Shown here piece after piece: positions 1 through 64,000 of a stretch of DNA of 64,000 bases; within the stretch, counting starts at the first letter, position 1; each line of letters starts with the position of its first letter. Where the stretch lies: positions 1,798,001 to 1,862,000 of the forward strand of contig NZ_CP118157.1 of NCBI RefSeq assembly GCF_032878875.1, read 5' to 3'. Made by a program: the position numbers and the translations under genes. The notes under the pieces are model-generated. The model ran no database searches. It saw nothing but the letters and a program-made list of their open reading frames with translations, and was not told the origin of the DNA. The stretch comes from Microbacterium sp. AB. GTDB taxonomy: Bacteria > Actinomycetota > Actinomycetes > Actinomycetales > Microbacteriaceae.

Positions 1-881
1 TCATCGCCCAGCCGCACACCTCGTCGGGCCGCGTCCCGACCGACAAGGGGTACCGGGTGTTCGTCGACCATCTCGCGGAGCTGCGCCCGCTCTCCTCGGC
101 TCAGCGCGCCGCGATCACCGCGTTCCTCGGCGACCCCGCCGACCTCGACGAGCTGCTCGCCCGCACCGTGCGGCTGCTGACCCAGCTCACCGGCCAGGTC
201 GCGCTCGTGCAGTACCCCTCGTTCTCCCGGGCGAACGTCACCCATGTCCAGCTCGTGCCGCTCGATCCGCACCGGCTGCTCGTCATCATCGTCACCGACA
301 CCGGTCGCGTCTCGCAGCGCATCACGATCCTGCCCCAGCCCCTCGACGAGGCCGGCGTGGCGGCGGTCGGCGCACGCCTGATCCCGCGCCTCACAGGGCG
401 TTCGGTGGCCGAGGCCGCCGAGCAGCTGTCCCTCGCGCGCACCGCGGCGAGCGTGCACCTCACCCCCGCGGAGGCGGCGCTGCACGCGGTGGCCGTCGCC
501 GCGTCGGAGGAGCTCGACGAGTTCCGCCAGAATCGGCTCATGATGGCGGGGTCGGCGACGCTCGCGAAGCGGGAGCAGGACTTCCGCGGGAGCATCCACC
601 CGCTCCTCGAGGCGATCGAGGAGCAGGTCACGCTGCTGCGGCTGATGAGCGAGATGGTCGCGGACGGCCAGGGCCTGTCGGCGAGCATCGGACGGGAGAA
701 CGCCGCGTTCGGGCTCGCGGAGGCGTCGATCGTGGCGAGCGAGTACGACTCGGCGGTCGGGGCCGCGCGCATCGGGCTCATGGGCCCCACCCGTATGGAC
801 TATCCGCGCAACCTCGCGGCGGTACGGGCGGTCGCCCGGTACCTCACGAGGCTGCTGGACGAAGACGAGGGACGGCGCTGA
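1..881 (+). CDS. hrcA: Heat-inducible transcription repressor HrcA (5' end outside the window)
   Basis: The reading frame is open from the first bases of the window and enters with [18 protein letters not shown], the conserved HrcA segment joining the N-terminal winged helix to the dimerisation region, so only the DNA-binding N-terminus is missing. The rest covers the GAF-like domain. In the family HrcA represses heat-shock genes by binding CIRCE operators; any CIRCE site for this operon would lie upstream of the window. It is followed 55 bp later by dnaJ in the same direction, the usual actinobacterial hrcA-dnaJ2 order. An internal GTG at 57 exists but lies inside the conserved domain and is not the start. 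Confidence 0.93.
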
Positions 882-936
882 GGCACCGTCCGGACGGATC
901 ACGGCACGGACGCACGGCGTCCGCAGGAAGGCTGAC

Positions 937-2049
937 GTGGCTGATCACTACGAGACCCTCGGTGTGTCGAAGGACGCTTCGCAGGAGGACATCAAGAAGG
1001 CGTACCGCCGATTGGCGCGCCGGCTGCACCCCGACGTGAACCCCGCGCCGGAGGCGGCGGAGGAGTTCAAGTCGGTCACGCACGCGTACGACGTGCTGAG
1101 CGATCCCGAGCAGCGGCGCCGATACGACATGGGCGGGGACGAGTCCCCGTTCGGAGGAGCGGGCTTCGGCGGCTTCGGCGACATCTTCGAGACCTTCTTC
1201 GGCGCGGCCGGAGGCGGAGGCGGGCGCAGCGGCAGGCCGCGGTCCCGCCGGGAGCGCGGCCAGGACGCTCTCGTCCGCGTCACGCTCGACCTGGGCGACG
1301 TCGTCTTCGGGACCCACCGCGACATCGAGGTCGACACCGCCGTGCTGTGCGAGACGTGCCAGGGCTCGTGCTGTCAGCCCGGGACGAGCCCGCAGACGTG
1401 CGACATCTGCCGCGGCACGGGCCACGTCCAGCGTCAGGTGCGGAGCCTTCTCGGCAACATGGTGACGAGCCAGCCCTGCGGCACGTGCCAGGGCTACGGC
1501 ACGGTCATCCCGCAGCCCTGCACGACGTGCCACGGGCAGGGCAGGGTGCGATCGCGCCGCACGGTCTCCCTCGACATCCCCGCCGGCGTCGAGACCGGTC
1601 TGCGGCTGCAGCTGCCCGGCTCCGGCGAGGTGGGGCAGGCGGGCGGCCCCAACGGCGACCTGTACGTCGAGGTCACCGTCGCCCCGCACCCCGTCTTCAG
1701 CCGCGACGGCGACGACCTGCTGGCGACGCTCGAGGTGTCGATGACCGACGCGATCCTCGGGACGACCACGTCGATCGACGGCCTCGACGGCGCCGTGGAG
1801 GTGGAGGTGCGCGCCGGGATCCAGTCGGGCGAGATCCTCACGGTCAGGGATCGCGGCATCACCGGCCTCCGCTCCTCGCGTCGCGGCGATCTGCGTGTCG
1901 GAGTGCAGGTGGTCACGCCGACGAAGGTCGATCACAAGACCCGCGAGCTCCTCGAGGAGCTGGCCAGGCGCACGAAGGCCCCGTCGCCGCGACTGGCGGA
2001 GTTCCAGCAGGGACTGTTCTCGAAGCTCCGCGACAGGTTCCGCGGCTGA
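937..2049 (+). CDS. dnaJ: Chaperone DnaJ (DnaJ2 type)
   Basis: Co-chaperone that stimulates DnaK ATPase and delivers unfolded clients. The 370-aa product has an N-terminal J domain with the HPDVN motif (residues about 32-36), a Gly/Phe-rich linker (about 65-100), a four-repeat cysteine region and a C-terminal substrate-binding domain. The start is GTG with AGGAAGG a few bases upstream. The location directly after hrcA marks it as the hrcA-linked DnaJ2 rather than the dnaK-grpE-linked copy. One oddity: the first zinc motif reads CETCQGSC, with cysteine where the last glycine of CxxCxGxG normally sits; the other motifs ([24 protein letters not shown]) are canonical. Confidence 0.95.
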
Positions 2050-2059
2050 GGGGCGGGCC

Positions 2060-2791
2060 ATGGCGCTGCACTTCCACGACCCCTCCGCCGCAGAGGCGGC
2101 CGTCGGCGACGCGATCGAGCTCGGCGGATCCGAGGCGCACCACGCCGCAGCGGTGCGCCGCGTGCGCGCCGGCGAGGGCGTGACGGTGACGGACGGGCGG
2201 GGCGCGTGGATCACGGGCACGTGCGAGTCGGTCGAACGGGACCGCGTGGTCGTGCGGATCACGGCGCGGGAGGACGTCCCGGCACCGCGTCCCCGTCTCG
2301 TCCTCGTCCAGGCGCTCGCGAAGGGCGACAGGGACGAGCTCGCGGTGCAGGCGGCCACGGAGCTCGGCGTCGACGGCGTCGTTCCCTGGCAGGCCGCGCG
2401 GAGCGTCTCACGCTGGGAGGGCGCCAAGGCCGAGAAGGGCCGTGCGCGCTGGGCCGCGATCGTGCGCGAGGCGGCCAAGCAGGCCCATCGGGCGTGGATC
2501 GCCGAGGTCGCTCCCGTCGAGGCGATCGCTGCGCTCGCGCAGCGTGCGGCGCAGGCGCGGATGCTCGTGCTGGACCCGACCGCGGACACCGCGCTCACCG
2601 AGGTCTCCTTCACGGACGCGCGCGACGTCGTCCTCGTGGTGGGGCCGGAGGGCGGCATCGCCCCCGAGGAGCTCGACCGTCTCGCGCAGGCGGGAGCCGA
2701 GCGGGTGCGCCTGGGGGCGACGATCCTCCGCACGTCCACCGCGGGCCCCGCGGCGCTCGCCGTCGTCAACGCCGGGCTGGGGCGCTGGTAG
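2060..2791 (+). CDS. rsmE: 16S rRNA (uracil(1498)-N3)-methyltransferase RsmE
   Basis: SAM-dependent SPOUT-family enzyme that methylates U1498 of 16S rRNA. The 243-aa protein starts at ATG 2060, 10 bp after the dnaJ stop and preceded by GGGGCGGG. It has an N-terminal PUA-like part (GSEAHHAAAVRRVRAGEG, residues about 23-40) and a C-terminal knotted SAM-binding domain with VGPEGG (about 195-200) and LGATILRTSTA (about 220-230), which are family hallmarks. The dnaJ-rsmE-HIT-phoH order is conserved in Actinobacteria. A longer open frame begins upstream inside dnaJ but has no conserved residues there. Confidence 0.94.
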   Translation: MALHFHDPSAAEAAVGDAIELGGSEAHHAAAVRRVRAGEGVTVTDGRGAWITGTCESVERDRVVVRITAREDVPAPRPRLVLVQALAKGDRDELAVQAATELGVDGVVPWQAARSVSRWEGAKAEKGRARWAAIVREAAKQAHRAWIAEVAPVEAIAALAQRAAQARMLVLDPTADTALTEVSFTDARDVVLVVGPEGGIAPEELDRLAQAGAERVRLGATILRTSTAGPAALAVVNAGLGRW

Positions 2792-2801
2792 CCCTGGTCG
2801 T

Positions 2802-2807
2802 TAGACT
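2802..2807 (+). promoter_or_regulatory. Putative -10 box (TAGACT) of the HIT-phoH-ybeY operon
   Basis: TAGACT fits the actinobacterial TANNNT -10 pattern and ends 7 nt before the ATG at 2815. Transcription would begin at or next to the start codon, giving a leaderless mRNA. No convincing -35 box is seen. Confidence 0.45.
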
Positions 2808-2814
2808 CGAACCC

Positions 2815-3165
2815 ATGAGCGAGCCGTCGATCTTCACGCGCATCCTGCGGGGCGACATCCCGGGCGACATCGTCGCGGAGACCGACAGGGTCTTCGCGAT
2901 CACCGACATCAGCCCGCGGGCGCCGCTGCACCTGCTCGTCATCCCCAAGACGGAGGATTACCGCGACGTCGCCGAGCTCGCAGCCGGCGACCCCGATCTG
3001 CTCGCCGAGGTGGTCGCGGTGGCCCAGGGGCTCGCCGACGAGCGCGCGGGCGGGCAGTTCCGACTGATCTTCAACACCGGCGCAGACGCGGGCCAGACCG
3101 TGTTCCACGTGCATGCGCACGTGCTCGCCGGAGACCTCCAGGAGAAGAGCCTCGTTGGCAACTGA
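2815..3165 (+). CDS. HIT family protein (HINT-like nucleotide hydrolase)
   Basis: A 116-aa histidine-triad protein; family members hydrolyse nucleoside phosphoramidates or dinucleoside polyphosphates. The signature HVHAHV lies near residues 99-104, and the N-terminal FTRILRGDIPGDIV stretch is typical of the HinT subgroup. The ATG at 2815 has no ribosome-binding site but has a -10-like box just upstream, suggesting leaderless translation. Its 3' end overlaps the TTG start of phoH by 11 bp, so translation of the two is probably coupled. Confidence 0.92.
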   Translation: MSEPSIFTRILRGDIPGDIVAETDRVFAITDISPRAPLHLLVIPKTEDYRDVAELAAGDPDLLAEVVAVAQGLADERAGGQFRLIFNTGADAGQTVFHVHAHVLAGDLQEKSLVGN

Positions 3166-4261
3166 CCCCACAAGCCCCACGGGCCCCGCGTCGGCGGACG
3201 ACGTCGTCACGCAGACGGTCCTCGCCGACGGCGTCGCGATGGTGCGCCTGCTCGGACCGCAGGATCGTCTGCTGCGGATGGTCGAGAAGGAGCATCCCGC
3301 GGTCGACGTGCACGTTCGCGGGAACGAGATCACCCTCACGGGCGTCGCCGCGTCGGTCCGTGCGGCTCGCGCCCTCGTCGACGAGCTCCTGCAGCTGACG
3401 CGCGACGGCCACGACCTCGGCCCCTCCGACATCGCGACGTCGAACCGGATCCTCGAGCAGGGCGGACCGCGCCCGAGCGAGGTGCTGGGCGAGGCGATCC
3501 TCTCCACGCGCGGCAGGATCATCCGCCCCAAGACGCTCGGCCAGAAGCAGTACGTCGACGCCATCGACGAGAGCACCATCGTGTTCGGCATCGGTCCCGC
3601 CGGTACGGGGAAGACCTATCTCGCGATGGCGAAGGCCGTCCAGGCGCTGCAGCGACGCGAGGTCAACCGCATCATCCTCACGCGTCCGGCCGTCGAGGCG
3701 GGGGAGCGGCTGGGGTTCCTGCCCGGGACGCTCACGGACAAGATCGACCCGTACCTGCGCCCGCTGTACGACGCCCTCAACGAGATGATGGACCCCGAGG
3801 CGGTGCCCAAGCTCATGGCGAGCGGCACGATCGAGGTCGCCCCCCTCGCCTACATGCGCGGCCGTACCCTGAACGACTCCTTCGTCGTGCTCGACGAGGC
3901 GCAGAACACCACGCCCGAGCAGATGAAGATGTTCCTCACCCGTCTCGGCTTCGGCACGCGGATGGTCGTCACGGGCGACATCACGCAGGTCGACCTCCCC
4001 GGCGGCACGTCGGGGCTGCGGCTCGTGACGCGCATCCTCGACGGGGTCGACGACATCCACTTCGCGCGGCTGACGAGCGAGGACGTCGTGCGCCACACGC
4101 TCGTCGGCCGCATCGTCGACGCCTACAGCGCGTACGACGAGAAGCGCACGGCGCGTCGCGCCGAGCTCGACGAGGCCCATGAGTTCGCCAATCGCGCGGA
4201 GCGCCGTGGTGCCGCGCGCCCCGGTCCGCGCGACCGCAAGCCGAAGCGAGGCATCCGATGA
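3155..4261 (+). CDS. phoH: PhoH family ATPase
   Basis: Predicted cytoplasmic ATPase of the PhoH-like family, linked in many bacteria to RNA metabolism and ribosome maturation. Walker A is GPAGTGKTYLA (about residues 147-157) and Walker B is FVVLDEAQNTT (about 242-252). The start is taken as TTG 3155 (MATDPTSPTG), preceded by AGGAGAAG at about 3140; in-frame codons further upstream lie inside the HIT gene and show no family homology. The basic C-terminus ends in an ATGA overlap with ybeY. Placement before ybeY and era supports a shared role in ribosome maturation. Confidence 0.92.
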   Translation: MATDPTSPTGPASADDVVTQTVLADGVAMVRLLGPQDRLLRMVEKEHPAVDVHVRGNEITLTGVAASVRAARALVDELLQLTRDGHDLGPSDIATSNRILEQGGPRPSEVLGEAILSTRGRIIRPKTLGQKQYVDAIDESTIVFGIGPAGTGKTYLAMAKAVQALQRREVNRIILTRPAVEAGERLGFLPGTLTDKIDPYLRPLYDALNEMMDPEAVPKLMASGTIEVAPLAYMRGRTLNDSFVVLDEAQNTTPEQMKMFLTRLGFGTRMVVTGDITQVDLPGGTSGLRLVTRILDGVDDIHFARLTSEDVVRHTLVGRIVDAYSAYDEKRTARRAELDEAHEFANRAERRGAARPGPRDRKPKRGIR

Positions 4262-4725
4262 TCGACGTCAACAACGAGTCCGGGATCGGCGTCGACGAGA
4301 GCGTCCTGCTGCGTCTCGCCCAGCACGACCTCGCCCAGCTCCACGTGAGCCCCGACTCCGAGGTCGCGATCGTCCTCGTCGACGAGGGCGCCATGGAGGC
4401 CCTGCACGTGCAGTGGATGGACGAGCCGGGCCCGACGGACGTCCTGAGCTTCCCGATGGACGAGCTGAGGCCGGGCACGGACGACATGCCGACCCCGGCG
4501 GGTCTCCTCGGCGACATCGTGCTGTGCCCGCAGGTCGCCGAGGGGCAGGCCGCGACGGCCGGCCACTCGCTCATGGACGAGCTCATCCTCCTCACGACGC
4601 ACGGGCTGCTCCACCTCCTCGGCTACGACCACGCCGAGCCCGAGGAGCACCGGGTGATGTTCGGTCTGCAGGACCGGCTCATCCAGAGCTTCGCGGACGA
4701 GGAACGCAGACGACCGCGCGCATGA
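4258..4725 (+). CDS. ybeY: Endoribonuclease / rRNA maturation factor YbeY
   Basis: Single-strand metal-dependent RNase involved in 16S rRNA 3'-end maturation and 70S quality control. The 155-aa protein carries the zinc-binding signature HGLLHLLGYDH (about residues 118-128), which contains the three metal-ligand histidines of the family. It is coupled by ATGA overlaps to phoH upstream and to the CNNM/CBS membrane protein downstream, so the three are almost certainly one operon with era. Confidence 0.94.
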   Translation: MIDVNNESGIGVDESVLLRLAQHDLAQLHVSPDSEVAIVLVDEGAMEALHVQWMDEPGPTDVLSFPMDELRPGTDDMPTPAGLLGDIVLCPQVAEGQAATAGHSLMDELILLTTHGLLHLLGYDHAEPEEHRVMFGLQDRLIQSFADEERRRPRA

Positions 4726-6161
4726 CCGAGCCCCTTCTCCTCATCGGAGCCGTCCTCCTCCTCTCGATCGGCGGGCTCACATCGGCGCTCGACGCGGCGC
4801 TGTCGGTGAGCTCGCGCTCCGATCTCATCGACCTCGCGACGGCGGGCCGCAGCCCGCGGGCCCTGGCCCACATCGCCGACGACCCCGACACGCACGCGAG
4901 CGCCATCGGCTTTCTCCGCGTGCTCGCCGAGACCGCCGCGGCGGTCTTCGCGACGGTGGCCTTCGTCCTCCTCTTCGACAACGTCTGGTGGGCGATCCTC
5001 GCGACGATCGCCGTCATGACGGGGCTCTCCTTCGTCGCCGTGGCGTCGAGCCCCCGTTCGGTGGGGCGACGTCACTCCGAGGCTCTCCTGTCGTGGTTCG
5101 CTCCGTTCGTCCGCATCGTGCGCATGGTGCTGGGCCCCCTCACGGTCGCCCTCGTGCTCGTCGGCAACCGCGTCACGCCGGGCGCCGGGCGCGGCAGCTT
5201 CGAGTCCGAGGACCAGCTGCTGAGCATGGTCGACGAGGCCGCGTCGAACGACCTCATCGAGGCCGACGACCGCGATCTCATCCACTCGGTGTTCGACTTC
5301 ACCGACCAGGTGGTGCGCGTGGTCATGGTGCCGCGCACCGAGATGGTCACGGTCGACACCGACGCCTCCGTCCGCGAGGCGATGCGGATCTTCTTCGAGC
5401 AGGGCATGTCGCGTCTCCCCGTCGTCGACGGGGAGGTCGACGACGTCGTCGGCGTGCTGTACCTCAAGGACCTCGTGCAGCACGCGTTCCGAGAGGGCGA
5501 CGCGTGGCAGGACGCGACCATCGTCCGGGCCCTCGGAAGACCGGCGGTGTTCGTGCCCGAGCAGATGCGCGCCGAGACCCTGCTGCAGCAGATGAAGCGG
5601 GACGCCGTGCACGTGTGCCTCGTCGTCGACGAGTACGGAGGCGTCGCGGGGCTCGTCACGCTCGAGGACCTCATCGAGGAGCTCGTCGGCGAGATCTCGG
5701 ACGAATACGACACGCCCTCCAAGGAGATCGTCGAGCTCGCCGACGGGAGCTTCCGCGTCAGCGCGAGCCTCGGCCTGGACGAGGTCGGGGACCTGTTCGG
5801 GCTCGAGCTCGACGACGAGGACGTCGACTCGATCGGCGGTCTGCTCGGCAAGCGGCTGGGCCGTGTGCCCCAGCCGGGAGACGCGGCGGAGGCCGACGGC
5901 CTCGTCCTCACCGGAGGCACCTCGCGCGGGCGGGGCCGGGGCATCGCGACGGTGTTCGTCGATCGCAGCGAGGCGCTGAAGGCCGTGGACGACGTCCGAG
6001 GCCGACATCCGCGCACGGGCGACATCGCCGTCCCGTCGCGGACGGACGCCGGCGACGCCGTCGAGCCGGGGAGGAAGAACGGCGGCGGGAAGCCTGCCGC
6101 CGCCGCGAACGGCGCGCGCGTGCACAAGAGCGTCGCAGGAAGGGACGGACACGATGCCTGA
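4722..6161 (+). CDS. CNNM/HlyC-CorC family membrane protein with tandem CBS domains
   Basis: The 479-aa protein has an N-terminal membrane domain of about four helices (residues about 1-140, DUF21/CNNM type), two CBS domains (about 190-320, beginning near VMVPRTEMV and containing DEYGGVAGLVTLEDL) and a CorC/HlyC C-terminal domain (about 330-415). Homologues are implicated in Mg2+/Co2+ homeostasis; the haemolysin name is historical. A long Ala/Gly/Lys-rich tail follows the CorC domain. The start is ATG 4722 within the ATGA overlap with ybeY; the frame is open further upstream but that part is antisense-like. It ends in an 8-bp overlap with era. Confidence 0.9.
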   Translation: MTEPLLLIGAVLLLSIGGLTSALDAALSVSSRSDLIDLATAGRSPRALAHIADDPDTHASAIGFLRVLAETAAAVFATVAFVLLFDNVWWAILATIAVMTGLSFVAVASSPRSVGRRHSEALLSWFAPFVRIVRMVLGPLTVALVLVGNRVTPGAGRGSFESEDQLLSMVDEAASNDLIEADDRDLIHSVFDFTDQVVRVVMVPRTEMVTVDTDASVREAMRIFFEQGMSRLPVVDGEVDDVVGVLYLKDLVQHAFREGDAWQDATIVRALGRPAVFVPEQMRAETLLQQMKRDAVHVCLVVDEYGGVAGLVTLEDLIEELVGEISDEYDTPSKEIVELADGSFRVSASLGLDEVGDLFGLELDDEDVDSIGGLLGKRLGRVPQPGDAAEADGLVLTGGTSRGRGRGIATVFVDRSEALKAVDDVRGRHPRTGDIAVPSRTDAGDAVEPGRKNGGGKPAAAANGARVHKSVAGRDGHDA

Positions 6162-7065
6162 CCAGAGCCAGGCGGAGTCGCGCAGCGGCTTCGTCACCTT
6201 CGTCGGACGCCCGAACGTGGGCAAGTCGACGCTCATGAACGCGCTCGTCGGGGAGAAGGTGGCCATCACGAGCGAGAAGCCGCAGACGACCCGCCGCGCG
6301 ATCCGCGGCATCCTCAACCGCCCCGGCGGACAGCTCATCGTCGTCGACACGCCCGGCATCCACAAGCCGCGCACGCTGCTCGGGCAACGGCTGAACGACC
6401 TCGTCGAGTCGGTGCTGGGCGACGTCGACGCGATCGCCTTCTGCGTGCCCGCGGTCGAGAAGGTCGGGCCGGGCGACCGGCGGATCGCGGCGTCGCTCGA
6501 CGGGTACCCGGGTGCGAGGAAGGTCGCGATCGTCACCAAGACGGATGCGGCCTCCCATGAGGAGATCATGGAGCGGCTGCTGGAGGTGGATGCCCTCCGA
6601 GAGGACTGGGCCGCCGTCATCCCGCTGTCGTCGGTCACGGGCGAGCGGCTGGAGGTGCTCTCGGACGAGCTCCTCGCGCTCATGCCCGCCGGCCCGCCGC
6701 TCTACCCCGACGACATCGTCACGGACGAGTCGGTCGAGGACCGCGTCGCGGAGATCATCCGGGAGGCCGCGCTCGAGGGCGTGCGCGACGAGCTGCCGCA
6801 CTCCATCGCGGTGACGGTGGCCGACATCGCGCCGCGCGAGGGCAATCCCGCGCTCACCGACGTCTACGCCGACCTCGTCGTCGAGCGCGACAGCCAGAAG
6901 GCGATCATCATCGGTCACCGGGGCACGCGCCTGAAGGACGTCGGATCCCGCGCCCGAACGGCGCTCGAGCCGCTGCTCGGCACGCGGGTGTTCCTCTCGC
7001 TGCACGTGCGCGTCGCGAAGGAGTGGCAGCGCGACCCGAAGCAGCTGCGCCGGCTCGGCTTCTAG
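6154..7065 (+). CDS. era: GTPase Era
   Basis: Essential GTPase that binds the 3' end of 16S rRNA during 30S assembly. The 303-aa protein shows G1 GRPNVGKST (residues about 15-23), switch I QTTR, G3 DTPG, G4 TKTD and a C-terminal KH RNA-binding domain with GHRGTRLKDVG. The ATG at 6154 is preceded by AGGAAGGGAC and overlaps the previous gene by 8 bp. It closes the phoH-ybeY-CNNM-era series, in which three of the four products act on RNA or ribosomes. Confidence 0.96.
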   Translation: MPDQSQAESRSGFVTFVGRPNVGKSTLMNALVGEKVAITSEKPQTTRRAIRGILNRPGGQLIVVDTPGIHKPRTLLGQRLNDLVESVLGDVDAIAFCVPAVEKVGPGDRRIAASLDGYPGARKVAIVTKTDAASHEEIMERLLEVDALREDWAAVIPLSSVTGERLEVLSDELLALMPAGPPLYPDDIVTDESVEDRVAEIIREAALEGVRDELPHSIAVTVADIAPREGNPALTDVYADLVVERDSQKAIIIGHRGTRLKDVGSRARTALEPLLGTRVFLSLHVRVAKEWQRDPKQLRRLGF

Positions 7066-7087
7066 AGCCTGCGGAGAGGACGAGGCC

Positions 7088-7957
7088 GTGACCGCCGCCC
7101 GGAAGGCGCTCGACCGATTCGTCCACGGCGTCGACGGCGAGGCGCTCGGAGCGCACGGCGTGCACGTGCTCGTCGGCGACGACGCGGCGGAGCACCGGTG
7201 GCGCGCCGACGACCGAGAGGACATCCACTCCGCCGCGAAGGGCGTGTGCGCGCTCGCCGTCGGAATGGCCGTGGACGAGGGGCTCGTCTCGATCGACGAG
7301 CCCGTCGCGACGTACCTCCCCGGATTCGCCCTCGGCGACGGCGTGGCCGAGGTCACCCTGCGGCACCTGCTCACGATGACGAGCGGCATCGACCTCCCGT
7401 GGACGCCGGACGAGCTCGACGCGTGGACCGACCTCGCGGCGGAGATGCTCCGCCGCCCCTCGCGCGGACGCGTCTTCCAGTACGCCAACGCCAGCACCTA
7501 CACCGCGATGCGGGCGCTCGGGGCGCTGGTCGGCGACGTGTGCGACTGGCTGACGCCGCGCCTCTTCGCGCCGCTCGGCATCCGCGACGTGCGGTGGCGG
7601 CGGTGCCCTCGCGGATGGATCGCCGGCGGCGACGGACTCGAGCTGCGCACACGAGAGCTCGCCCGCATCGGCCGGCTGCTGCGGGATCGCGGCGCGTGGG
7701 AGGGCGAGCAGCTCGTCTCCGCGTCGTGGGTCGACGGGATGCACCGAGGCGGGGTCGACGCGGGAGGCCAGGGCATCTACGCGCGCTACGGGATGTCGAC
7801 GTGGAGCGGCCCGGGCGATGCGTGGCGGCTCCACGGAGCGTACGGGCAGTTCGTGATCGTCGACCAGGCGCACGACGCGGTCATCACGATCACGGCGCAC
7901 GAGGAGACGCGCGGCGACAGGATGGCCGAGCTCGCGCACGCGGCACTGCGCGGCTGA
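7088..7957 (+). CDS. Serine hydrolase of the beta-lactamase class C / penicillin-binding-like family
   Basis: A 289-aa protein with the three landmarks of the fold: SAAK (S48-K51) as the SxxK nucleophile motif, YAN (in FQYANAST, about residue 137) and HGAYG near the C-terminus in place of KTG. No signal peptide or lipobox is visible, so it is predicted to be cytoplasmic or released by another route. Family members act as esterases, D-peptidases or lactamases and the substrate cannot be deduced. The start is GTG 7088 after GGAGAGGAC, 22 bp downstream of era. Confidence 0.8.
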   Translation: MTAARKALDRFVHGVDGEALGAHGVHVLVGDDAAEHRWRADDREDIHSAAKGVCALAVGMAVDEGLVSIDEPVATYLPGFALGDGVAEVTLRHLLTMTSGIDLPWTPDELDAWTDLAAEMLRRPSRGRVFQYANASTYTAMRALGALVGDVCDWLTPRLFAPLGIRDVRWRRCPRGWIAGGDGLELRTRELARIGRLLRDRGAWEGEQLVSASWVDGMHRGGVDAGGQGIYARYGMSTWSGPGDAWRLHGAYGQFVIVDQAHDAVITITAHEETRGDRMAELAHAALRG

Positions 7958-8065
7958 GACGGGGCGGCTGAGACTGCGCAGCGTGCGCAACGGCTCCTTT
8001 CTCCGTCACGCACACTGCTCGCTTCAGCGGCGTGACGTCGGGCGTGCGCAGTGCATTCTGCGTGC

Positions 8066-8071
8066 TAACGT
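8066..8071 (+). promoter_or_regulatory. Putative -10 box (TAACGT) of the leuA transcript
   Basis: TAACGT ends 6 nt before the ATG of the leader peptide at 8078, so the transcript would start at the leader ATG itself. No clear -35 is visible. Confidence 0.4.
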
Positions 8072-8077
8072 GGATCC

Positions 8078-9948
<1,871 letters not shown>

Positions 9949-10030
9949 CGCGCCGGTCTCCGAGGAGGTCTCCCGGAGGCGGGATGGAGAACAGCGGCTC
10001 CGTCACGCCTCCTTCCTCCCGCACAGGATC

Positions 10031-10036
10031 GATAAT
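10031..10036 (+). promoter_or_regulatory. Putative -10 box (GATAAT) of recO
   Basis: GATAAT ends 6 nt before the GTG of recO, again the spacing expected for a leaderless transcript. The upstream 80 bp after leuA hold nothing else recognised. Confidence 0.42.
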
Positions 10037-10042
10037 CGAGAG

Positions 10043-10771
10043 GTGCCCACCTATCGAGACGAAGCCGTCGTGCTCCGCACCCAGAAGCTGGGCGAGGCCG
10101 ACCGGATCGTCACGCTGCTGACCCGGCAGCACGGGCGCGTGCGCGCCGTCGCGAAGGGCGTGCGCCGCACGTCGTCGAAGTTCGGCGCCCGGCTCGAGCC
10201 GTTCATGGTCGTCGACGCGCAGTTCTACATCGGCCGCAACCTCGACATCGTGCAGCAGGCCGACTCGCTGGGCGCCTACGGCGCCGACATCGCCGCCGAC
10301 TACGACCGCTACACGGCGGCGAACGCGATCGTCGAGACCGCCGACAGGGTGAACGAGGCGGAGTCGACGCCCGACCAGTTCTTCCTCCTCGTCGGCGCGC
10401 TCCGATCGCTGTCGCGCGGCGAGCACGCGCCGCAGGCGGTCATGGACTCCTACCTGCTCCGCACGATGGCACTCTCGGGATGGGCGCCGTCCTTCTCCGA
10501 CTGCGCACGGTGCGGCGCACCGGGTCCGCACGACCGCTTCGTCGCCCAGCTCGGCGGGGTCGTGTGCGTCGAGTGCGCGCCGGCGGGAAGCCCGCGCATC
10601 GGCGGCGACGCCCTGTCGCTGCTCGTCGCCCTCCTGGAGGGCGACTGGAAGCGGGTGGACGCGGCGCCGCCGCGCGAGCTGTCCGCCGCGTCGGGCCTCG
10701 TCGCGGCCTACGCGCAGTTCCATCTCGAGCGGGCCATCCGCTCGTTCACCCACCTCGAGAAGCACCGATGA
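10043..10771 (+). CDS. recO: DNA repair protein RecO
   Basis: Recombination mediator that helps load RecA on SSB-coated DNA in the RecFOR pathway. The 242-aa protein has the N-terminal OB fold ([20 protein letters not shown], residues 4-23), a helical middle and the C-terminal zinc-binding region with CARCGAPG and CVECAP (about 154-180), which together supply four cysteines. The start is GTG 10043. It is followed by uppS after 22 bp, a common actinobacterial pair. Confidence 0.93.
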
Positions 10772-10793
10772 CCGACCGTCCCGAGAGGCGCCG

Positions 10794-11597
10794 ATGAGCC
10801 CGAAGCCCTACACCCACCCCGATGCCGTGCCCTACAAGCCGCTCGACTGGACGGGGCTCACGCCGCCGCGGTTCGCGGGGCCGGTGCCGAACCACGTCGC
10901 GATCGTCATGGACGGGAACGGGCGGTGGGCGAACGCGCGCGGGCTTCCGCGGATCGAGGGGCACCGGGTGGGGGAGGAGACCCTGCTCGACGTCGTGGCG
11001 GGGGCGGTCCAGGCGGGCGTGCGGTACCTGTCCGTGTACGCGTTCTCGACGGAGAACTGGAAGCGCTCGCCCGACGAGGTCCGCTTCCTCATGAACTTCA
11101 ACCGCGAGGTCCTGCACCGCCACCGGGACCAGCTCAACGAGTGGGACGTCAGGATGCGCTGGGCCGGCCGGAAGCCGCGGCTGTGGGGATCGGTCATCAA
11201 GGATCTCCAGGAGGCGGAGAGGCTCACGGCGGCCAACCGCACCATGACGCTGACGATGTGCGTGAACTACGGCGGACGCCTCGAGATCGTCGATGCCGTC
11301 AGAGAGCTCGCCGACGAGGTGAAGGCGGGGCGGCTCAAACCGTCCGCCGTCACCGAGAAGACGATCGCGAAGCGGCTCTACGTTCCCGACATGCCCGACG
11401 TCGATCTCTTCATCCGCTCCAGCGGCGAGCAGCGGACGTCGAACTTCATGCTCTGGGAGGCGGCGTACGCCGAGATGGTCTTCCTCGACGTGCTCTGGCC
11501 CGACTTCTCGCGCACCGACCTGTGGGACGCCATCCGCGTCTTCCACAGTCGGGATCGACGCTACGGCGGCGCCGTCGACACGCCCGCGTCCGCGTGA
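10794..11597 (+). CDS. uppS: Isoprenyl (undecaprenyl/decaprenyl) diphosphate synthase
   Basis: cis-Prenyltransferase that builds the C50/C55 lipid carrier for cell-wall glycans. The 267-aa protein shows the active-site AIVMDGNGRWA motif (about residues 30-40), the SxxNW segment (YAFSTENWKRS) and the C-terminal DLFIRSSGEQRTSNFMLW motif typical of UppS. The start ATG 10794 follows GAGAGGCGCCG. It lies in an apparent operon with recO. Confidence 0.94.
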   Translation: MSPKPYTHPDAVPYKPLDWTGLTPPRFAGPVPNHVAIVMDGNGRWANARGLPRIEGHRVGEETLLDVVAGAVQAGVRYLSVYAFSTENWKRSPDEVRFLMNFNREVLHRHRDQLNEWDVRMRWAGRKPRLWGSVIKDLQEAERLTAANRTMTLTMCVNYGGRLEIVDAVRELADEVKAGRLKPSAVTEKTIAKRLYVPDMPDVDLFIRSSGEQRTSNFMLWEAAYAEMVFLDVLWPDFSRTDLWDAIRVFHSRDRRYGGAVDTPASA

Positions 11598-11640
11598 CGA
11601 GGAGGGAATGCGACGGCACGTCGTCGCGTTTCCAGGTCAT

Positions 11641-12345
11641 GTGACGGATGCCATCAAGATCGACGTGTGGAGCGATGTCGCCTGCCCCTGGTGCTACATC
11701 GGCAAGCGCAACCTCGAGTCCGGCCTCGCCCAGGCGGCGAGGGACGACGACCCGCCCCGGGTGGAGGTGACCTTCCACTCGTTCGAGCTGGCCCCCGACA
11801 CGCCGGTCGACTTCGACGGCGGCGAGCTCGACTTCCTCGCGGGCCACAAGGGGATGCCGAAGGACGAGGTGGAGCAGATGCTCGCGAACGTGACCGGCGT
11901 GGCCGCCGACGCGGGGCTCGCCTACCGGTTCGACCTCCTCCGCCACACGAACACCGTCAAGGCGCACGAGCTGATCCACTTCGCCACGGAGCACGGGCGC
12001 CAGCTCGACACCGTCGAGCGGCTCATGCGGGCCTACTTCACGGAGGGCCGGCACATCGGCCGGATCGACGACCTCGTCGAGCTGGCCGCGGAGATCGGCC
12101 TCGACGCCGAGGCCGCGCGCGAGGCGCTGACGAGCGACCGGCACCTGACCGACGTGCGCCGGGACCAGGACCAGGCCCGCGCGTACGGCATCGAAGGCGT
12201 GCCGTTCTTCGTGATCGACGGCACCTACGGCGTGAGCGGAGCCCAGCCGCCCGAGGCGTTCGCGCAGGTCGCCCGCCAGGTATGGGCGGAGCACCGCTCC
12301 TCGGCCGCCGAGGAGTCGGACGCCGCCGAGGAGCCGGCCGCCTGA
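11641..12345 (+). CDS. DsbA family oxidoreductase, FrnE-like
   Basis: Cytosolic thioredoxin-fold protein of the FrnE/2-hydroxychromene-isomerase-like subgroup. The active-site CPWC lies in WSDVACPWCYIGKR near the N-terminus, and the cis-Pro segment GIEGVPFFVID is near residue 180. No signal peptide is seen. The start is taken as GTG 11641 (MTDAIKIDVWSD) because homology begins there; an upstream in-frame ATG at 11608 with an AGGAGG only 2 nt away would add 11 residues. The C-terminus is Ala/Glu-rich. It converges with the peroxidase gene with one base between the stop codons. Confidence 0.86.
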   Translation: MTDAIKIDVWSDVACPWCYIGKRNLESGLAQAARDDDPPRVEVTFHSFELAPDTPVDFDGGELDFLAGHKGMPKDEVEQMLANVTGVAADAGLAYRFDLLRHTNTVKAHELIHFATEHGRQLDTVERLMRAYFTEGRHIGRIDDLVELAAEIGLDAEAAREALTSDRHLTDVRRDQDQARAYGIEGVPFFVIDGTYGVSGAQPPEAFAQVARQVWAEHRSSAAEESDAAEEPAA

Positions 12346-12346
12346 G

Positions 12347-12844
12347 TCAGCGGGGGAGCGCCGCCTCGATGGCCTCGACGATCTCCGGCGCGTCGGGCTT
12401 CACGGGCGGACGGAACCGCTTGACCTCGCCCGAGGGCAGAACGAGGAACTTCTCGAAGTTCCAGGCGACGGGCCCCGACAGGCCGACGCCGTCCTTCGTC
12501 TTCTTCAGCGCCTTGTACAGGGGCGCGGCGTGCGATCCGTTGACGTTGACCTTGTCGCCCAGCGGGAAGCTCACGCCCCATGTCGTCGCGCAGTAGTCGA
12601 GGATCTCCTCGATCGACCCGGGCTCCTGGCCGAGGAACTGGTTGCAGGGGAAGCCGAGGACGGTGAACCCGCGTTCGCCGTAGGTCCGCTGCAGCTCCTC
12701 GAGCTGCTCGTACTGGACGGTCAGGCCGCACTTGGAGGCGACGTTGACGACGAGGACGACGTCGTCGCGGTAATCGGCGAGGGTCTTCTCGACGCCGTGC
12801 GCGTCGGCGAAGGGGATACTGCGGATGTCTGGGGCGGCGGTCAT
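12347..12844 (-). CDS. Glutathione peroxidase-family thiol peroxidase
   Basis: A 165-aa cysteine-type GPx, reducing hydroperoxides with thioredoxin-like or mycothiol-linked donors rather than glutathione in this group (inferred from family knowledge). The catalytic cysteine lies in NVASKCGLT (about residue 39), followed by FPCNQF and WNFEKF, the Gln and Trp signature motifs of the GPx tetrad. Both cysteines needed for an atypical 2-Cys cycle appear present. It is transcribed toward the DsbA-family gene, ending 1 bp from it. Confidence 0.93.
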   Translation of the reverse strand: MTAAPDIRSIPFADAHGVEKTLADYRDDVVLVVNVASKCGLTVQYEQLEELQRTYGERGFTVLGFPCNQFLGQEPGSIEEILDYCATTWGVSFPLGDKVNVNGSHAAPLYKALKKTKDGVGLSGPVAWNFEKFLVLPSGEVKRFRPPVKPDAPEIVEAIEAALPR

Positions 12845-12910
12845 GGCCTCAGCTTAAGACGCCTGTGGAGAGTGGGCTCCTTGTCCGGTTCGTTCTGGGA
12901 GAATCGAAGG

Positions 12911-14065
12911 GTGACCACCCTCCTGAAGACCGCGCGCACGCTGCGGATCGGCGCGCTCGACATCGGCGTGCCCGTTGTCCTCGCGCCCATGGCGGGGATC
13001 ACCAACACGGCCTTCCGCCGCCTGTGCCGCGAGTACGGCGGCGGACTGTACGTGAGCGAGATGATCACCTCGCGCGCCCTCGTCGAGCGCAACGAGGCCA
13101 CGATGCGCCTCATCCGCCACCACGAGTCCGAGCGTCCCAGGTCGATCCAGCTCTACGGCGTCGAGCCGAAGACGATCGCCGCAGCCGTGCGGATCATCGC
13201 CGAGGAGGACAGGGCGGACCACGTCGACCTCAACTTCGGCTGCCCCGTGCCGAAGGTCACGCGCAAGGGCGGCGGATCCGCTCTCCCGTGGAAGCTCGGC
13301 CTGTTCCGCGACATCGTCGAGCAGGCGGTCGAGGCCGCCGGCGGCATCCCGCTGACGGTGAAGATGCGCAAGGGCATCGACGCCGACCACCTGACGTACC
13401 TCGACGCGGGCCGGATCGCGGAGGATGCGGGTGCGGCCGCCGTGGCGCTCCACGCGCGCACCGCTTCCGAGTTCTACTCCGGTACGGCCGACTGGTCGGC
13501 CATCGCGAAGCTCAAGCAGACGGTGACGAGCATCCCCGTGCTCGGCAACGGCGACATCTGGTCGGCGGACGACGCCGTGCGGATGATGGACGAGACGGGA
13601 TGCGACGGGGTCGTCGTCGGACGCGGCTGCCTCGGCCGCCCCTGGCTGTTCGGCGACCTCGCCGACGCGTTCGGCGCGCCGGGTGTGAAGGTCGACGCCA
13701 CCCTCGGTTTCGTCGCACGCGCGTTCCGGCGTCACGCCGAGCTGCTCGTGGAGTTCTTCGACGACGAGGGGCGCGGATGCCGCGACATCCGCAAGCACGT
13801 CGCCTGGTACTTCAAGGGATATCCGGTGGGCGGGGATCTCCGCGCGAGCCTCGCGACGGCGTCGAGCCTCGCGGAGATCGACGATCTGCTGGCACGCCTC
13901 GACCACGACGCGCCGTACCCGGGCGAGGCGGCCGAGGGCCAGCGCGGCCGCGCGGGGACGCCGAAGCGCCCCGTGCTGCCACAGGGGTGGCTCGACTCGC
14001 GCGAGCTGGCCGAGGACGCGGGTTGCGAGCTGCGAGAAGCAGAGCTGGACACGAGCGGTGGCTGA
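12911..14065 (+). CDS. dusB: tRNA-dihydrouridine synthase DusB
   Basis: FMN-dependent reductase producing dihydrouridine in tRNA D-loops. The 384-aa protein shows APMAGITNTAFR (residues about 24-35), the catalytic-cysteine motif LNFGCPVPKVTRKGGGSA (about 108-125), and the flavin phosphate-binding GNGDI and GRGCLGRPWLF segments. The start is GTG 12911 (MTTLLKTART) following GAATCGAAGG; the upstream extension of the frame runs antisense to gpx. Its stop overlaps the GTG start of dgt by 8 bp. Confidence 0.95.
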   Translation: MTTLLKTARTLRIGALDIGVPVVLAPMAGITNTAFRRLCREYGGGLYVSEMITSRALVERNEATMRLIRHHESERPRSIQLYGVEPKTIAAAVRIIAEEDRADHVDLNFGCPVPKVTRKGGGSALPWKLGLFRDIVEQAVEAAGGIPLTVKMRKGIDADHLTYLDAGRIAEDAGAAAVALHARTASEFYSGTADWSAIAKLKQTVTSIPVLGNGDIWSADDAVRMMDETGCDGVVVGRGCLGRPWLFGDLADAFGAPGVKVDATLGFVARAFRRHAELLVEFFDDEGRGCRDIRKHVAWYFKGYPVGGDLRASLATASSLAEIDDLLARLDHDAPYPGEAAEGQRGRAGTPKRPVLPQGWLDSRELAEDAGCELREAELDTSGG

Positions 14066-15431
14066 GCTCGTCGACGCCGCCACCCGGCCGCGCGGCTACA
14101 CCGGGATCGACGCCGAGCGCTTCCGCCCGGAGACCCATCGCTCGCGTCGCGGCGACTTCGCCCGCGACCGCGCGCGCGTGCTGCACTCGGCCGCCCTCCG
14201 TCAGCTCGCCGCGAAGACGCAGGTGCTGAGCCCCGCGAGTCCCGCGGACTTCGCGCGCAACCGGCTCACGCACTCCCTCGAGGTCGCGCAGGTCGGGCGC
14301 GAGATCGGGACGGCCCTCGGTCTCGCCGAGGACGTCGTCGACGCCGCCTGCCTGAGCCACGACCTCGGCCATCCGCCCTTCGGCCACAACGGCGAGAAGG
14401 CGCTCAACGAGTGGGCGTCGGGCATCGGCGGCTTCGAGGGCAACGCCCAGAGCCTGCGCATCCTCACCCGCCTCGAGTCGAAGGTGCTCGACGACGGCCG
14501 ATCGTACGGGCTCAACCTGACGCGCGCGACGCTGGACGCCGCGTGCAAGTACCCCTGGACGGTGGCCGATCCCGTCGCCGACCCGGGAGGACGCCTGAAG
14601 TTCGGCGTGTACCCCGAGGACGAGGACGTCTTCCGCTGGATGCGCGAGGGCGCCCCGGGCAAGGACCGCTGCATCGAGGCGGAGGTGATGGACCTCTCCG
14701 ACGACATCGCGTACTCGGTGCACGACTTCGAGGACGCCGTCGTCAACGGCTACCTCGATCTGACGCGCGTGAGCGATCCGATCGAGCATCATCCGCTCAT
14801 CGGTCAGATCCAGCAGTGGGTCGGCTACGACTATCCGCGCGAGGAGCTGGCCGACGCCCTGTACCGCCTCACGCGCATCCCGATGTGGATGCGGACGTTC
14901 GACCGCTCGCGCCGCGATCTCGCGCGGCTGAAGAACCTCACGAGCGACCTCATCGGGCGGTTCGCCAGCGCGTCGGTCGAGGCGACGCGCGCGGCGTATC
15001 CCACGACCTCCCTGACGCGCTACGGCGGGCACGTCGTGGTGCCCCGCGACGTCGACACGGAGATCGCGGTGCTGAAGGGCCTCATGGGGTCCACCATCGT
15101 CACGATCGACGAGCGCAAGCACGTCTACGCGGAGCAGCGCCGTGTCCTGGCCCGCATCGCGGACGCCCTCGTGTCGACGGACGCCCTCTGGTCGACCGGG
15201 GGCGACGCGCTCGAGCCGGCCTTCGCGGCCGACTTCCTCGCCGCCGAGAGCGACGCGGCGCGCACGCGGGTCGTCGTCGACCAGGTCGCGTCCCTCACGG
15301 ATCAGACGGCGGTCGCGTGGCACAGTCGTCTCATCGGCGAGGTCGATCCGGCCGACGTGGGGATCTGGGCGCCGCGCAACGCGCGCCGCACCCCCGGCGC
15401 GAAGGCCTCCCGGGCGTCCAGGGTGGCCTGA
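14058..15431 (+). CDS. dgt: Deoxyguanosinetriphosphate triphosphohydrolase-like protein
   Basis: HD-domain dNTP triphosphohydrolase, releasing triphosphate from dNTPs. The 457-aa protein has NRLTHSLEVAQVGR with the first metal histidine (about residue 72) and the HD pair in SHDLGHPPFGHNGE (about 98-111). The start is GTG inside the dusB tail and its TGA overlaps the ATG of dnaG, so dusB-dgt-dnaG is a translationally coupled operon, the usual actinobacterial arrangement. Confidence 0.93.
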   Translation: MAELVDAATRPRGYTGIDAERFRPETHRSRRGDFARDRARVLHSAALRQLAAKTQVLSPASPADFARNRLTHSLEVAQVGREIGTALGLAEDVVDAACLSHDLGHPPFGHNGEKALNEWASGIGGFEGNAQSLRILTRLESKVLDDGRSYGLNLTRATLDAACKYPWTVADPVADPGGRLKFGVYPEDEDVFRWMREGAPGKDRCIEAEVMDLSDDIAYSVHDFEDAVVNGYLDLTRVSDPIEHHPLIGQIQQWVGYDYPREELADALYRLTRIPMWMRTFDRSRRDLARLKNLTSDLIGRFASASVEATRAAYPTTSLTRYGGHVVVPRDVDTEIAVLKGLMGSTIVTIDERKHVYAEQRRVLARIADALVSTDALWSTGGDALEPAFAADFLAAESDAARTRVVVDQVASLTDQTAVAWHSRLIGEVDPADVGIWAPRNARRTPGAKASRASRVA

Positions 15432-17296
15432 TGCCGCGCATCCTCCAGGCCGACGTCGACGAGGTGAAGGCCCGCACGAACATCGCCGACGTCATCGGAG
15501 AGCGCGTCTCGCTCAAGTCGGCCGGCGTGGGCTCGCTCAAGGGGCTGTGCCCGTTCCACGACGAGAAGAGCCCGAGCTTCCACGTGCGTCCGCAGGTCGG
15601 CTTCTACCACTGCTTCGGCTGCGGGGAGTCGGGCGACGTCTACACCTTCCTGCGGGAGATCGATCACGTCTCGTTCACGGAGGCCGTCGAACGGCTCGCG
15701 GGACGCATCGGCCTCACGCTCCACTACGAGGACGGCGGGCCGGCCCCGGAGACGAGCGGTCGCACCCGTCTCTTCGCCGCCAACTCCGCCGCGGCGGAGT
15801 TCTTCCGCTCGCAGCTGACGTCCGCGGAGGCGGAGGCCGCCCGGCGCTTCCTCGGGGAACGCGGCTTCGACGCCGGCGCCGCGTCGCACTTCGGCGTCGG
15901 ATACGCGCCGAAGGGCTGGGACGCGATGCTGAAGGCGCTCACCGCGCAGGGGTTCACGCGCGAGGAGCTCGTGGGGGCGGGCCTGGTGTCCGCCAACCAG
16001 CGGGGCGGCGTCTACGACCGCTTCCGGGGGCGCGTCGTCTGGCCCATCCGCGACGTCACCGGTCAGACGATCGGGTTCGGGGCGCGCAAGCTGTACGACG
16101 ACGATCAGGGTCCGAAGTACCTGAACACCCCCGAGACGCTGATCTACAAGAAGTCGCAGGTGCTGTACGGCCTCGACCTCGCCAAGCGCGACATCGCCCG
16201 GGGCGATCCGCGCCGCGTCGTCGTCGTCGAGGGGTACACCGACGTCATGGCCTGCCATCTCGCCGGGGTGACCACGGCCATCGCGACGTGCGGCACCGCT
16301 TTCGGCGCAGAGCACGTCACGGTGCTCCGGCGCGTGATGGGCGACTCGTCCGCGTCGGGCGAGGTCGTGTTCACGTTCGACGGCGATGCGGCAGGACAGA
16401 AGGCGGCCATCCGCGCCTTCACCGACGCCAAGAGCTTCAACGCGCAGACGTTCGTCGCCGTGGCGCCCGACGGGCTCGACCCGTGCGACCTCCGCCTGCA
16501 GCGCGGAGACGGCGCCGTCCGCACGCTCGTCGACCACAAGGTGCCGATGTTCGAGTTCGTCATCGACCGGGCGATCGCGCGCTTCGACCTCGGCACCGTC
16601 GAAGGGCGCGTCGGCGCGCTCCGCTCGGCGGCTCCGATCGTCGGCGAGATCCGCGATCGGCTGATCCGTCCGGGGTACGAGCGCGTCCTCGCGCGCCGGC
16701 TCGGGATGGACCCGACCGAGGTGCGCGGCGAGGTCGAGCGCGCCTCGCGCCAGAGCGCGGGGGAGCAGCGGCGTGCCGAGGCGCAGCAGCCTCGTCCGAC
16801 GGGCCAGCCCGCTGCCCTGCCGACCGTTCGCGTGAGCCTGGCGTCGCTGCCGCGCGGCACGGACACGGCCATCGAACGCGACGTCCTCACGGGCATCCTC
16901 CAGTACGGACACCGGGTCGAGCCGACCCTGCTGCACCGTGCGCTCTCGCTGCCGTTCCGCACGCCGCCGCTGGAGGCGGTCCGCGCGGCCGTCGAGGCGG
17001 TCGACCGCACGAAGATCGGATGGTCGGTGACCGCTGTCGAGGCGGTGCGCGAGCCCTACCGCTCGCTCGCGGCCGAGCTCATCACGCGCGACTTCCCGGC
17101 GCGCGACGAGGAGCATGCGGCGCTGTCGGTGAACGACCTCTGCCGGAGGATCGTCCTGCGAGCCCTCGACGCCGAGAAGAACGAGCTGCTGGGCGCCGTG
17201 CAGCGCGTCGCTCCGGACTCGGAGGAGGGGCGCACCGTGCGGGTGCGCCTGCGCGACATCGACGCCGACCGGCGCCAGCTGCTCGACGAAGGCTGA
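15431..17296 (+). CDS. dnaG: DNA primase
   Basis: Synthesises RNA primers at the replication fork. The 621-aa protein has an N-terminal CHC2 zinc ribbon (CPFHDEKSPSF and YHCFGCGESGD, residues 38-65), the catalytic core, a TOPRIM domain with VVVEGYTDVMA (about 262-272) and TFDGDAAG (about 316-323), and a C-terminal helicase-binding domain. The ATG at 15431 overlaps the stop of dgt (TGATG). An open frame continues upstream through dgt but is its shadow. Confidence 0.96.
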   Translation: MPRILQADVDEVKARTNIADVIGERVSLKSAGVGSLKGLCPFHDEKSPSFHVRPQVGFYHCFGCGESGDVYTFLREIDHVSFTEAVERLAGRIGLTLHYEDGGPAPETSGRTRLFAANSAAAEFFRSQLTSAEAEAARRFLGERGFDAGAASHFGVGYAPKGWDAMLKALTAQGFTREELVGAGLVSANQRGGVYDRFRGRVVWPIRDVTGQTIGFGARKLYDDDQGPKYLNTPETLIYKKSQVLYGLDLAKRDIARGDPRRVVVVEGYTDVMACHLAGVTTAIATCGTAFGAEHVTVLRRVMGDSSASGEVVFTFDGDAAGQKAAIRAFTDAKSFNAQTFVAVAPDGLDPCDLRLQRGDGAVRTLVDHKVPMFEFVIDRAIARFDLGTVEGRVGALRSAAPIVGEIRDRLIRPGYERVLARRLGMDPTEVRGEVERASRQSAGEQRRAEAQQPRPTGQPAALPTVRVSLASLPRGTDTAIERDVLTGILQYGHRVEPTLLHRALSLPFRTPPLEAVRAAVEAVDRTKIGWSVTAVEAVREPYRSLAAELITRDFPARDEEHAALSVNDLCRRIVLRALDAEKNELLGAVQRVAPDSEEGRTVRVRLRDIDADRRQLLDEG

Positions 17297-17317
17297 GCGA
17301 CCAGGCAGGATGGGAGC

Positions 17318-18100
17318 ATGCGCGTGCCCGACGACACCGAGAACGCCATCCGCTGCGTCGACCTGAGCGTCTCGCGGTCTGGGAGGGGCCAGGCGATCCG
17401 CGCCGTCGACGGCGTCACGACGACGCTGGAGGCGGGGGAGACGCTGTGCGTCGCGGGCCCCACGGGCTCGGGGAAGTCGAGCCTGGCCGCGGCTCTCGCG
17501 GGAGCGCGCGATCGCACGCTGTCCGTGTCGGGCGGGGACGCCTTCGTCACGGGCATCTCGGTGCGTCATCCCGGCCGTGCGCACCGTGTCCTGACGTATC
17601 GGACCGGCTACCTGCCGCAGGGCGGGGGTGCGACGCTGCCGTCGCGCCTCACCGTGTCGGAGGTCATCTCCGAGCCGATCACGGCGCGCGACCGTCGTGT
17701 CAACCAGCGCGCTCTCTCCGTGCGGGTCGCGGCGCTGCTCGACGAGATGCACCTGCCGCTCGGCGCCGCCGCGAAGTTCCCGTACGAGCTGAGCGCCGGC
17801 ATGCGTCAGCGCGTCGCGTTCGCCCGGGCGCTCATCCTCGACCCGCGTGTGCTCGTCGCGGACGAGCCGCTCGCGAACATCGACCTCGAAGTGCGCCACG
17901 TGATCTTCGACGCGATCATCCGTCGCCAGCAGGAGTGGGGGATGGCGGCGTTCCTCGTGACCAATGACGCGGACCTTGCTCGCGAGCTGGACGCCGACCG
18001 CCTCATCCTGCGCGCCGGGCACGTGGTCGCGGCGGGCGATGCGGAGGTGCTCCGGTGGACGCCGGGCATGAAGAGCACGGAGACACTGCTCGTCACGTGA
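17318..18100 (+). CDS. Orphan ABC transporter ATP-binding protein
   Basis: A 260-aa ABC ATPase with Walker A GPTGSGKSS (about residues 47-55), a Q-loop around GYLPQGGG, signature LSAGMRQR, Walker B VLVADEPLAN and an H-loop position occupied by LVTNDAD, where the usual histidine is replaced by asparagine or absent. No permease or binding protein is adjacent. Similar lone ATPases after dnaG occur in Microbacteriaceae (from memory, not checked). Substrate unknown. The start ATG 17318 follows CAGGATGGGAGC. Confidence 0.82.
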   Translation: MRVPDDTENAIRCVDLSVSRSGRGQAIRAVDGVTTTLEAGETLCVAGPTGSGKSSLAAALAGARDRTLSVSGGDAFVTGISVRHPGRAHRVLTYRTGYLPQGGGATLPSRLTVSEVISEPITARDRRVNQRALSVRVAALLDEMHLPLGAAAKFPYELSAGMRQRVAFARALILDPRVLVADEPLANIDLEVRHVIFDAIIRRQQEWGMAAFLVTNDADLARELDADRLILRAGHVVAAGDAEVLRWTPGMKSTETLLVT

Positions 18101-18188
18101 CGACACGCCCGTGCGCGCGGAGCGGTTTCTGCGCAGGCGGCAGCGTTTGCTAAGCTGTCCGAGTTGCCCCGAAGTGGGTGGCGAGTGA

Positions 18189-18261
18189 TCCTCGGTAGCT
18201 CAATTGGCAGAGCAGCCGGCTGTTAACCGGCAGGTTCTTGGTTCGAGTCCAAGCCGGGGAG
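18189..18261 (+). tRNA. tRNA-Asn (anticodon GTT)
   Basis: A 73-nt cloverleaf: acceptor TCCTCGG pairs with CCGGGGA with one T-G wobble, D arm AGCTCAATTGGCAGAGC, anticodon loop CTGTTAACC with GTT, T loop GTTCGAGTCC, discriminator G. CCA is not encoded. Confidence 0.96.
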
Positions 18262-18266
18262 CGACA

Positions 18267-18296
18267 GGCCCTCACCCTTCGGGGTGGGGGCCTTTT
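18267..18296 (+). terminator. Rho-independent terminator after tRNA-Asn
   Basis: An 11-bp stem (18267-18277 with 18282-18292, one T-G pair) with loop TTCG is followed by TTTT. Confidence 0.85.
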
Positions 18297-18309
18297 CGTC
18301 GAGGCTCGG

Positions 18310-18513
18310 CTACTTGTTCCGTGCGTCCAGCGCCACGCCGAGGGCGATCCCGACGGAGATCCCGAGGCCCATCCCGAGCGCGAGGTTGTCGAGGAACAGC
18401 AGGCCGGCGAGCATCCCGAACGGGATGCCCAACGCGATGCCGAGCGCGAGCCCCTGTCCGCTGCTCTGCTTCTCGTCCTTCTCCTCGTCGGGGTCCTGCT
18501 CCGGCGTGCTCAT
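18310..18513 (-). CDS. Small Gly-rich membrane protein, unknown function
   Basis: A 67-aa product starting at MSTPEQDPDEEK, with a charged acidic N-terminus (about 20 residues) followed by a hydrophobic Gly/Leu-rich region likely forming one or two membrane helices with GxxxG-like repeats (LALGIALGIPFG, MGLGISVGIALG). An in-frame upstream start would add an Arg-rich stretch that looks non-coding. No family recognised. It is convergent with the tRNA-Asn terminator. Confidence 0.6.
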   Translation of the reverse strand: MSTPEQDPDEEKDEKQSSGQGLALGIALGIPFGMLAGLLFLDNLALGMGLGISVGIALGVALDARNK

Positions 18514-18610
18514 GGACAGCACGATAGGCGCTCGTCCGCGCCGGCGCGTCCGCCGCACGGGGGATTCCCTACTTCCGTCGCGTCGGCGCGGCGCTCCTTC
18601 CCCGGAGACG

Positions 18611-18642
18611 CCGGAGGGCCCCGCTTCGGCGGGGCCCTCCGG
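18611..18642 (-). terminator. Terminator of the septum-formation-type lipoprotein gene
   Basis: A 14-bp perfect stem, arms 18611-18624 and 18629-18642, loop TTCG, lies 18 bp downstream of the lipoprotein stop on the minus strand. Confidence 0.8.
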
Positions 18643-18659
18643 ATGTCAGCGCCGGGGCC

Positions 18660-19184
18660 TCAGAGGCCGGAGTCCTTCAGCGAGCCGGTCTGCTGCTCGT
18701 CGGGCACGTAGGCGATGCAGGAGATGAGACGGTCGTTGAGCGTGGAGTCGGTCCAGGTGTCCTCGGTGGGGAGGAAGAACTGCACCCACACCTCCGAGCT
18801 GTCGTACGGCGTGCCGATGTACGCCTCGAACGCGTCGGAGGCGGTGCACCCCTCCTCGGCCGCGGTCGACACGGCGGTGTCGCCGGGCCACTCGCCGTCG
18901 TCGAGAGCGAACTCGTAGTAGACCTCGCCGTCGTGGGGCTCGTCGCAGGGAACGACCTCGACGTCGACGACCTCGCCCTCCGCCGGGCTTCCGATGCAGT
19001 CCCCGACGGACACCTCGAAGACGTCGACCGTGCCGCCCTCGGTGACCTCGTTCGTGTCCTCGTCGCGCGTGGCGCTGTCGCCGTTGAGGAGGTTGGCGAT
19101 GCTCGAGCAGCCGCCCAGCGTCAATGCCAGGGCGACTGCCGCGCCGGCGACGAGGACGCGGCGGGTCGGGAACGTGCGAATCAT
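18660..19184 (-). CDS. Putative lipoprotein with septum-formation-type domain
   Basis: A 174-aa protein with a lipoprotein signal peptide: MIRTFPTRRVLVAG, a hydrophobic stretch and lipobox LGGC (cysteine about residue 27). The mature part contains VGDCIG and VVPCDEPHDGEVYYEF, the pattern of the actinobacterial septum-formation domain, with paired cysteines likely to form disulfides outside the membrane. The start ATG 19184 has AGGAGA about 8 nt upstream; a longer frame lacks a signal. The role in septation is only a family label. Confidence 0.78.
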   Translation of the reverse strand: MIRTFPTRRVLVAGAAVALALTLGGCSSIANLLNGDSATRDEDTNEVTEGGTVDVFEVSVGDCIGSPAEGEVVDVEVVPCDEPHDGEVYYEFALDDGEWPGDTAVSTAAEEGCTASDAFEAYIGTPYDSSEVWVQFFLPTEDTWTDSTLNDRLISCIAYVPDEQQTGSLKDSGL

Positions 19185-19318
19185 GCGTTTTCTCTCCTGT
19201 GTCAGAGGGCAGCACGCCACGGGCCGGCGCTCATACCCCTGAGAGAACGCTACGCGCTGGCTGTGCATCAGCGCAAAGCCTCATGCGGCCGAATGCGGAC
19301 CTCGCGTTCGTGCGCGGG

Positions 19319-19885
19319 TCACGCGTCGAGATCGTCGATCCCCGGCGTCCAGCTGACGCCCGGTCGTCCCCATCCGCGCTTCTTGGAGATCTTCTGCGCC
19401 GTCTTCCAGTCGCTGTCGGAGAGACGGTCCACGTAGATGATGCCGTCGAGGTGGTCGAACTCGTGCTGCATGATGCGCGCGCGCCATCCGTCGACCTCGA
19501 TCCGGACCGGCGTGCCTCTCACATCCGTGCCCGTGACGATCACACGGTCCGAACGGCGGAGCGGGAAGCGTTCGCCCGGGAAGGAGAGACAGCCCTCGGA
19601 CTCGGCGTCCTCGTCCGGGTCGCCCGGCGTCGTCGGCACCATCCACAGCGCGGGATTGACGATCTCGCCGCGCCACGGTCGCCCCTCGTCGTCCTCGTAG
19701 GAGTACGTGTAGAGACGCAGGCCGACGCCGACCTGGGGAGCGGCGAGCCCGACGCCGGGAGCGGCATCCATCGTCTCGTACATGTCCTGCACGAGCGTGC
19801 GGATCTCGTCGGTGATCTCATCCACGGGAGAAGCGGGAGCGTGGAGGACGGGGTCGCCCCAGATGCGAATCGGCAGAACGGCCAT
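19319..19885 (-). CDS. def: Peptide deformylase
   Basis: Metal enzyme removing the formyl group from nascent N-termini. The 188-aa protein has the three family motifs: GVGLAAPQVG (about residues 45-54), EGCLSFPG (about 100-107) and QHEFDHLDG (about 142-150) with the metal-binding Cys and two His. The ATG is at 19885, with a TACCCT -10-like box 6 nt upstream. A longer open frame upstream is the antisense of the divergent DMT gene. Confidence 0.95.
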   Translation of the reverse strand: MAVLPIRIWGDPVLHAPASPVDEITDEIRTLVQDMYETMDAAPGVGLAAPQVGVGLRLYTYSYEDDEGRPWRGEIVNPALWMVPTTPGDPDEDAESEGCLSFPGERFPLRRSDRVIVTGTDVRGTPVRIEVDGWRARIMQHEFDHLDGIIYVDRLSDSDWKTAQKISKKRGWGRPGVSWTPGIDDLDA

Positions 19886-19891
19886 TCCTTC

Positions 19892-19921
19892 AGGGTAGTC
19901 GGCCGCACCTGGCGCTAGTCT
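19892..19921. promoter_or_regulatory. Back-to-back -10 boxes for def and the divergent DMT permease
   Basis: Only 42 bp separate the two start codons. TACCCT on the minus strand (19892-19897) ends 6 nt before the def ATG and TAGTCT on the plus strand (19916-19921) ends 6 nt before the GTG of the permease. Both would give leaderless or near-leaderless transcripts, although GAAGGA and CAGGAG also sit between box and start. Confidence 0.45.
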
Positions 19922-19927
19922 CAGGAG

Positions 19928-21067
19928 GTGACCTGGGCGAGTGCGGCGACGAGTCTCGCGGCGGCGGATGTCGGAGAGCAGCTCGTCGGGGCGTTCCAGA
20001 ACCCCGCGTTGCTGCTCGGCATCCCGCTGGCGGTCGCCGGCGCCGTCTTCATGTCTCTGGGGGCGCAGTATCAGAGCCGTGGCGTCAAGAAGGTCGAGCA
20101 CCTCGCGGGGGAGACCGGGGAGACGGGGCTCGGAACCATCCACCTCCTGCGTCTCTTGACGAGGCCGTCCTGGATCGCCGGCACGCTCCTGCTCGGCATC
20201 GCCGTCGCCTGCCAACTGAGCGCGCTCGCGGTCGCCCCGCTCATCGTCGTCCAGCCGCTCGGGGCGATCTCCCTCGTGATCACGACGCTCCTCAACGCCC
20301 ATATCACCGGGCACACCCCCACGCGGAGCTCGCTCACGGCGATCGGCCTGTGCGTCGGGGGGATCCTCGTGTTCGTGGTCGTCGCGGCGCTCTTCGCGAC
20401 CGAGCGCCCGATCACGGACTACGAGCTGCTCGTGGTGCTCGCGATCCTCCTCGTCGTGATCATCCTGCTCGGCGGCGCATGGGTCCTGCTCCGGCGCCGG
20501 ATCGGGGCGCTCTTCTACATCACGGCGGCAGGGGTGCTCTACGGCTTCGTCGCGACGCTCGCCAAGGTGACCATCAAGCGCATCCAGGCGGGGGAGTTCG
20601 ACTGGACGGTGGTGCTCTGCCTCGTCGCCCTCGTCGCCGCGGCCGCGGCCGGCGCCTACTTCGTGCAGACGGCGTACGCGTCCGGTCCGCCCGACCTCGT
20701 CATCGCGGGCCTGACGGTGATCGACCCCATCGTCGCCGTCCTGATCGGCGCGATCGTGCTGGGGGAGGCCGCGAACGCCCCTGCGTGGGCCCTCGTCGTC
20801 TTCGTCGTCGTGGGCGCCGTCGCCGCGCTCGGCGTGTTCCTCCTCGCCAGGCATCATCCGCAGGTCGTCAGCGAGAGCCAGGAGATCGCCCTCAAGCGCG
20901 GCTCCGGAGGGGCGGCCGGTCGGAGCGCCGCGACGACGGACGACATCGTGACGCGCCCCACGACGTCTCCGCTCGACGACCTCCGCGCCGCGCGCGACCC
21001 GGACGACCTCCTGTCACGTCGCCAGAGCCCGCCGGACGCCGAGAGCGGGGCTTCTCCTCCGCGATAG
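19928..21067 (+). CDS. DMT-superfamily (NIPA/EamA-like) membrane transporter
   Basis: A 379-aa integral membrane protein with about nine or ten hydrophobic helices covering residues about 20-315. The internal SLGAQYQSRGVKK after the first helix resembles the NIPA-like/DMT family. The last 60 residues are a hydrophilic cytoplasmic tail (SGGAAGRSAATTDD and following). The substrate is unknown; NIPA relatives carry magnesium, but that is only family analogy. The start is GTG 19928. Confidence 0.78.
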   Translation: MTWASAATSLAAADVGEQLVGAFQNPALLLGIPLAVAGAVFMSLGAQYQSRGVKKVEHLAGETGETGLGTIHLLRLLTRPSWIAGTLLLGIAVACQLSALAVAPLIVVQPLGAISLVITTLLNAHITGHTPTRSSLTAIGLCVGGILVFVVVAALFATERPITDYELLVVLAILLVVIILLGGAWVLLRRRIGALFYITAAGVLYGFVATLAKVTIKRIQAGEFDWTVVLCLVALVAAAAAGAYFVQTAYASGPPDLVIAGLTVIDPIVAVLIGAIVLGEAANAPAWALVVFVVVGAVAALGVFLLARHHPQVVSESQEIALKRGSGGAAGRSAATTDDIVTRPTTSPLDDLRAARDPDDLLSRRQSPPDAESGASPPR

Positions 21068-21097
21068 CCTCTCCTCCGCGATAGGCTCGTCGCGTAC

Positions 21098-21171
21098 GGG
21101 GCGGTGGCCAAGCTGGTTAAGGCAGTGGGCTCATAACCCAACGATCGCGGGTTCAAGTCCCGCCCGCCCTA
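21098..21171 (+). tRNA. tRNA-Met (anticodon CAT)
   Basis: A 74-nt cloverleaf: acceptor GGGGCGG pairs with CCGCCCT (G-T at the end), anticodon loop GCTCATAAC, T arm GCGGG-TTCAAGT-CCCGC, discriminator A. The CAT anticodon could be elongator Met or the lysidine-modified Ile2 tRNA; sequence alone does not settle this. The acceptor is closed, which argues against an initiator tRNA. Confidence 0.93.
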
Positions 21172-21191
21172 CGTCCGCCGAGCGGCGATCC

Positions 21192-22154
21192 CTATGCGCC
21201 CCGTCGTCCGTGCTGATCGTAGACGCCGAAGCGATCCACCTGCGGGCCGAGGGAGCCGAGCACGTCGACGAGCCCCGTCAGCTGGGTCGAGGTCAGGGCG
21301 GGCTTGGAGCGCATCTCGAAGCCCTTGATGACGCGCTTGAGGCCTTCGATGTCCTTGACGACGTGTGTGGGAGCACCACCCTGGCTCACGTCCTGCGGAC
21401 GCGCGTGCACCTCGGCGTCGGGATGCGAGTAGAGGACGCACGTCTCGAGCCAGAACGAGTCGCCGGTCGTCGTCCTGATGTGCTGCGAGAGCCGCCCGGC
21501 CTGCCGGCGGACCTGGAAGGCTGGCGCATCCGGCCCGTCGTACCTCTGGACGTTCCAGCTGGACGAGCCCTTCGACGCGCGGTTCACGTGGAAGGCGAAG
21601 GACTCGGGCAGGTCCGACTCGTCGATGAGGTACCGGAGACCCGGCTGGGCCTCGCTCGGCCTGATGCCGTCGAAGACGAGCCCCTTCCAGCGCTTGCTCT
21701 CGATCACGATCAGCGCGGACTCGAGGAGCAGGAGGTGGTCGATCTGCGCCACGAACCGCCGCTCGCGCCGAGTGTCCTCGGGCAGGAAGACCAGGTTCGT
21801 GAGGAGAGCCCCGTCGACGCCGAGCTCGGCGCAGGCGTCGACGATCATGCTGTGCGAGGCGGCCTCGTGCTTCATGCCCCGGGCGATGAAGCTGCGGGTC
21901 TGCTCGATCGTCTCCTCGGCCTCGGCGCGCTGCTGCGTCACCTGCTCGAGCTCCTGCGCGTGCCCGCGCCGGAGCGCGGCGATGTCGTCCTCGTGCGCGC
22001 GCACGAGCTCCGACACGCGGCTCTCGTGGGAGGCCGTCTGCGACTGCGCCCGCTGCTTCGCGGCACGGCTGCGTCGACGGAGCACGATGAGCGTCGCGAT
22101 GAGCGCGAGGGCGAGGATCGCGGAGACCACCCAGGGCAAGTACTCGTTCGGCAC
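21192..22154 (-). CDS. Membrane-anchored NERD-like nuclease-related protein
   Basis: A 320-aa protein: one N-terminal transmembrane helix (residues about 7-25), a long charged coiled coil (about 30-95), then a domain with RRFVAQIDHLLLLESALIVIESKRW (split here only for description: VAQIDHLLLL, then VIESKRWKG, about residues 135-158), matching the D-x(n)-ExK core of NERD/PD-(D/E)xK-like domains. Family function is unclear; links to DNA processing or signalling are proposed. It faces tRNA-Met with 20 bp between them. Confidence 0.68.
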   Translation of the reverse strand: MPNEYLPWVVSAILALALIATLIVLRRRSRAAKQRAQSQTASHESRVSELVRAHEDDIAALRRGHAQELEQVTQQRAEAEETIEQTRSFIARGMKHEAASHSMIVDACAELGVDGALLTNLVFLPEDTRRERRFVAQIDHLLLLESALIVIESKRWKGLVFDGIRPSEAQPGLRYLIDESDLPESFAFHVNRASKGSSSWNVQRYDGPDAPAFQVRRQAGRLSQHIRTTTGDSFWLETCVLYSHPDAEVHARPQDVSQGGAPTHVVKDIEGLKRVIKGFEMRSKPALTSTQLTGLVDVLGSLGPQVDRFGVYDQHGRRGA

Positions 22155-22265
22155 GTCGTCAGCACATCATGAAAGCCGGCGTCTCGCACCTGCGCCACGC
22201 TGATCGCGCGCATGTGAGACTCGAAGCGGGCGCACACCCCGCCGGAGTCGAGAGAGAGGACCCCC

Positions 22266-22727
22266 ATGATCCGTCGGATCGTCGTCGTCTGCACCGGCAA
22301 CATCTGCCGTTCTCCGATGGGGGAGGTCGTGCTGCGGGACCGTCTCGAGGCCGCCGGGCTGGGCGTCGACGTGCGATCGGCGGGCGTGAGCGCCGAGGAG
22401 GCCGGCAATCCGATCGACGCGCGCGCCGCGTCCGTCCTGGCCGAGCACGGTTATGCCGTGCCGCGTCATCAGGCCCGCGCCGTGAGCCGCGACGACCTCT
22501 CGGCGGATCTCCTCCTCGCGATGACGGATCATCATCGGCGAGCGCTTCTGCGGCAGGGCGCCGACCCCGCGCGCACGCGGCTGTGGACGGAGTTCGTCCC
22601 GGACGCCGGGGAGAGGGACGTCGCCGATCCCTGGTACGGCGGACGAGCGGACTTCGAGGAGACGCTCGACCTCATCGAGGCCGGCGCCCCGGCGGTCGTC
22701 GAGGCCGTGCGCGCGTCGGCGGATTGA
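22266..22727 (+). CDS. Low-molecular-weight protein tyrosine phosphatase
   Basis: A 153-aa phosphatase with the P-loop VCTGNICRSPMGE (CX5R, residues about 8-20) directly at the N-terminus and the general-acid loop DPWYGG (about 119-124). In actinobacteria such enzymes counteract tyrosine kinases or are secreted effectors; no kinase lies nearby. ATG 22266 follows GAGAGAGGACCCCC. Confidence 0.92.
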   Translation: MIRRIVVVCTGNICRSPMGEVVLRDRLEAAGLGVDVRSAGVSAEEAGNPIDARAASVLAEHGYAVPRHQARAVSRDDLSADLLLAMTDHHRRALLRQGADPARTRLWTEFVPDAGERDVADPWYGGRADFEETLDLIEAGAPAVVEAVRASAD

Positions 22728-22773
22728 CGGCGGAGTGCGGAGCGTCACCGCATCCGAGAGCGCGGCGAACCGT

Positions 22774-22791
22774 CGATCCGGCGCCGGATCG
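22774..22791. promoter_or_regulatory. 18-bp perfect palindrome upstream of the ECF sigma gene
   Basis: CGATCCGGCGCCGGATCG is its own reverse complement and ends 25 bp before the sigma-factor ATG. It could be an operator or an mRNA hairpin; its position in the 5' region of an autoregulated-type operon is suggestive but function is inferred. Confidence 0.4.
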
Positions 22792-22816
22792 GCGACGTTT
22801 GCGGCATGCTGGACGG

Positions 22817-23407
22817 ATGGTGATCGACGGAGCGGAGGTGGACGAGCACGCCGACGACCCCGTGGACCATGTCGCCGCGCTGCTGGAGCGCGTCGCCGAC
22901 GGCGATCAGTCCGCCTTCGCGGATCTGTACGACATGCTCTCCGGACGCGTTTTCGGCCTCGTGCTGCGGGTCCTCGTGGACCGCGCGCAGAGCGAGGAGG
23001 TGCTGCAGGAGATCTTCCTGGAGATCTGGCAATCCGCTTCGCGGTTCTCTCCGAACAGAGGACAGGGGAGGGGCTGGATCCTCACGATCGCGCATCGCCG
23101 GGCGGTGGACCGTGTGCGGTCCGCTCAGGCGAGCACCGACCGTGACATCCGGATCGGTCTCCGCGACCTCGGGGTGCCGTTCGACGGCGTCGCCGAGAAC
23201 GTGGAGCTCCGAGTCGAAGGGGACCGCGTGATGGAAGCGCTCCGTCTCCTCCCCGACGCCCAACGCGAGGCGCTGACCCTCGCGTACTACGGCGGATACA
23301 GCCAGCGAGAGGTCGCGGCGCTCACGGGAGCGCCGCTGGGAACGGTCAAGACGAGGATGCGCGACGGGCTGTCGCGCCTGAGGACGGAGATGGGGGTGCT
23401 CGCGTGA
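22817..23407 (+). CDS. sigK: ECF RNA polymerase sigma factor, SigK-like
   Basis: A 196-aa group-IV sigma factor: region 2 around residues 25-95 (FADLYDMLSGRVFGLVLRVL, WQSASRF, GWILTIAHRRAVDRVR) and region 4 near 130-190 (LPDAQREALTLAYYGGYSQ, GAPLGTVKTRMRDGLSRLR). It directly overlaps an RskA-type anti-sigma factor (GTGA), the diagnostic partner of SigK. The protein has no cysteine at all, so the disulfide-based redox control described for mycobacterial SigK cannot operate here. The chosen start is ATG 22817. Confidence 0.88.
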   Translation: MVIDGAEVDEHADDPVDHVAALLERVADGDQSAFADLYDMLSGRVFGLVLRVLVDRAQSEEVLQEIFLEIWQSASRFSPNRGQGRGWILTIAHRRAVDRVRSAQASTDRDIRIGLRDLGVPFDGVAENVELRVEGDRVMEALRLLPDAQREALTLAYYGGYSQREVAALTGAPLGTVKTRMRDGLSRLRTEMGVLA

Positions 23408-24141
23408 ACGACGACGACGAGATCGGCGACCTGCTCGCCGGCCGTGCGCTCCACGCGTTGAGCCCCGACGAGGAGCGGGCGCTCGAGTCCGCCCTGGTCG
23501 GAGACCCCGACGCGCGTCGGGGCGCCGACCGCGACGCGGAGACGGCCGCGTGGCTCGCAGAAGCCGTGCCCGAGGTCGCCCCTCCCGCGCACGTCCGCGA
23601 GGAGCTCCTCGCCCGCATCGCCGGAGAGGAGCAGCGGACGGCCGCGGAGCACGGCGCAGCGTCGCCCACCGCTCGTCGGCGCGCGAAGAGACCTCGGCGC
23701 GCCCGGTTCGTGCTCGCGGCCTCGATCGCGCTCCTCCTCACGATCGGGATCGGGGCGGCGACGATCTCGCAGTTCCTCGACCGTCCGGAGGCCGTCGTGG
23801 CCCTCGAACGCATCGAGAGCGCGGACGACGCCAGGGTCGTCGACGCGGCCGTTCCCGGGGGCGGCACGGTCGCCCTCCACTGGGCTCCGTCGAGCGGCGA
23901 GGCGGTCGTCGTCGCCGACGGAATCCCCGAGCTCACGGACGGGCAGCAGTACGAGCTCTGGAACGTGCGCGGGGAGACGCCGGTCTCCGCGGGGGTGTTC
24001 GACGGCGGGACGACGGATCCGACGCTTCTGGCGGGCGAGGTCGCCCCCGGCGACGTCGTCGCCGTGACGATCGAGCAGGCCGGCGGCTCTCCGACCGGCG
24101 CTCCGACGACGGAGCCGATCGTCGCCCTGCCTGCGGAGTAG
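23404..24141 (+). CDS. rskA: Anti-sigma factor RskA-like
   Basis: A 245-aa single-pass membrane anti-sigma factor. The N-terminal cytoplasmic sigma-binding part (1-95) starts MNDDDEIGDLLAGRALHALS and lacks the HxxxCxxC zinc motif, as usual for RskA. One transmembrane helix spans about residues 101-122 (FVLAASIALLLTIGIGAA). The extracytoplasmic RskA domain contains DGIPELTDGQQYELWNV. Overlap with sigK (GTGA) implies coupled stoichiometric production. Release of sigma probably involves regulated proteolysis, as in the family. Confidence 0.9.
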   Translation: MNDDDEIGDLLAGRALHALSPDEERALESALVGDPDARRGADRDAETAAWLAEAVPEVAPPAHVREELLARIAGEEQRTAAEHGAASPTARRRAKRPRRARFVLAASIALLLTIGIGAATISQFLDRPEAVVALERIESADDARVVDAAVPGGGTVALHWAPSSGEAVVVADGIPELTDGQQYELWNVRGETPVSAGVFDGGTTDPTLLAGEVAPGDVVAVTIEQAGGSPTGAPTTEPIVALPAE

Positions 24142-24153
24142 CGGACCGTCCGG

Positions 24154-24627
24154 TCAGTGCCGGTGCCCGCCCGGATCCTCGCCGTGGGGAACGGCGGACG
24201 AGCCCGGCTCCGTGAACGCCAGCGCCGGCGTCGTGAGCGCAGCCACCGCGAGCGCCCCGGCCACGAGCGCGAAGACGGTTCGCCCGGGCCGCTCGTGTCG
24301 GGCCGCGGACGGTCCTCGGCGCAGCGACGCCGCGGCGCACCCCGCGACGAGCAGATGCAGCACCGTGAGGGCGGCGAAGGGGACCGGGCCGAGCGTGCCC
24401 GCGAGGACCAGGACGAGGCCGACCGCCACGGCGCCGAGCGCGCACGCGAGCGTCGTCCGCGGTGCGGGCAGACGCACCGCGCGCAGCGCGATCACGCCCC
24501 ACCCGAACGTCGCGACCGCCCACAGGCACAGCGCCACGGCGGCCCAGGGCGGCGCACCGGCGGCCACCGCGAACAGGATGAGGCCCGCCCCCCACGAGGC
24601 GAGGGCGGGCCAGATCCGGAGGACCAT
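24154..24627 (-). CDS. Membrane protein of unknown function
   Basis: A 157-aa polytopic protein with about four hydrophobic helices (e.g. ASWGAGLILFAVAAG, LACALGAVAVGLVLVLAG, TVFALVAGALAVAALTTP) and a His/Gly-rich C-terminal tail ending GEDPGGHRH. No family recognised. Its ATG overlaps the stop of the DUF4383 gene, so it is a second cistron of that operon. It converges with rskA, 12 bp apart. Confidence 0.7.
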   Translation of the reverse strand: MVLRIWPALASWGAGLILFAVAAGAPPWAAVALCLWAVATFGWGVIALRAVRLPAPRTTLACALGAVAVGLVLVLAGTLGPVPFAALTVLHLLVAGCAAASLRRGPSAARHERPGRTVFALVAGALAVAALTTPALAFTEPGSSAVPHGEDPGGHRH

Positions 24628-25043
24628 CAGGCGACCGCGCCGCGGGTCCCCTGCGACTCCCGCTCGGCGCCGAGGCCGACACCCAGCAGCACGAGCGCGC
24701 TCGCGAGGTGCAGCACGTGGTCGGCCGTGTTCAGGGCGAGGATGTTGAGCGCGGTCCCCGCGAGGAAGAAGCCGACGACGCCGAGGGCGAGGTAGGCCGC
24801 GCCGACGGTGATGTTGGTGCCCTTCGCCGCGCGGGCGCCGACGAGTCCGGCGACGAGGAGCGCGCCGCCGATGAGCAGATGCGCGATGTTGTGCAGCGGG
24901 TTGACGGCGAAGATCCCGAGCAGCAGGCCGCCCTCGGTCGCGAAGAACGACACGCCTCCCGTGACCGCGAAGCCGAGCAGGCCGACGAGCACGTAGACGG
25001 CGCCGAAGACGATGCCGACGAGCCGATTGGGTGATGTACGCAT
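24627..25043 (-). CDS. DUF4383 domain membrane protein
   Basis: A 138-aa protein with four predicted transmembrane helices and the conserved NPLHNIAHLLIGG and NTADHVLHLASALVLL motifs that define DUF4383, with histidines facing helix ends. These proteins are widespread in Actinobacteria and Cyanobacteria with unknown function. Start ATG 25043, preceded by ACGGAGGCGC. It shares an operon with the downstream membrane protein. Confidence 0.85.
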   Translation of the reverse strand: MRTSPNRLVGIVFGAVYVLVGLLGFAVTGGVSFFATEGGLLLGIFAVNPLHNIAHLLIGGALLVAGLVGARAAKGTNITVGAAYLALGVVGFFLAGTALNILALNTADHVLHLASALVLLGVGLGAERESQGTRGAVA

Positions 25044-25152
25044 GGTGCGCCTCCGTTCTGTCTCACGGTGTCTCCGTGTGCCGGTAGTTCGGCGCGCGCC
25101 GGGAAACGGATGGCGGCTTCCCGATCACCGGCGTGTCGTGCGAATCACAGGC

Positions 25153-25182
25153 TTGTCATTTCGACGCGCATCGGGTCATAAT
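25153..25182 (+). promoter_or_regulatory. Promoter of the DUF3145 gene
   Basis: TTGTCA (25153-25158) and CATAAT (25177-25182) with 18 bp between them resemble a housekeeping sigma promoter, in a locally A/T-rich patch of the 223-bp gap between divergent genes. The remaining 5' UTR of about 75 nt holds an imperfect repeat (CAGGTT ... AACCTG) that could form a short hairpin. Confidence 0.6.
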
Positions 25183-25266
25183 GCAAAGGAAAACCGAAAA
25201 AGCATCGCTGGACACGTCCGGTCAGGTTCGTAGGGGAAGACGCAACCTGACGAAACGGAGACGATC

Positions 25267-25770
25267 ATGGCGACACCCCTTGCGCGCGGAGTGGTCTACA
25301 TCCACTCAGCGCCACGAGCGCTGTGCCCCCACCTGGAGTGGGCGGTCGGGCGCTCCCTCGGCCGTGCCGTGAACTTCGAGTGGCAGGACCAGCCGGTCCT
25401 CCATGGCGCGCGCCGTGCGGAGTACTACTGGGAGGCTCCTGCGGGCACCGGCGCCGCCCTCGCGACCGCGATCCGTGGCTGGGAGCATCTGCGCTTCGAG
25501 GTCTCGGAGGATCCGACGCCGCGAAGCGACGGAGGCCGCTGGATGCACACGCCCGATCTCGGCATCCATTACGCCCAGGTGGACACGGCGGGCAACGTCG
25601 TGATCCCCGAGGACCGGGTCCGCTACGCCCTGGAGATCGCCGGCGCCGATCCCTTCGAGCTCCGTCGCGAGCTCGACATCGCCCTGGGCAGCGCCTGGGA
25701 CGACGAGCTGGAGCCGTTCCGCACGGCGAGCGACGACGCTCCCGTGGTCTGGCTGCACAAGGTCGGCTGA
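25267..25770 (+). CDS. DUF3145 protein
   Basis: A 167-aa soluble actinobacterial protein of unknown function. Its N-terminus VVYIHSAPRALCPHLEWAVG and the WMHTPDLGIHYAQVD segment match the DUF3145 family, which is nearly universal in Actinobacteria and characteristically sits beside fatty-acid synthesis genes, as here. ATG 25267 follows ACGGAGACG. A strong promoter upstream and a terminator downstream make it monocistronic. Confidence 0.88.
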   Translation: MATPLARGVVYIHSAPRALCPHLEWAVGRSLGRAVNFEWQDQPVLHGARRAEYYWEAPAGTGAALATAIRGWEHLRFEVSEDPTPRSDGGRWMHTPDLGIHYAQVDTAGNVVIPEDRVRYALEIAGADPFELRRELDIALGSAWDDELEPFRTASDDAPVVWLHKVG

Positions 25771-25786
25771 CCGCCCCGCATACGGC

Positions 25787-25820
25787 AGACGCCCCAGGAG
25801 AACACTCCTGGGGCGTCTTG
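25787..25820. terminator. Bidirectional terminator between DUF3145 and fabF
   Basis: A 14-bp perfect stem (25787-25800 with 25805-25818), loop AACA, TT downstream; it lies between two convergent genes and can serve both. Confidence 0.88.
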
Positions 25821-25836
25821 CTGTCGGGGCGCGGGC

Positions 25837-27078
25837 TCAGCTCTCGTACGAGGCGAACGCGGCGACCGCGTTGTGGCCGCCGAAGCCGAACGAGTTGCAG
25901 ATCGCCAGCTGCCGGCCCTCCGCGAGCGGCTGAGGCTCCGACGAGGCGCGCAGCGGGATCTCTGGATCCTGATCGACGAGGTTGATCGTCGGAGGCGCCA
26001 CCCGGTCGCGCAGCGCGAGGATCGTGAAGATCGACTCGATGGCGCCCGTGCCGCCGAGGAGGTGGCCGGTCGACGCCTTGGTGGCCGAGACGGGGATCTC
26101 GTGCACACGCTCTCCGAAGACCGCCCTGAGCGCCGCGTACTCCGCCGGATCGCCGACGGGCGTCGACGTCGCGTGGGCGTTGATGTGCGTGACCTCGTCG
26201 GGCTCGGCGCCTGCCTGCGCGAGAGCGGCGCGGACGGCACGGGCCGCCCCCTGGCCGCTCGGGTCGTTGGCCGTGATGTGGTACGCGTCGGCCGTGACCC
26301 CCGTGCCGACGAGCTCGCCGTAGATCCGCGCGCCGCGCGCCGTCGCATGCTCCTCGGTCTCGAGGATGAGGACGGCCGCGCCCTCGCCCATGACGAAGCC
26401 GTCGCGGTCGACCGAGAACGGGCGGGACGCCGTCTCGGGCGAGTCGTTGCGCCTGGAGAGCGCCTGCATGGAGGAGAACGACGCGAGCGTGATCGGATGG
26501 ATGGCCGACTCGGCGCCACCGGCGATGACGACGTCGGCGTTGCCCGCCTGCAGGTGCTCGTACGCGCTCGCGATCGACTCCACGCTCGACGCGCAGGCCG
26601 AGGCGACCGTGCGCGCGAACGCCCTCGCGCCGAAGTGCAGGGAGAGGTTGCCCGCCGCCGCGTTCGGCATGAGCATCGGGACCGTCATCGGCATCACGCG
26701 GCGTGGTCCCTTCTCGCGCAGGGTGTCCCAGGCGTCCAGCAGCGTCCAGACGCCGCCGATGCCCGTCGCGAAGTCGACGCCGAGGCGTTCGGGGTCGACC
26801 TGCGGCTCTCCGGCGTCCTTCCAGGCCTCCTGAGCGGCCACGAGGGCGAACTGGGCGGACTTGTCGAGACGCTTGGCGATCGGCCGGTCCAGCACGGTCT
26901 CCGGCCGGACGCTCGCCTCCGCGGCGAAGGTCACCGGCAGGTCGTAGGTCGCGACCCAGTCGTGGTCGAGCGATCGCGTGCCGGAGACGCCTGCCAGCAG
27001 GTTGCGCCAGTTCTCCTCGACGTCGCCGCCGATCGCGGAGGAGGCGCCGAGTCCTGTGACGACGATGCGCTTGGTCAT
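25837..27078 (-). CDS. fabF: Beta-ketoacyl-ACP synthase II
   Basis: Elongating condensing enzyme of type II fatty acid synthesis. The 413-aa protein carries the Cys-His-His triad: SACASS (about residue 166), NAHATSTPVGD and KASTGHLLGGTG, plus the terminal NSFGFGGHNA. It is the last gene of a fabD-fabH-acpP-fabF cluster in the order usual for Actinobacteria without a large FAS-I. ATG 27078 has a weak upstream AGGGGAA. Confidence 0.95.
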   Translation of the reverse strand: MTKRIVVTGLGASSAIGGDVEENWRNLLAGVSGTRSLDHDWVATYDLPVTFAAEASVRPETVLDRPIAKRLDKSAQFALVAAQEAWKDAGEPQVDPERLGVDFATGIGGVWTLLDAWDTLREKGPRRVMPMTVPMLMPNAAAGNLSLHFGARAFARTVASACASSVESIASAYEHLQAGNADVVIAGGAESAIHPITLASFSSMQALSRRNDSPETASRPFSVDRDGFVMGEGAAVLILETEEHATARGARIYGELVGTGVTADAYHITANDPSGQGAARAVRAALAQAGAEPDEVTHINAHATSTPVGDPAEYAALRAVFGERVHEIPVSATKASTGHLLGGTGAIESIFTILALRDRVAPPTINLVDQDPEIPLRASSEPQPLAEGRQLAICNSFGFGGHNAVAAFASYES

Positions 27079-27163
27079 GGCTTGGTTCCCCTGTGTTCCT
27101 CGGAAGGTCGTCCGGGTGCCACAACGCTCACGGCCCGGCCGTGCGATGTGGCACCTCGGAGAC

Positions 27164-27409
27164 TCACTGGTTGGCGGTGATGAAGTCGACGGCGTCCTTC
27201 ACCGTCTTCAGGTTCTTGACTTCCTCGTCGGGGATCGTCACGCCGAACTTCTCCTCGGCGTTGACGACGATCGTCATCATCGAGATCGAGTCGATGTCGA
27301 GGTCGTCGGTGAACGACTTCTCCAGGGCGACCTCCGATGCGTCGATGCCGGTCTCGTCGGTGATGAGCTCCGCCAGTCCGGTGAGCACCTCGTCGTTCGT
27401 GAATGCCAT
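27164..27409 (-). CDS. acpP: Acyl carrier protein
   Basis: An 81-aa acidic four-helix carrier with the phosphopantetheine serine in DLDIDSISMM (about residue 40). The start MAFTNDEVLTG is at 27409 with GAAAGAGAGAGA upstream; a longer in-frame start has no support. It lies between fabH and fabF. Confidence 0.94.
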   Translation of the reverse strand: MAFTNDEVLTGLAELITDETGIDASEVALEKSFTDDLDIDSISMMTIVVNAEEKFGVTIPDEEVKNLKTVKDAVDFITANQ

Positions 27410-27500
27410 GGGTCTCTCTCTTTCGGGGTTGGTTGATCTGTATCCGGGTCGGGAACCGCCCATCAGTCTAGGACGGGACCGGCCCTGGCATGGGGAGGCG

Positions 27501-28502
27501 TCAGGGGAGGACGACGACCTGCGCCGCGAACACCAGTCCGGCGCCGAAGCCGATCTGGAGCGCGAGCCCGCCCGAGAGCTCGGGATTCTCCTCGAGCAGA
27601 CGATGCGTCGCGAGCGGGATCGAGGCGGCCGAGGTGTTGCCCGTGTCGGCGATGTCGCGGGCGATCCTCACGCTCTCGGGCAGGTCCAGCTGCTTCGCGA
27701 ACTCGTCGATGATGCGCATGTTGGCCTGATGGGGGATGAACGCGGCGAGGTCGGACGGCGCGACGCCGGCTGCCTCGAGCGTCTGCTTGGCCACCTTGGC
27801 CATCTCCCACACCGCCCAGCGGAAGACGGTCGGCCCCTCCTGCCGGAGCGTGGGCCACGGCGCCTCGCCGTCGCGGAACTGCGTGAGGGTCGCGTTCATC
27901 CGCACGGCCTCCGACTTCGAGCCGTCGGACCCCCAGAGCGTCTGCGACACTCCGGGAGTGTCGCTCGGGCCGAGGAGGGCGGCGCCGGCGCCGTCGCCGA
28001 GGAGGAAGGAGATCGACCGGTCGGTGGGGTCGACGATGTCGCTGAGCTTCTCGGTGCCGATCACGAGCGCGTGACGTGCGCCGCCCGACCGGATGAGCGC
28101 GTCGGCCTGGGCCACGCCGTAGCAGAACCCCGCGCACGCGGCGTTGATGTCGTAGGCGGCCGCCGTGCCGGCGCCGACGCGGTCGGCGACGATCGCCGAC
28201 ACGGACGGCGTCTGACGCGGGTTGCTGATCGTCGCGACGACGACGAGGTCGATCTCGGCCGGGTCGACGCCCGCGCGCTCGACGGCCTGCGCCGCGGCGG
28301 CGACGGCGAGGTCGACGGCTGTGGTCTCCTTGACGGCCCGCGTGCGGGTCACGATGCCCGTGCGCTGACGGATCCACTCGTCGCTCGAGTCGATCGGCCC
28401 GATGAGGTCGTCGTTCGGCACCGCGTTCTCGCCGCGCGCCGCTCCGTACGCGTAGATCCGCGAATGGGCGCTGCCGACCGCTTCGTTCAGCGTGGGGGTC
28501 AT
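27501..28502 (-). CDS. fabH: Beta-ketoacyl-ACP synthase III
   Basis: Initiates fatty-acid synthesis by condensing acyl-CoA starter units with malonyl-ACP. The 333-aa protein has the Cys in NAACAGFCYG, His in PHQANMRI and Asn in DTGNTSAASIP. Start chosen at ATG 28502 (MTPTLNEAVG) because GAGGAGAAGGACAGG lies just upstream; an alternative ATG at 28523 in an ATGA overlap with fabD would add seven residues (MSEEKDR). Confidence 0.93.
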   Translation of the reverse strand: MTPTLNEAVGSAHSRIYAYGAARGENAVPNDDLIGPIDSSDEWIRQRTGIVTRTRAVKETTAVDLAVAAAAQAVERAGVDPAEIDLVVVATISNPRQTPSVSAIVADRVGAGTAAAYDINAACAGFCYGVAQADALIRSGGARHALVIGTEKLSDIVDPTDRSISFLLGDGAGAALLGPSDTPGVSQTLWGSDGSKSEAVRMNATLTQFRDGEAPWPTLRQEGPTVFRWAVWEMAKVAKQTLEAAGVAPSDLAAFIPHQANMRIIDEFAKQLDLPESVRIARDIADTGNTSAASIPLATHRLLEENPELSGGLALQIGFGAGLVFAAQVVVLP

Positions 28503-28519
28503 CCTGTCCTTCTCCTCAC

Positions 28520-29428
28520 TCATGCGAGCAGCGCCGCTGCCGCGTCGAGATCGTCGGGCGTCTTCACGGCGACCGTCGGCACGCCCCTGAGCCCGCGCCT
28601 GGCGAGTCCCGCCAGGGCGCCGGCGGGGGCGAGCTCGACGAGCCCCGCGAGACCGGCGTCGGCGAACGACGCCATGCAGAGGTCCCACCGCACCGGATGG
28701 CTGACCTGGCGCACGACGAGCTCGAGCGCCCGGGTCCCGGTCTCGACCGTCGTGCCGTCGCTGTTCGTCCACAGCGTGACGGCGGGATCGCCCACCTCGC
28801 CGATGACGTCGACCGACGCCTGGAGCGGTGCGGCGGCCGCACCCATGTACGAGGTGTGGAAGGCGCCCGCGACCTGGAGCGGGACGACCCTGCTCCCGCG
28901 GGGGGCGTTCTCGGCGAGGGACGCGAGCGCGTCCTTCGGCCCCGCGGCGACGATCTGGCCTCCGCCGTTGAAGTTCGCCGGCTCCAGGCCCGCGTCCGAG
29001 ATCGCCTGGAGGACCTGCTCCTCGACACCGCCCACGACGGCGCTCATCCCCGTGTCGACGAGCGCGGCGGCCTCGGCCATCGCGCGGCCGCGGTCGCCCA
29101 CGAGCCGCATGCCGTCGGAGAAGGCGATCACGCCCGCCGCGACGAGCGCCCCGATCTCGCCCACGGAATGCCCCGCGACCCCGGCCGGAGCGCCCGCGCG
29201 TGAGAGAAGCGCCTCATAGGACACGAGGCTCGCGGCGACGATGAGCGGCTGGGCGACACGCGTGTCGCGGATGCGGTCGGCATCCCACTCGGTGCCGGCG
29301 GCGATGAGGTCGACCCCGGCGGCGTCGGATGCCGCCTCCAGGCGCTCGCGCGCGCCGTCGAGTTCGAGCCAGGGGCTGAGGAACCCGGGGGTCTGGGAGC
29401 CCTGACCGGGGAAGGCGGCGACGATCAC
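28520..29428 (-). CDS. fabD: Malonyl-CoA:ACP transacylase
   Basis: Loads malonate on ACP. The 302-aa protein shows FPGQGSQTPGF at the N-terminus, the nucleophile GHSVGE (about residue 95) and the catalytic His in VAGAFHTSYM. Start taken as GTG 29428 (MIVAAFPGQG); an open frame extends 19 codons upstream but homology begins at the GTG. It is the first gene of the fab cluster, with a dyad-symmetry element upstream. Confidence 0.92.
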   Translation of the reverse strand: MIVAAFPGQGSQTPGFLSPWLELDGARERLEAASDAAGVDLIAAGTEWDADRIRDTRVAQPLIVAASLVSYEALLSRAGAPAGVAGHSVGEIGALVAAGVIAFSDGMRLVGDRGRAMAEAAALVDTGMSAVVGGVEEQVLQAISDAGLEPANFNGGGQIVAAGPKDALASLAENAPRGSRVVPLQVAGAFHTSYMGAAAAPLQASVDVIGEVGDPAVTLWTNSDGTTVETGTRALELVVRQVSHPVRWDLCMASFADAGLAGLVELAPAGALAGLARRGLRGVPTVAVKTPDDLDAAAALLA

Positions 29429-29473
29429 CTGACCATCATGCCAACCGGACGCACTCTTCGCTGGCGAGACCGT

Positions 29474-29498
29474 CACAACAATCAAGCGATCCGTTGTG
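29474..29498. promoter_or_regulatory. Dyad CACAAC-N13-GTTGTG upstream of fabD
   Basis: CACAAC (29474-29479) and GTTGTG (29493-29498) form a symmetric element, extended inward by ATC and GAT. It lies in the 94-bp gap between the PucR-type regulator and fabD, where an operator for the fatty-acid regulator is expected. Function inferred. Confidence 0.5.
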
Positions 29499-29522
29499 CG
29501 TGGCGGACAGGGGATCGGTGGA

Positions 29523-30731
29523 TCACCGTCGTGCGTCTCTCGGACGGCGGACGGGCCGGCGGACGGCGTCCTTCGGTCCGATCGACCCGAGGATGAGCGC
29601 GGTCTGCAGGATGAGCGCCTCGCGCGGCCCCGTCGCGTCCCATCCGATGACGTCGCTGACGCGCTTGAGGCGGTAGCGCACGGTGTTGGGGTGCACGAAC
29701 AGCTCTCGCGCCGTCGCCTCGAGCGACCGGCCGTTGTCGAGGTAGCTCCACAGCGTCGTCACGAGATCGGTGGAGTGCGCCTCGAGCGGCCGGAAGATGC
29801 GCTCGATGAGCGTCTGCTTCGCCAGGGGGTCGCCGGCGAGGGCGCGCTCGGGCAGCAGGTCGTCGGCTTCGACGGGCCGTGGGGCATGGCGCCATGCGCG
29901 GGCGACGGCGAAGCCGGCCAGCGCCGCGCGCGCGCTGCGGCCCGCGTCCACGAGGGCGGGCACCGTGGGTCCTAGCACGAGATGGCCGGTGCCGAAGCAG
30001 GGCTCGAGCTGATCGGCGATCTCGACGAACGCGAGCTGCGTCGTCCCTTCCGCCGAAGCGTCCGTTCCCGGCGGCTGGGCGCGTCCGATCACGAGCACGA
30101 GCCGGGAGCCCTGGACGCCGATCAGGACGTCCACTCCCAGCTTGCGGGCGGTTCTGCGGACCTGGTCCACATCGAAGACCGGGGGAGTGGTGCCGACGAG
30201 CACGCACACCTCGCCGTGGCCGTGCCAGCCGAGCGCGGCGATCCGGCTCGGCAGCTCCTCGTCCGTCTCGCCCGTGAGGATCGAGTCGACGACGAGGGCC
30301 TCGAGGCGCGCGTCCCAGAGCCCGCGCGACTCGGCCGCGCGCGCGTAGACGTCCGCGGCCGTGAAGGCGACTTCGCGCGAATACAGGAGCATGGCCTCCC
30401 GCACGTGGTCGCCGCGGTCGACGATCCGCTCCTCCATGATGTCCACCGTCACGCGCACGAGCTGCAGCGTCTGCTGCAGGCTCACGCTGCGGAGCAGCTC
30501 GCGGGGGGCGACGTCGAAGATGTCTGCGGCGATCGAGGGCGTGCCCGACGGATCCTCGTACCACTCGATGAACGAGGCGATGCCGGCCTGCGCGACGAGG
30601 CCGACGGCCGAACGGCGCGCCGGCGGCATCTCGGTGTACCAGGGCAGGGTCTCCTCGAGCCGCCGCAGCGTCGCCGTGGCGAGGTCGCCCGACAGGCGTC
30701 GGAGCCATGCCAGCGTCGCGGCCTTGTCCAT
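29523..30731 (-). CDS. PucR-family transcriptional regulator (probable fatty-acid synthesis regulator)
   Basis: A 402-aa protein with a GGDEF-like middle and a C-terminal PucR helix-turn-helix (ARELFVHPNTVRYRLKRVSD, about residues 345-364). PucR regulators at this position, between aceE and fabD, are conserved in actinobacteria that lack FAS-I and have been proposed to control the fab genes (family knowledge; not shown here). Start MDKAATLAWLRR at 30731. The tail is Arg-rich (VRRPVRRPRDARR). It is transcribed co-directionally into the fab cluster. Confidence 0.82.
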   Translation of the reverse strand: MDKAATLAWLRRLSGDLATATLRRLEETLPWYTEMPPARRSAVGLVAQAGIASFIEWYEDPSGTPSIAADIFDVAPRELLRSVSLQQTLQLVRVTVDIMEERIVDRGDHVREAMLLYSREVAFTAADVYARAAESRGLWDARLEALVVDSILTGETDEELPSRIAALGWHGHGEVCVLVGTTPPVFDVDQVRRTARKLGVDVLIGVQGSRLVLVIGRAQPPGTDASAEGTTQLAFVEIADQLEPCFGTGHLVLGPTVPALVDAGRSARAALAGFAVARAWRHAPRPVEADDLLPERALAGDPLAKQTLIERIFRPLEAHSTDLVTTLWSYLDNGRSLEATARELFVHPNTVRYRLKRVSDVIGWDATGPREALILQTALILGSIGPKDAVRRPVRRPRDARR

Positions 30732-30771
30732 CGTCGCCCTCTCCCTTCCGGTCCGCTCGGAGGGCGCAGGA

Positions 30772-30799
30772 GCGGGGTCCCCGGCTTCGGGGACCCCGC
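30772..30799 (-). terminator. Terminator of aceE
   Basis: A 12-bp perfect stem (30772-30783 with 30788-30799), loop GCTT, 23 bp beyond the aceE stop; no T-run. Confidence 0.75.
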
Positions 30800-30822
30800 C
30801 GTCCGCCTGTCCCGTCACGGCG

Positions 30823-33549
30823 TCAGGCGTCTCCGCCTGCGTTGCCGGACGTGCCCGCCTTGACGTCGTGGAGGCGGTACTTCTCGATCGCCTCCCCGAT
30901 GACGCTCCGGTCGAGCGTCCCCCGGTCGGCGAGCGACTGGAGCGCCCGCACGGTCATCGAGGGACCGTCGATCTTGAAGAAGCGACGCGCCGCCGCGCGC
31001 GTGTCGGCGAAGCCGAACCCGTCCGCGCCGAGCGTGTAGTAGTCGCCGGGGATCCACTGACGGATCTGGTCCTGCACCGCGTGCATGAAGTCGCTCGTCG
31101 CGATGAACGGCCCCTCGGCTCCCCGCAGCTTCTCCGTCAGGTAGGCCACGTGCGGCTCCTCCTCCGGGTGGAGGAAGTTGTGCTCGTCGGCTGCGAGCCC
31201 GTCACGACGGAGCTCCGTCCACGAGGTGACCGACCAGACGTCGGCGGCGACGCCCCAGTCGCTCGCGAGGAGCTGCTGCGCCTCGAGCGCCCACGGCACG
31301 CCGACGCCGGATGCGAGGAGCTGCACCCGCGGCCCGTCGCCGGTCCCCGTCGAGATGCGGTGGATGCCCCTGACGATGCCGTCGACGTCCACGTCCTCCG
31401 GCTCCGCCGGCTGGCGGAGAGGCTCGTTGTAGACGGTGAGGTAGTACATCACGTCGGGGTCGGGATGCGTCCCGCCGTACATCCGCTCGATGCCCGACTG
31501 CACGATGTGGGACACCTCATAGCCGAACGCCGGATCGTAGGTCAGCGTCGCCGGGTTCGTCGAGGCGAGCAGCGGCGACTGGCCGTCGGCGTGCTGCGTG
31601 CCCTCGCCCGTCAGCGTCGTGCGACCCGCCGTGGCGCCGATGACGAAGCCGCGCGCCATCTGGTCTCCCGCGGCCCAGAACGCGTCGCCCGTGCGCTGGT
31701 AGCCGAACATCGAGTAGAAGATGTAGACGGGGATGAGCGGCTCGCCGTGCGTCGCATAGGAGGTGCCCGTCGCCGTGAACGCGGCCGCGGCGCCGGCCTC
31801 GTTGATGCCGACGTGCATGATCTGCCCCTGCGGGCTCTCCTTGTAGGCCAGGAGCAGCTCGCGGTCGACCGAGGTGTAGTTCTGGCCGTTGGGGTTGTAG
31901 ATCTTCGCCGACGGGAAGTACGAGTCCATGCCGAAGGTGCGCGCCTCGTCGGGGATGATCGGCACGATCCGGTTGCCGAAGCCCTTCACGCGCAGCAGGT
32001 CCTTGAGCAGGCGGACGAACGCCATCGTCGTGGCGACCTCCTGGTTGCCCGACCCGCGCTTGGGGAAGCTGTAGTCCTTGTCCTCCGGGAGGGCCAGGTC
32101 CACGTGGGCGCTGCGGCGCTCCGGCAGGAAGCCGCCGAGGTCGCGACGACGCTCGAGCATGTACTGGATCGTCTCGTCCTGCGCACCCGGGTGGTAGTAC
32201 GGGGGCTGGTACGGGTCGGCCTCGAGCTGCGCGTCCGTGAGGGGGATCTGCATCGTGTCGCGGAACAGCTTGAGGTCGTCGAGCGTCATCTTCTTCATCT
32301 GGTGGGTCGCGTTGCGGCCCTCGAAGTGCGGGCCGAGTCCGTAGCCCTTGACGGTCTTCGCGAGGATGACGGTGGGCTGGCCCTTGTGCTCCATGGCCGC
32401 CTTGTACGCCGCGTAGACCTTGCGGTAGTCGTGTCCGCCGCGACGGAGCTTCCAGATCTGGTCGTCCGAGTAGTCCGTCACGAGCTCGAGCGCGCGCGGG
32501 TCACGGCCGAAGAAGTTCTCGCGGACGTAGGCGCCCGACTCGGCCTTGTACGTCTGGAAGTCGCCGTCCGGGGTCACGTTCATGAGGTTCAGCAGCGCGC
32601 CGGACTCGTCGCGGGCGAGCAGGTCGTCCCACTCGCGGCCCCACACGACCTTGATGACGTTCCAGCCGGCGCCGCGGAAGAAGCTCTCGAGCTCCTGCAC
32701 GATCTTGCCGTTGCCGCGGACGGGTCCGTCGAGGCGCTGGAGGTTGCAGTTGATCACGAACGTGAGGTTGTCGAGACCCTCGTTGGCCGCGACCTGCAGC
32801 TGCCCGCGCGACTCCACCTCGTCCATCTCGCCGTCGCCCAGGAAGGCCCAGACGTGCGAGTCGGCGACGTCCTTGATGCCGCGGTTGGCGAGGTACTTGT
32901 TCGTCATCGCCTGGTAGACGGCGTTGATCGGGCCCAGCCCCATCGACACGGTCGGGAACTGCCAGAAGTCCGGCATCATGCGCGGGTGCGGGTACGAGGG
33001 GATGCCGTGCGGGGCTCCCGACTTCTCCTGCCGGAACGCGTCCAGCTGCGCCTCGGTGAGGCGTCCCTCGAGGAAGCCGCGGGCGTAGGCGCCGGGGGAG
33101 GCGTGCCCCTGGTAGAAGATCTGGTCGCCGCCGGAGGGGTGGTCCTGGCCGCGGAAGAAGTGGTTGAAGCCGACCTCGTACAGCGAGGCGGCGGAGGCGT
33201 AGCTCGAGATGTGCCCGCCGACGCCGATGCCGGGACGCTGCGCGCGGTGGACGGTGATGGCCGCGTTCCAGCGGATCCAGTGACGGTACCGGCGCTCGAG
33301 GTCCTCGTCGCCCGGGAAGTCGGGCTCGTCCTCGGGGGCGATGGTGTTGACGTAGTCCGTCGTCGGGACCATCGGGACGCCGAGGTGCAGCTCCTTCGAG
33401 CGCTTCAGCAGGCTCAGCACGACCTCGCGACCGCGCTGGTGACCCTTCGCGTCGACCAGCTCGTCGAGGGACTGCTGCCACTCGCTGGTCTCCTCCGGGT
33501 CGCTGTCATGCGCCCCCTGCGAGTACGGATCCTGGTCGTGAACAGCCAC
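30823..33549 (-). CDS. aceE: Pyruvate dehydrogenase E1 component, homodimeric type
   Basis: Thiamine-diphosphate enzyme decarboxylating pyruvate and acetylating the E2 lipoyl groups. The 908-aa protein matches the homodimeric AceE length. The TPP/Mg site is in [14 protein letters not shown] and [16 protein letters not shown] (about residues 230-265), and the catalytic-domain histidine region GHISSYAS is at about 110. Start GTG 33549 ([10 protein letters not shown]) after AAAGGTCACCT; the frame is open further upstream without homology. Adjacent fab genes use its acetyl-CoA product. Confidence 0.95.
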
Positions 33550-33749
33550 AGGTGACCTTTCGTCTGGCGGGCAGATCGTGCCGCGGAAACGGATCGAGGC
33601 ATGGATGTGCCCGGTCGGCCCACCGCACGCGTATCGGAGACAGCCTAGTCCTTTCCCAGCCCGGGTAGGCACGGGACGACGTGTCGGCCGCGCCATCAGG
33701 AAAGCGCTATCCGTCCGATGAGGCGCGGGAAGGGGGCAGGATGGGATCC

Positions 33750-34550
33750 ATGCCACGCGTCTCAGCGCTGTACCGGCACCCGGTCAAGGGGTTCACCCCG
33801 GAGGAGACGCGCGAGCTCACGGTGCAGGCGGACGGCCGCGTCGCCGGCGACCGCGTGCTCGCGTTCCGCTTCTCGGACGCCGCCGTCCCCGAGGACAGGG
33901 ACGGCCTCGATCACTGGCCGAAGTCGAAGGGCCTGTCGCTCATGGACTTCCCCTCGCTGGCCCGGCTGAAGCTGGACTACGACCACGACGCACGCCGGCT
34001 CCGCCTCTCGCTCGACGGCGCCGTCGTCATCGAGGCGGGGCTGGATGCGGCGGGACGGGACGAGCTCGTCGCGCACGTGACCGAGTTCCTCCGCGGCACG
34101 ACGGACGGCCGGCGGCTGGAGCGGGCGGGGCGCCTGCCCCTCGCGCTCGTGGGGGACGGCGAGCGGTCGCGGTTCCAGGATCGTGCGCGCGGCTTCGTGT
34201 CGCTCCACGCCTCGGCATCCGTCGCCGCCGTCGACGACGCCGTGCCGGACGGGCGGATCGACGACAGGCGCTTCCGATCCAACGTCGTCGTCGACGGCGT
34301 CGCCGCATGGGCGGAGCTCGGGTGGCGGGGACGCGTGCGGGTCGGCGACGTCGTGTTCCTGGTGCGGGGCCCGATCGGCCGCTGCCTCGCCGTCCAGGCG
34401 AACCCGGACTCGGGACAGCGGGACGCGCCGGTGCTCAAGACGCTGACCCGCGTCTTCGCTCAGGACGAGCCCACCCTGGGCATCCTGCTGCTGCCGTCGG
34501 GCGGAGGAGGGCGCATCCGGGTGGGGGACGAGGTCGAGATCGTCGGATGA
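33750..34550 (+). CDS. MOSC domain protein
   Basis: A 266-aa protein with the N-terminal MOSC beta-barrel segment ([16 protein letters not shown], residues 4-19) and the MOSC core ending [17 protein letters not shown], whose cysteine is conserved in sulfur-carrying MOSC domains of molybdenum-cofactor sulfurases and YiiM-like proteins. Substrate unknown. Start ATG 33750 is preferred over ATG 33741 because the AGGGGGCAGG site would abut the latter with no spacing. Divergent from aceE. Confidence 0.83.
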
Positions 34551-34581
34551 GGCACCGACGACCCGTCTAGAGTGGGAGGGC

Positions 34582-34654
34582 GGGCCTTTAGCTCAGCTGG
34601 TAGAGCGCCACGTTTACACCGTGGATGTCGTCGGTTCGACCCCGGCAGGGCCCA
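34582..34654 (+). tRNA. tRNA-Val (anticodon TAC)
   Basis: A 73-nt cloverleaf: GGGCCTT pairs with AGGGCCC (one T-G), D arm AGCTCAGCTGGTAGAGC, anticodon loop GTTTACACC, T arm GTCGG-TTCGACC-CCGGC, discriminator A. The next gene's GTG begins after a single C. Confidence 0.95.
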
Positions 34655-34655
34655 C

Positions 34656-35390
34656 GTGAAAGCCAGTCTCGCAGACCAGCGTCTGCTGCTCGATCTCGCC
34701 GACCTCGACCGACGACTGCGTCAGGCGGAGGCGGCGCGCAGGAACCCGCCGCAGGCCGCACGGGTGCAGGAGCTCGTGGCGCAGCGCAACGCGCAGAGTC
34801 ACGAGCTCGCCGTCCGGGTGAGCGCGCGCGATGCGCTGAAGGCCGACCTCGCACGCATCGAGTCGGATGTCGCGCTCGCCGAGCAGCGTCGCACGCGCGA
34901 TCGAGACCGCCTCGGCGGTTCCGCGAGCGCGAAGGACGCGCAGGCGCTGGAGCGCGAGATCGAGGCGCTCACGAAACGGCTGAGCAGCCTCGAGGACGGG
35001 CAGCTGGAGATCATGGAGCGTCTGGAGGCCGCCGAGGGCGCGGTCGTCGAGCAGGAGGCGCTGCTCGCCGCGACGACGGCGGACGGACAGCGCGTGAGCG
35101 CGGAGGGCCGCGCGCAGGCCGAGACGGCCGTGCGCGAGATCGACGCGCTCACGCGCGACCGCACATCGATCGCCGGTCGTCTGCCCGCCGCTCTGACGAC
35201 GGCGTACGACCGCCTGGCGGAGCGGGGCGTGATCGCGGCGGCGCTGTTCGCGCGCGGAGCGTGCGGCGGCTGCCACGTGATGCTCGCGCCGAGCGATCTG
35301 CAGGCGCTCCGCGCCGTGCCTGCCGACGAGATCGCGAACTGCCCCGAGTGCGGCTGCATCCTCGTGCGCACGGAGGAGTCGGGACTGTGA
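34656..35390 (+). CDS. C4-type zinc-ribbon coiled-coil protein (DUF164/CdsZ-like)
   Basis: A 244-aa protein: a long antiparallel coiled coil (residues about 5-190, rich in Glu/Arg/Ala heptads) and a C-terminal zinc ribbon with CGGC (about 206) and CPECGC (about 230). Related proteins are annotated as zf-RING_7/DUF164 and are proposed to act in RNA or ribosome-linked processes. The only plausible start, GTG 34656, lies one base after the 3' end of tRNA-Val, leaving no room for a Shine-Dalgarno outside the tRNA. The following polymerase gene starts 33 bp later. Confidence 0.82.
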   Translation: MKASLADQRLLLDLADLDRRLRQAEAARRNPPQAARVQELVAQRNAQSHELAVRVSARDALKADLARIESDVALAEQRRTRDRDRLGGSASAKDAQALEREIEALTKRLSSLEDGQLEIMERLEAAEGAVVEQEALLAATTADGQRVSAEGRAQAETAVREIDALTRDRTSIAGRLPAALTTAYDRLAERGVIAAALFARGACGGCHVMLAPSDLQALRAVPADEIANCPECGCILVRTEESGL

Positions 35391-35423
35391 CCGGCGGCGG
35401 CTCGGACACGGCGCACGCCGACG

Positions 35424-37148
35424 GTGGCGCCGCCGGCTGAGACCCGCGCCCGCGCCGTCGCGCTCGGACGCGCGGGCGACGAGATCGTGGCCGTCCGGCT
35501 CGACGACGATCCCGAGCGCATCGCGGTCTGCCGCGCGGAGGATCGCGCCGGGCTCGCGGCCTGGGTCGCGAGGGCGGAGGCCGAGGAGCGCCCGCGCTGG
35601 GTCTGGGCGGACACCGCGGCCTGGTACGCGCCGTTGCTCGCGGCGGGCGTGCGCGTCGAGCGCTGCCACGACCTGCGCCTGGGCCGCCGTATCCTGCGCA
35701 CTGCCCTGCCCGACGCCGTGCCGTGGCACGAGGCGCCCGGGTGGGACGCCGCGTTCGAGGAGCCGCCGACGGCCGCCGCCGCGCTGTTCGAGCTGGACGA
35801 CCGCGTCGACGCCGACGACACGGTGGACGCGATCGACGCCGTCGTCACCGAACATGCGCGACAGCGACGCGCCGTCGTCACGGCCTCGAACGCCGGCCGT
35901 CTGCGCCTGCTGCTCGCCGCAGAGTCCGCAGGCGCGCTCGTCGCCGCGGAGCTGCGCGAAGCCGGGCTTCCCTGGGATGCCGACCGTCACGATGCGATCC
36001 TCGCGGCGACGCTCGGGCCGCGCCGCGCGAACGGGCTGCCCGAGCGCATGGAGCAGGCCGCGGCGGCCGTTCGCGAAGCGCTCGGGGATCCGACCCTCGG
36101 TCTCGACTCGCCGCCGCGCGTGCTCCGTGCGCTGCGGGCCGCGGGGGTCCACGTCGACTCCACGAGCAAGTGGGAGCTCGCCCCGCACGACCATCCGGCC
36201 ATCCCGCCGCTGCTCGACTACAAGCGCCTCTCGCGTCTGCTCGCCGCCAACGGATGGGCCTGGCTGGCGGAGTGGGTGCACGACGGGCGCTTCCGCCCCG
36301 TCTACGTCCCCGGCGGCGTGGTGACCGGCCGGTGGGCGTCGTCGGGCGGCGGGGCTCTGCAGATCCCACGCGCGCTGCGTGCCGCGGTCCGGGCCGATCC
36401 GGGATGGCGGATCGTCTCTGCGGACGTCGCGCAGCTCGAGCCGCGCGTGCTCGCCGCGATGGCCCGCGACGAGGGGATGGCCGCCGCCGCGGCCGGTTCC
36501 GACCTGTACGCGGGGATCGTGGCCAGCGGCGCGGTCGCGACGAGGTCCGAGGCGAAGATCGCTGTGCTCGGCGCGATGTACGGCGCGACCACGGGAGACG
36601 CCGGACGTCTCGTGCCGCGTCTGCGAAGGGTGTTCCCGGCCGCCATGGCGCTCGTCGACGCGGCGGCGCGCACCGGGGAGGACGGCGGGATCGTCCGTAC
36701 GTGGCTGGGGCGCACGTCGCCGTCTCCCGACGACGCCTGGTACGAGGAGCAGTCGAGGGCGAGCGGCGGGGACGCGTCCGCCGTCGACGAGAGGCGGGCG
36801 AGGCGATCCGCACGCGACAGGGGACGCTTCACGCGCAACTTCGTCGTACAGGGCACCGCCGCGGAGTGGTCGCTCGCGTGGCTCGCCGATCTGCGGCTGC
36901 GTCTCGCGTCGCTGGGGTCCGCGGCGGACGGACCTGGCGCGCCCGCGTCCGGAGCGGTGTTCTCGGATCGGCCGCACCTCGCCTTCTTCCTCCACGACGA
37001 GGTCCTCGTCCACGCCCCGGCCTCGGTGGCGGAGGAGGCCGCGCAGGCCGTGCGCGACGCGGCGACGGCCGCTGGCCGGCTGCTGTTCGGGGCGTTCCCG
37101 ATCGACTTCCCTCTCGACGTGCGCATCGACGACGACGCGGCGAAGTGA
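35424..37148 (+). CDS. Short family-A DNA polymerase (annotated class: bifunctional 3'-5' exonuclease/DNA polymerase)
   Basis: A 574-aa family-A polymerase lacking the 5' nuclease domain. Polymerase motif A appears as SADVAQLEPRVLA (about residue 333), motif B/O-helix as RSEAKIAVLGAMYGATTGD and motif C as LHDEVLVHAP. The N-terminal 200 residues resemble a degenerate 3'-5' exonuclease fold; the catalytic D-x-E pair is not visible (the site reads VWADTAAW). Common in Actinobacteria beside the zinc-ribbon gene; a repair role is inferred. Start GTG 35424 (MAPPAETRAR) has no clear ribosome-binding site. The gene ends 22 bp before rnpB. Confidence 0.82.
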   Translation: MAPPAETRARAVALGRAGDEIVAVRLDDDPERIAVCRAEDRAGLAAWVARAEAEERPRWVWADTAAWYAPLLAAGVRVERCHDLRLGRRILRTALPDAVPWHEAPGWDAAFEEPPTAAAALFELDDRVDADDTVDAIDAVVTEHARQRRAVVTASNAGRLRLLLAAESAGALVAAELREAGLPWDADRHDAILAATLGPRRANGLPERMEQAAAAVREALGDPTLGLDSPPRVLRALRAAGVHVDSTSKWELAPHDHPAIPPLLDYKRLSRLLAANGWAWLAEWVHDGRFRPVYVPGGVVTGRWASSGGGALQIPRALRAAVRADPGWRIVSADVAQLEPRVLAAMARDEGMAAAAAGSDLYAGIVASGAVATRSEAKIAVLGAMYGATTGDAGRLVPRLRRVFPAAMALVDAAARTGEDGGIVRTWLGRTSPSPDDAWYEEQSRASGGDASAVDERRARRSARDRGRFTRNFVVQGTAAEWSLAWLADLRLRLASLGSAADGPGAPASGAVFSDRPHLAFFLHDEVLVHAPASVAEEAAQAVRDAATAAGRLLFGAFPIDFPLDVRIDDDAAK

Positions 37149-37158
37149 CGGGGCCGCG

Positions 37159-37164
37159 TAGACT
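37159..37164 (+). promoter_or_regulatory. -10 box (TAGACT) of rnpB
   Basis: TAGACT lies 6 nt before the predicted 5' end of RNase P RNA. It is 11 bp beyond the polymerase stop, so rnpB has its own promoter; no good -35 is seen. Confidence 0.55.
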
Positions 37165-37170
37165 CGACGT

Positions 37171-37564
37171 GCGAATGGGTCGGCCGGACGGCCGCGTCGC
37201 GGGCGGTTCTCCGCTCGTGCCGAGGAACGTCCGGGCTCCGCAGGGCAGGGCGGTGGGTAACACCCACCCGGAGCGATCCGCGAGACAGTGCCACAGAGAA
37301 CAGACCGCCGGCGTCCCTTCTGCGTGTCAGAAGGGTCACGGTAAGGGTGAAACGGCGGTGTAAGAGACCACCAGGGGCCGCGGTGACGCGGCCTGCTCGG
37401 CAAACCTCGCCCGGAGCAAGACCAGACAGAGGATGTTGACGCGGCCCGCCGAGTCCTCGGGTAGGTCGCTGGAGCGGCACGGCAACGTGTCGCCGAGAGA
37501 GATGGCCGTCGATGGGGCGAGAGCCCCGGAACAGAACCCGGCGTACAGGCCGGCCCATTCGCCT
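37171..37564 (+). ncRNA. rnpB: RNase P RNA (bacterial type A)
   Basis: Catalytic RNA of RNase P, which matures tRNA 5' ends. The 5' end GCGAATGGGTCGGCC pairs with the 3' end GGCCGGCCCATTCGC to form helix P1. The conserved P4/core segments GAGGAACGTCCGGGCTCC (37223-37240) and CAGAGGATG with the downstream ACAGAACCCGGCGTACAGG are present, and total length is about 392 nt. The gene is complete, but the 34 terminal bases are duplicated downstream as the right end of an inserted island, so its original downstream DNA, including a probable terminator, now lies beyond 40382. Confidence 0.95.
37531..37564 (+). repeat. Left 34-bp direct repeat (attL-like) inside the rnpB 3' end
   Basis: Identical to 40349-40382; begins ACAGAACCCG and ends CATTCGCCT. 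It includes the 3' strand of helix P1. The bases before and after the two copies differ, so the repeat is exactly 34 bp. Confidence 0.93.
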
Positions 37565-37618
37565 AATACCGCTTGATCAGGCTTTTCCTTGAGCCCGACG
37601 CGGTCTCAGTCCGCGCAG

Positions 37619-38023
37619 GGCCGCGTCCCGTTGTGTGGTGGAGTTTCTCGACACGGGCGAGGTCAGCTGTTTCTGATTATGCCGCGGTGAGTTCGGGGAT
37701 GCTGCCCTCCTCGTCTGTCGTGTTCGGCAGCGCCATGGATGCGTCGCTGAAGTAGCAGCGGTCGGCGCTGTCCCATTCGTCGTGCTGCTCGATGAGGACG
37801 TGTCCGGCCAGGCGCAGCAGCGCGGCGGGGTTGGGGAAGGCGCCGACGACGTCGGTGCGGCGCTTGATCTCCTTGTTCAGCCGTTCCAGCGGGTTCGTCG
37901 ACCAGATCTGCTGCCAATGGGCAGCGGGGAACGCGGTGAACGCCAACAGTTCGTCGCGGGCGTCCTCGAGCATCTCGGCCACGGGCGGGTGTGAGCGCTC
38001 GAGCATGCGGACGACCTCCCCGA
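37619..38023 (-). repeat. 405-bp inverted repeat, left arm
   Basis: The reverse complement is the same as 39840-40244 at every position compared, and both arms are exactly 405 bp. It comprises the IS terminus and the last about 113 codons of the transposase. Divergence is abrupt at both ends. Confidence 0.88.
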
Positions 38024-38100
38024 ACTGGGCGGTGACGAGGCTGGCCTTTCCGCGCGGAACGAACACGGTGCGGATGATGGAGGCGACCATTGGGCCGGCG
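37619..38100 (-). pseudogene. IS256-family transposase, C-terminal fragment (left copy)
   Basis: The minus strand encodes the last about 135 residues of a Mutator/IS256 transposase: MVASIIRTVFV, then WSTNPLERLNKEIKRRTDVV, the highly conserved C-terminal block with the final catalytic glutamate region, and the stop at 37677-37679. The N-terminal two thirds are missing; homology ends near 38095-38100, next to an 11-bp repeat (38082-38092 and 38097-38107). The IS terminus appears to begin at GGCCGCGTCCCG (37619). Not functional. Confidence 0.85.
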
Positions 38101-38108
38101 ACCATTGT

Positions 38109-38303
38109 CGTATCAAGCGGTACTTCTACGAGTTGGAGATCGTCGCTCAGCCAGAGCGCATCTACAAGCGAGGCGCGGCGATGGCTGTTCCCGACGACCT
38201 GACCGTCCAGGTCAAGGCCTGGCACAACCTCCGATCCGGCCGGCAACCGGACGAGCTTCCAAACGCGCTACGCACGGAGATCCTGTCCCCTGACACGACG
38301 TAA
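38109..38303 (+). pseudogene. C-terminal fragment of an unknown gene, cut by the left IS remnant
   Basis: An open frame enters from the IS junction and gives RIKRYFYELEIVAQPERIYK, then GAAMAVPDDLTVQV and ends LRTEILSPDTT with TAA at 38301-38303. It has no start upstream of an internal ATG at 38181. The stop is immediately followed by a strong hairpin, as expected for a real gene end. I do not recognise the family. Its truncation implies the IS, or a deletion from it, removed the 5' part. Confidence 0.45.
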
Positions 38304-38336
38304 CCGCCCCTCCCTGCCGAAGCAGGAAGGGGCGGT
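38303..38336. terminator. Hairpin 1 of the island (bidirectional terminator)
   Basis: Arms 38303-38317 and 38322-38336, loop CGAA, 15 bp with one mismatch. It lies between the convergent fragment on the plus strand and the 110-aa gene on the minus strand. Nearly the same sequence recurs at 39141 and 39621. Confidence 0.75.
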
Positions 38337-38363
38337 GCCGTGCCGTGGGAGGAGCGAGCCTGA

Positions 38364-38696
38364 TCAGGCCGGCAAGACGGTAGGCGTCACTACTTCGGCG
38401 CGCCATTCACCTTCCGCGCGCGTAGCCGTGACCGGGAGCCCGGTGATTCCGAGTTCGACAAACGACGCATCAGGTACGAACCGAGCGAAGTAGTCTCCCG
38501 CTGCTGTGAGACAGAACAGCAACGCCTGGACATCGTCTTCGCCGTAGGCGGTGAAGGATTCATCGACGCGGCCATCGGTGTTCTGGATCGTGTACGCGAA
38601 GGCGGGGACCTCATCGTCCTCGCGAGTGATCCGCAGTTCGATCGTCCCGAAGTCGGACGACTCGAGCGACCTGGACAGGTAGGGCGTGTTCGACAT
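38364..38696 (-). CDS. Island protein of unknown function (110 aa), second gene of a pair
   Basis: A soluble acidic protein starting MSNTPYLSRSLESSDFGTIE. The segment FTAYGEDDVQALLFCLTAAG resembles the G-x-D-x-x-Q-A-L helix of small DUF6968-type proteins, but this is a weak likeness. It lacks signals for export. Its ATG is 4 bp downstream of the stop of the cysteine-patterned peptide gene, so they are co-transcribed; the hairpin at 38303 ends the unit. An immunity or partner role for the upstream peptide is possible but only inferred from the pairing. Confidence 0.6.
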   Translation of the reverse strand: MSNTPYLSRSLESSDFGTIELRITREDDEVPAFAYTIQNTDGRVDESFTAYGEDDVQALLFCLTAAGDYFARFVPDASFVELGITGLPVTATRAEGEWRAEVVTPTVLPA

Positions 38697-38700
38697 GTGC

Positions 38701-38970
38701 TCAGCTTGCCGTAGCGAGGCATCCGGCGTAGGTCACGGCGGCAGCTGCCCAGCAGACTGCACGGGCCTGCGGCAACGGGATACGGCGGCAGTTCGCTGAG
38801 AGGAGCTTGTACTCGTTGTCGCACGTCTTCTTGGTGTGCGCCGGAACGATGCGCCCCGCCTTCGCCTCCGACGCTCCGACGACCGAGACGTTGGACACGC
38901 TCGGGACGGCCGGTATGGCGCCCAGCTGAGCGCCTCCAGAGGCCAAAACATAGAACCCCCGTCTCGTCAT
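38701..38970 (-). CDS. Small cysteine-patterned peptide of the island (89 aa)
   Basis: Starts MTRRGFYVLASGG at ATG 38970 and contains four cysteines in its C-terminal half: TCDNEYKLLSANCRRIP, AVCWAAAA and YAGCLATAS. Spacing C-x11-C-x12-C-x10-C suggests two disulfides and an exported or cell-surface peptide. The N-terminus is mildly hydrophobic with a possible cleavage after ASEAKA, but it is not a classic signal peptide and no good ribosome-binding site precedes it, so the true N-terminus is uncertain. The frame is open up to 39186, but that extension would read through hairpin 2. Confidence 0.5.
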   Translation of the reverse strand: MTRRGFYVLASGGAQLGAIPAVPSVSNVSVVGASEAKAGRIVPAHTKKTCDNEYKLLSANCRRIPLPQARAVCWAAAAVTYAGCLATAS

Positions 38971-39140
38971 GTGCGTGTGGCCCGATCGCGAGTGTTGGTA
39001 CCCACGTGGAAGAGCTGGACCTCGCTCACTCTCGCATGGAGGAGAGACGCAGCGCTGTCGGCATTTCGGGGGACAAAGCCAGTCCAAGGCGAGCGGCGTT
39101 GAATCGACGTCAAGCGCGACCTCGGCCTCTGCACAACGAA

Positions 39141-39175
39141 ACCGCCCCTCCCTGCCGAAGCAATGAAGGGGCGGT
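39141..39175 (-). terminator. Hairpin 2 of the island
   Basis: The left arm (39141-39155) is identical to that of hairpin 1 and the loop CGAA is kept; the right arm has a small insertion (CAATGAAG for CAGGAAG). It lies 8 bp after the DUF2283 stop and is followed on the minus strand by TTTCGTTG. Confidence 0.72.
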
Positions 39176-39182
39176 CTCCCGG

Positions 39183-39395
39183 TCACCCGGTGAGATCTTC
39201 TGCCCGCAACAGTCGCGAGGCCTCAAGAATCTCTACTCCGATGAGGTGGCCGTCTCGGTCGAAGTCGAGGATGATTTCTCCCGTCCCGCTAGGGTTCCGG
39301 ATCTCGGCGATCTGTTGCTCGGCTTCGCCGGTTCGTGGCTCTCGGCCGATGGGGATGTAGGCCGCATCCGCTTCGGGATCATATCGGACGCTCAC
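39183..39395 (-). CDS. DUF2283 family protein
   Basis: A 70-aa protein with the DUF2283 signature: MSVRYDPEADAAYIPIG at the N-terminus and EIILDFDRDGHLIGVEILEA in the C-terminal half. Members are small, often plasmid- or island-borne and frequently paired with DUF4258-type partners; function unknown. The start is GTG 39395 inside a GTGA overlap with a signal-peptide-like mini-ORF. Hairpin 2 terminates it. Confidence 0.85.
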   Translation of the reverse strand: MSVRYDPEADAAYIPIGREPRTGEAEQQIAEIRNPSGTGEIILDFDRDGHLIGVEILEASRLLRAEDLTG

Positions 39396-39469
39396 AGGGG
39401 TGCCGGTGTAGCCAGTCCGAGCGCAAGCGCACCCACCGCGATCGCGCCTATGAACGCATGTTTCTTCAA
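39392..39469 (-). CDS. Signal-peptide-like mini-ORF overlapping DUF2283
   Basis: A 25-codon frame starting at TTG 39469: MKKHAFIGAIAVGALALG, then LATPAPL and stop. It has the form of a complete Sec signal peptide (Lys-Lys, hydrophobic core, Ala-Thr-Pro-Ala). A run of seven G lies about 6 nt upstream of the TTG and may act as ribosome-binding site. Its TGA overlaps the GTG of DUF2283. It may be a translational leader, or the remnant of a secreted protein truncated by deletion; too short to be certain it is made. Confidence 0.35.
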   Translation of the reverse strand: MKKHAFIGAIAVGALALGLATPAPL

Positions 39470-39620
39470 CTTCAACCCCCCCGATTGTTGTGGATTCGGC
39501 TGGGGAGCCCCATCAGCCGCCAGCATTCAAGCAAGATGCGCCCGTACCTTCAACCTCTATGACACGGCGCGTCGCGCGCCTTGGAACACCGGCACACGCG
39601 ACCAACCTGAACCGACGAAT
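39470..39620. other. Upstream region of the mini-ORF/DUF2283 unit, no gene seen
   Basis: About 150 bp of lower-GC sequence between the mini-ORF and hairpin 3. It should carry the promoter of the DUF2283 transcript, but I cannot point to a convincing -35/-10 pair. Confidence 0.4.
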
Positions 39621-39646
39621 CCGCCCCTCCCTGCCGCAACAGGAAG
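39621..39646 (-). terminator. Hairpin 3 of the island, right arm cut off
   Basis: The left arm CCGCCCCTCCCTG (39621-39633) matches hairpins 1 and 2, but the right arm stops after CAGGAAG at 39646, where IS256-like coding sequence begins. It marks the junction at which the IS remnant replaced the rest of the cassette. Confidence 0.6.
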
Positions 39647-40244
39647 CGACCGCGTTCATCGGCGCGGCCCCATATGAGCGCGCCGAGGACCGTGTCGCGG
39701 TCCGCAACGGGTCGCGTCCGCGGACGCTGACCACCACGGGCGGAGATCTGGATCTGCGGATCCCGAAGCTGCGACAATGGTCGTTCTTCCCTTCGCTGCT
39801 GGAACGACGCCGCAGGGGATCAGGCGTTGTTCGCGGTCGTCGGGGAGGTCGTCCGCATGCTCGAGCGCTCACACCCGCCCGTGGCCGAGATGCTCGAGGA
39901 CGCCCGCGACGAACTGTTGGCGTTCACCGCGTTCCCCGCTGCCCATTGGCAGCAGATCTGGTCGACGAACCCGCTGGAACGGCTGAACAAGGAGATCAAG
40001 CGCCGCACCGACGTCGTCGGCGCCTTCCCCAACCCCGCCGCGCTGCTGCGCCTGGCCGGACACGTCCTCATCGAGCAGCACGACGAATGGGACAGCGCCG
40101 ACCGCTGCTACTTCAGCGACGCATCCATGGCGCTGCCGAACACGACAGACGAGGAGGGCAGCATCCCCGAACTCACCGCGGCATAATCAGAAACAGCTGA
40201 CCTCGCCCGTGTCGAGAAACTCCACCACACAACGGGACGCGGCC
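39647..40244 (+). pseudogene. IS256-family transposase, internally deleted and frameshifted (right copy)
   Basis: The plus strand begins with an N-terminal transposase segment (ATAFIGAAPYERAEDRVAV, RNGSRPRTLTTTGGDLDL, PSLLERRRR), shifts frame at about 39820, continues as DQALFAVV and then jumps directly to the C-terminal block EVVRMLERSHPP through the stop at 40184-40186. About two thirds of the protein, including most of the catalytic core, is deleted. The IS end lies at about 40244. It is not the same deletion as the left copy, so these are two separate decay events of one IS type. Confidence 0.88.
39840..40244 (+). repeat. 405-bp inverted repeat, right arm
   Basis: Reverse-complement partner of 37619-38023; the encoded C-terminal residues are identical in both copies. 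Confidence 0.88.
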
Positions 40245-40348
40245 TTCCTGCCCATCGACGACCATCAGGCGTCAGTATACAAAATCCTGGTCAGACCGAA
40301 CTTACAACACCATCCGTTATCAGCCCCTAACTCCCATTTTCAGAGGGC
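40245..40348. other. AT-richer strip between the right IS remnant and attR, no gene seen
   Basis: About 104 bp, clearly richer in A/T than anything else in the window (for example AGTATACAAAATCC and CAACACCATCCGTTATC). No ORF of note. It may hold recombinase arm sites of the lost integration module or the original flank of the IS. Confidence 0.5.
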
Positions 40349-40382
40349 ACAGAACCCGGCGTACAGGCCGGCCCATTCGCCT
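40349..40382 (+). repeat. Right 34-bp direct repeat (attR-like), duplicate of the rnpB 3' end
   Basis: Exact copy of 37531-37564, an rnpB tail with no rnpB body before it. Downstream sequence continues into the native chromosome. Confidence 0.93.
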
Positions 40383-40388
40383 CGGACG

Positions 40389-40424
40389 GCGAAAGCCCCG
40401 GCTCTCGGGAGCCGGGGCTTTCGC
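40389..40424. terminator. Bidirectional terminator, probably the ancestral rnpB terminator; also serves ppgK
   Basis: A 16-bp perfect stem (40389-40404 with 40409-40424), loop TCGG, with GAAAG/CTTTC at the base so it works in both directions. It begins 6 bp after attR, where rnpB would end if the island were absent, and lies 16 bp past the ppgK stop. Confidence 0.88.
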
Positions 40425-40439
40425 GATGTCTCGAGGGTG

Positions 40440-41195
40440 TCAGGCGAGCGCGAGGGATGCCGCGCCGATGATGCCGGCGTTGTTGCGGTGCACCGCGGTG
40501 ACCATCTTGGCGCGCGTCGTGACGTAGGGCAGGAACTTCTCGGGGTTCTTCGAGACCCCGCCGCCGACGACGAGGAGGTCGGGGGAGAAGAGGAACTCCA
40601 CGTGGGCGTAGAACTTCTGAAGGCGATGCCCCCACTTCTCCCAGCTGAGCCCCTCGCGCTCACGGGCGGTCGCGGCGGCGTAGCGCTCGATCGACTCGCC
40701 CTTCCAGATGAGGTGGCCGAGCTCGGTGTTCGGGATGAGCACGCCGTCGTAGATGAACGCCGAGCCGATGCCCGTGCCGAGCGTGGTGAGGATCGTGAGG
40801 CCCTTCTGCCCCTTCGCGGCGCCGAAGCGCGCCTCGGACAGGCCCGCCGCGTCGGCGTCGTTGACGAAGTGGATGTCGCGGCCGAGGCCGTCCTCGAAGA
40901 ACCTCTCCGCCTCGAAGTCGATCCACTCGTGCGAGATGTTCGCCGCGGAGAGGGTCTTGCCGTCCTTCACGATCGCGGGGAAGCACACGCCCAGCGGGAG
41001 GCCTGCTGCGTCGGCCCCGAGCAGCTCAATCAGACGATGCGCCGTCTTCAGCACGTCCTTCGGATGGGCTCCCTGGGGAGTGTCGATCCGCACCCGGTCA
41101 CTCAGCAGGGTGCCCTCGGACAGGTCGACGATTCCGGCCTTCATACCGGTTCCGCCGATGTCGATCCCGACGGCACGATCCACAGTCTTCGCCAT
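40440..41195 (-). CDS. ppgK: Polyphosphate glucokinase (ROK family)
   Basis: Phosphorylates glucose using polyphosphate or ATP. The 251-aa protein has the N-terminal phosphate loop VGIDIGGTGMKAGIVD (residues about 9-24), the glucose-binding FVNDADAAG and the TLGTGIGSAF loop (about 140-149), and it lacks the zinc CXCGXXGC motif, as is usual for PpgK. ATG 41195 follows GAGAGGATGG. It is flanked by terminators, so it is probably monocistronic. Confidence 0.9.
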   Translation of the reverse strand: MAKTVDRAVGIDIGGTGMKAGIVDLSEGTLLSDRVRIDTPQGAHPKDVLKTAHRLIELLGADAAGLPLGVCFPAIVKDGKTLSAANISHEWIDFEAERFFEDGLGRDIHFVNDADAAGLSEARFGAAKGQKGLTILTTLGTGIGSAFIYDGVLIPNTELGHLIWKGESIERYAAATAREREGLSWEKWGHRLQKFYAHVEFLFSPDLLVVGGGVSKNPEKFLPYVTTRAKMVTAVHRNNAGIIGAASLALA

Positions 41196-41239
41196 CCTCT
41201 CAGCCTACTGGCCGCAAAAGAGGGACTCGAACACGACAA

Positions 41240-41266
41240 GACGCCGGCCTCGACGAGACCGGCGTC
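41240..41266 (-). terminator. Terminator of rbpA
   Basis: Arms GACGCCGG (41240-41247) and CCGGCGTC (41259-41266), with CTCGACGAG able to pair further inside; 13 bp beyond the rbpA stop. Confidence 0.7.
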
Positions 41267-41279
41267 CGCTGACGTGCGC

Positions 41280-41660
41280 TCAGGCGCTCTTGACCCGGGT
41301 CGGGTCCTGGCCCTCTCCGCGCCGCTCGCGGATGAAGGCGAGCCGCTCGGCGAGGAGCTCTTCGAGCTCTTCGATCGAACGGCGCTCCAGCAGCATGTCC
41401 CAGTGGGTGCGGGCGGCCTTGTCGCCCGAGTGGTCGACCTCGACGGTGCCCTTGTCGAGCTTGAGCAGGGCCTCGCCGCCGCACGTGCGGCACTCCCACG
41501 TCTCGGGAGCCTCGGCGTCGGCAGCGAACATCAAAGTCGTCTCACGGCCGCAGGACGAGCAGGCGTACGTCTGCTCCTTGCGCTCCATGAAGACGACGCC
41601 TTCTTCGCTCTGGAGACTCTGTGCTCCGAGTCGGATACCGCGAAGGCTGCGATCTGCCAT
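41280..41660 (-). CDS. rbpA: RNA polymerase-binding protein RbpA
   Basis: Actinobacteria-specific transcription activator that stabilises open complexes with the housekeeping sigma factor. The 126-aa protein begins MADRSLRGIRLGAQSLQ, has the RbpA core with CSSCGRET and CRTCGG (four zinc-binding or structural cysteines) and the C-terminal sigma-interacting helix (WDMLLERRSIEELEELLAER). ATG 41660 follows GAGGACTTCACC. A SigR-like promoter lies upstream, as known for Streptomyces rbpA. Confidence 0.95.
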   Translation of the reverse strand: MADRSLRGIRLGAQSLQSEEGVVFMERKEQTYACSSCGRETTLMFAADAEAPETWECRTCGGEALLKLDKGTVEVDHSGDKAARTHWDMLLERRSIEELEELLAERLAFIRERRGEGQDPTRVKSA

Positions 41661-41717
41661 GGTGAAGTCCTCTCGTCGGTCATTATTTGTAACGTGCCCG
41701 GCTGTGCGGATCATCCG

Positions 41718-41744
41718 AACGGTCGCGGGGAGAGGCTGTTTTCC
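41718..41744 (-). promoter_or_regulatory. SigR/SigH-type promoter of rbpA
   Basis: On the minus strand GGAAA (41740-41744), 19 bp, then GTT (41718-41720) fits the thiol-stress sigma consensus GGAA-N18/19-GTT. It is in the 94-bp gap upstream of rbpA, about 55 nt before the start codon. Confidence 0.55.
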
Positions 41745-41754
41745 CAGGCTATCT

Positions 41755-42522
41755 TCAGGCCGGTGTCTCCACCAGGGCCGCGTCGGCGCGATTGGTCACG
41801 ATGCCGTCCACACCGCGCGCGAGAAGGCGGCGCATGCGCGGCACGTCGTCGACGGTCCAGACGTGGATCTCCACACCGTGCTCGTGCGCCCAGCGGAGCA
41901 GCCGCGGGGTGAGGACGCGCACGCCGTTCTGCCGCTCGGGGATCTGCAGCGCGTCGATGCCATCGAGGAGCCGCCCCGCCCGGCGCCGCGCGCCCACCGC
42001 CGTCGAGAGCACCAGTCGTCTGATGATCGACGATCCCGCGCTCGTCGCGGGACGCGCGGGGGCCGCGGACTGGAGCGCGATGCGCCGGCGCTCGTCGGAG
42101 AAGCTCGTGAGGAGCACGCGTTCGGCGTGCTCCGAGACGATCCTGCCGGCCGGCGCCGCCGCGTCGTCGGTCTTCACGTCGATGTTGAAGCGCGTGTCGG
42201 GGAAGTCGCGGAGGACGTCTTCGAGCAGCGCGAGCCCGCCGCGGGGCGCCATGAGCTCCGCGAGCTCGTGCAGCGTCACCTCCGACACCCGTCGGGGGTC
42301 GCCCGTCACGCGCTCGAGCGTGTCATCGTGGAACAGCACGACGGCCCCGTCCGAAGTCAGACGGCAGTCCGACTCGACGTACTCCGCGCCGACGGCGTGA
42401 GCGGCCGCGATCGCCGCGACGGAGTTCTCCACGAGGCCGTCGGCCGCCATCTGCCCGGTGACGAGACCTCGGTGGGCGAGCACGCGCGGACGGCGGGCCC
42501 CGGTCAGATAGGCGTGCGTCAC
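41755..42522 (-). CDS. Glycerophosphodiester phosphodiesterase
   Basis: A 255-aa GDPD protein with LAHRGL (metal and base residues, about residue 15), ENSVAAIAAA, the YVESDCRLTSDGAVVLFHDD segment (about 48-67) and NIDVK in the barrel. No signal peptide, so it probably degrades glycerophosphodiesters in the cytoplasm. Start GTG 42522 in a GTGA overlap with the SPFH gene, making it the third gene of nfeD-SPFH-GDPD. Confidence 0.9.
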   Translation of the reverse strand: MTHAYLTGARRPRVLAHRGLVTGQMAADGLVENSVAAIAAAHAVGAEYVESDCRLTSDGAVVLFHDDTLERVTGDPRRVSEVTLHELAELMAPRGGLALLEDVLRDFPDTRFNIDVKTDDAAAPAGRIVSEHAERVLLTSFSDERRRIALQSAAPARPATSAGSSIIRRLVLSTAVGARRRAGRLLDGIDALQIPERQNGVRVLTPRLLRWAHEHGVEIHVWTVDDVPRMRRLLARGVDGIVTNRADAALVETPA

Positions 42523-43451
42523 GCCTGCGGGGGAGGGGTCGGACCCCCGAGGCCGGGGATCCGTCCGGCGAACCCGTTCGTGATCCCCTTGAGCGCCTCG
42601 GTCAGCTCGCTCGGGATGATCCACAGCTTGCTCGCCTCGCCCTCGGCGATCTTGGGAAGCGTCTGCAGGTACTGATACGCGAGGAGCTTCTCGTCCGGGT
42701 CGCCCGCATGGATGGCCCCGAAGACGGTCGTGATGGCCTGCGACTCGCCCTCGGCGCGCAGCACCTGCGCCTCCCGCTCGCCCTCGGCCTGGAGGATCGC
42801 CGCCTGGCGCGAGCCCTCGGCGACCAGGATCTGCGACTGCTTCTGGCCTTCCGCCGTGAGGATCGCGGCACGGCGGTCGCGCTCGGCGCGCATCTGCTTC
42901 TCCATCGCGTCCTGCAGCGTCGCGGGCGGATCGATCGCCTTGAGCTCGACGCGGCCGACCTTGATGCCCCACTGGCCCGTCGCCTCGTCGAGCACGGCGC
43001 TGAGCTTGCCGTTGATGACGTCTCGGCTGACGAGCGCCTCCTCGAGGTTCAGGCTGCCGACGACGTTCCGCAACGTCGTGATCGTGAGCTGCTCGACCGC
43101 GCCGAGGTAGTTCGCGATCTCGTAGACCGCCGCGCGGGGGTCGGTCACGCGGAAGTAGACGACGGTGTCCACGGCGACCGAGAGGTTGTCCTCCGTGATC
43201 ACCTGCTGGGGCGGGAACGACACGACCTGCTCGCGCAGGTCGACGTTCGTCCGGGCACGGTCGACGAACGGGACGATCAGATGCGGTCCGCCGAAGAGGG
43301 TGCGGTGGTACTTGCCCAGGCGCTCGACGATGACCGAGTCGCTCTGGGGCACGATGCGGATCGCCCGGATCAGGATCGTGACGACGAGGATGACGACGGC
43401 GGCCACGAGGATCCACGTGAGCACCGTGCCGGTGATGTTGCTGTCGTCCAT
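42519..43451 (-). CDS. SPFH/Band 7 (stomatin/QmcA-like) membrane protein
   Basis: A 310-aa protein: one N-terminal transmembrane helix (about residues 10-30), Band 7 domain with VIVERLGKYHRTLFGG and YFRVTDPRAAVYEIANY, then an Ala/Glu-rich coiled coil (MEKQMRAERDRRAAILTAEG) and a hydrophobic C-terminus. Scaffold protein of membrane microdomains. It directly follows the NfeD gene (1 bp between stop and start), the classic SPFH-NfeD pair. Confidence 0.92.
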   Translation of the reverse strand: MDDSNITGTVLTWILVAAVVILVVTILIRAIRIVPQSDSVIVERLGKYHRTLFGGPHLIVPFVDRARTNVDLREQVVSFPPQQVITEDNLSVAVDTVVYFRVTDPRAAVYEIANYLGAVEQLTITTLRNVVGSLNLEEALVSRDVINGKLSAVLDEATGQWGIKVGRVELKAIDPPATLQDAMEKQMRAERDRRAAILTAEGQKQSQILVAEGSRQAAILQAEGEREAQVLRAEGESQAITTVFGAIHAGDPDEKLLAYQYLQTLPKIAEGEASKLWIIPSELTEALKGITNGFAGRIPGLGGPTPPPQA

Positions 43452-43452
43452 G

Positions 43453-43914
43453 TCAGTTCTCCTCGGACGTGCGGGGCGCGACGACGGCGGTCGCGCCCTC
43501 GATGGATTCGACGGTGACCGGCGTCTGCGGGGCGAGCGACCGGTCCTCCCGGATGCGTGCCGACCAGGAGTCTCCGTTGACGAGCTTGACGCGCCCTGCC
43601 AGGGGCGTGACCGTCTCGGTGACGACGCCCGCCAGGCCGATGAGCGCGTCGACGTTGAACGCCTTCGGATCGGCGCTGCGGCGCAGGCGCCGCAGGAGCG
43701 GCGGCCGCACGAACAGCAGGAGCAGGGCGGCGGCCGCGGCCGCGACGATGACCTGAAGCCACAGGGGTGCGCCGACCGCCCCGGACGCGAGACCGAAGAC
43801 GCCGCCGAACCCGAGCATGAGGAACGTCAGCTCGCCCGAGACCAGTTCCACGACGAGGAAGATCGCGATGACGGCCAGCCATCCGATCCACGCGAACTGA
43901 TCGATCGTCTCCAC
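43453..43914 (-). CDS. NfeD family protein
   Basis: A 153-aa protein with two to three transmembrane helices in the first 85 residues and a C-terminal OB-fold (GLAGVVTETVTPLAGRVKL, GDSWSARIRED). The start is taken as GTG 43914 (METIDQFAWIGW) because GAGGAGG lies at good spacing; a longer frame begins 13 codons upstream. Partner of the SPFH protein next to it. Confidence 0.87.
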   Translation of the reverse strand: METIDQFAWIGWLAVIAIFLVVELVSGELTFLMLGFGGVFGLASGAVGAPLWLQVIVAAAAAALLLLFVRPPLLRRLRRSADPKAFNVDALIGLAGVVTETVTPLAGRVKLVNGDSWSARIREDRSLAPQTPVTVESIEGATAVVAPRTSEEN

Positions 43915-44059
43915 GAGGCCTCCTCGGCGCGGTTCCTGCTCGGAACCTATCACGTGCCTATGACGCCATCACGGCGATCTCCGCGAGGACCGGATTCCTC
44001 CCGGCCCACGGCCGCTTGGTAGGGTCGGACCGTCCCGTCCCCACGCTTTCGGAGTCCTC

Positions 44060-44827
44060 GTGTCGCAGCCTCTCGCCCCTGAATCCCTCTCCGGCAAGAC
44101 CGTGCTCGTGACGGGGTCCTCCCGCGGGATCGGCGCGGACACCGTCCGCTACGCCGCCGCCGCGGGCGCGAACGTCGTGATCAACTTCCGCAACAAGGCG
44201 CCCCGTGCCGAGAAGCTCGCGGCCGAGGTGCGCGGGCTCGGCGTCGAGGCGCTCGTCGTGGGAGCCGACCTCACGGATCCCGGAGCGGTCGCCGGCATGG
44301 TGGAGGCCGTCAAGGAGGAGCTCGGCTCGCTCGACGTCCTCGTCCTCAACGCGTCCGGCGGCATGGAGGCCGACCTCGGCGAGGACTACGCCCTCCGCCT
44401 CAACCGAGACGCCCAGGTCAGCGTGCTCGAGACGGCGCTCGCGATCATGCCCGCCGGTTCGCGGGTGGTGTTCGTGACCAGTCACCAGGCGCACTTCATC
44501 CGGACGACTCCGACGATGGCGGCGTACGAGCCCGTCGCCCTCTCCAAGCGCGCTGGCGAGGACGCCCTGCGCGAGCGCCTCCCGGCGCTCACCGCGAAGG
44601 GCGTCGAGTTCGTCGTGGTCTCGGGCGACATGATCGAGGGCACGATCACCGCGACGCTGCTCGAGCGCGTGAACCCGGGAGCCATCGCGGCGCGACGGGA
44701 GGAGGCGGGACGCCTGTACAACGTGTCGGAGTTCGCCGCGGAGATCGCCCGCGCCATCGTCGACCCGATCCCCGATGGCAACGAGCGCATCGTGGGCGAC
44801 ACGAGCGGCTTCAACGGCACCGCATAG
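44060..44827 (+). CDS. SDR family oxidoreductase
   Basis: A 255-aa Rossmann-fold protein with the NAD(P)-binding VTGSSRGIGADT (residues about 17-28) and LNASGG as the NAG equivalent. The catalytic YxxxK is not standard: the sequence reads AYEPVALSKRAGE, with lysine seven residues after tyrosine. Substrate unknown. Start GTG 44060. Confidence 0.8.
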   Translation: MSQPLAPESLSGKTVLVTGSSRGIGADTVRYAAAAGANVVINFRNKAPRAEKLAAEVRGLGVEALVVGADLTDPGAVAGMVEAVKEELGSLDVLVLNASGGMEADLGEDYALRLNRDAQVSVLETALAIMPAGSRVVFVTSHQAHFIRTTPTMAAYEPVALSKRAGEDALRERLPALTAKGVEFVVVSGDMIEGTITATLLERVNPGAIAARREEAGRLYNVSEFAAEIARAIVDPIPDGNERIVGDTSGFNGTA

Positions 44828-44863
44828 ACGGCCGCGAGAGGCGCCCGGGCGGCGTTCCCCGGA

Positions 44864-45784
44864 TCAGGCGAGCAGAAGAGCCGACGCGAACAGGATCGGC
44901 GGACATCCCAGCGTCGTGAGGAACACGATGTCGCGCGCGACGACCTCTCCGGTCTCGTAGCGCTGCGCGTAGTTGAAGACGTTCTGGGCGCTCGGCAGCG
45001 CCGCGAGGACGACGACTGCGAGCAGCGCGTGATCGTCGAGCTGGAAGACGAATCTCCCGAGCACCCACGCGACGACCGGCATGAGGAGGAGCTTCATCGA
45101 CGTCGCGAGCAGGACGTCGCGGCGCGTGCCGGGTTTCGTGAGGACGCGCTGGCCGTTCAGCGACATGCCGAAGCTGATGAGCAGCACCGGCACGGCTGCG
45201 CCGGCGAGGAGCTTCAACGGGTCCATGGCGATGGGCGGCAGGTCGATGTCGAGCAACGCGACGAGCACTCCCAGAGCAGCGCCGATGATCATCGGATTGC
45301 GGAGCGTGCGGCGCATGATCTTGCCGAACGAGGCGTCGGTCGCCGACGAGGCGTCGAGGAGCGCGAGCACGACGGGTGTGAACACGAGGAGCTGGACGAG
45401 GATGACCGGCGCCGAATAGGAACCATCGCCGAGAACATATGTCGCTATCGGAATACCGATGTTGTTGCCGTTCACATAGCCGGCGCCCAGGGCTCCGATC
45501 ACGGTCACACCCAGCTCACGGCGCCACAGGAGCCGCGCGAGGACGCCGTAGCAGAGGAAGATCACAACCGCCGCGATCGCGGACACCGGCAGGAGGGCCG
45601 AGAAGAGCGTCGTGAGGTCGGCGTCGGCGAGCACGGTGAAGAGCAGGAACGGATTGAGGACGAAGAAGGAGAGGCGGGAGAGCACGTAGCGTCCCTGGGA
45701 CCCCAGAAGGCCGATGCGACCGACGATGTAGCCCGTGAGGATCGCGACGGAGATGACGGCGAATCCGGTGAGGATCCCGATCAT
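44864..45784 (-). CDS. AEC family transporter (auxin-efflux-carrier-like permease)
   Basis: A 306-aa membrane protein with about ten helices. NGNNIGIP in the mid-N-terminal helix and PLKLLAGAAVPVLLISFGMSL before the C-terminal repeat are family motifs. AEC members export organic acids or related metabolites; substrate unknown. Start ATG 45784. Confidence 0.85.
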   Translation of the reverse strand: MIGILTGFAVISVAILTGYIVGRIGLLGSQGRYVLSRLSFFVLNPFLLFTVLADADLTTLFSALLPVSAIAAVVIFLCYGVLARLLWRRELGVTVIGALGAGYVNGNNIGIPIATYVLGDGSYSAPVILVQLLVFTPVVLALLDASSATDASFGKIMRRTLRNPMIIGAALGVLVALLDIDLPPIAMDPLKLLAGAAVPVLLISFGMSLNGQRVLTKPGTRRDVLLATSMKLLLMPVVAWVLGRFVFQLDDHALLAVVVLAALPSAQNVFNYAQRYETGEVVARDIVFLTTLGCPPILFASALLLA

Positions 45785-45857
45785 CGGATCGCGGTGTCGT
45801 CTCGGCTCACACGTCCAACATACGCCCGAGCGGCAGAGGACGAGGAAGCGCGCTCGT

Positions 45858-45863
45858 TAGGCT
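45858..45863 (+). promoter_or_regulatory. Putative -10 box (TAGGCT) of the GNAT-LOG operon
   Basis: TAGGCT ends 6 nt before the ATG at 45870, implying a leaderless transcript, although GAGGA also lies between box and start. Confidence 0.42.
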
Positions 45864-45869
45864 GAGGAC

Positions 45870-46400
45870 ATGTCGTCATCCCGGCGGCCGCTGCCGCGGC
45901 CGACATCGCGCGTGCGCTTCCGTGAACTCGTCGAAGAGGACATCGAGGAGATGGCCGCGATGCTGGGCGACCCGGAGGTGATGGCGTTCTATCCCGCGCC
46001 GAAGACACACGAGGAGACGGCGGGCTGGATCGCGCGGGCGCGCGCGTCGTACGAGGAGCATGGCCATGGCATGTGGGCCATCGAGACGCCCGACGGCCGC
46101 TTCCTCGGCGACTGCGGCATCACGTGGCAGTCCGTCAACGGACGCGCGGTCCGCGAGGTCGGATATCACGTCGTGCGCGCAGAGCAGGGGAGAGGGCTCG
46201 CGACCGAGGCGGCGAGAGCGTGCGTGGAGCTCGTCCGGGAGCGTTTCGCGCCGACGCTGCTCACCGCGATCATCCATCCGGAGAACACCGCCTCGAGACG
46301 TGTCGCCGAGAAGCTCGGCATGGCGCACATCGACGACGACCATGCGCACCCCTGGATCGTCCGGACGGTCATGGGCATGGACGTGGAGAGGCGCGCATGA
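45870..46400 (+). CDS. GNAT family N-acetyltransferase (RimJ/RimL-like)
   Basis: A 176-aa acetyltransferase: [18 protein letters not shown] at the N-terminus, the acetyl-CoA loop [15 protein letters not shown] (about residues 105-119) and [16 protein letters not shown]. It resembles the RimJ/RimL subgroup that acetylates protein N-termini or small amines. Its stop overlaps the next gene's ATG (ATGA). Confidence 0.85.
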
Positions 46401-46975
46401 GGGTCACGGTCTTCCTCGGGTCGGCGCACGGGACCGGCCCGGGCTACACCGCCGCGACGATCGCCTTCGGGGAGGCGCTCGCGCGACGAGGCTTCGGCCT
46501 CGTCTACGGCGGCGGCAGGGTGGGACTCATGGGGACGCTGGCCGACGCCGCGTCCGCCGCCGGGGGAGAGGTGACCGGAGTCATCCCGCAAGGGCTCGTC
46601 GACGCCGAGATCTCGCACGACGGTCTCACGACGCTCGAGGTGGTCCCCGACATGCACGCCCGCAAGCTGCGGATGGCCGAACTGGGAGACGCGTTCGTCG
46701 CGCTTCCGGGCGGTGCGGGCACCCTCGAGGAGCTGTTCGAGGCGTGGACGTGGTTGCAGCTGGGCATCCACGGCAAGCCCGTCGCGCTGCTCGACGTCGA
46801 CGGGTTCTGGCAGCCGCTCGTCCGCGCGCTCGATCACATGACGGCAGAGGGATTCGTCCGCGAGCGGTTCCGGACGACGCTCATCGTCGAGGAGGACGTC
46901 GAGGACCTGCTCGACGTCCTCCTCGCGTGGCGCTCGCCCGCTCCGAAGTGGGGGAACACGACGCCGCGTCCGTGA
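46397..46975 (+). CDS. LOG family protein (cytokinin riboside 5'-monophosphate phosphoribohydrolase-like)
   Basis: A 192-aa protein with FLGSAHG at the N-terminus, [10 protein letters not shown] and the signature [17 protein letters not shown] (about residues 97-113, PGGxGTxxE). Family members cleave nucleotide monophosphates to base and ribose 5-phosphate. ATG 46397 lies in an ATGA overlap with the acetyltransferase gene, so they are coupled. Confidence 0.9.
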
Positions 46976-47021
46976 TCATCCGCTAGTCTCGCGTGACACC
47001 CCGCGAAGAGGAGGAGACGTC

Positions 47022-47477
47022 ATGAGCCGTTCGAACGCGTCGCGGCGCAGGGCGTCGCTCGTTCTCGTCGGGGTGGCGGCGGCGCTGTCCCTGTCGGCGT
47101 GCGCATCGCCCGGCTCGTCCTCGCCCTCGGACACCGGCACAGCGTCTGTCGAGATCGACACCGCCACGCCGGCGGGCGAGAAGGCGCAGTGGATCGTCGA
47201 CCTCCTCAATGCGGACGAGGACACGACCGTCGCGGAGTGGGAGCCCGAGCTGCACGAGAGCTTCGTCGCAGAGGTCTCGTCGGACGAGCTGGTCGATCTC
47301 CTCAACACGGACATCCGTCCCGCGGCGCCGTACACGGTGACCGGCTACGAGGACTCGGGGACGCAATCGGTCACGACGCTCGAGAGCGACGTCGTCGACC
47401 CGATGAACATGTCCGTCACCCTCGACGACGCCGGTCAGATCGTCGGCCTCTGGTTCGGCCCGACGTCCGCCGGCTGA
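47022..47477 (+). CDS. Putative lipoprotein with ORF12/Cpe-LpqF-like N-domain
   Basis: A 151-aa protein: signal peptide MSRSNASRRRASLVLVGVA and lipobox LSAC (Cys about 27), a Ser/Thr-rich linker, then a domain (GEKAQWIVDLLN, DEDTTVAEWEPELHESF) like the N-terminal domain preceding some LpqF/clavulanate ORF12 beta-lactamase-fold proteins; here it stands alone without a lactamase domain. ATG 47022 follows GAGGAGGAGACG. Confidence 0.65.
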   Translation: MSRSNASRRRASLVLVGVAAALSLSACASPGSSSPSDTGTASVEIDTATPAGEKAQWIVDLLNADEDTTVAEWEPELHESFVAEVSSDELVDLLNTDIRPAAPYTVTGYEDSGTQSVTTLESDVVDPMNMSVTLDDAGQIVGLWFGPTSAG

Positions 47478-47513
47478 CGCGTCCGGCCGATCGCACAAAG
47501 CAGAGAACATCCG

Positions 47514-47527
47514 ATAATGCACATTAT
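47514..47527. promoter_or_regulatory. AT-rich palindrome ATAATG-CA-CATTAT
   Basis: A 6-bp inverted repeat with a 2-bp spacer in a short AT-rich patch between two convergent genes, where an operator is not expected. It may be chance or a remnant. Confidence 0.25.
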
Positions 47528-47621
47528 GTCAGTTTAGAGAGGTGCGGTGTCGGCGTCCCGGAGCCGGACGACGGTCTGCGACACTCCCCCGAACGACGGG
47601 CGTCTCCTGCTGGCCGACGGC

Positions 47622-48699
47622 TCACTGCACCGCGGCCGTGAGCCGCGCCACGGTGTCGAGGACGTGCGCCGCCGCCGGACGGGCGACCCAGTCGTCGAGG
47701 GTCACCTCCCGCGACCTGGCCCGGTAGGCGTCCTCCACCTCGCGCAGCTCCTTCACGAACTCCGCTCCATGCACCATGAGCGACACCTCGAGGTTGAGCG
47801 TGAACGAGCGCATGTCCATGTTGCTCGAGCCGACGACGGCGACATCGTCGTCGACCGTGAAGTGCTTCGAGTGCAGGACCGTCGGCTCCTCGTAGAGGAA
47901 GATCCGAACACCCGCGCGCAGCAGCGTCTCGTAGTAGGGGCGCTGCGCGTGGAACACGAGGTATTGGTCGGCCACGGCACAGGCGAACAGCTGCACCTCG
48001 ACACCCCGCTCGGCCGCCGTGGTGATCGCAATCGTCAGGGACGAAGTAGGGGCTGTCGATGACCAGCCGGCGCTGCGCGCCGTAGACCAGCGCGTTGAAG
48101 AGGCGGAGGTTGTTCTCGCCCTCGAAGCCGGGCCCGCTCGGCACGACCTGGCACGCGAAGCCGTCGGGACGGGACTCGAACTCGAGGGGCGCGACGTCGG
48201 CCGGGATGAGCATCTCGTCGGTCTCGCTGTACCAGTCGGTGATGAAGAGGGCGTCGAGCCCCAGCGCCGCGGGACCGTCGATGCGCATCATGAGATCCTT
48301 CCAGCGCAGGCCCCGGCGGAGGTTGCCCGGCTTGTTGTAGCTCGCATCGACCATGTTCTGCGAGCCGGTGAAGGCGACGATGCCGTCGATGACGATGATA
48401 TTGCGATGGTTCCGCAGATCCGGTCGGCGCTTGAACGGGTCGAGAGCGGCACTCGCTCGGAGGATGAAGCCGTTGACCTTCCGCTGCTTGTCACGGCGGT
48501 CCTTGGGCAGCTTCGAGCTGCCGAGAAGCCCATAGAGCAAGCTGCCGGGGATGGGAGCGACGAAGATGGCGAGCAGCCAGGCCATCGCGGTCGTGGGGCG
48601 CAGGTTCCGCGGGACCGTGACGATCGCACCGATGCGGATGATCGTGTCCACGACGAGGACGACGGCCGGCACCGCCTTGAGGAGCGTGCGCAGATTCAT
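47622..48699 (-). pseudogene. cls: Cardiolipin synthase pseudogene (frameshift plus internal deletion)
   Basis: Start ATG 48699: two N-terminal transmembrane helices (LLKAVPAVVLVVDTIIRIG, AWLLAIFVAPIPGSLLYGLLG), then SKLPKDRRDKQRKVNG. About 110 residues normally preceding the first HKD motif are absent, so NGFILRAS runs into RRPDLRNHRNIIVIDG. The first HKD lysine is Asn (HRN). At about 48025 a small deletion after YFVPDD shifts the frame; the C-terminal half resumes in another frame (AITTAAERGVEVQLFACAVA) with an intact second motif HSKHFTVDDD. The result cannot be a normal phospholipase-D-fold synthase. Confidence 0.85.
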
Positions 48700-48865
48700 G
48701 CACCGATCCTGCCCTATCGCGTCGCCGTGCGCAGGGGGCGCGGCGAACCCGATCCATGGTCTCCGGCATCGGCCGACGCCTCGGCGCGCGAGATCCGCCG
48801 TCTCGGCGGCCTCCGCGCCGGTGACGGGTCGCCGAACGAGACGAAGATGATCTGCGGACGGAAAA

Positions 48866-48898
48866 GCGGGCGGGGGCTCCGATGGAGCACCCGCCCGC
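48866..48898 (-). terminator. Terminator of the Rpf-like gene
   Basis: Arms 48866-48880 and 48884-48898 with loop GAT, 15 bp with one mismatch; preceded on the plus strand by GAAAA, i.e. a T-tract after the stem in the direction of transcription. Confidence 0.85.
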
Positions 48899-48912
48899 CC
48901 TCGTCCGTACGG

Positions 48913-49966
<1,054 letters not shown>

Positions 49967-51232
49967 TCACGACCGCGCGAAGCGCTCACGGCGTTCGACG
50001 ACGCGGCCCGTGCGGGCATCGGCGTCCCACGCGTAGACCTCCGCGCCCGTGATGAGGACGTGCTCGGCGCGCGCGTTGACGTCGAGCGGGTCGCCGGACC
50101 AGATCACGACGTCACCGTCGAGCCCGGGCGCGAGCGAGCCGATCCGCTCATCGAGGCCGAGGAACGCGGCGGGGTTGACGGTGAGGGCGCGCAGCGCGGT
50201 GTCGCGGTCGAGCCCCTCCTTCACCGCGAGGGATGCCTGGTGCACGAGATAGTTGATCGGCACGACGGGATGGTCGGTCGTGATCGCGACGCGCACACCC
50301 GCACGTGCCAGCACGCCGAGATTCGCGGTGTCGCGCCGGCGCAGCTCGACCTTGCTCCGTGACGTGAACACCGGTCCGTAGATCACGGGGATGTCGCGCT
50401 CGGCGAGCACGTCGGCGAGCTCCGCGCCTTCCGTCCCGTGGTTGACGACGAGACGATAGCCGAACTCGTCCGCGAGACGCAGCGCGGTGGCGATGTCGTC
50501 GGCCCTGTGCGTGTGCTGGTCCCAGAACAGTTCCCCGTCGAGCACCCGCGCGAGGGCCTCCTTGCCGAGATCGCGGTCGAACGGCTCCCCCGCCGCCTCC
50601 GCCGCGGCGCGCTTCGCGGCGTAGTTCTGCGCCTCGACGAACGCCGCGCGGATGACGCTCGCGACGCCGAGGCGGGTCGCGGGCGTCTTCTTCTGCTCGC
50701 CGTAGACGCGCTTCGGATTCTCCCCCAGCGCCGCCTTCACCGAAACGGACTCGCGGATCACCTGCTCGTCGACCGTGCGGCCGCCCCACGTCTTGATCGC
50801 GACCGTCACGCCGCCGATGGGGTTGCCCGACCCGGGTTTGACGACGGCGCTCGTCACACCGCCGACGAGGGCATCGCGGAAGCCTTCCTCCTCGATGTTG
50901 ATGCCGTCGATCGCGCGCAGGGCCGAGCCGTTCGGATCCGTCAGCTCGTTCGTGTCCGCACCGGCCCATCCCTCCGCCTCCTCGCTCACGCCGAGGTGCG
51001 CGTGCGCCTCGACGAAGCCGGGCAGCACCCAGCGTCCACGCGCGTCGATGACCGGCACGCCGTCCGGCACGACGACATCCGCCCCGACCGCCGTGATCAC
51101 GCCGTCCTCGACCAGCACCGTCCCGTTCTCGACGGGAGCCGACGACACCGGCACGACGTACCCGTTGGTGATGGCGACGCTGCCGCGACGCGTGCTGATG
51201 GGTGAGAACGGTGCGAGATTCGAGGTCGTCAT
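49967..51232 (-). CDS. Amidohydrolase family protein
   Basis: A 421-aa metal-dependent hydrolase: beta-sandwich start (VLVEDGVITAVGADVVVPDG), metal motif GFVEAHAHLG (about residues 71-80), GHG-like VVNHGTEG and TTDHPVVP (about 325-332) supplying His and Asp ligands, and closing LAPGLDGDVVIWSGDPLDV. Similar to imidazolonepropionase/prolidase-type deaminases; substrate unknown. No signal peptide. Start ATG 51232. Confidence 0.86.
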   Translation of the reverse strand: MTTSNLAPFSPISTRRGSVAITNGYVVPVSSAPVENGTVLVEDGVITAVGADVVVPDGVPVIDARGRWVLPGFVEAHAHLGVSEEAEGWAGADTNELTDPNGSALRAIDGINIEEEGFRDALVGGVTSAVVKPGSGNPIGGVTVAIKTWGGRTVDEQVIRESVSVKAALGENPKRVYGEQKKTPATRLGVASVIRAAFVEAQNYAAKRAAAEAAGEPFDRDLGKEALARVLDGELFWDQHTHRADDIATALRLADEFGYRLVVNHGTEGAELADVLAERDIPVIYGPVFTSRSKVELRRRDTANLGVLARAGVRVAITTDHPVVPINYLVHQASLAVKEGLDRDTALRALTVNPAAFLGLDERIGSLAPGLDGDVVIWSGDPLDVNARAEHVLITGAEVYAWDADARTGRVVERRERFARS

Positions 51233-51365
51233 GGCTCGAAGCCTATGCGTGCCGTCTGACGCGGGGCGACGACACGACGCGCGATGTCGTCACGTCCAGT
51301 AACGAAGCGACGACGCCGGAGAGGCGACACGAGGTCTCCCAGGCGGATGCGCTTTGCTCGACGCG

Positions 51366-52109
51366 ATGGACTCCTTCGACAGCATCGCGTCCGCCGCGAT
51401 GGGCGCCCTCGCGAAGATCTGGACGAGCGCGCTGACGCCGGCGCCCGCTCCCCCGCCCGCCATCGTGGTCGGCACGCTGGTCTTCGCGGTTCTCGTGGTC
51501 GTCGTCACGCCCGTCTGGCGCGTCGCGCGCCATCTGGTGACGATCGCGCACGAGGGGGCGCACGGCGTCGCCGCGCTGCTGTCGGGTCGGAGGCTCGCCG
51601 GTATCCGTCTCCACTCCGACACATCGGGGCTCACGCTCTCCCGAGGACGCCCGCGAGGCGCCGGGATGGTGCTGACGTCGTTCGCGGGATACGTCGGGCC
51701 CGGGCTCATCGGGCTCGGCGCGGCCTGGCTCCTGAGCCACGGCTACGCGATGGGTGTTCTCTGGTCGCTGACGGCGCTGCTCGCACTCCTGCTGCTGCAG
51801 ATCCGCAACTGGTTCGGGCTGTGGTCGGTACTGGTCACGGGCACGATCCTCGTCGTCGTGTCGTGGTACGCACCGCCATCGGCGCAGACGACCGCGGCGT
51901 ACGCCGTGACGTGGTTCCTCCTCCTCGGGTCGGTGAAGCCGGTGTTCGAGCTCCAGAGCCAGCGGCGGCGCGGTCGAGCGCGCGATTCCGACGCCGACCA
52001 GCTCGGCCGCATCACGCCGCTCCCCGCCCTCGTCTGGATCGGCGCGTTCGGCGTCGTCACGGTCGGTTGCGCGGTGTTCGGTGGATGGCTACTGCTCGGG
52101 GCGTCATAG
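51366..52109 (+). CDS. M50-like family membrane metallopeptidase
   Basis: A 247-aa polytopic protein with about six helices. The zinc motif HEGAH (about residue 63) lies in TIAHEGAHGVAALLSGRR, followed by a segment typical of the actinobacterial M50B-like family. An in-frame TTG at 51354 would add four residues. No substrate candidate nearby. Confidence 0.78.
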   Translation: MDSFDSIASAAMGALAKIWTSALTPAPAPPPAIVVGTLVFAVLVVVVTPVWRVARHLVTIAHEGAHGVAALLSGRRLAGIRLHSDTSGLTLSRGRPRGAGMVLTSFAGYVGPGLIGLGAAWLLSHGYAMGVLWSLTALLALLLLQIRNWFGLWSVLVTGTILVVVSWYAPPSAQTTAAYAVTWFLLLGSVKPVFELQSQRRRGRARDSDADQLGRITPLPALVWIGAFGVVTVGCAVFGGWLLLGAS

Positions 52110-52146
52110 CGGCGCGATGAGTGCGCAGGGCCGCCACGGCTCCCCG

Positions 52147-52557
52147 TCAGAACCGTCGTAGCCTCAGCAACGCTGCGGACGTCGATCGCATCCCGCATGC
52201 GTCCTCGTAGAAGCGCGCGAGCTGCGGCTCGTAGTCGACGTGCATCCACTCCGCTCCTTGGAGGGTCGCTTCGGCGACGGCCTCCGCGACGAGGCGTCGT
52301 CCCACGCCCCTCCCCTGGGCTGCGGGATGAACGCAGGTGTCCAGCAGGAACGCATGACGTCCACCGTCGCCGGCGACGTGGACGAAGCCGATGAGCTCGC
52401 CGTCGCGCCGCGCCGTCACCCACGTCAGGCTGCGCGCCAGGAGGCGTTCGTTCCATGGCGTGTCCTCGGGCACGTGCGCGAAGGCGACGGCGTGAAGAGC
52501 TTCGATCTCCTCGTCCGTCGCGGTGCCCCGCACGTCGTACGAGATCGGGATGGCCAT
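52147..52557 (-). CDS. GNAT family N-acetyltransferase
   Basis: A 136-aa protein starting MAIPISYDVRGTATDEE, with the acetyl-CoA loop HPAAQGRGVGRRLVAEAV (about residues 79-96) and YEPQLARFYEDACGM. Start chosen at ATG 52557; the longer open frame has no domain homology. Confidence 0.85.
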   Translation of the reverse strand: MAIPISYDVRGTATDEEIEALHAVAFAHVPEDTPWNERLLARSLTWVTARRDGELIGFVHVAGDGGRHAFLLDTCVHPAAQGRGVGRRLVAEAVAEATLQGAEWMHVDYEPQLARFYEDACGMRSTSAALLRLRRF

Positions 52558-52777
52558 GGGCCGATTATCCACGCCTGCCCGCGGCGGCGTCAGCCGCCAG
52601 GCGGTCGAGAGGGCAACCGTGCCGGCACGCCGCATCGACGACGGCGATCGCGGCACCGATGCCCGCCGGACGCCACTGGAGGCCGCACATCGGGTCGTAT
52701 CGATGCCTTCATCGCAGCGTCCCCTCCCCCATTTCCGTTCTCGGCGATCGCGGCGGACGAGTCAGAGAGGCTTCCGC
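52558..52777. other. 220-bp gap between two minus-strand GNAT genes
   Basis: No ORF with convincing features; I see no strong terminator or promoter in it. Confidence 0.4.
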
Positions 52778-53251
52778 TCAGAGGGGCTTCCGCATGAAGA
52801 CCTGCTCGATGCCGTCGCCCTCCTCGACACGCTGCGTCTCCTCGTAGCCGTGGCGCTCGTACAAGCGGATGTTCGCCACGCTCAGCGACCCCGTGAAGAG
52901 CTCCGCCTCGCGTGCGCCCGCCCCGCGCCCCCGCTCCTCGACGGCCTCCAGAAGCCTCGATCCGATGCCGTGCCCCTGCATGTCCGGCGCGATGGCGAGC
53001 CGGCCGACGAGCAGCAGCGTGCCGTCACGTCGCGCTCGGACGGCGCCGACCATCCGCGTTCCCGCCTGCGCGACGCATCCGAGGCTCTCCTGCAGCTCCC
53101 ACTGCACCTCCTCCAGCGTCTGGGTGAGCGGCGGCATGTCGGCGCTGCCGTAGATCTGCGCCTCCGACACGAAGGCCGCTCGCTGGAGCGTGAGCAGTTC
53201 GCCGGCGTCGTCCTCGCGGACGTCGCGGATCAGGAGATCGAGATCGGTCAT
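52778..53251 (-). CDS. GNAT family N-acetyltransferase
   Basis: A 157-aa acetyltransferase: MTDLDLLIRDVREDDAGELL, cofactor loop APDMQGHGIGSRLLEAVEE (about residues 90-108), and a C-terminal NIRLYERHGYEE. Start ATG 53251; an upstream ATG three codons earlier is possible. Substrate unknown. Confidence 0.86.
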   Translation of the reverse strand: MTDLDLLIRDVREDDAGELLTLQRAAFVSEAQIYGSADMPPLTQTLEEVQWELQESLGCVAQAGTRMVGAVRARRDGTLLLVGRLAIAPDMQGHGIGSRLLEAVEERGRGAGAREAELFTGSLSVANIRLYERHGYEETQRVEEGDGIEQVFMRKPL

Positions 53252-53331
53252 GCACGTCACGCTACCGGCCCAGTCGGACGCGCTGCGGACAGCGACGCGA
53301 CACGCCTGCTTCCCGTCGCTACTCTCGGGCC

Positions 53332-53829
53332 ATGAGCGATGGGTTCGAGGTCCGTCCGGCGCGGGCGGAGGATGCGCGGGCGATGGCGTGGGTGCACGTC
53401 CAAGGCTGGCGGGAGACGTACCGGGGTCTCCTGCCCGACGAGCTGCTCGACGACCCGGGCTTCCTCCCCCGACGAGAGCGGTTCTGGACGACGGCGCTCA
53501 CCGGCGAACGGTGGACGACGCACCGGTTCGCCGTCGCGGAGAGCGGCGGCTCCGTCATCGGGATCGCCGGGTCGGCTCCCGCCGAGGAGGAGGAATGGGA
53601 TGTGCACCTCAACATGCTCTATCTGCTGTCGGAGCACCACGGCGGCGGCGCAGGAACGGCTCTCCTGCAGGCGGTCGTCGAGCCCCACGAGTCCGCGGCC
53701 CTCTGGGTCGCGGATCCGAACCCTCGCGCTCAGGCGTTCTACCGCAAGCACGGATTCGTGCCGGACGGCGTCAGCAAGGTCGAGGACGGGGTGCGGGACC
53801 TGCGGATGGTCCGCGCAGCCGCTTCGTGA
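53332..53829 (+). CDS. GNAT family N-acetyltransferase
   Basis: A 165-aa protein with FEVRPARAEDARAMAWVHVQ at the N-terminus, the pyrophosphate-binding loop SEHHGGGAGTALLQAVV (about residues 100-116) and NPRAQAFYRKHGF. Divergent from the preceding acetyltransferase gene. Substrate unknown. Confidence 0.87.
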   Translation: MSDGFEVRPARAEDARAMAWVHVQGWRETYRGLLPDELLDDPGFLPRRERFWTTALTGERWTTHRFAVAESGGSVIGIAGSAPAEEEEWDVHLNMLYLLSEHHGGGAGTALLQAVVEPHESAALWVADPNPRAQAFYRKHGFVPDGVSKVEDGVRDLRMVRAAAS

Positions 53830-53884
53830 CTCGCCGCGAACGGCGACCGCAGCGCGGCGCGGCGGAACGTATACGCTGACACGC

Positions 53885-54355
53885 ATGTCTGTCGGAATTC
53901 GCTTCGTCGGCCCTGATGACGCTCTCGCCTGGGCGTCGCTTTATGCCGGATATCGCACCTTCTATCAGCTCCCGGACGACCCGGAGGTCGTGAAGCGGAC
54001 GTGGGACTGGCTCCTGAACGGCGAGCACAGCCTGGTCGGCCTCGTCGCGACGAACCACGCCGACGTGCCCATCGGGCTCGCGAACCTCCGTTGGTTCGCC
54101 CGCCCCTCGACCGCAACGCGAGGCCTCTATGTCGACGACCTCTTCACGTCGCCGGAGGCACGACACCAGGGCGTCGCACAAGCGCTGTTGCACCGTGCCG
54201 CGGAGCTCGCAGGCGAGGGAGGCGCCAGCGTCGTCCGCTGGATCACGGCCGAGGGCAACGCCGACGCACGCCGTCTCTACGATCGCGTCGCCGTCGCGAC
54301 CCCGTGGGTCACCTACGACCTCAAGCCCGCCCCGGCTGCCTCGACACCATCGTGA
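53885..54355 (+). CDS. GNAT family N-acetyltransferase
   Basis: A 156-aa protein starting MSVGIRFVGPDDALAWASLY; cofactor loop SPEARHQGVAQALLHRAAEL (about residues 90-109) and NADARRLYDRVA. It follows the previous GNAT by 55 bp. Its stop overlaps a GTG opening a truncated ASCH-domain frame. Confidence 0.85.
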   Translation: MSVGIRFVGPDDALAWASLYAGYRTFYQLPDDPEVVKRTWDWLLNGEHSLVGLVATNHADVPIGLANLRWFARPSTATRGLYVDDLFTSPEARHQGVAQALLHRAAELAGEGGASVVRWITAEGNADARRLYDRVAVATPWVTYDLKPAPAASTPS

Positions 54356-54650
54356 CCGCGGCCGCGCATGATCCTCTTCCCGAGGTCGGAGGTCTGAGCA
54401 TCGTCCTGGACGGCCGTGGCGCTCCGCGGGTCGTCGTCTCGACCACGGACGTCCGCATCGTGCCGTTCGACGAGGTCGACGCAGAGCATGCGTTCGCAGA
54501 GGGCGAGGGGGATCGATCGCTCCGCGCATGGCGCGAGACCCATGCGAGGTTCTGGCGGGAGTTCTCCGAGAACGACCGGGGCTTCGCACGCGACATGCCG
54601 GTCGTGTGCGAACGTTTCGAACTGGTCTACTCCCCGTCTCGACGGCGTCC
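54352..54650 (+). pseudogene. ASCH-domain protein remnant
   Basis: The frame after GTG 54352 gives HDPLPEVGGLSIVLDGRGAP, VVVSTTDVRIVPFDEVDAEH and GDRSLRAWRETHARFWRE, the C-terminal two thirds of an ASCH (PUA-like) domain. The usual N-terminal third with the GxKxxT motif is absent, and at the 3' end the frame loses similarity after VCERFELVYSP and runs into the antisense of the next gene. Probably truncated at both ends; the 3' boundary is approximate. Confidence 0.65.
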
Positions 54651-55160
54651 TCGGCGCGGTGGCCGCGCCGATGCGTCGCCCAGGCTCTTCGCCATCACGA
54701 TCTCTCGCGTGACGCCATCCGGGAGGAGGTCGCCCGTCCACCGCGATGCCGCGAATCCGAGACTCTCGTAGAGGCGGATGGCGCGCACGTTCGCGGGAGC
54801 GACGCTCAGGAGGAGCACGCCCGCCCGCTCCGCGGCCCACTGCTCGATCGCATCGATCAGGGCGGTCGCGACGCCGCGACCTCGGACGTCCGGCGCGACC
54901 CAGAGCGAGACGAGCTCGATCGCGTCGACGTGGTCCGCCCAGATCCCCCTCACCATCCCGCACGGCTCGCCGTGGACACGCGCGACGAGATGCACGCTCC
55001 CCGGGATCGCGAAGGTCGCCCGCCACCGGTCCTCCCGGTCGCCGTCGCCGGTCCAGCTCGCCAGCCGCGAGCCGAAGGCGTCGGGATCCTCCGTCAGCGC
55101 GCGCAGGCGCAACGCGCGCCAGACACGCCAGCCCGCCGCGTCCAGAGTCTGAAGCTCCAT
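54627..55160 (-). CDS. GNAT family N-acetyltransferase
   Basis: A 177-aa acetyltransferase starting MELQTLDAAGWRVWRALRL with the motif APDVRGRGVATALIDAIEQ (about residues 85-103) and NVRAIRLYESLGF. The last about 18 residues (SARPPRRGRRRDGE) fall outside the domain and overlap the end of the ASCH remnant, so the natural stop may have been lost in the same rearrangement. Confidence 0.82.
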   Translation of the reverse strand: MELQTLDAAGWRVWRALRLRALTEDPDAFGSRLASWTGDGDREDRWRATFAIPGSVHLVARVHGEPCGMVRGIWADHVDAIELVSLWVAPDVRGRGVATALIDAIEQWAAERAGVLLLSVAPANVRAIRLYESLGFAASRWTGDLLPDGVTREIVMAKSLGDASARPPRRGRRRDGE

Positions 55161-55301
55161 CGCGCCAGTATCCCCCGCCCCGACGGCCTCCCACTGCCCG
55201 ACGTCCCACGGAGTGCCGCCATGAGCTCGTCCGCCGACGCGTCGCCTCATGCGCGGGCCGACGAGCTCACCGATCTCCGCGCCGCGCCGGACGGCATACG
55301 T

Positions 55302-56195
55302 CTACAGCGACGCGCCCGGCTCCGCGCGTCGCGCCTCGAGCCTCGTGTCGGCGAGCAGGGCGGAGACCGATGCCTCCGACCCTCCGACGAGCGTGTAGGC
55401 GAGGTCGACGTCGGTCGCCAGGAACCACGTGCGGTCCTCCGGCCAGAGAATGCTCGGCGACGGGGTCCACGTCGGGTCGCCCTGCGTCCACGGCACGCGC
55501 TCCGCCCACTCGACCTCCGCGAAGTCGTCCGTCGCGCCGCGGAACAGCACATGCAGACGTTCCGGGAGCTCCAGGCGCGGCGCCCGCGAGATCTCGTCCG
55601 ACAGCGTCCCCCGCTGCCAGGTCGGCTTGTCCGAGCGCGGGTTGAAACGGTCGATCGCGCTCGCCGCGAGCATGTCGGCGTGGCGAGGATCGGCCCAGGA
55701 CTGCGCAGCGGCGGACGGAGCGAAGCCGAGGTGGCCCAGCAGGCCGCCCCATCCGTCCCACACGCCGGCGTACAGCTGCGACGCCGTCGAGAACGGCGCG
55801 AGCGCCTGCGCCGTCGCCGTGAGCAGGTCGGCGGCGAGGCTTCCCGTGCGCGGCGCACTGTAGCGCCAGCCCGCGGCGTCTCTCGGCATGTCCTCGAACA
55901 GCGCCTCCCAGGCGTGGGGCGGAGGCAGCCGACGTCCGAGCGCAGCGGCCGCCTCGGCCCACGCCACCGGCTCGACCTCGACGCGATGCGGGTGTGCGAG
56001 GAAGGCCTCCCAGGCGTCGCGGTCGTCGTCGTCCGGCCACAACGCCCCCACGGGGCGGTCGCGCTCCCCCGGGTGGAGGATCCGCGCGTACGCCTCGAAA
56101 CCGCCGGGCACGAGCCGGTGGATGGTCCGGACGTCGCCGACGCGCTCGCGCACCCAGTCGCCGACCGAGACGTCCGTCACGTGTTCCATGCCCAT
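55302..56195 (-). CDS. Uncharacterised actinobacterial protein (297 aa)
   Basis: A soluble, Trp- and Pro-rich acidic protein: LVPGGFEAYARILHP near the N-terminus, LYAGVWDGWGGL in the middle (about residue 143) and ILWPEDRTWFLATDVDLAYT near the C-terminus (about 250-269), followed by LVGGSEASVSALL. I believe this belongs to a family scattered in Actinobacteria without a known function, but I cannot name a domain. ATG 56195; 25 bp upstream of the LLM gene's stop. Confidence 0.7.
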   Translation of the reverse strand: MGMEHVTDVSVGDWVRERVGDVRTIHRLVPGGFEAYARILHPGERDRPVGALWPDDDDRDAWEAFLAHPHRVEVEPVAWAEAAAALGRRLPPPHAWEALFEDMPRDAAGWRYSAPRTGSLAADLLTATAQALAPFSTASQLYAGVWDGWGGLLGHLGFAPSAAAQSWADPRHADMLAASAIDRFNPRSDKPTWQRGTLSDEISRAPRLELPERLHVLFRGATDDFAEVEWAERVPWTQGDPTWTPSPSILWPEDRTWFLATDVDLAYTLVGGSEASVSALLADTRLEARRAEPGASL

Positions 56196-56220
56196 GCGCC
56201 CCAGGGTATCGGCGCCGCTG

Positions 56221-57243
56221 TCAGCGCCAGCCGAGCGCCGGCGCCACGTGCGTGAGGATCGACTCGAGCACGTGCGCGTTGTACGCCACTCCCAGCTGGT
56301 TCGGCACGGTGAGCAGCAGGGTGTCGGCCTCGGCGACGGCCTCGTCCTGTGCGAGCTCCTCGATCAGCTCGTCGGGCTCGGCGGCGTACGACCGGCCGAA
56401 GACCGCGCGCATGCCGTCGATGGAGGCGAACTGATCGTCCCGGTCGCCGCTGCCGAGGAAGTACCTTCGGTCACGGTCGTCCACGATCGCGAAGATCGAG
56501 CGCGAGACCGACACGCGGGGCTCGAAGCCGTGGTCCTGAGCGGCCCACTCCTCGCGGAACGCACCGATCTGCCTCGCCTGCTGCACGTGGAAGGGCTCGC
56601 CGGTCTCGTCGCTCTTGAGCGTGGAGCTCATGAGGTTCATCCCGTGCTGAGCGGCCCACCTCGCCGTCGCGTCCGACGCCGCGCCCCACCAGATGCGGCG
56701 ACGCAGCCCCTCCGAATGCGGCTCGAGTCGCAGCAGACCCGGCGGGTTCGGGAACATCGGCCGCGGGTTCGGCTCCGCGAAGCCCCTCCCCTCGAGCAGC
56801 TGCAGCAGAAGCTCGGTCTTCTGACGCGCCGCCTGCCCGCCCGACGGGTCGTCCTCCGCGGACCGGTAGCCGAAGTGACGCCACCCGTCGACGACCTGCT
56901 CGGGTGACCCCCGCGAGATGCCGAGCTGGAGCCGCCCGCCCGCGATGAGGTCGGCGGACCCCGCGTCCTCGACCATGTACATCGGGTTCTCGTACCGCAT
57001 GTCGATCACGCCGGTGCCGAGCTCGATGCGGCTCGTCTTCGCGCCCGCCGCGGCGAGCAGCGGGAAGGGCGACGCGAGCTGACGCGCGAAGTGATGCACG
57101 CGGAAGTACGCGCCGTCCGCGCCCAGCTCCTCCGCGGCCTGCGCGAGCTCGATCGACTGCAGCAGCACGTCCGCTGCGCTCTGCGTCGCCGAGGTCGGAT
57201 GCGGCGTCCAGTGGCCGAAGGAGAGAAAGCCGATGTTCTTCAC
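56221..57243 (-). CDS. LLM class flavin-dependent oxidoreductase
   Basis: A 340-aa luciferase-like monooxygenase: NIGFLSFGHW at the start, the segment YFRVHHFARQLASPFPLLAA (about residues 46-65), GTGVIDMRYENP and ISRGSPEQVVDGW. Members use reduced flavin and oxygen on varied substrates. Start is uncertain: GTG 57243 (MKNIGFLSFG) is preferred; a TTG at 57255 would add four residues. Confidence 0.88.
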   Translation of the reverse strand: MKNIGFLSFGHWTPHPTSATQSAADVLLQSIELAQAAEELGADGAYFRVHHFARQLASPFPLLAAAGAKTSRIELGTGVIDMRYENPMYMVEDAGSADLIAGGRLQLGISRGSPEQVVDGWRHFGYRSAEDDPSGGQAARQKTELLLQLLEGRGFAEPNPRPMFPNPPGLLRLEPHSEGLRRRIWWGAASDATARWAAQHGMNLMSSTLKSDETGEPFHVQQARQIGAFREEWAAQDHGFEPRVSVSRSIFAIVDDRDRRYFLGSGDRDDQFASIDGMRAVFGRSYAAEPDELIEELAQDEAVAEADTLLLTVPNQLGVAYNAHVLESILTHVAPALGWR

Positions 57244-57272
57244 GAGGTGATGCAACCGTCAGCGCTCACGAC

Positions 57273-58046
57273 CTATTCCGATGAATAATCACGCGCCGAG
57301 ACGATCACCGGCTCCGGGTACTTCGGCTGCTTGCCGTCTCCCGACGAGCGTCGTCTCAGTCGACGGCCCACCCACGGGAGCACGTGGGTCCGGTAGTAGG
57401 CGCCGGACGAGAGATGCACGACGTCGGGGCCGGGGAGGTCCCACCACTCCTCCGGCGGGTTCAGTCCGAGCGCGTCGAGCACCCGCGCGGCGACGCGGTG
57501 GTGGCCGCGCGGGCCCATGTGCAGGCGATCGGCCGACCAGAACCTGGGGTGCGACAGCTCGCGATCCGGCCAGTTGAGCGCCTGGACGACGTCGGCACGG
57601 TCTTCGATGCGACGGCCCACGGCCTCCGAGAGCTCATCGCCGCGGCGTTGGAGGAGCCGGGACAACGGCAGCCCCGCCGACGGATTCGCTCCCGAGAGGA
57701 GGATGAGCCGTACCCCCTCCTCGTCGCATCGCCTCAGGACGACCGAGAACGCCTCCGCGATGCTCTCGACGGTGGCCCCGCGGCGAAGGATGTCGTTGCC
57801 TCCGCCGTTGAACGACAGGTGCGTCGGCTTCAACGCGAGCGCGGGCTCGAGCTGCTCCTCCACGATGGGCCAGGCGAGCCTGCCGCGGATCGCGAGGTTC
57901 GCGTACTCGACCGGCGCTCCCACCGCGTCGGACCACCCGTACGCGACGAGGTCCGCCCAGCCGCGAGGCTGCCCATCCGGCATCTCGTCGCCGACGCCCT
58001 CCGTGAACGAGTCGCCGATGGCCACATAGCGGATGGTCTCTGTCAT
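57273..58046 (-). CDS. SGNH/GDSL hydrolase
   Basis: A 257-aa lipase/esterase-fold protein: block I AIGDSFTEGVGDEMPDG (nucleophile Ser about 13), block III GGGNDIL (about 81-87) and block V SADRLHMGPRGHHRVA (Asp and His of the triad, about 170-185). No signal peptide. Substrate unknown. It is separated from the downstream LLM gene by 29 bp. Confidence 0.9.
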   Translation of the reverse strand: MTETIRYVAIGDSFTEGVGDEMPDGQPRGWADLVAYGWSDAVGAPVEYANLAIRGRLAWPIVEEQLEPALALKPTHLSFNGGGNDILRRGATVESIAEAFSVVLRRCDEEGVRLILLSGANPSAGLPLSRLLQRRGDELSEAVGRRIEDRADVVQALNWPDRELSHPRFWSADRLHMGPRGHHRVAARVLDALGLNPPEEWWDLPGPDVVHLSSGAYYRTHVLPWVGRRLRRRSSGDGKQPKYPEPVIVSARDYSSE

Positions 58047-58055
58047 CCCCTCAGG

Positions 58056-59420
58056 CTACCGAGCGGGCACGGACGGCAGGGTCGCGTCGAGCGCCTCGCC
58101 GCGCTTGTCGGCGAGGGGGATGGTGCCGACGGCGGCGATGACGAAGAACGCCGCGAAGACCGCGAAGACGAGCACCGCGCCGCCCTGGGCGAGTGCCCAC
58201 GGCGTGAACAGCGGCGCGACGATGGAGGCGATGCGTCCGACGCCCGCGGCCCAGCCCGCGCCGGTCGCCCGCACGCCCGTGGGATAGAGCTCGGGCGTCA
58301 CGGCGTAGAGCGCGCCCCACGCGCCGAGGTTGAAGAACGACAGCAGCGACCCGAACACGAGGATCTGCCACAGCTCCCCCGCGTTGCCGAAGAGCACGGC
58401 GGCGACCGCCGACCCGACGAGGAAGGTCGCGAGCGTCGCCCGTCGTCCCCACACCTCGATGAGCCACGCCGCCACGGCGTATCCCGGCAGCTGCGCGAGC
58501 GTGATGAGGAGGGTGAACTCGAACGACCGGACGAGGTCGTACCCCTGGGCGACGAGGATCGACGGGATCCAGATGAACGCGCCGTAGTACGAGAAGTTCA
58601 CGCAGAACCAGACGACCCAGATCGCGGCCGTGCGCGCGCGCAGCGCGGGCGCCCACAGCGCCCCGATGGCCGCCGTCCCTGTGGGCGTCTCCGCGACGGC
58701 GGGGGCGGCCCCGACGACGGGCGCCTCGTCCGCCGATGCCGACGGCGCACGTCCCGATGCCTCCTCGAAGCGTCGCACGATCGCCTCCGACTCCGCGACG
58801 CGGCCCTTCGACTCGAGCCACCGGGGCGACTCCGGGAGGCCCCAGCGCACGACGATCGCGTACACCGCCGGCACGGCGCCGAGCACGAAGGCCCACCGCC
58901 ATCCGTCGTCGAACGCGCCCACGACGAACGTCCCGATGACGGCGGCCAGCGTCCATCCGACCGCCCAGAACGCCTCGAGGACGACCACGAGCCGGCCGCG
59001 GATGCGCGCGGGCGCGAACTCGCTGACGTACGTCGAGGCGACGGGGAGCTCGGAGCCGAGCCCGACGCCGACGAGGAACCGGAAGACGAGGAGCGCCCCG
59101 ACGCCGCCGACCAGCGCGCTCGCCCCGGTTGCGACGCCGTAGACCAGGAGCGTGAGCGCGAACACCTGGCGGCGACCGAGCCGGTCGGCCAGGAGCCCGC
59201 CCACGCTCGCACCGACCGCCATCCCCACGAACCCGATGGAGGTGATGAGCCCCGCCTCGCCCGGCGCCAGCTGCCACTGCACGGTGAGCGCGGCGATGAC
59301 GAACGAGATGAGGCCGACGTCCATGGCGTCGAGCGCCCAGCCGATGCCGGAGCCGGTGAGGAGACGCACGTGCTGCCGGTTGAACGGCAGCGTGTCGAGT
59401 CGTGAGGAGGGAGTCGCCAT
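58056..59420 (-). CDS. MFS transporter, sugar/aromatic-acid symporter subgroup
   Basis: A 454-aa twelve-helix carrier with the loop-2/3 motif GGLLADRLGRRQVFALTL (about residues 75-92) and a central cytoplasmic loop of about 60 residues (RVAESEAIVRRFEEASG onward). Layout resembles niacin/aromatic-acid:H+ symporters (AAHS/SP groups). Substrate unknown. Its 3' end is 9 bp from the SGNH gene start, suggesting co-transcription. Confidence 0.87.
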   Translation of the reverse strand: MATPSSRLDTLPFNRQHVRLLTGSGIGWALDAMDVGLISFVIAALTVQWQLAPGEAGLITSIGFVGMAVGASVGGLLADRLGRRQVFALTLLVYGVATGASALVGGVGALLVFRFLVGVGLGSELPVASTYVSEFAPARIRGRLVVVLEAFWAVGWTLAAVIGTFVVGAFDDGWRWAFVLGAVPAVYAIVVRWGLPESPRWLESKGRVAESEAIVRRFEEASGRAPSASADEAPVVGAAPAVAETPTGTAAIGALWAPALRARTAAIWVVWFCVNFSYYGAFIWIPSILVAQGYDLVRSFEFTLLITLAQLPGYAVAAWLIEVWGRRATLATFLVGSAVAAVLFGNAGELWQILVFGSLLSFFNLGAWGALYAVTPELYPTGVRATGAGWAAGVGRIASIVAPLFTPWALAQGGAVLVFAVFAAFFVIAAVGTIPLADKRGEALDATLPSVPAR

Positions 59421-59504
59421 AGCACCAGGTTAGTGTCAATCCGACATGAAGGATGCACGCGCGGGAGTAGCCTGAGAGGGACGATCGAGACGTACGGAGG
59501 ACAT

Positions 59505-60824
59505 GTGAGAGGCCGCACCGCGCCCCCTTCAGCCGCGTGGATGTGGACGATCTGGATCGTCGCCGTCCTCGCCTACGTGCTCGCGGTGACGAACCGCACC
59601 TCGCTCTCCGCCGTCGGGGTCGACGCCGCCGAGCACTTCAGCGCCGACGCGTCGACCCTGTCGATGTTCGCCGTGCTGCAGCTGGGGGTCTACGGCCTCA
59701 TGCAGGTCCCGATCGGCGTCTGGCTCGACCGATACGGCGCGCGCCCGATCATGGCGATCGGGATGGTGCTCATGGCCGCGGGCCAGCTGATCATGGCCGT
59801 GTCCCCGAACGTCGGCGTCGCGATCGTCGCGCGGATGCTCCTCGGCGCGGGAGACGCGGCGATCTTCCCCGGCGTCCTGCGCCTCGTGGCGACGTGGTTC
59901 CCCGCCCAGCGCAACCCGATCATGGTGCAGCTCACGGGCATCGTCGGTCAGCTGGGCCAGCTCGTCGCGATCCTCCCCCTCGCCGCCCTGTTGCACGCGA
60001 CGTCGTGGTCCATCGCCTTCGGCGGCCTCGCCGGCCTCGCCGCGCTGTTCACGATCCTCATCGTCGCGCTCGTGCGAAACCATCCGCCCGAGCGCGATGC
60101 CGACGTGTCCGTGAACACCGAGACCGGCGCCATCCGCGTGGTGACGAGCGCGATCGACACGCGGGTCGGCATCCGCGCGGCCTGGGCGAACCCGGGCACG
60201 CGTCTCGCGTTCTGGTCGCACTTCACGACGCCGTTCGCGGGCACGGCCTTCGTCATGCTCTGGGGCTTCCCCTTCCTCACGGCCGGCGAGGGGCTCTCGT
60301 CCGGCCAGGCGTCGCTCGTGCAGAGCACGCTCGTCCTCATGGGGATCGTCTTCGGCCCCGTGATCGGCATTCTCTCGTCGCGCAACCCCCATCGCCGCTC
60401 CCGCATGCTCGTCCTGCCGATCGTCGCCATCCAGCTCCTCGCCTGGATCGTCGTGCTCGCATGGCCGGGACCCGCTCCCCTCTGGCTGCTGCTCCTGCTC
60501 GTCGTCGCCCTCGCGCTGGGCGGGCCCGCGTCCATGATCGCCTTCGACCATGCGCGCACGCACAACCCGTCTCATCAGCTCAGCACGGCCACCGGCATCA
60601 CGAACGTCGGAGGTTTCCTCGCCGGTCTCCTGGCCATCCTGTTCATCGGCGTGGCGCTCGACCTGCAGGGCGCGAGCGACCCCTCCTCCTACTCGCTCGA
60701 GGCCTTCCGGATCGCGTTCCTGACGCAGGTGCCCATCTGGCTCACGGGTGCGGCGTTCATCGTCCGCGAGCGCAGACGCACACGGGTCCACATGGGCCTC
60801 GACCGCCCGCGCCGCGACCCCTGA
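59505..60824 (+). CDS. MFS transporter
   Basis: A 439-aa carrier with twelve predicted helices, GVWLDRYGARPIMAIGMVL as the loop-2/3 motif (about residues 75-93) and a central loop (ERDADVSVNTETGAIRVV). Start GTG 59505 is preferred because CGGAGG lies 5-6 nt upstream; an earlier in-frame codon at 59433 would add 24 non-hydrophobic residues. Divergent from the previous MFS gene. Substrate unknown. Confidence 0.85.
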   Translation: MRGRTAPPSAAWMWTIWIVAVLAYVLAVTNRTSLSAVGVDAAEHFSADASTLSMFAVLQLGVYGLMQVPIGVWLDRYGARPIMAIGMVLMAAGQLIMAVSPNVGVAIVARMLLGAGDAAIFPGVLRLVATWFPAQRNPIMVQLTGIVGQLGQLVAILPLAALLHATSWSIAFGGLAGLAALFTILIVALVRNHPPERDADVSVNTETGAIRVVTSAIDTRVGIRAAWANPGTRLAFWSHFTTPFAGTAFVMLWGFPFLTAGEGLSSGQASLVQSTLVLMGIVFGPVIGILSSRNPHRRSRMLVLPIVAIQLLAWIVVLAWPGPAPLWLLLLLVVALALGGPASMIAFDHARTHNPSHQLSTATGITNVGGFLAGLLAILFIGVALDLQGASDPSSYSLEAFRIAFLTQVPIWLTGAAFIVRERRRTRVHMGLDRPRRDP

Positions 60825-60848
60825 GCGCGGCCATCGTCCTTCAGCCGG

Positions 60849-62522
60849 TCACGGGACGAGCGCGGTCCTGAGGGTGTCGAGGCCCACGCCACCCAGATCG
60901 AGCGCGCGCTTGTGGAACTCCTTGATCGAGAAGGCGTCGCCGCGACGGGACGCGTACGCGTCCCGCAGCTGCTCCCAGATGCGCTGGCCCACCTTGTACG
61001 CCGGAGCCTGCCCCGGCCATCCGAGGTAGCGGTTCACCTCGAACCGCACGAACTCGTCGGACATGTTCACGTTCGCCCGCATGAAATCGAGCGCATACGC
61101 GGCGTCCCAGGTGCCCTGTCCGTCGAGCCGCGGCTTGCCGAGGTGAACGCCGATGTCGAGGACGACGCGGGCGGCGCGCATGCGCTGGCCGTCGAGCATG
61201 CCGAGGCGATCGGCGGGGTCGTCGAGGTAGCCGAGGCCCTCCATGAGACGCTCGGCGTACAGCGCCCATCCCTCCGCGTGCCCCGAGGTGCCGGCGAGGA
61301 GGCGCCGCCAGGAGTTGAGCTCCGCGCGGTTGTACACGGCCTGCCCGATCTGGAGATGATGTCCCGGCACGCCCTCGTGATAGACGGTCGTGAGCTCGCG
61401 CCAGGTGTCGAACTCCGTCACGCCCTCCGGCACCGACCACCACATCCGGCCCGGCCGGGAGAAGTCGTCGGTGGGACCCGTGTAGTAGATCCCGCCCTCC
61501 TGCGTGGGCGCGATCCTGCACTCGAGGCGACGGATCGGCTCGGGGATGTCGAAGTGGGACTGTGCGAGCTCAGCGACCGCTCGGTCGCTCGTCTCCTGCA
61601 TCCAGCGCTGCAGCGCCTCCGTGCCCACGAGCTTCCGCGCGGGGTCCGACTCGAGGAAGGCCACGGCCTCCTCCACCGTCGCGCCCGGCACGATCTCCTC
61701 GGCGATCGCCTGCTGCTCGGCCACCATCCGGCGGAGCTCCTCGACGCCCCACTCGTACGTCTCGTCGAAGTCGATCGTCGCGCCGAGGAAGCGGCGCGAG
61801 TTGAGCGCGTAGAGCTCGCGTCCGACGGCGTCCTCCGTCGAGGCCGCGTCCGCGAGCTCGTCCGCAAGGAACCGCACGAGCCGGTCGTACGCGCCCCGGG
61901 CCGCATCCGATCCCTTCTCGAGGTCGCCGGCGAGCGATGCGGGCAGCTCCGATGCGCCGGCTCGCGCTCCGGACGCGAGGGTGGCGAAGAACCCGTCGTC
62001 CGCCGTGTAGCGAGGGATCTGCGCCGCGACCTCGCGCGCCTGGCGGACGGCCGGCACGACCCCCTGCGCGATCCCCTCGCGCAGGGTGGCGATGTAGCCG
62101 TCGATCGCGGCGGGGATGGCGCCGAGGCGCCGCGCCACGGCCGACCAGTCGTCGGGCGTCTCGGTCGGCATGAGGTCGTACACCTGTCGGATGTCCTGCG
62201 GCGCGCTCGCGATGACGTTGAGGTCGCGCAGATGCCAACGCGCCTCGAACCGCTCGATGCTCAGGCGGAGCCCGCTCGACAGATCCGCCTTCGTGACGCG
62301 GTCGACGTCGTCGGCGGGCTCGGCGGCGTCCAGCGCCGCGAGCACGGCACGCGCCTCGGCCACGTGCCGCTCCGCGCCCGCGGGACTGAAGTCGTCGTAG
62401 CGGTCGTTCGCCTCGTCGCGCCCGATGTACGTCGCGAGCGTGGGCGAGAGGTCGACGACGGTGTCCACCCACCCCTCCGCGATGCGGTCGATCTCGGTCT
62501 GCTGTCGAACGGCGTCGGTCAT
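60849..62522 (-). CDS. DUF885 family protein (putative metallo-hydrolase/peptidase)
   Basis: A 557-aa soluble protein. The zinc-peptidase-like motif YHEGVPGHHLQIGQ (about residues 377-390; HExxxxHH) and SGHAEGWALYAERLM define DUF885. Members are thought to be peptidases or hydrolases; none is clearly characterised here. Start ATG 62522. It ends 24 bp from the convergent MFS gene. Confidence 0.88.
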   Translation of the reverse strand: MTDAVRQQTEIDRIAEGWVDTVVDLSPTLATYIGRDEANDRYDDFSPAGAERHVAEARAVLAALDAAEPADDVDRVTKADLSSGLRLSIERFEARWHLRDLNVIASAPQDIRQVYDLMPTETPDDWSAVARRLGAIPAAIDGYIATLREGIAQGVVPAVRQAREVAAQIPRYTADDGFFATLASGARAGASELPASLAGDLEKGSDAARGAYDRLVRFLADELADAASTEDAVGRELYALNSRRFLGATIDFDETYEWGVEELRRMVAEQQAIAEEIVPGATVEEAVAFLESDPARKLVGTEALQRWMQETSDRAVAELAQSHFDIPEPIRRLECRIAPTQEGGIYYTGPTDDFSRPGRMWWSVPEGVTEFDTWRELTTVYHEGVPGHHLQIGQAVYNRAELNSWRRLLAGTSGHAEGWALYAERLMEGLGYLDDPADRLGMLDGQRMRAARVVLDIGVHLGKPRLDGQGTWDAAYALDFMRANVNMSDEFVRFEVNRYLGWPGQAPAYKVGQRIWEQLRDAYASRRGDAFSIKEFHKRALDLGGVGLDTLRTALVP

Positions 62523-62551
62523 CGTCGTGTCTTCTCCTCCGTCTGCCGCGC

Positions 62552-64000
62552 TCAGTGCGCGGCCTGGTTCCAGTCGTCGCCGCGGCCGACCTGCACGTCG
62601 AGCGGCACCGTGAGCTCGGCCGCGTCGGCCATGCGCCCGCGGACGATCGTCTCCACCGCGTCCCACTCCCCCTCGGCCACCTCCACGACGATCTCGTCGT
62701 GGATCTGCAGCAGCAGCCGTGAGCGCAGACCGGCGAGGTCCTCGTGCACTCGGAACAGCGCGATCTTCATGATGTCGGCCGCCGATCCCTGGATCGGCGC
62801 GTTGAGCGCCGCGCGCTCCGCGTTCTCGCGCAGCACGCGGTTCGGGCTTGTGAGGTCGGGAAACGGTCGCCGGCGGCCGAAGATCGTCTCGGTGTACCCG
62901 TCGACGCGGGCCTTCTCCACCGACGACCGCAGGTAGTCGCGCACGGCGCCGAACCGCGCGAAGTACTCCAGCATGAGCGCCTTCGCCTCGGACTGCTCGA
63001 TGCGCAGCTGCTTCGAGAGCCCGAAGGCCGACAGCCCGTACACGAGGCCGTACGACATCGCCTTCACCTTCGTGCGCATCTCGTTCGACACGTCCTGCGG
63101 CTCCACGCCGAACACGCGGGCGCCGACGAAGCGGTGCAGGTCCTCCCCCGCCCGGAAGGCCTCGATGAGCGCGGGGTCGCCCGACAGGTGCGCCATGATC
63201 CGCATCTCGATCTGCGAGTAGTCGGCCGTCATCAGGGTCTCGTAGCCCGCCCCCACCTCGAACGCGGCGCGGATGCGGCGCGACTCCTCGGTGCGGACGG
63301 GGATGTTCTGCAGGTTCGGGTCGGTGCTCGACAGCCGCCCGGTCTGCGAGCCCGTCTGGACATAGGTCGTGTGCACCCGTCCGTCCGCGTCGATGGCCGC
63401 GTCGAGCCCGTCGATGATCTGCTTGAGCTTCGTGGCCTCGCGATGCGCGAGCAGGAGGCCGAGGAACGGATGGTCGGCCTTCTCCTGAAGCTCCGAGAGG
63501 GCGCCGGCGTCGGTCGTGTAGCCGGTCTTCGTCTTCCTCGTCTTCGGGAGGTCGAGCTCGACGAAGAGCACCTCCTGGAGCTGCTTCGGCGAGCCGAGGT
63601 TCACCTCGTGCCCGATCGTCGCGTACGCCTCCTGGGCGAGCCCCTGCGCGCGCTCCCCCAGCTCGTCCGAGAACGCCGAGAGCCTCTCGTGCGACACGGA
63701 CACTCCCGCGAGCTCCATCTCGGCCAGCGCGAGGAGCGTCGGCAGCTCGATGTCGGAGAGGACGGGCCGCACGCCCTCGGGAAGCGCGTCGCGCAGCGCC
63801 GCCGCCACCCGCACCGTGAACCACGAGCGCTGACCGGGCGTCGCCCCCTCGTCCTCGGGGACCAGCTGGGAGGGATCCGCCTCGGGGAGCTTCTCCTGCA
63901 GGTAGGTGTCGACGAGGTGGGCGAGCGTCTTGTCGGGGAAGCTCGGGCGCAGCAGCCATCCCGCGAGGATGACGTCGAACGCGAGCCCCGCGACCGCGAC
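62552..64000 (-). CDS. polA: DNA polymerase I (5' part outside the window)
   Basis: The C-terminal about 482 residues of Pol I. Motif A is TADYSQIEMRIMAHLSGD, motif B (O-helix) RTKVKAMSYGLVYGLSAFG and motif C QIHDEIVVEV, all with catalytic residues intact; the start of the visible part (AGLAFDVILAGWLLRPSFPD) is the inactive 3'-5' exonuclease-like region typical of actinobacterial PolA. The 5' nuclease domain lies beyond 64000. This is the second family-A polymerase in the window and unlike the short one at 35.4 kb it is canonical. Confidence 0.96.
   Translation of the reverse strand, partial: VAVAGLAFDVILAGWLLRPSFPDKTLAHLVDTYLQEKLPEADPSQLVPEDEGATPGQRSWFTVRVAAALRDALPEGVRPVLSDIELPTLLALAEMELAGVSVSHERLSAFSDELGERAQGLAQEAYATIGHEVNLGSPKQLQEVLFVELDLPKTRKTKTGYTTDAGALSELQEKADHPFLGLLLAHREATKLKQIIDGLDAAIDADGRVHTTYVQTGSQTGRLSSTDPNLQNIPVRTEESRRIRAAFEVGAGYETLMTADYSQIEMRIMAHLSGDPALIEAFRAGEDLHRFVGARVFGVEPQDVSNEMRTKVKAMSYGLVYGLSAFGLSKQLRIEQSEAKALMLEYFARFGAVRDYLRSSVEKARVDGYTETIFGRRRPFPDLTSPNRVLRENAERAALNAPIQGSAADIMKIALFRVHEDLAGLRSRLLLQIHDEIVVEVAEGEWDAVETIVRGRMADAAELTVPLDVQVGRGDDWNQAAH

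Follow-up and report, generated by a model that had tools for sequence, protein, structure and literature searches.

We asked what kind of DNA lies at the 3' end of the RNase P RNA gene (rnpB) in Microbacterium sp. AB, and which enzyme could have put it there. The window is the whole stretch of 64,000 nucleotides that was analysed. In it, the class A rnpB (37176..37561, plus strand) is complete to the covariance model (RF00010, 267.2 bits, E 1.3e-86, full model 1-367). The gene runs out in a 34-bp sequence that doubles as its 3' end (attL, 37531..37564, plus strand) and returns as an exact direct repeat, a displaced copy of the rnpB tail, 2818 bp further on when measured from start to start (attR, 40349..40382, plus strand). 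The bases flanking the two copies differ on either side, and the GC content of the island is 64.4% as compared with 70.6% in the flanks. The original prediction, that a perfect 34-bp repeat of the rnpB tail brackets lower-GC DNA with IS fragments and small genes and that rnpB stays intact because the left copy supplies its 3' end, was borne out in both parts.

Two IS256/Mutator-type pieces, each with the C-terminal part of a transposase, lie at 37619..38023 (minus strand; PF00872, E 1.9e-28 for ORF 37677-38246) and at 39840..40244 (plus strand; PF00872, E 4e-27 for 39827-40186); their shared arm is a 405-bp inverted repeat of 100% identity. The right copy is overlapped by an ORF with an N-terminal piece of such a transposase (39490..40200, plus strand; PF00872, E 6.4e-17). 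Between the copies we find small genes on the minus strand. One encodes a protein of 110 aa with two other database relatives and a weak resemblance to DUF6968 below the Pfam gathering score (38364..38696); upstream of it there is a possible small gene whose start codon was picked by eye (38701..38970), part of an ORF without a Pfam match (38701-39186); and a third encodes a DUF2283 protein of 70 aa (39183..39395; PF10049, E 3e-14). The right end of the element (40245..40348) lies between the IS and attR. Behind attR there is a G+C-rich inverted repeat with 16-bp perfect arms (40389..40424), which may once have served as the rnpB terminator and now lies 2.8 kb from that gene; similar hairpins were read by eye directly after the tail in several empty sites of relatives. 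A promoter and terminator scan of 37100-40500 gave 4 terminator-like sites where 1.8 were expected, and this hairpin is absent from the output of the scan, which requires a T run. The next gene (40440..41195, minus strand; PF00480) is a ROK-family gene, like ppgK as an earlier reader named it, and by synteny it is the chromosomal neighbour in relatives. As far as sequence comparison goes, we can confirm the island as a decayed, IS-riddled, lower-GC relic of a mobile element at the 3' end of rnpB.

The state of the site in relatives agrees with this. A single tail copy is present in 18 of 20 fetched relatives, and in 14 of the 18 ppgK follows 7-139 bp after the 30-nt tail. In the single-copy locus whose rnpB and ppgK are most similar to those of the window (L056) this distance is 54 bp; calculated from the coordinates with the same measure, it would be 60 bp in the window if the insert were removed. 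Furthermore, we searched 366 same-genus genomes for a 24-bp core of the tail, allowing at most 1 mismatch. The core is present in 339 genomes, the reversed control pattern had no match in any genome listed, and only 17 genomes, among them that of the window with two copies and no more, hold the core twice. Fourteen of these (window included) have islands of 2035 to 39,374 bp between the copies; 14 left/right pairs were compared. The other three (G254, G317, G407) were left out of the island count, as recognisable duplications in which either the rnpB-ppgK stretch occurs twice or the downstream flank is common to both copies. A duplication of the segment with the rnpB tail, whether homologous or illegitimate recombination caused it and with no mobile element involved, is therefore real for these 3 of the 17. 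For the window we consider it extremely improbable: its copies diverge from position 34 on, no common DNA follows them, and what comes behind the left copy matches an element family. Empty single-copy sites had been named beforehand as support for the prediction, and two copies with no island as evidence against it; the former were found, and as to the latter, each of the 17 two-copy genomes has either an island (14) or a recognisable duplication (3).

The element family is recognised by its integrase. An integrase piece of 198 aa from one genome (G050) matches 8 of the 366 genomes, G050 included, and all eight places adjoin the rnpB tail; seven of the eight are open integrases. The two that were scanned both match PF00589 (E 7.2e-19 and 5.4e-16). 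In all seven aligned integrases R219, H328, R331, H354 and Y364 are invariant, as in the catalytic domain of tyrosine recombinases; we take these to be the catalytic residues (R, H-x-x-R, H, Y). Between the integrase stop codons and the end of the 30-nt tail there are 15-30 bp. Thus tyrosine integrases at the rnpB tail, the second kind of support that had been proposed, do exist. The integrase is open in 7 of the 14 islands and broken into pieces in 4, and the window has a remnant of about 55 bp only.

This remnant was found with a profile made from the left ends of the 13 other elements, with the repeat excluded. It matches the window at 37563-37620 (E 1.1e-6), the next best match in the 64 kb having E 2.1; in the 18 single-copy loci the best match within 2.5 kb behind the tail has E 5.4. 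The matched DNA (37563..37618, minus strand) comprises the 3' end of an integrase gene that would read toward rnpB and the left arm, with the motifs TGATCAGG..TTT and AGTCCGC. In a pairwise test the mean score of the window's left end was reached by 0 of 500 controls and its maximum score by 9 of 500. The likeness of the window's right end to other right ends is not significant, random pieces of the window being as good in 26 of 500 cases (mean) and 44 of 500 (maximum). Since the left-end profile matches in the window and the same integrase lies next to rnpB in relatives, the lost recombinase is, judging from these similarities, identified as a member of this tyrosine integrase family. The prediction that rnpB had served as a recombinase attachment site is supported by the family; that the recombinase gene was lost has to be amended, since some 55 bp at its 3' end are still there.

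A model that includes the window (R1, 14 members) extends the count. At E 0.01 it matches 88 of the 366 genomes, and many of the matches lie elsewhere than the tail; we counted places that abut the rnpB tail with E at most 2e-7. Weaker matches beginning at the tail, such as those of G029, G271, G293, G114, G275 and G002 with E 6e-6 to 0.0074, were disregarded, as R1 includes the last tail letters. In this way, besides the 14 members of the model, 7 further genomes show the left end of an island at rnpB (G071, G022, G090, G117, G323, G215 and G364); the RNase P RNA was confirmed in all of the first six, and the contig of G364 begins within the rnpB tail.

Could the IS copies themselves have made the island? 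In such a composite-transposon or IS event the inverted IS256-type copies would have delivered the DNA between them at the end of rnpB, leaving the 34-bp repeat as a target duplication or by-product. The copies are indeed inverted and identical over 405 bp, with small genes between them. However, target duplications of the IS256 family measure about 8-9 bp and a short one should abut the outer IS ends, whereas here the repeats are 34 bp long and the IS arms sit 54 and 104 bp inside them. Moreover, the 54-bp left spacer is sequence of the integrase-element family, and the islands of 13 other genomes have the same left end, 11 of them with the integrase open (7) or in pieces (4). We regard an IS event as highly improbable.

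We propose, with a high degree of confidence, that the island is a degraded integrative element, either a temperate phage or a satellite of phages. Its tyrosine integrase would have joined the attP borne by the element, a copy of the rnpB tail, with the attB at the 3' end of the chromosomal rnpB. The sequences themselves show the repeat, sites that are empty, integrases of the family beside rnpB, the remnant and, in circular form, a phage of the family that carries a free attP (see below). That the integrase catalyses this reaction, where exactly the crossover falls and in which order the element decayed are inferred. The crossover most likely falls inside CCCGGCGTACAGGCCG, repeat positions 6-21 counted from CAGAACC, which lies within the inverted repeat CCGGC-GTACAG-GCCGG. 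Integration keeps rnpB intact, its 3' end being restored by the left copy, and shifts the old end with its hairpin beyond the insert. IS256-type DNA begins in the window directly behind the last 55 bp or so of the integrase gene, the remainder of which is missing; the window is without a working recombinase, and the element can probably not move on its own.

Potentially, the IS copies and small genes could have come from another element and settled between an older att pair, so that they would not be the integrase element's own cargo. Accretion at the rnpB site seems to occur: one genome (G096) has a second left-end motif behind the right repeat (E 0.0042 in one search, E 4.5e-4 in another). 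Also, a nucleotide comparison of the window's island with the first set of fetched loci, two of which hold islands (L041 and L042), gave no match. Yet the window's genome has only two tail copies, and the contents of family elements, which range from relics to a 39-kb prophage, differ widely anyway. We therefore consider accretion in the window rather unlikely. Elements of 9-16 kb hold the integrase and few virion genes; among ten cargo proteins, PADLOC gave matches for two, and we ascribe no role in defence to the window.

Is the integrase tied to rnpB? We analysed its best 80 relatives in named genomes, nearly all of them Actinomycetota. The fetched DNA holds an RNase P RNA gene at 54 of the 80 loci. 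At 42 of the 80 the integrase is convergent with this gene and at most 200 bp from the RNA 3' end (23-34 bp in 33 of the 42). The 26 loci without an RNase P gene in the fetched DNA meet a contig end in some cases (e.g. L111) and have different DNA after the integrase in others. Of the 80 named loci, 57 were scanned with ARAGORN, and none of these 57 gave a tRNA or tmRNA. The family also uses other sites, and a sister group has the 3' end of a DUF520 gene as its target. Mapped on the integrase tree, the convergent-rnpB label takes 18 changes, so that, as labelled, the target is no fixed property of one clade; this quick tree, with 31 of its 86 inner branches open, is no proof that rnpB targeting arose only once. 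On this evidence rnpB is a repeated target of one integrase family, mostly in Actinomycetota, and not an uncommon integration target as the earlier view had it.

One relative (L164) appears to be a phage of this family in circular form, with its attP free; this holds for L164 and not for the window's own element. L164 measures 14,974 bp, has a 127-bp terminal repeat, for which it was taken as circular, and carries portal, terminase, major head and tail matches besides the integrase and the rnpB tail; Rfam detects no RNase P RNA gene in it. A 15-kb prophage integrated at rnpB (G406) is 99% identical to it in the portal, 96% in the terminase, 97% in the head protein and 81% in the integrase. Among phage records, 1505 match the integrase. 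Among the matches listed, the best well-covered ones reach an identity of about 37% (Arthrobacter phages Kukla and TripleJ), and two records have a place at 60-80% identity that is not among the 40 matches listed. All 161 plasmid records with matches stay below 60%. The sole match of a 37-bp tail query in phage records (MT835553) was rejected as attP evidence, its surroundings looking like an ordinary rnpB by eye.

To our knowledge, the genes of structural RNAs that serve integrases as targets are those for tRNA and tmRNA. An integrase family at an essential ribozyme gene would be a third kind, and it spans empty and occupied sites, stages of decay, and phages both as prophages and in a circular form with attP free. 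Such att sites could be used for genetic tools in Actinomycetota, island finders restricted to tRNA and tmRNA genes would miss these elements, and the ending and processing of RNase P RNA with a displaced downstream region becomes testable. More speculatively, and with considerable doubt on our part, rnpB may be a phylum-wide docking site of phages and satellites where integration has a functional price and use. In every lysogen the last stretch of the RNase P RNA (the 3' strand of helix P1) would be phage-borne, with the natural end region displaced by kilobases. Transcription of rnpB would collide head-on with the integrase gene, which lies 15-30 bp beyond the RNA end, and could silence it for as long as the prophage stays integrated; if true, lysogeny could be tied to RNase P RNA expression.

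In the main texts of the literature searched, as far as these were available, we found no description of rnpB as an attachment site; an earlier mention is possible. It is not an attachment site in the available parts of PMC8776855, PMC2705793, PMC4524478, PMC3541175, PMC12424338, PMC12884075, PMC6582537 and PMC2516327, and those of PMC10673834 and PMC3701705 mention both "rnpB" and "attB". Like small tailed phages and PICI-like satellites, rnpB elements of 9-16 kb have an integrase and few virion genes; "satellite" is a candidate label, with putative helper dependence, and serves as a lead only. With the dusA-targeting integrases, as described in the available part of PMC4482086, the family shares the reuse of one conserved chromosomal gene across many genomes by prophages and islands, whereas dusA integrases use the 5' end of a protein gene and the rnpB family the 3' end of an essential ribozyme gene. 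The TIGER/Islander resource (PMC12424338, in the part available) assigns 33.8% of sites to tRNA/tmRNA, 43.4% to protein-coding and 22.8% to intergenic DNA, with no rnpB class named there, and the available part of the Islander paper treats tRNA and tmRNA genes as sites. With the islands and prophages of the Islander class the rnpB elements have in common an integrase near one end, a repeat at both ends that reproduces the 3' terminus of a structural RNA gene, a target gene restored by the element's copy and a displaced fragment at the far end; they differ in having the RNase P RNA gene as target, and not a tRNA or tmRNA gene.

The tail (3' end) of rnpB, the RNase P RNA gene (37176-37561; RF00010, 267 bits), occurs in the window as an exact 34-bp repeat at 37531-37564 and 40349-40382. 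As originally predicted, the copies bracket IS-bearing DNA of lower GC content (64.4% compared with 70.6% in the flanks). The insert holds two pieces of Mutator/IS256-type transposase genes, which share 405 identical bp and are inverted relative to each other, as well as a DUF2283 gene and further small ORFs. Between the small genes there are three copies of a C-rich, hairpin-like and terminator-like repeat (CCGCCCCTCCCTGCCG..; 38289-38329, 39127-39167 and 39606-39646). The genome is a single contig of 3.64 Mb. The IS arms raise the question of a composite transposon, but this explanation is disfavoured by the length of the repeat and by the spacers that separate the arms from the repeats. A plain duplication of the rnpB tail is likewise disfavoured, in this case by the flanks of the two copies. 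Most likely, an element bearing attP integrated at the 3' end of rnpB through tyrosine-recombinase exchange, and subsequently decayed by IS256-type insertions and deletions.

It had been proposed that the recombinase gene was lost, and this is right for the bulk of the gene, but its last codons persist. We derived a profile from 13 other elements, using the 60 bp that follow the left repeat but not the repeat itself. Its best match in the 64-kb window is 37563-37620 (E 1.1e-6), and the second-best (E 2.1) is on the opposite strand and close to the island's own right end. In a pairwise test of left ends, the mean score of 18.8 was equalled by none of 500 random window pieces and the maximum score by 9. 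The matching stretch contains AGTCCGC, the reverse complement of the integrase codons A-D-S-x-R-T, and the shared IS arm begins at 37619. Taken together, these observations mean that the integrase has been reduced to its final codons. The right end of the island did not match other right ends significantly (26 and 44 of 500 random pieces were as good).

Next, we consider how often the site is occupied. A 24-bp core of the tail is found in 339 of 366 same-genus genomes and occurs twice in 17. Fourteen of these, the window included, carry an insert of 2035 to 39,374 bp with tail copies at both ends; the remaining three (G254, G317, G407) proved to be duplications and were removed from the island count, so that two copies were never seen without either an insert or a duplication. 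In G254 (L239-L240), rnpB and ppgK occur twice within a 24.1-kb stretch, which may reflect either a tandem duplication or an error of assembly. An open integrase is present in seven of the 14 islands (G278, G282, G241, G316, G201, G378, G406), broken pieces of one in four (G050, G096, G408, G412), and the left-end motif alone in three (the window, G077, G083). All seven open integrases read toward rnpB, and 15-30 bp separate their stops from where the 30-nt tail ends. The integrase piece of G050 matches eight of the 366 genomes (G050 included), in all eight at rnpB. The left-end model adds seven genomes with an end at rnpB (G071, G022, G090, G117, G323, G215, G364), in which no second tail copy was found at the 24-bp-core threshold. 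In summary, at least 21 of the 366 genomes are or were occupied.

Empty sites were found as well. A 21-bp tail pattern (at most two mismatches) is present in 167 of 198 relatives, and 18 of 20 fetched loci have a single copy. The chromosomal neighbour ppgK follows 7-139 bp behind the tail in 14 of these 18, three have 0.9-2.5 kb of other DNA in between (L043, L049, L052), and one has a different ppgK arrangement (L059). On the 18 loci the left-end profile gave no convincing match (best E 5.4, distant from the tail).

We compared the left and right tail copies in 14 pairs, counting from the C of CAGAACC. They agree in all pairs at positions 6-15 and 17-21, in 12, 12, 9 and 12 pairs at positions 2, 3, 4 and 5, and in 13, 12 and 13 at positions 16, 22 and 30, beyond which the similarity drops. 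Seven pairs disagree within the first five bases, where the left copy reads CAGAA in all 14. Together with the identity further on, this fits a strand crossover between positions 6 and 21, a stretch that contains the inverted repeat CCGGC-GTACAG-GCCGG. In RNase P RNA, this part of the tail falls within the conserved region at the 3' end and the 3' strand of helix P1.

Several of the elements resemble phages. That of G201 is a prophage-like element of 39 kb with terminase, portal, head and tape-measure matches. The 15,149-bp element of G406 matches all 15 compared proteins of the phage contig L164 (IMGVR_UViG_3300042923_000957) at 67% to 99% identity. L164 is a circular-looking tailed phage genome of 14,974 bp with a 127-bp terminal repeat and portal, terminase, head and tail matches; in it the rnpB tail adjoins an rnpB-type integrase, that is, a free attP, and Rfam finds no RNase P RNA gene. 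Among elements of 9-16 kb, those of G278, G241 and G316 have a tape-measure-type gene and those of G282 and G378 a capsid gene. Elements of this size at rnpB with either gene among the scanned proteins (L073, L075, L069, L071, L079) may be small phages or phage satellites. In G096, a second left end behind the right repeat (E 0.0042 in one search, 4.5e-4 in another) is a sign of tandem accretion. PADLOC matched cargo proteins of two rnpB elements (L245:4156-5343, L042:5382-6542) to the ShosA model and a TIR effector.

The integrase family extends well beyond the genus. Of 432 confirmed relatives in the genome collection, the best 80 come from, among others, Nocardioides, Pimelobacter, Mycobacterium, Blastococcus, Geodermatophilus, Kineococcus and Janibacter, and comprise a few records labelled outside Actinomycetota (L105, L124, L150). 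Four loci of these 80 belong to Microbacterium and are already in the same-genus set. RNase P RNA was found in the fetched DNA of 54 loci (14, 18, 14 and 8 of 20 by batch). The integrase is convergent with rnpB in 42 of the 54, its stop at most 200 bp from the RNA 3' end (23-34 bp in 33 of the 42); it is directed away in six and lies at a longer distance in six. Thus rnpB, which the original prediction considered an uncommon target, is the commonest among the loci examined. In the Mycobacteriaceae loci L128, L134, L136 and L137, a related integrase at rnpB is reversed, so that its frame opens where rnpB ends (3'). In the 57 of the best 80 loci that were scanned with ARAGORN, no tRNA was detected. 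The convergent arrangement is clustered on the integrase tree (none of 500 shuffles as low), yet it requires 18 changes. In some of the 26 loci with no rnpB, different DNA lies behind the integrase, and a Microbacterium sister group lies at the 3' end of a conserved gene, which in the single case tested is a DUF520 gene of yajQ type (PF04461, E 1.4e-60); the family therefore seems to switch targets. The sister-group loci (L268, L270, L271, L273-L278; matches near 1500) have arm motifs in common with the rnpB elements, and their integrases are 35-41% identical to those at rnpB (L273, L275, L276, L277; a short piece in L274).

In a full-text literature search that covered part of the key papers, we saw no account of rnpB as an attachment site. 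The elements work in the same way as tRNA and tmRNA islands, but those target tRNA or tmRNA genes, whereas the elements described here target rnpB.
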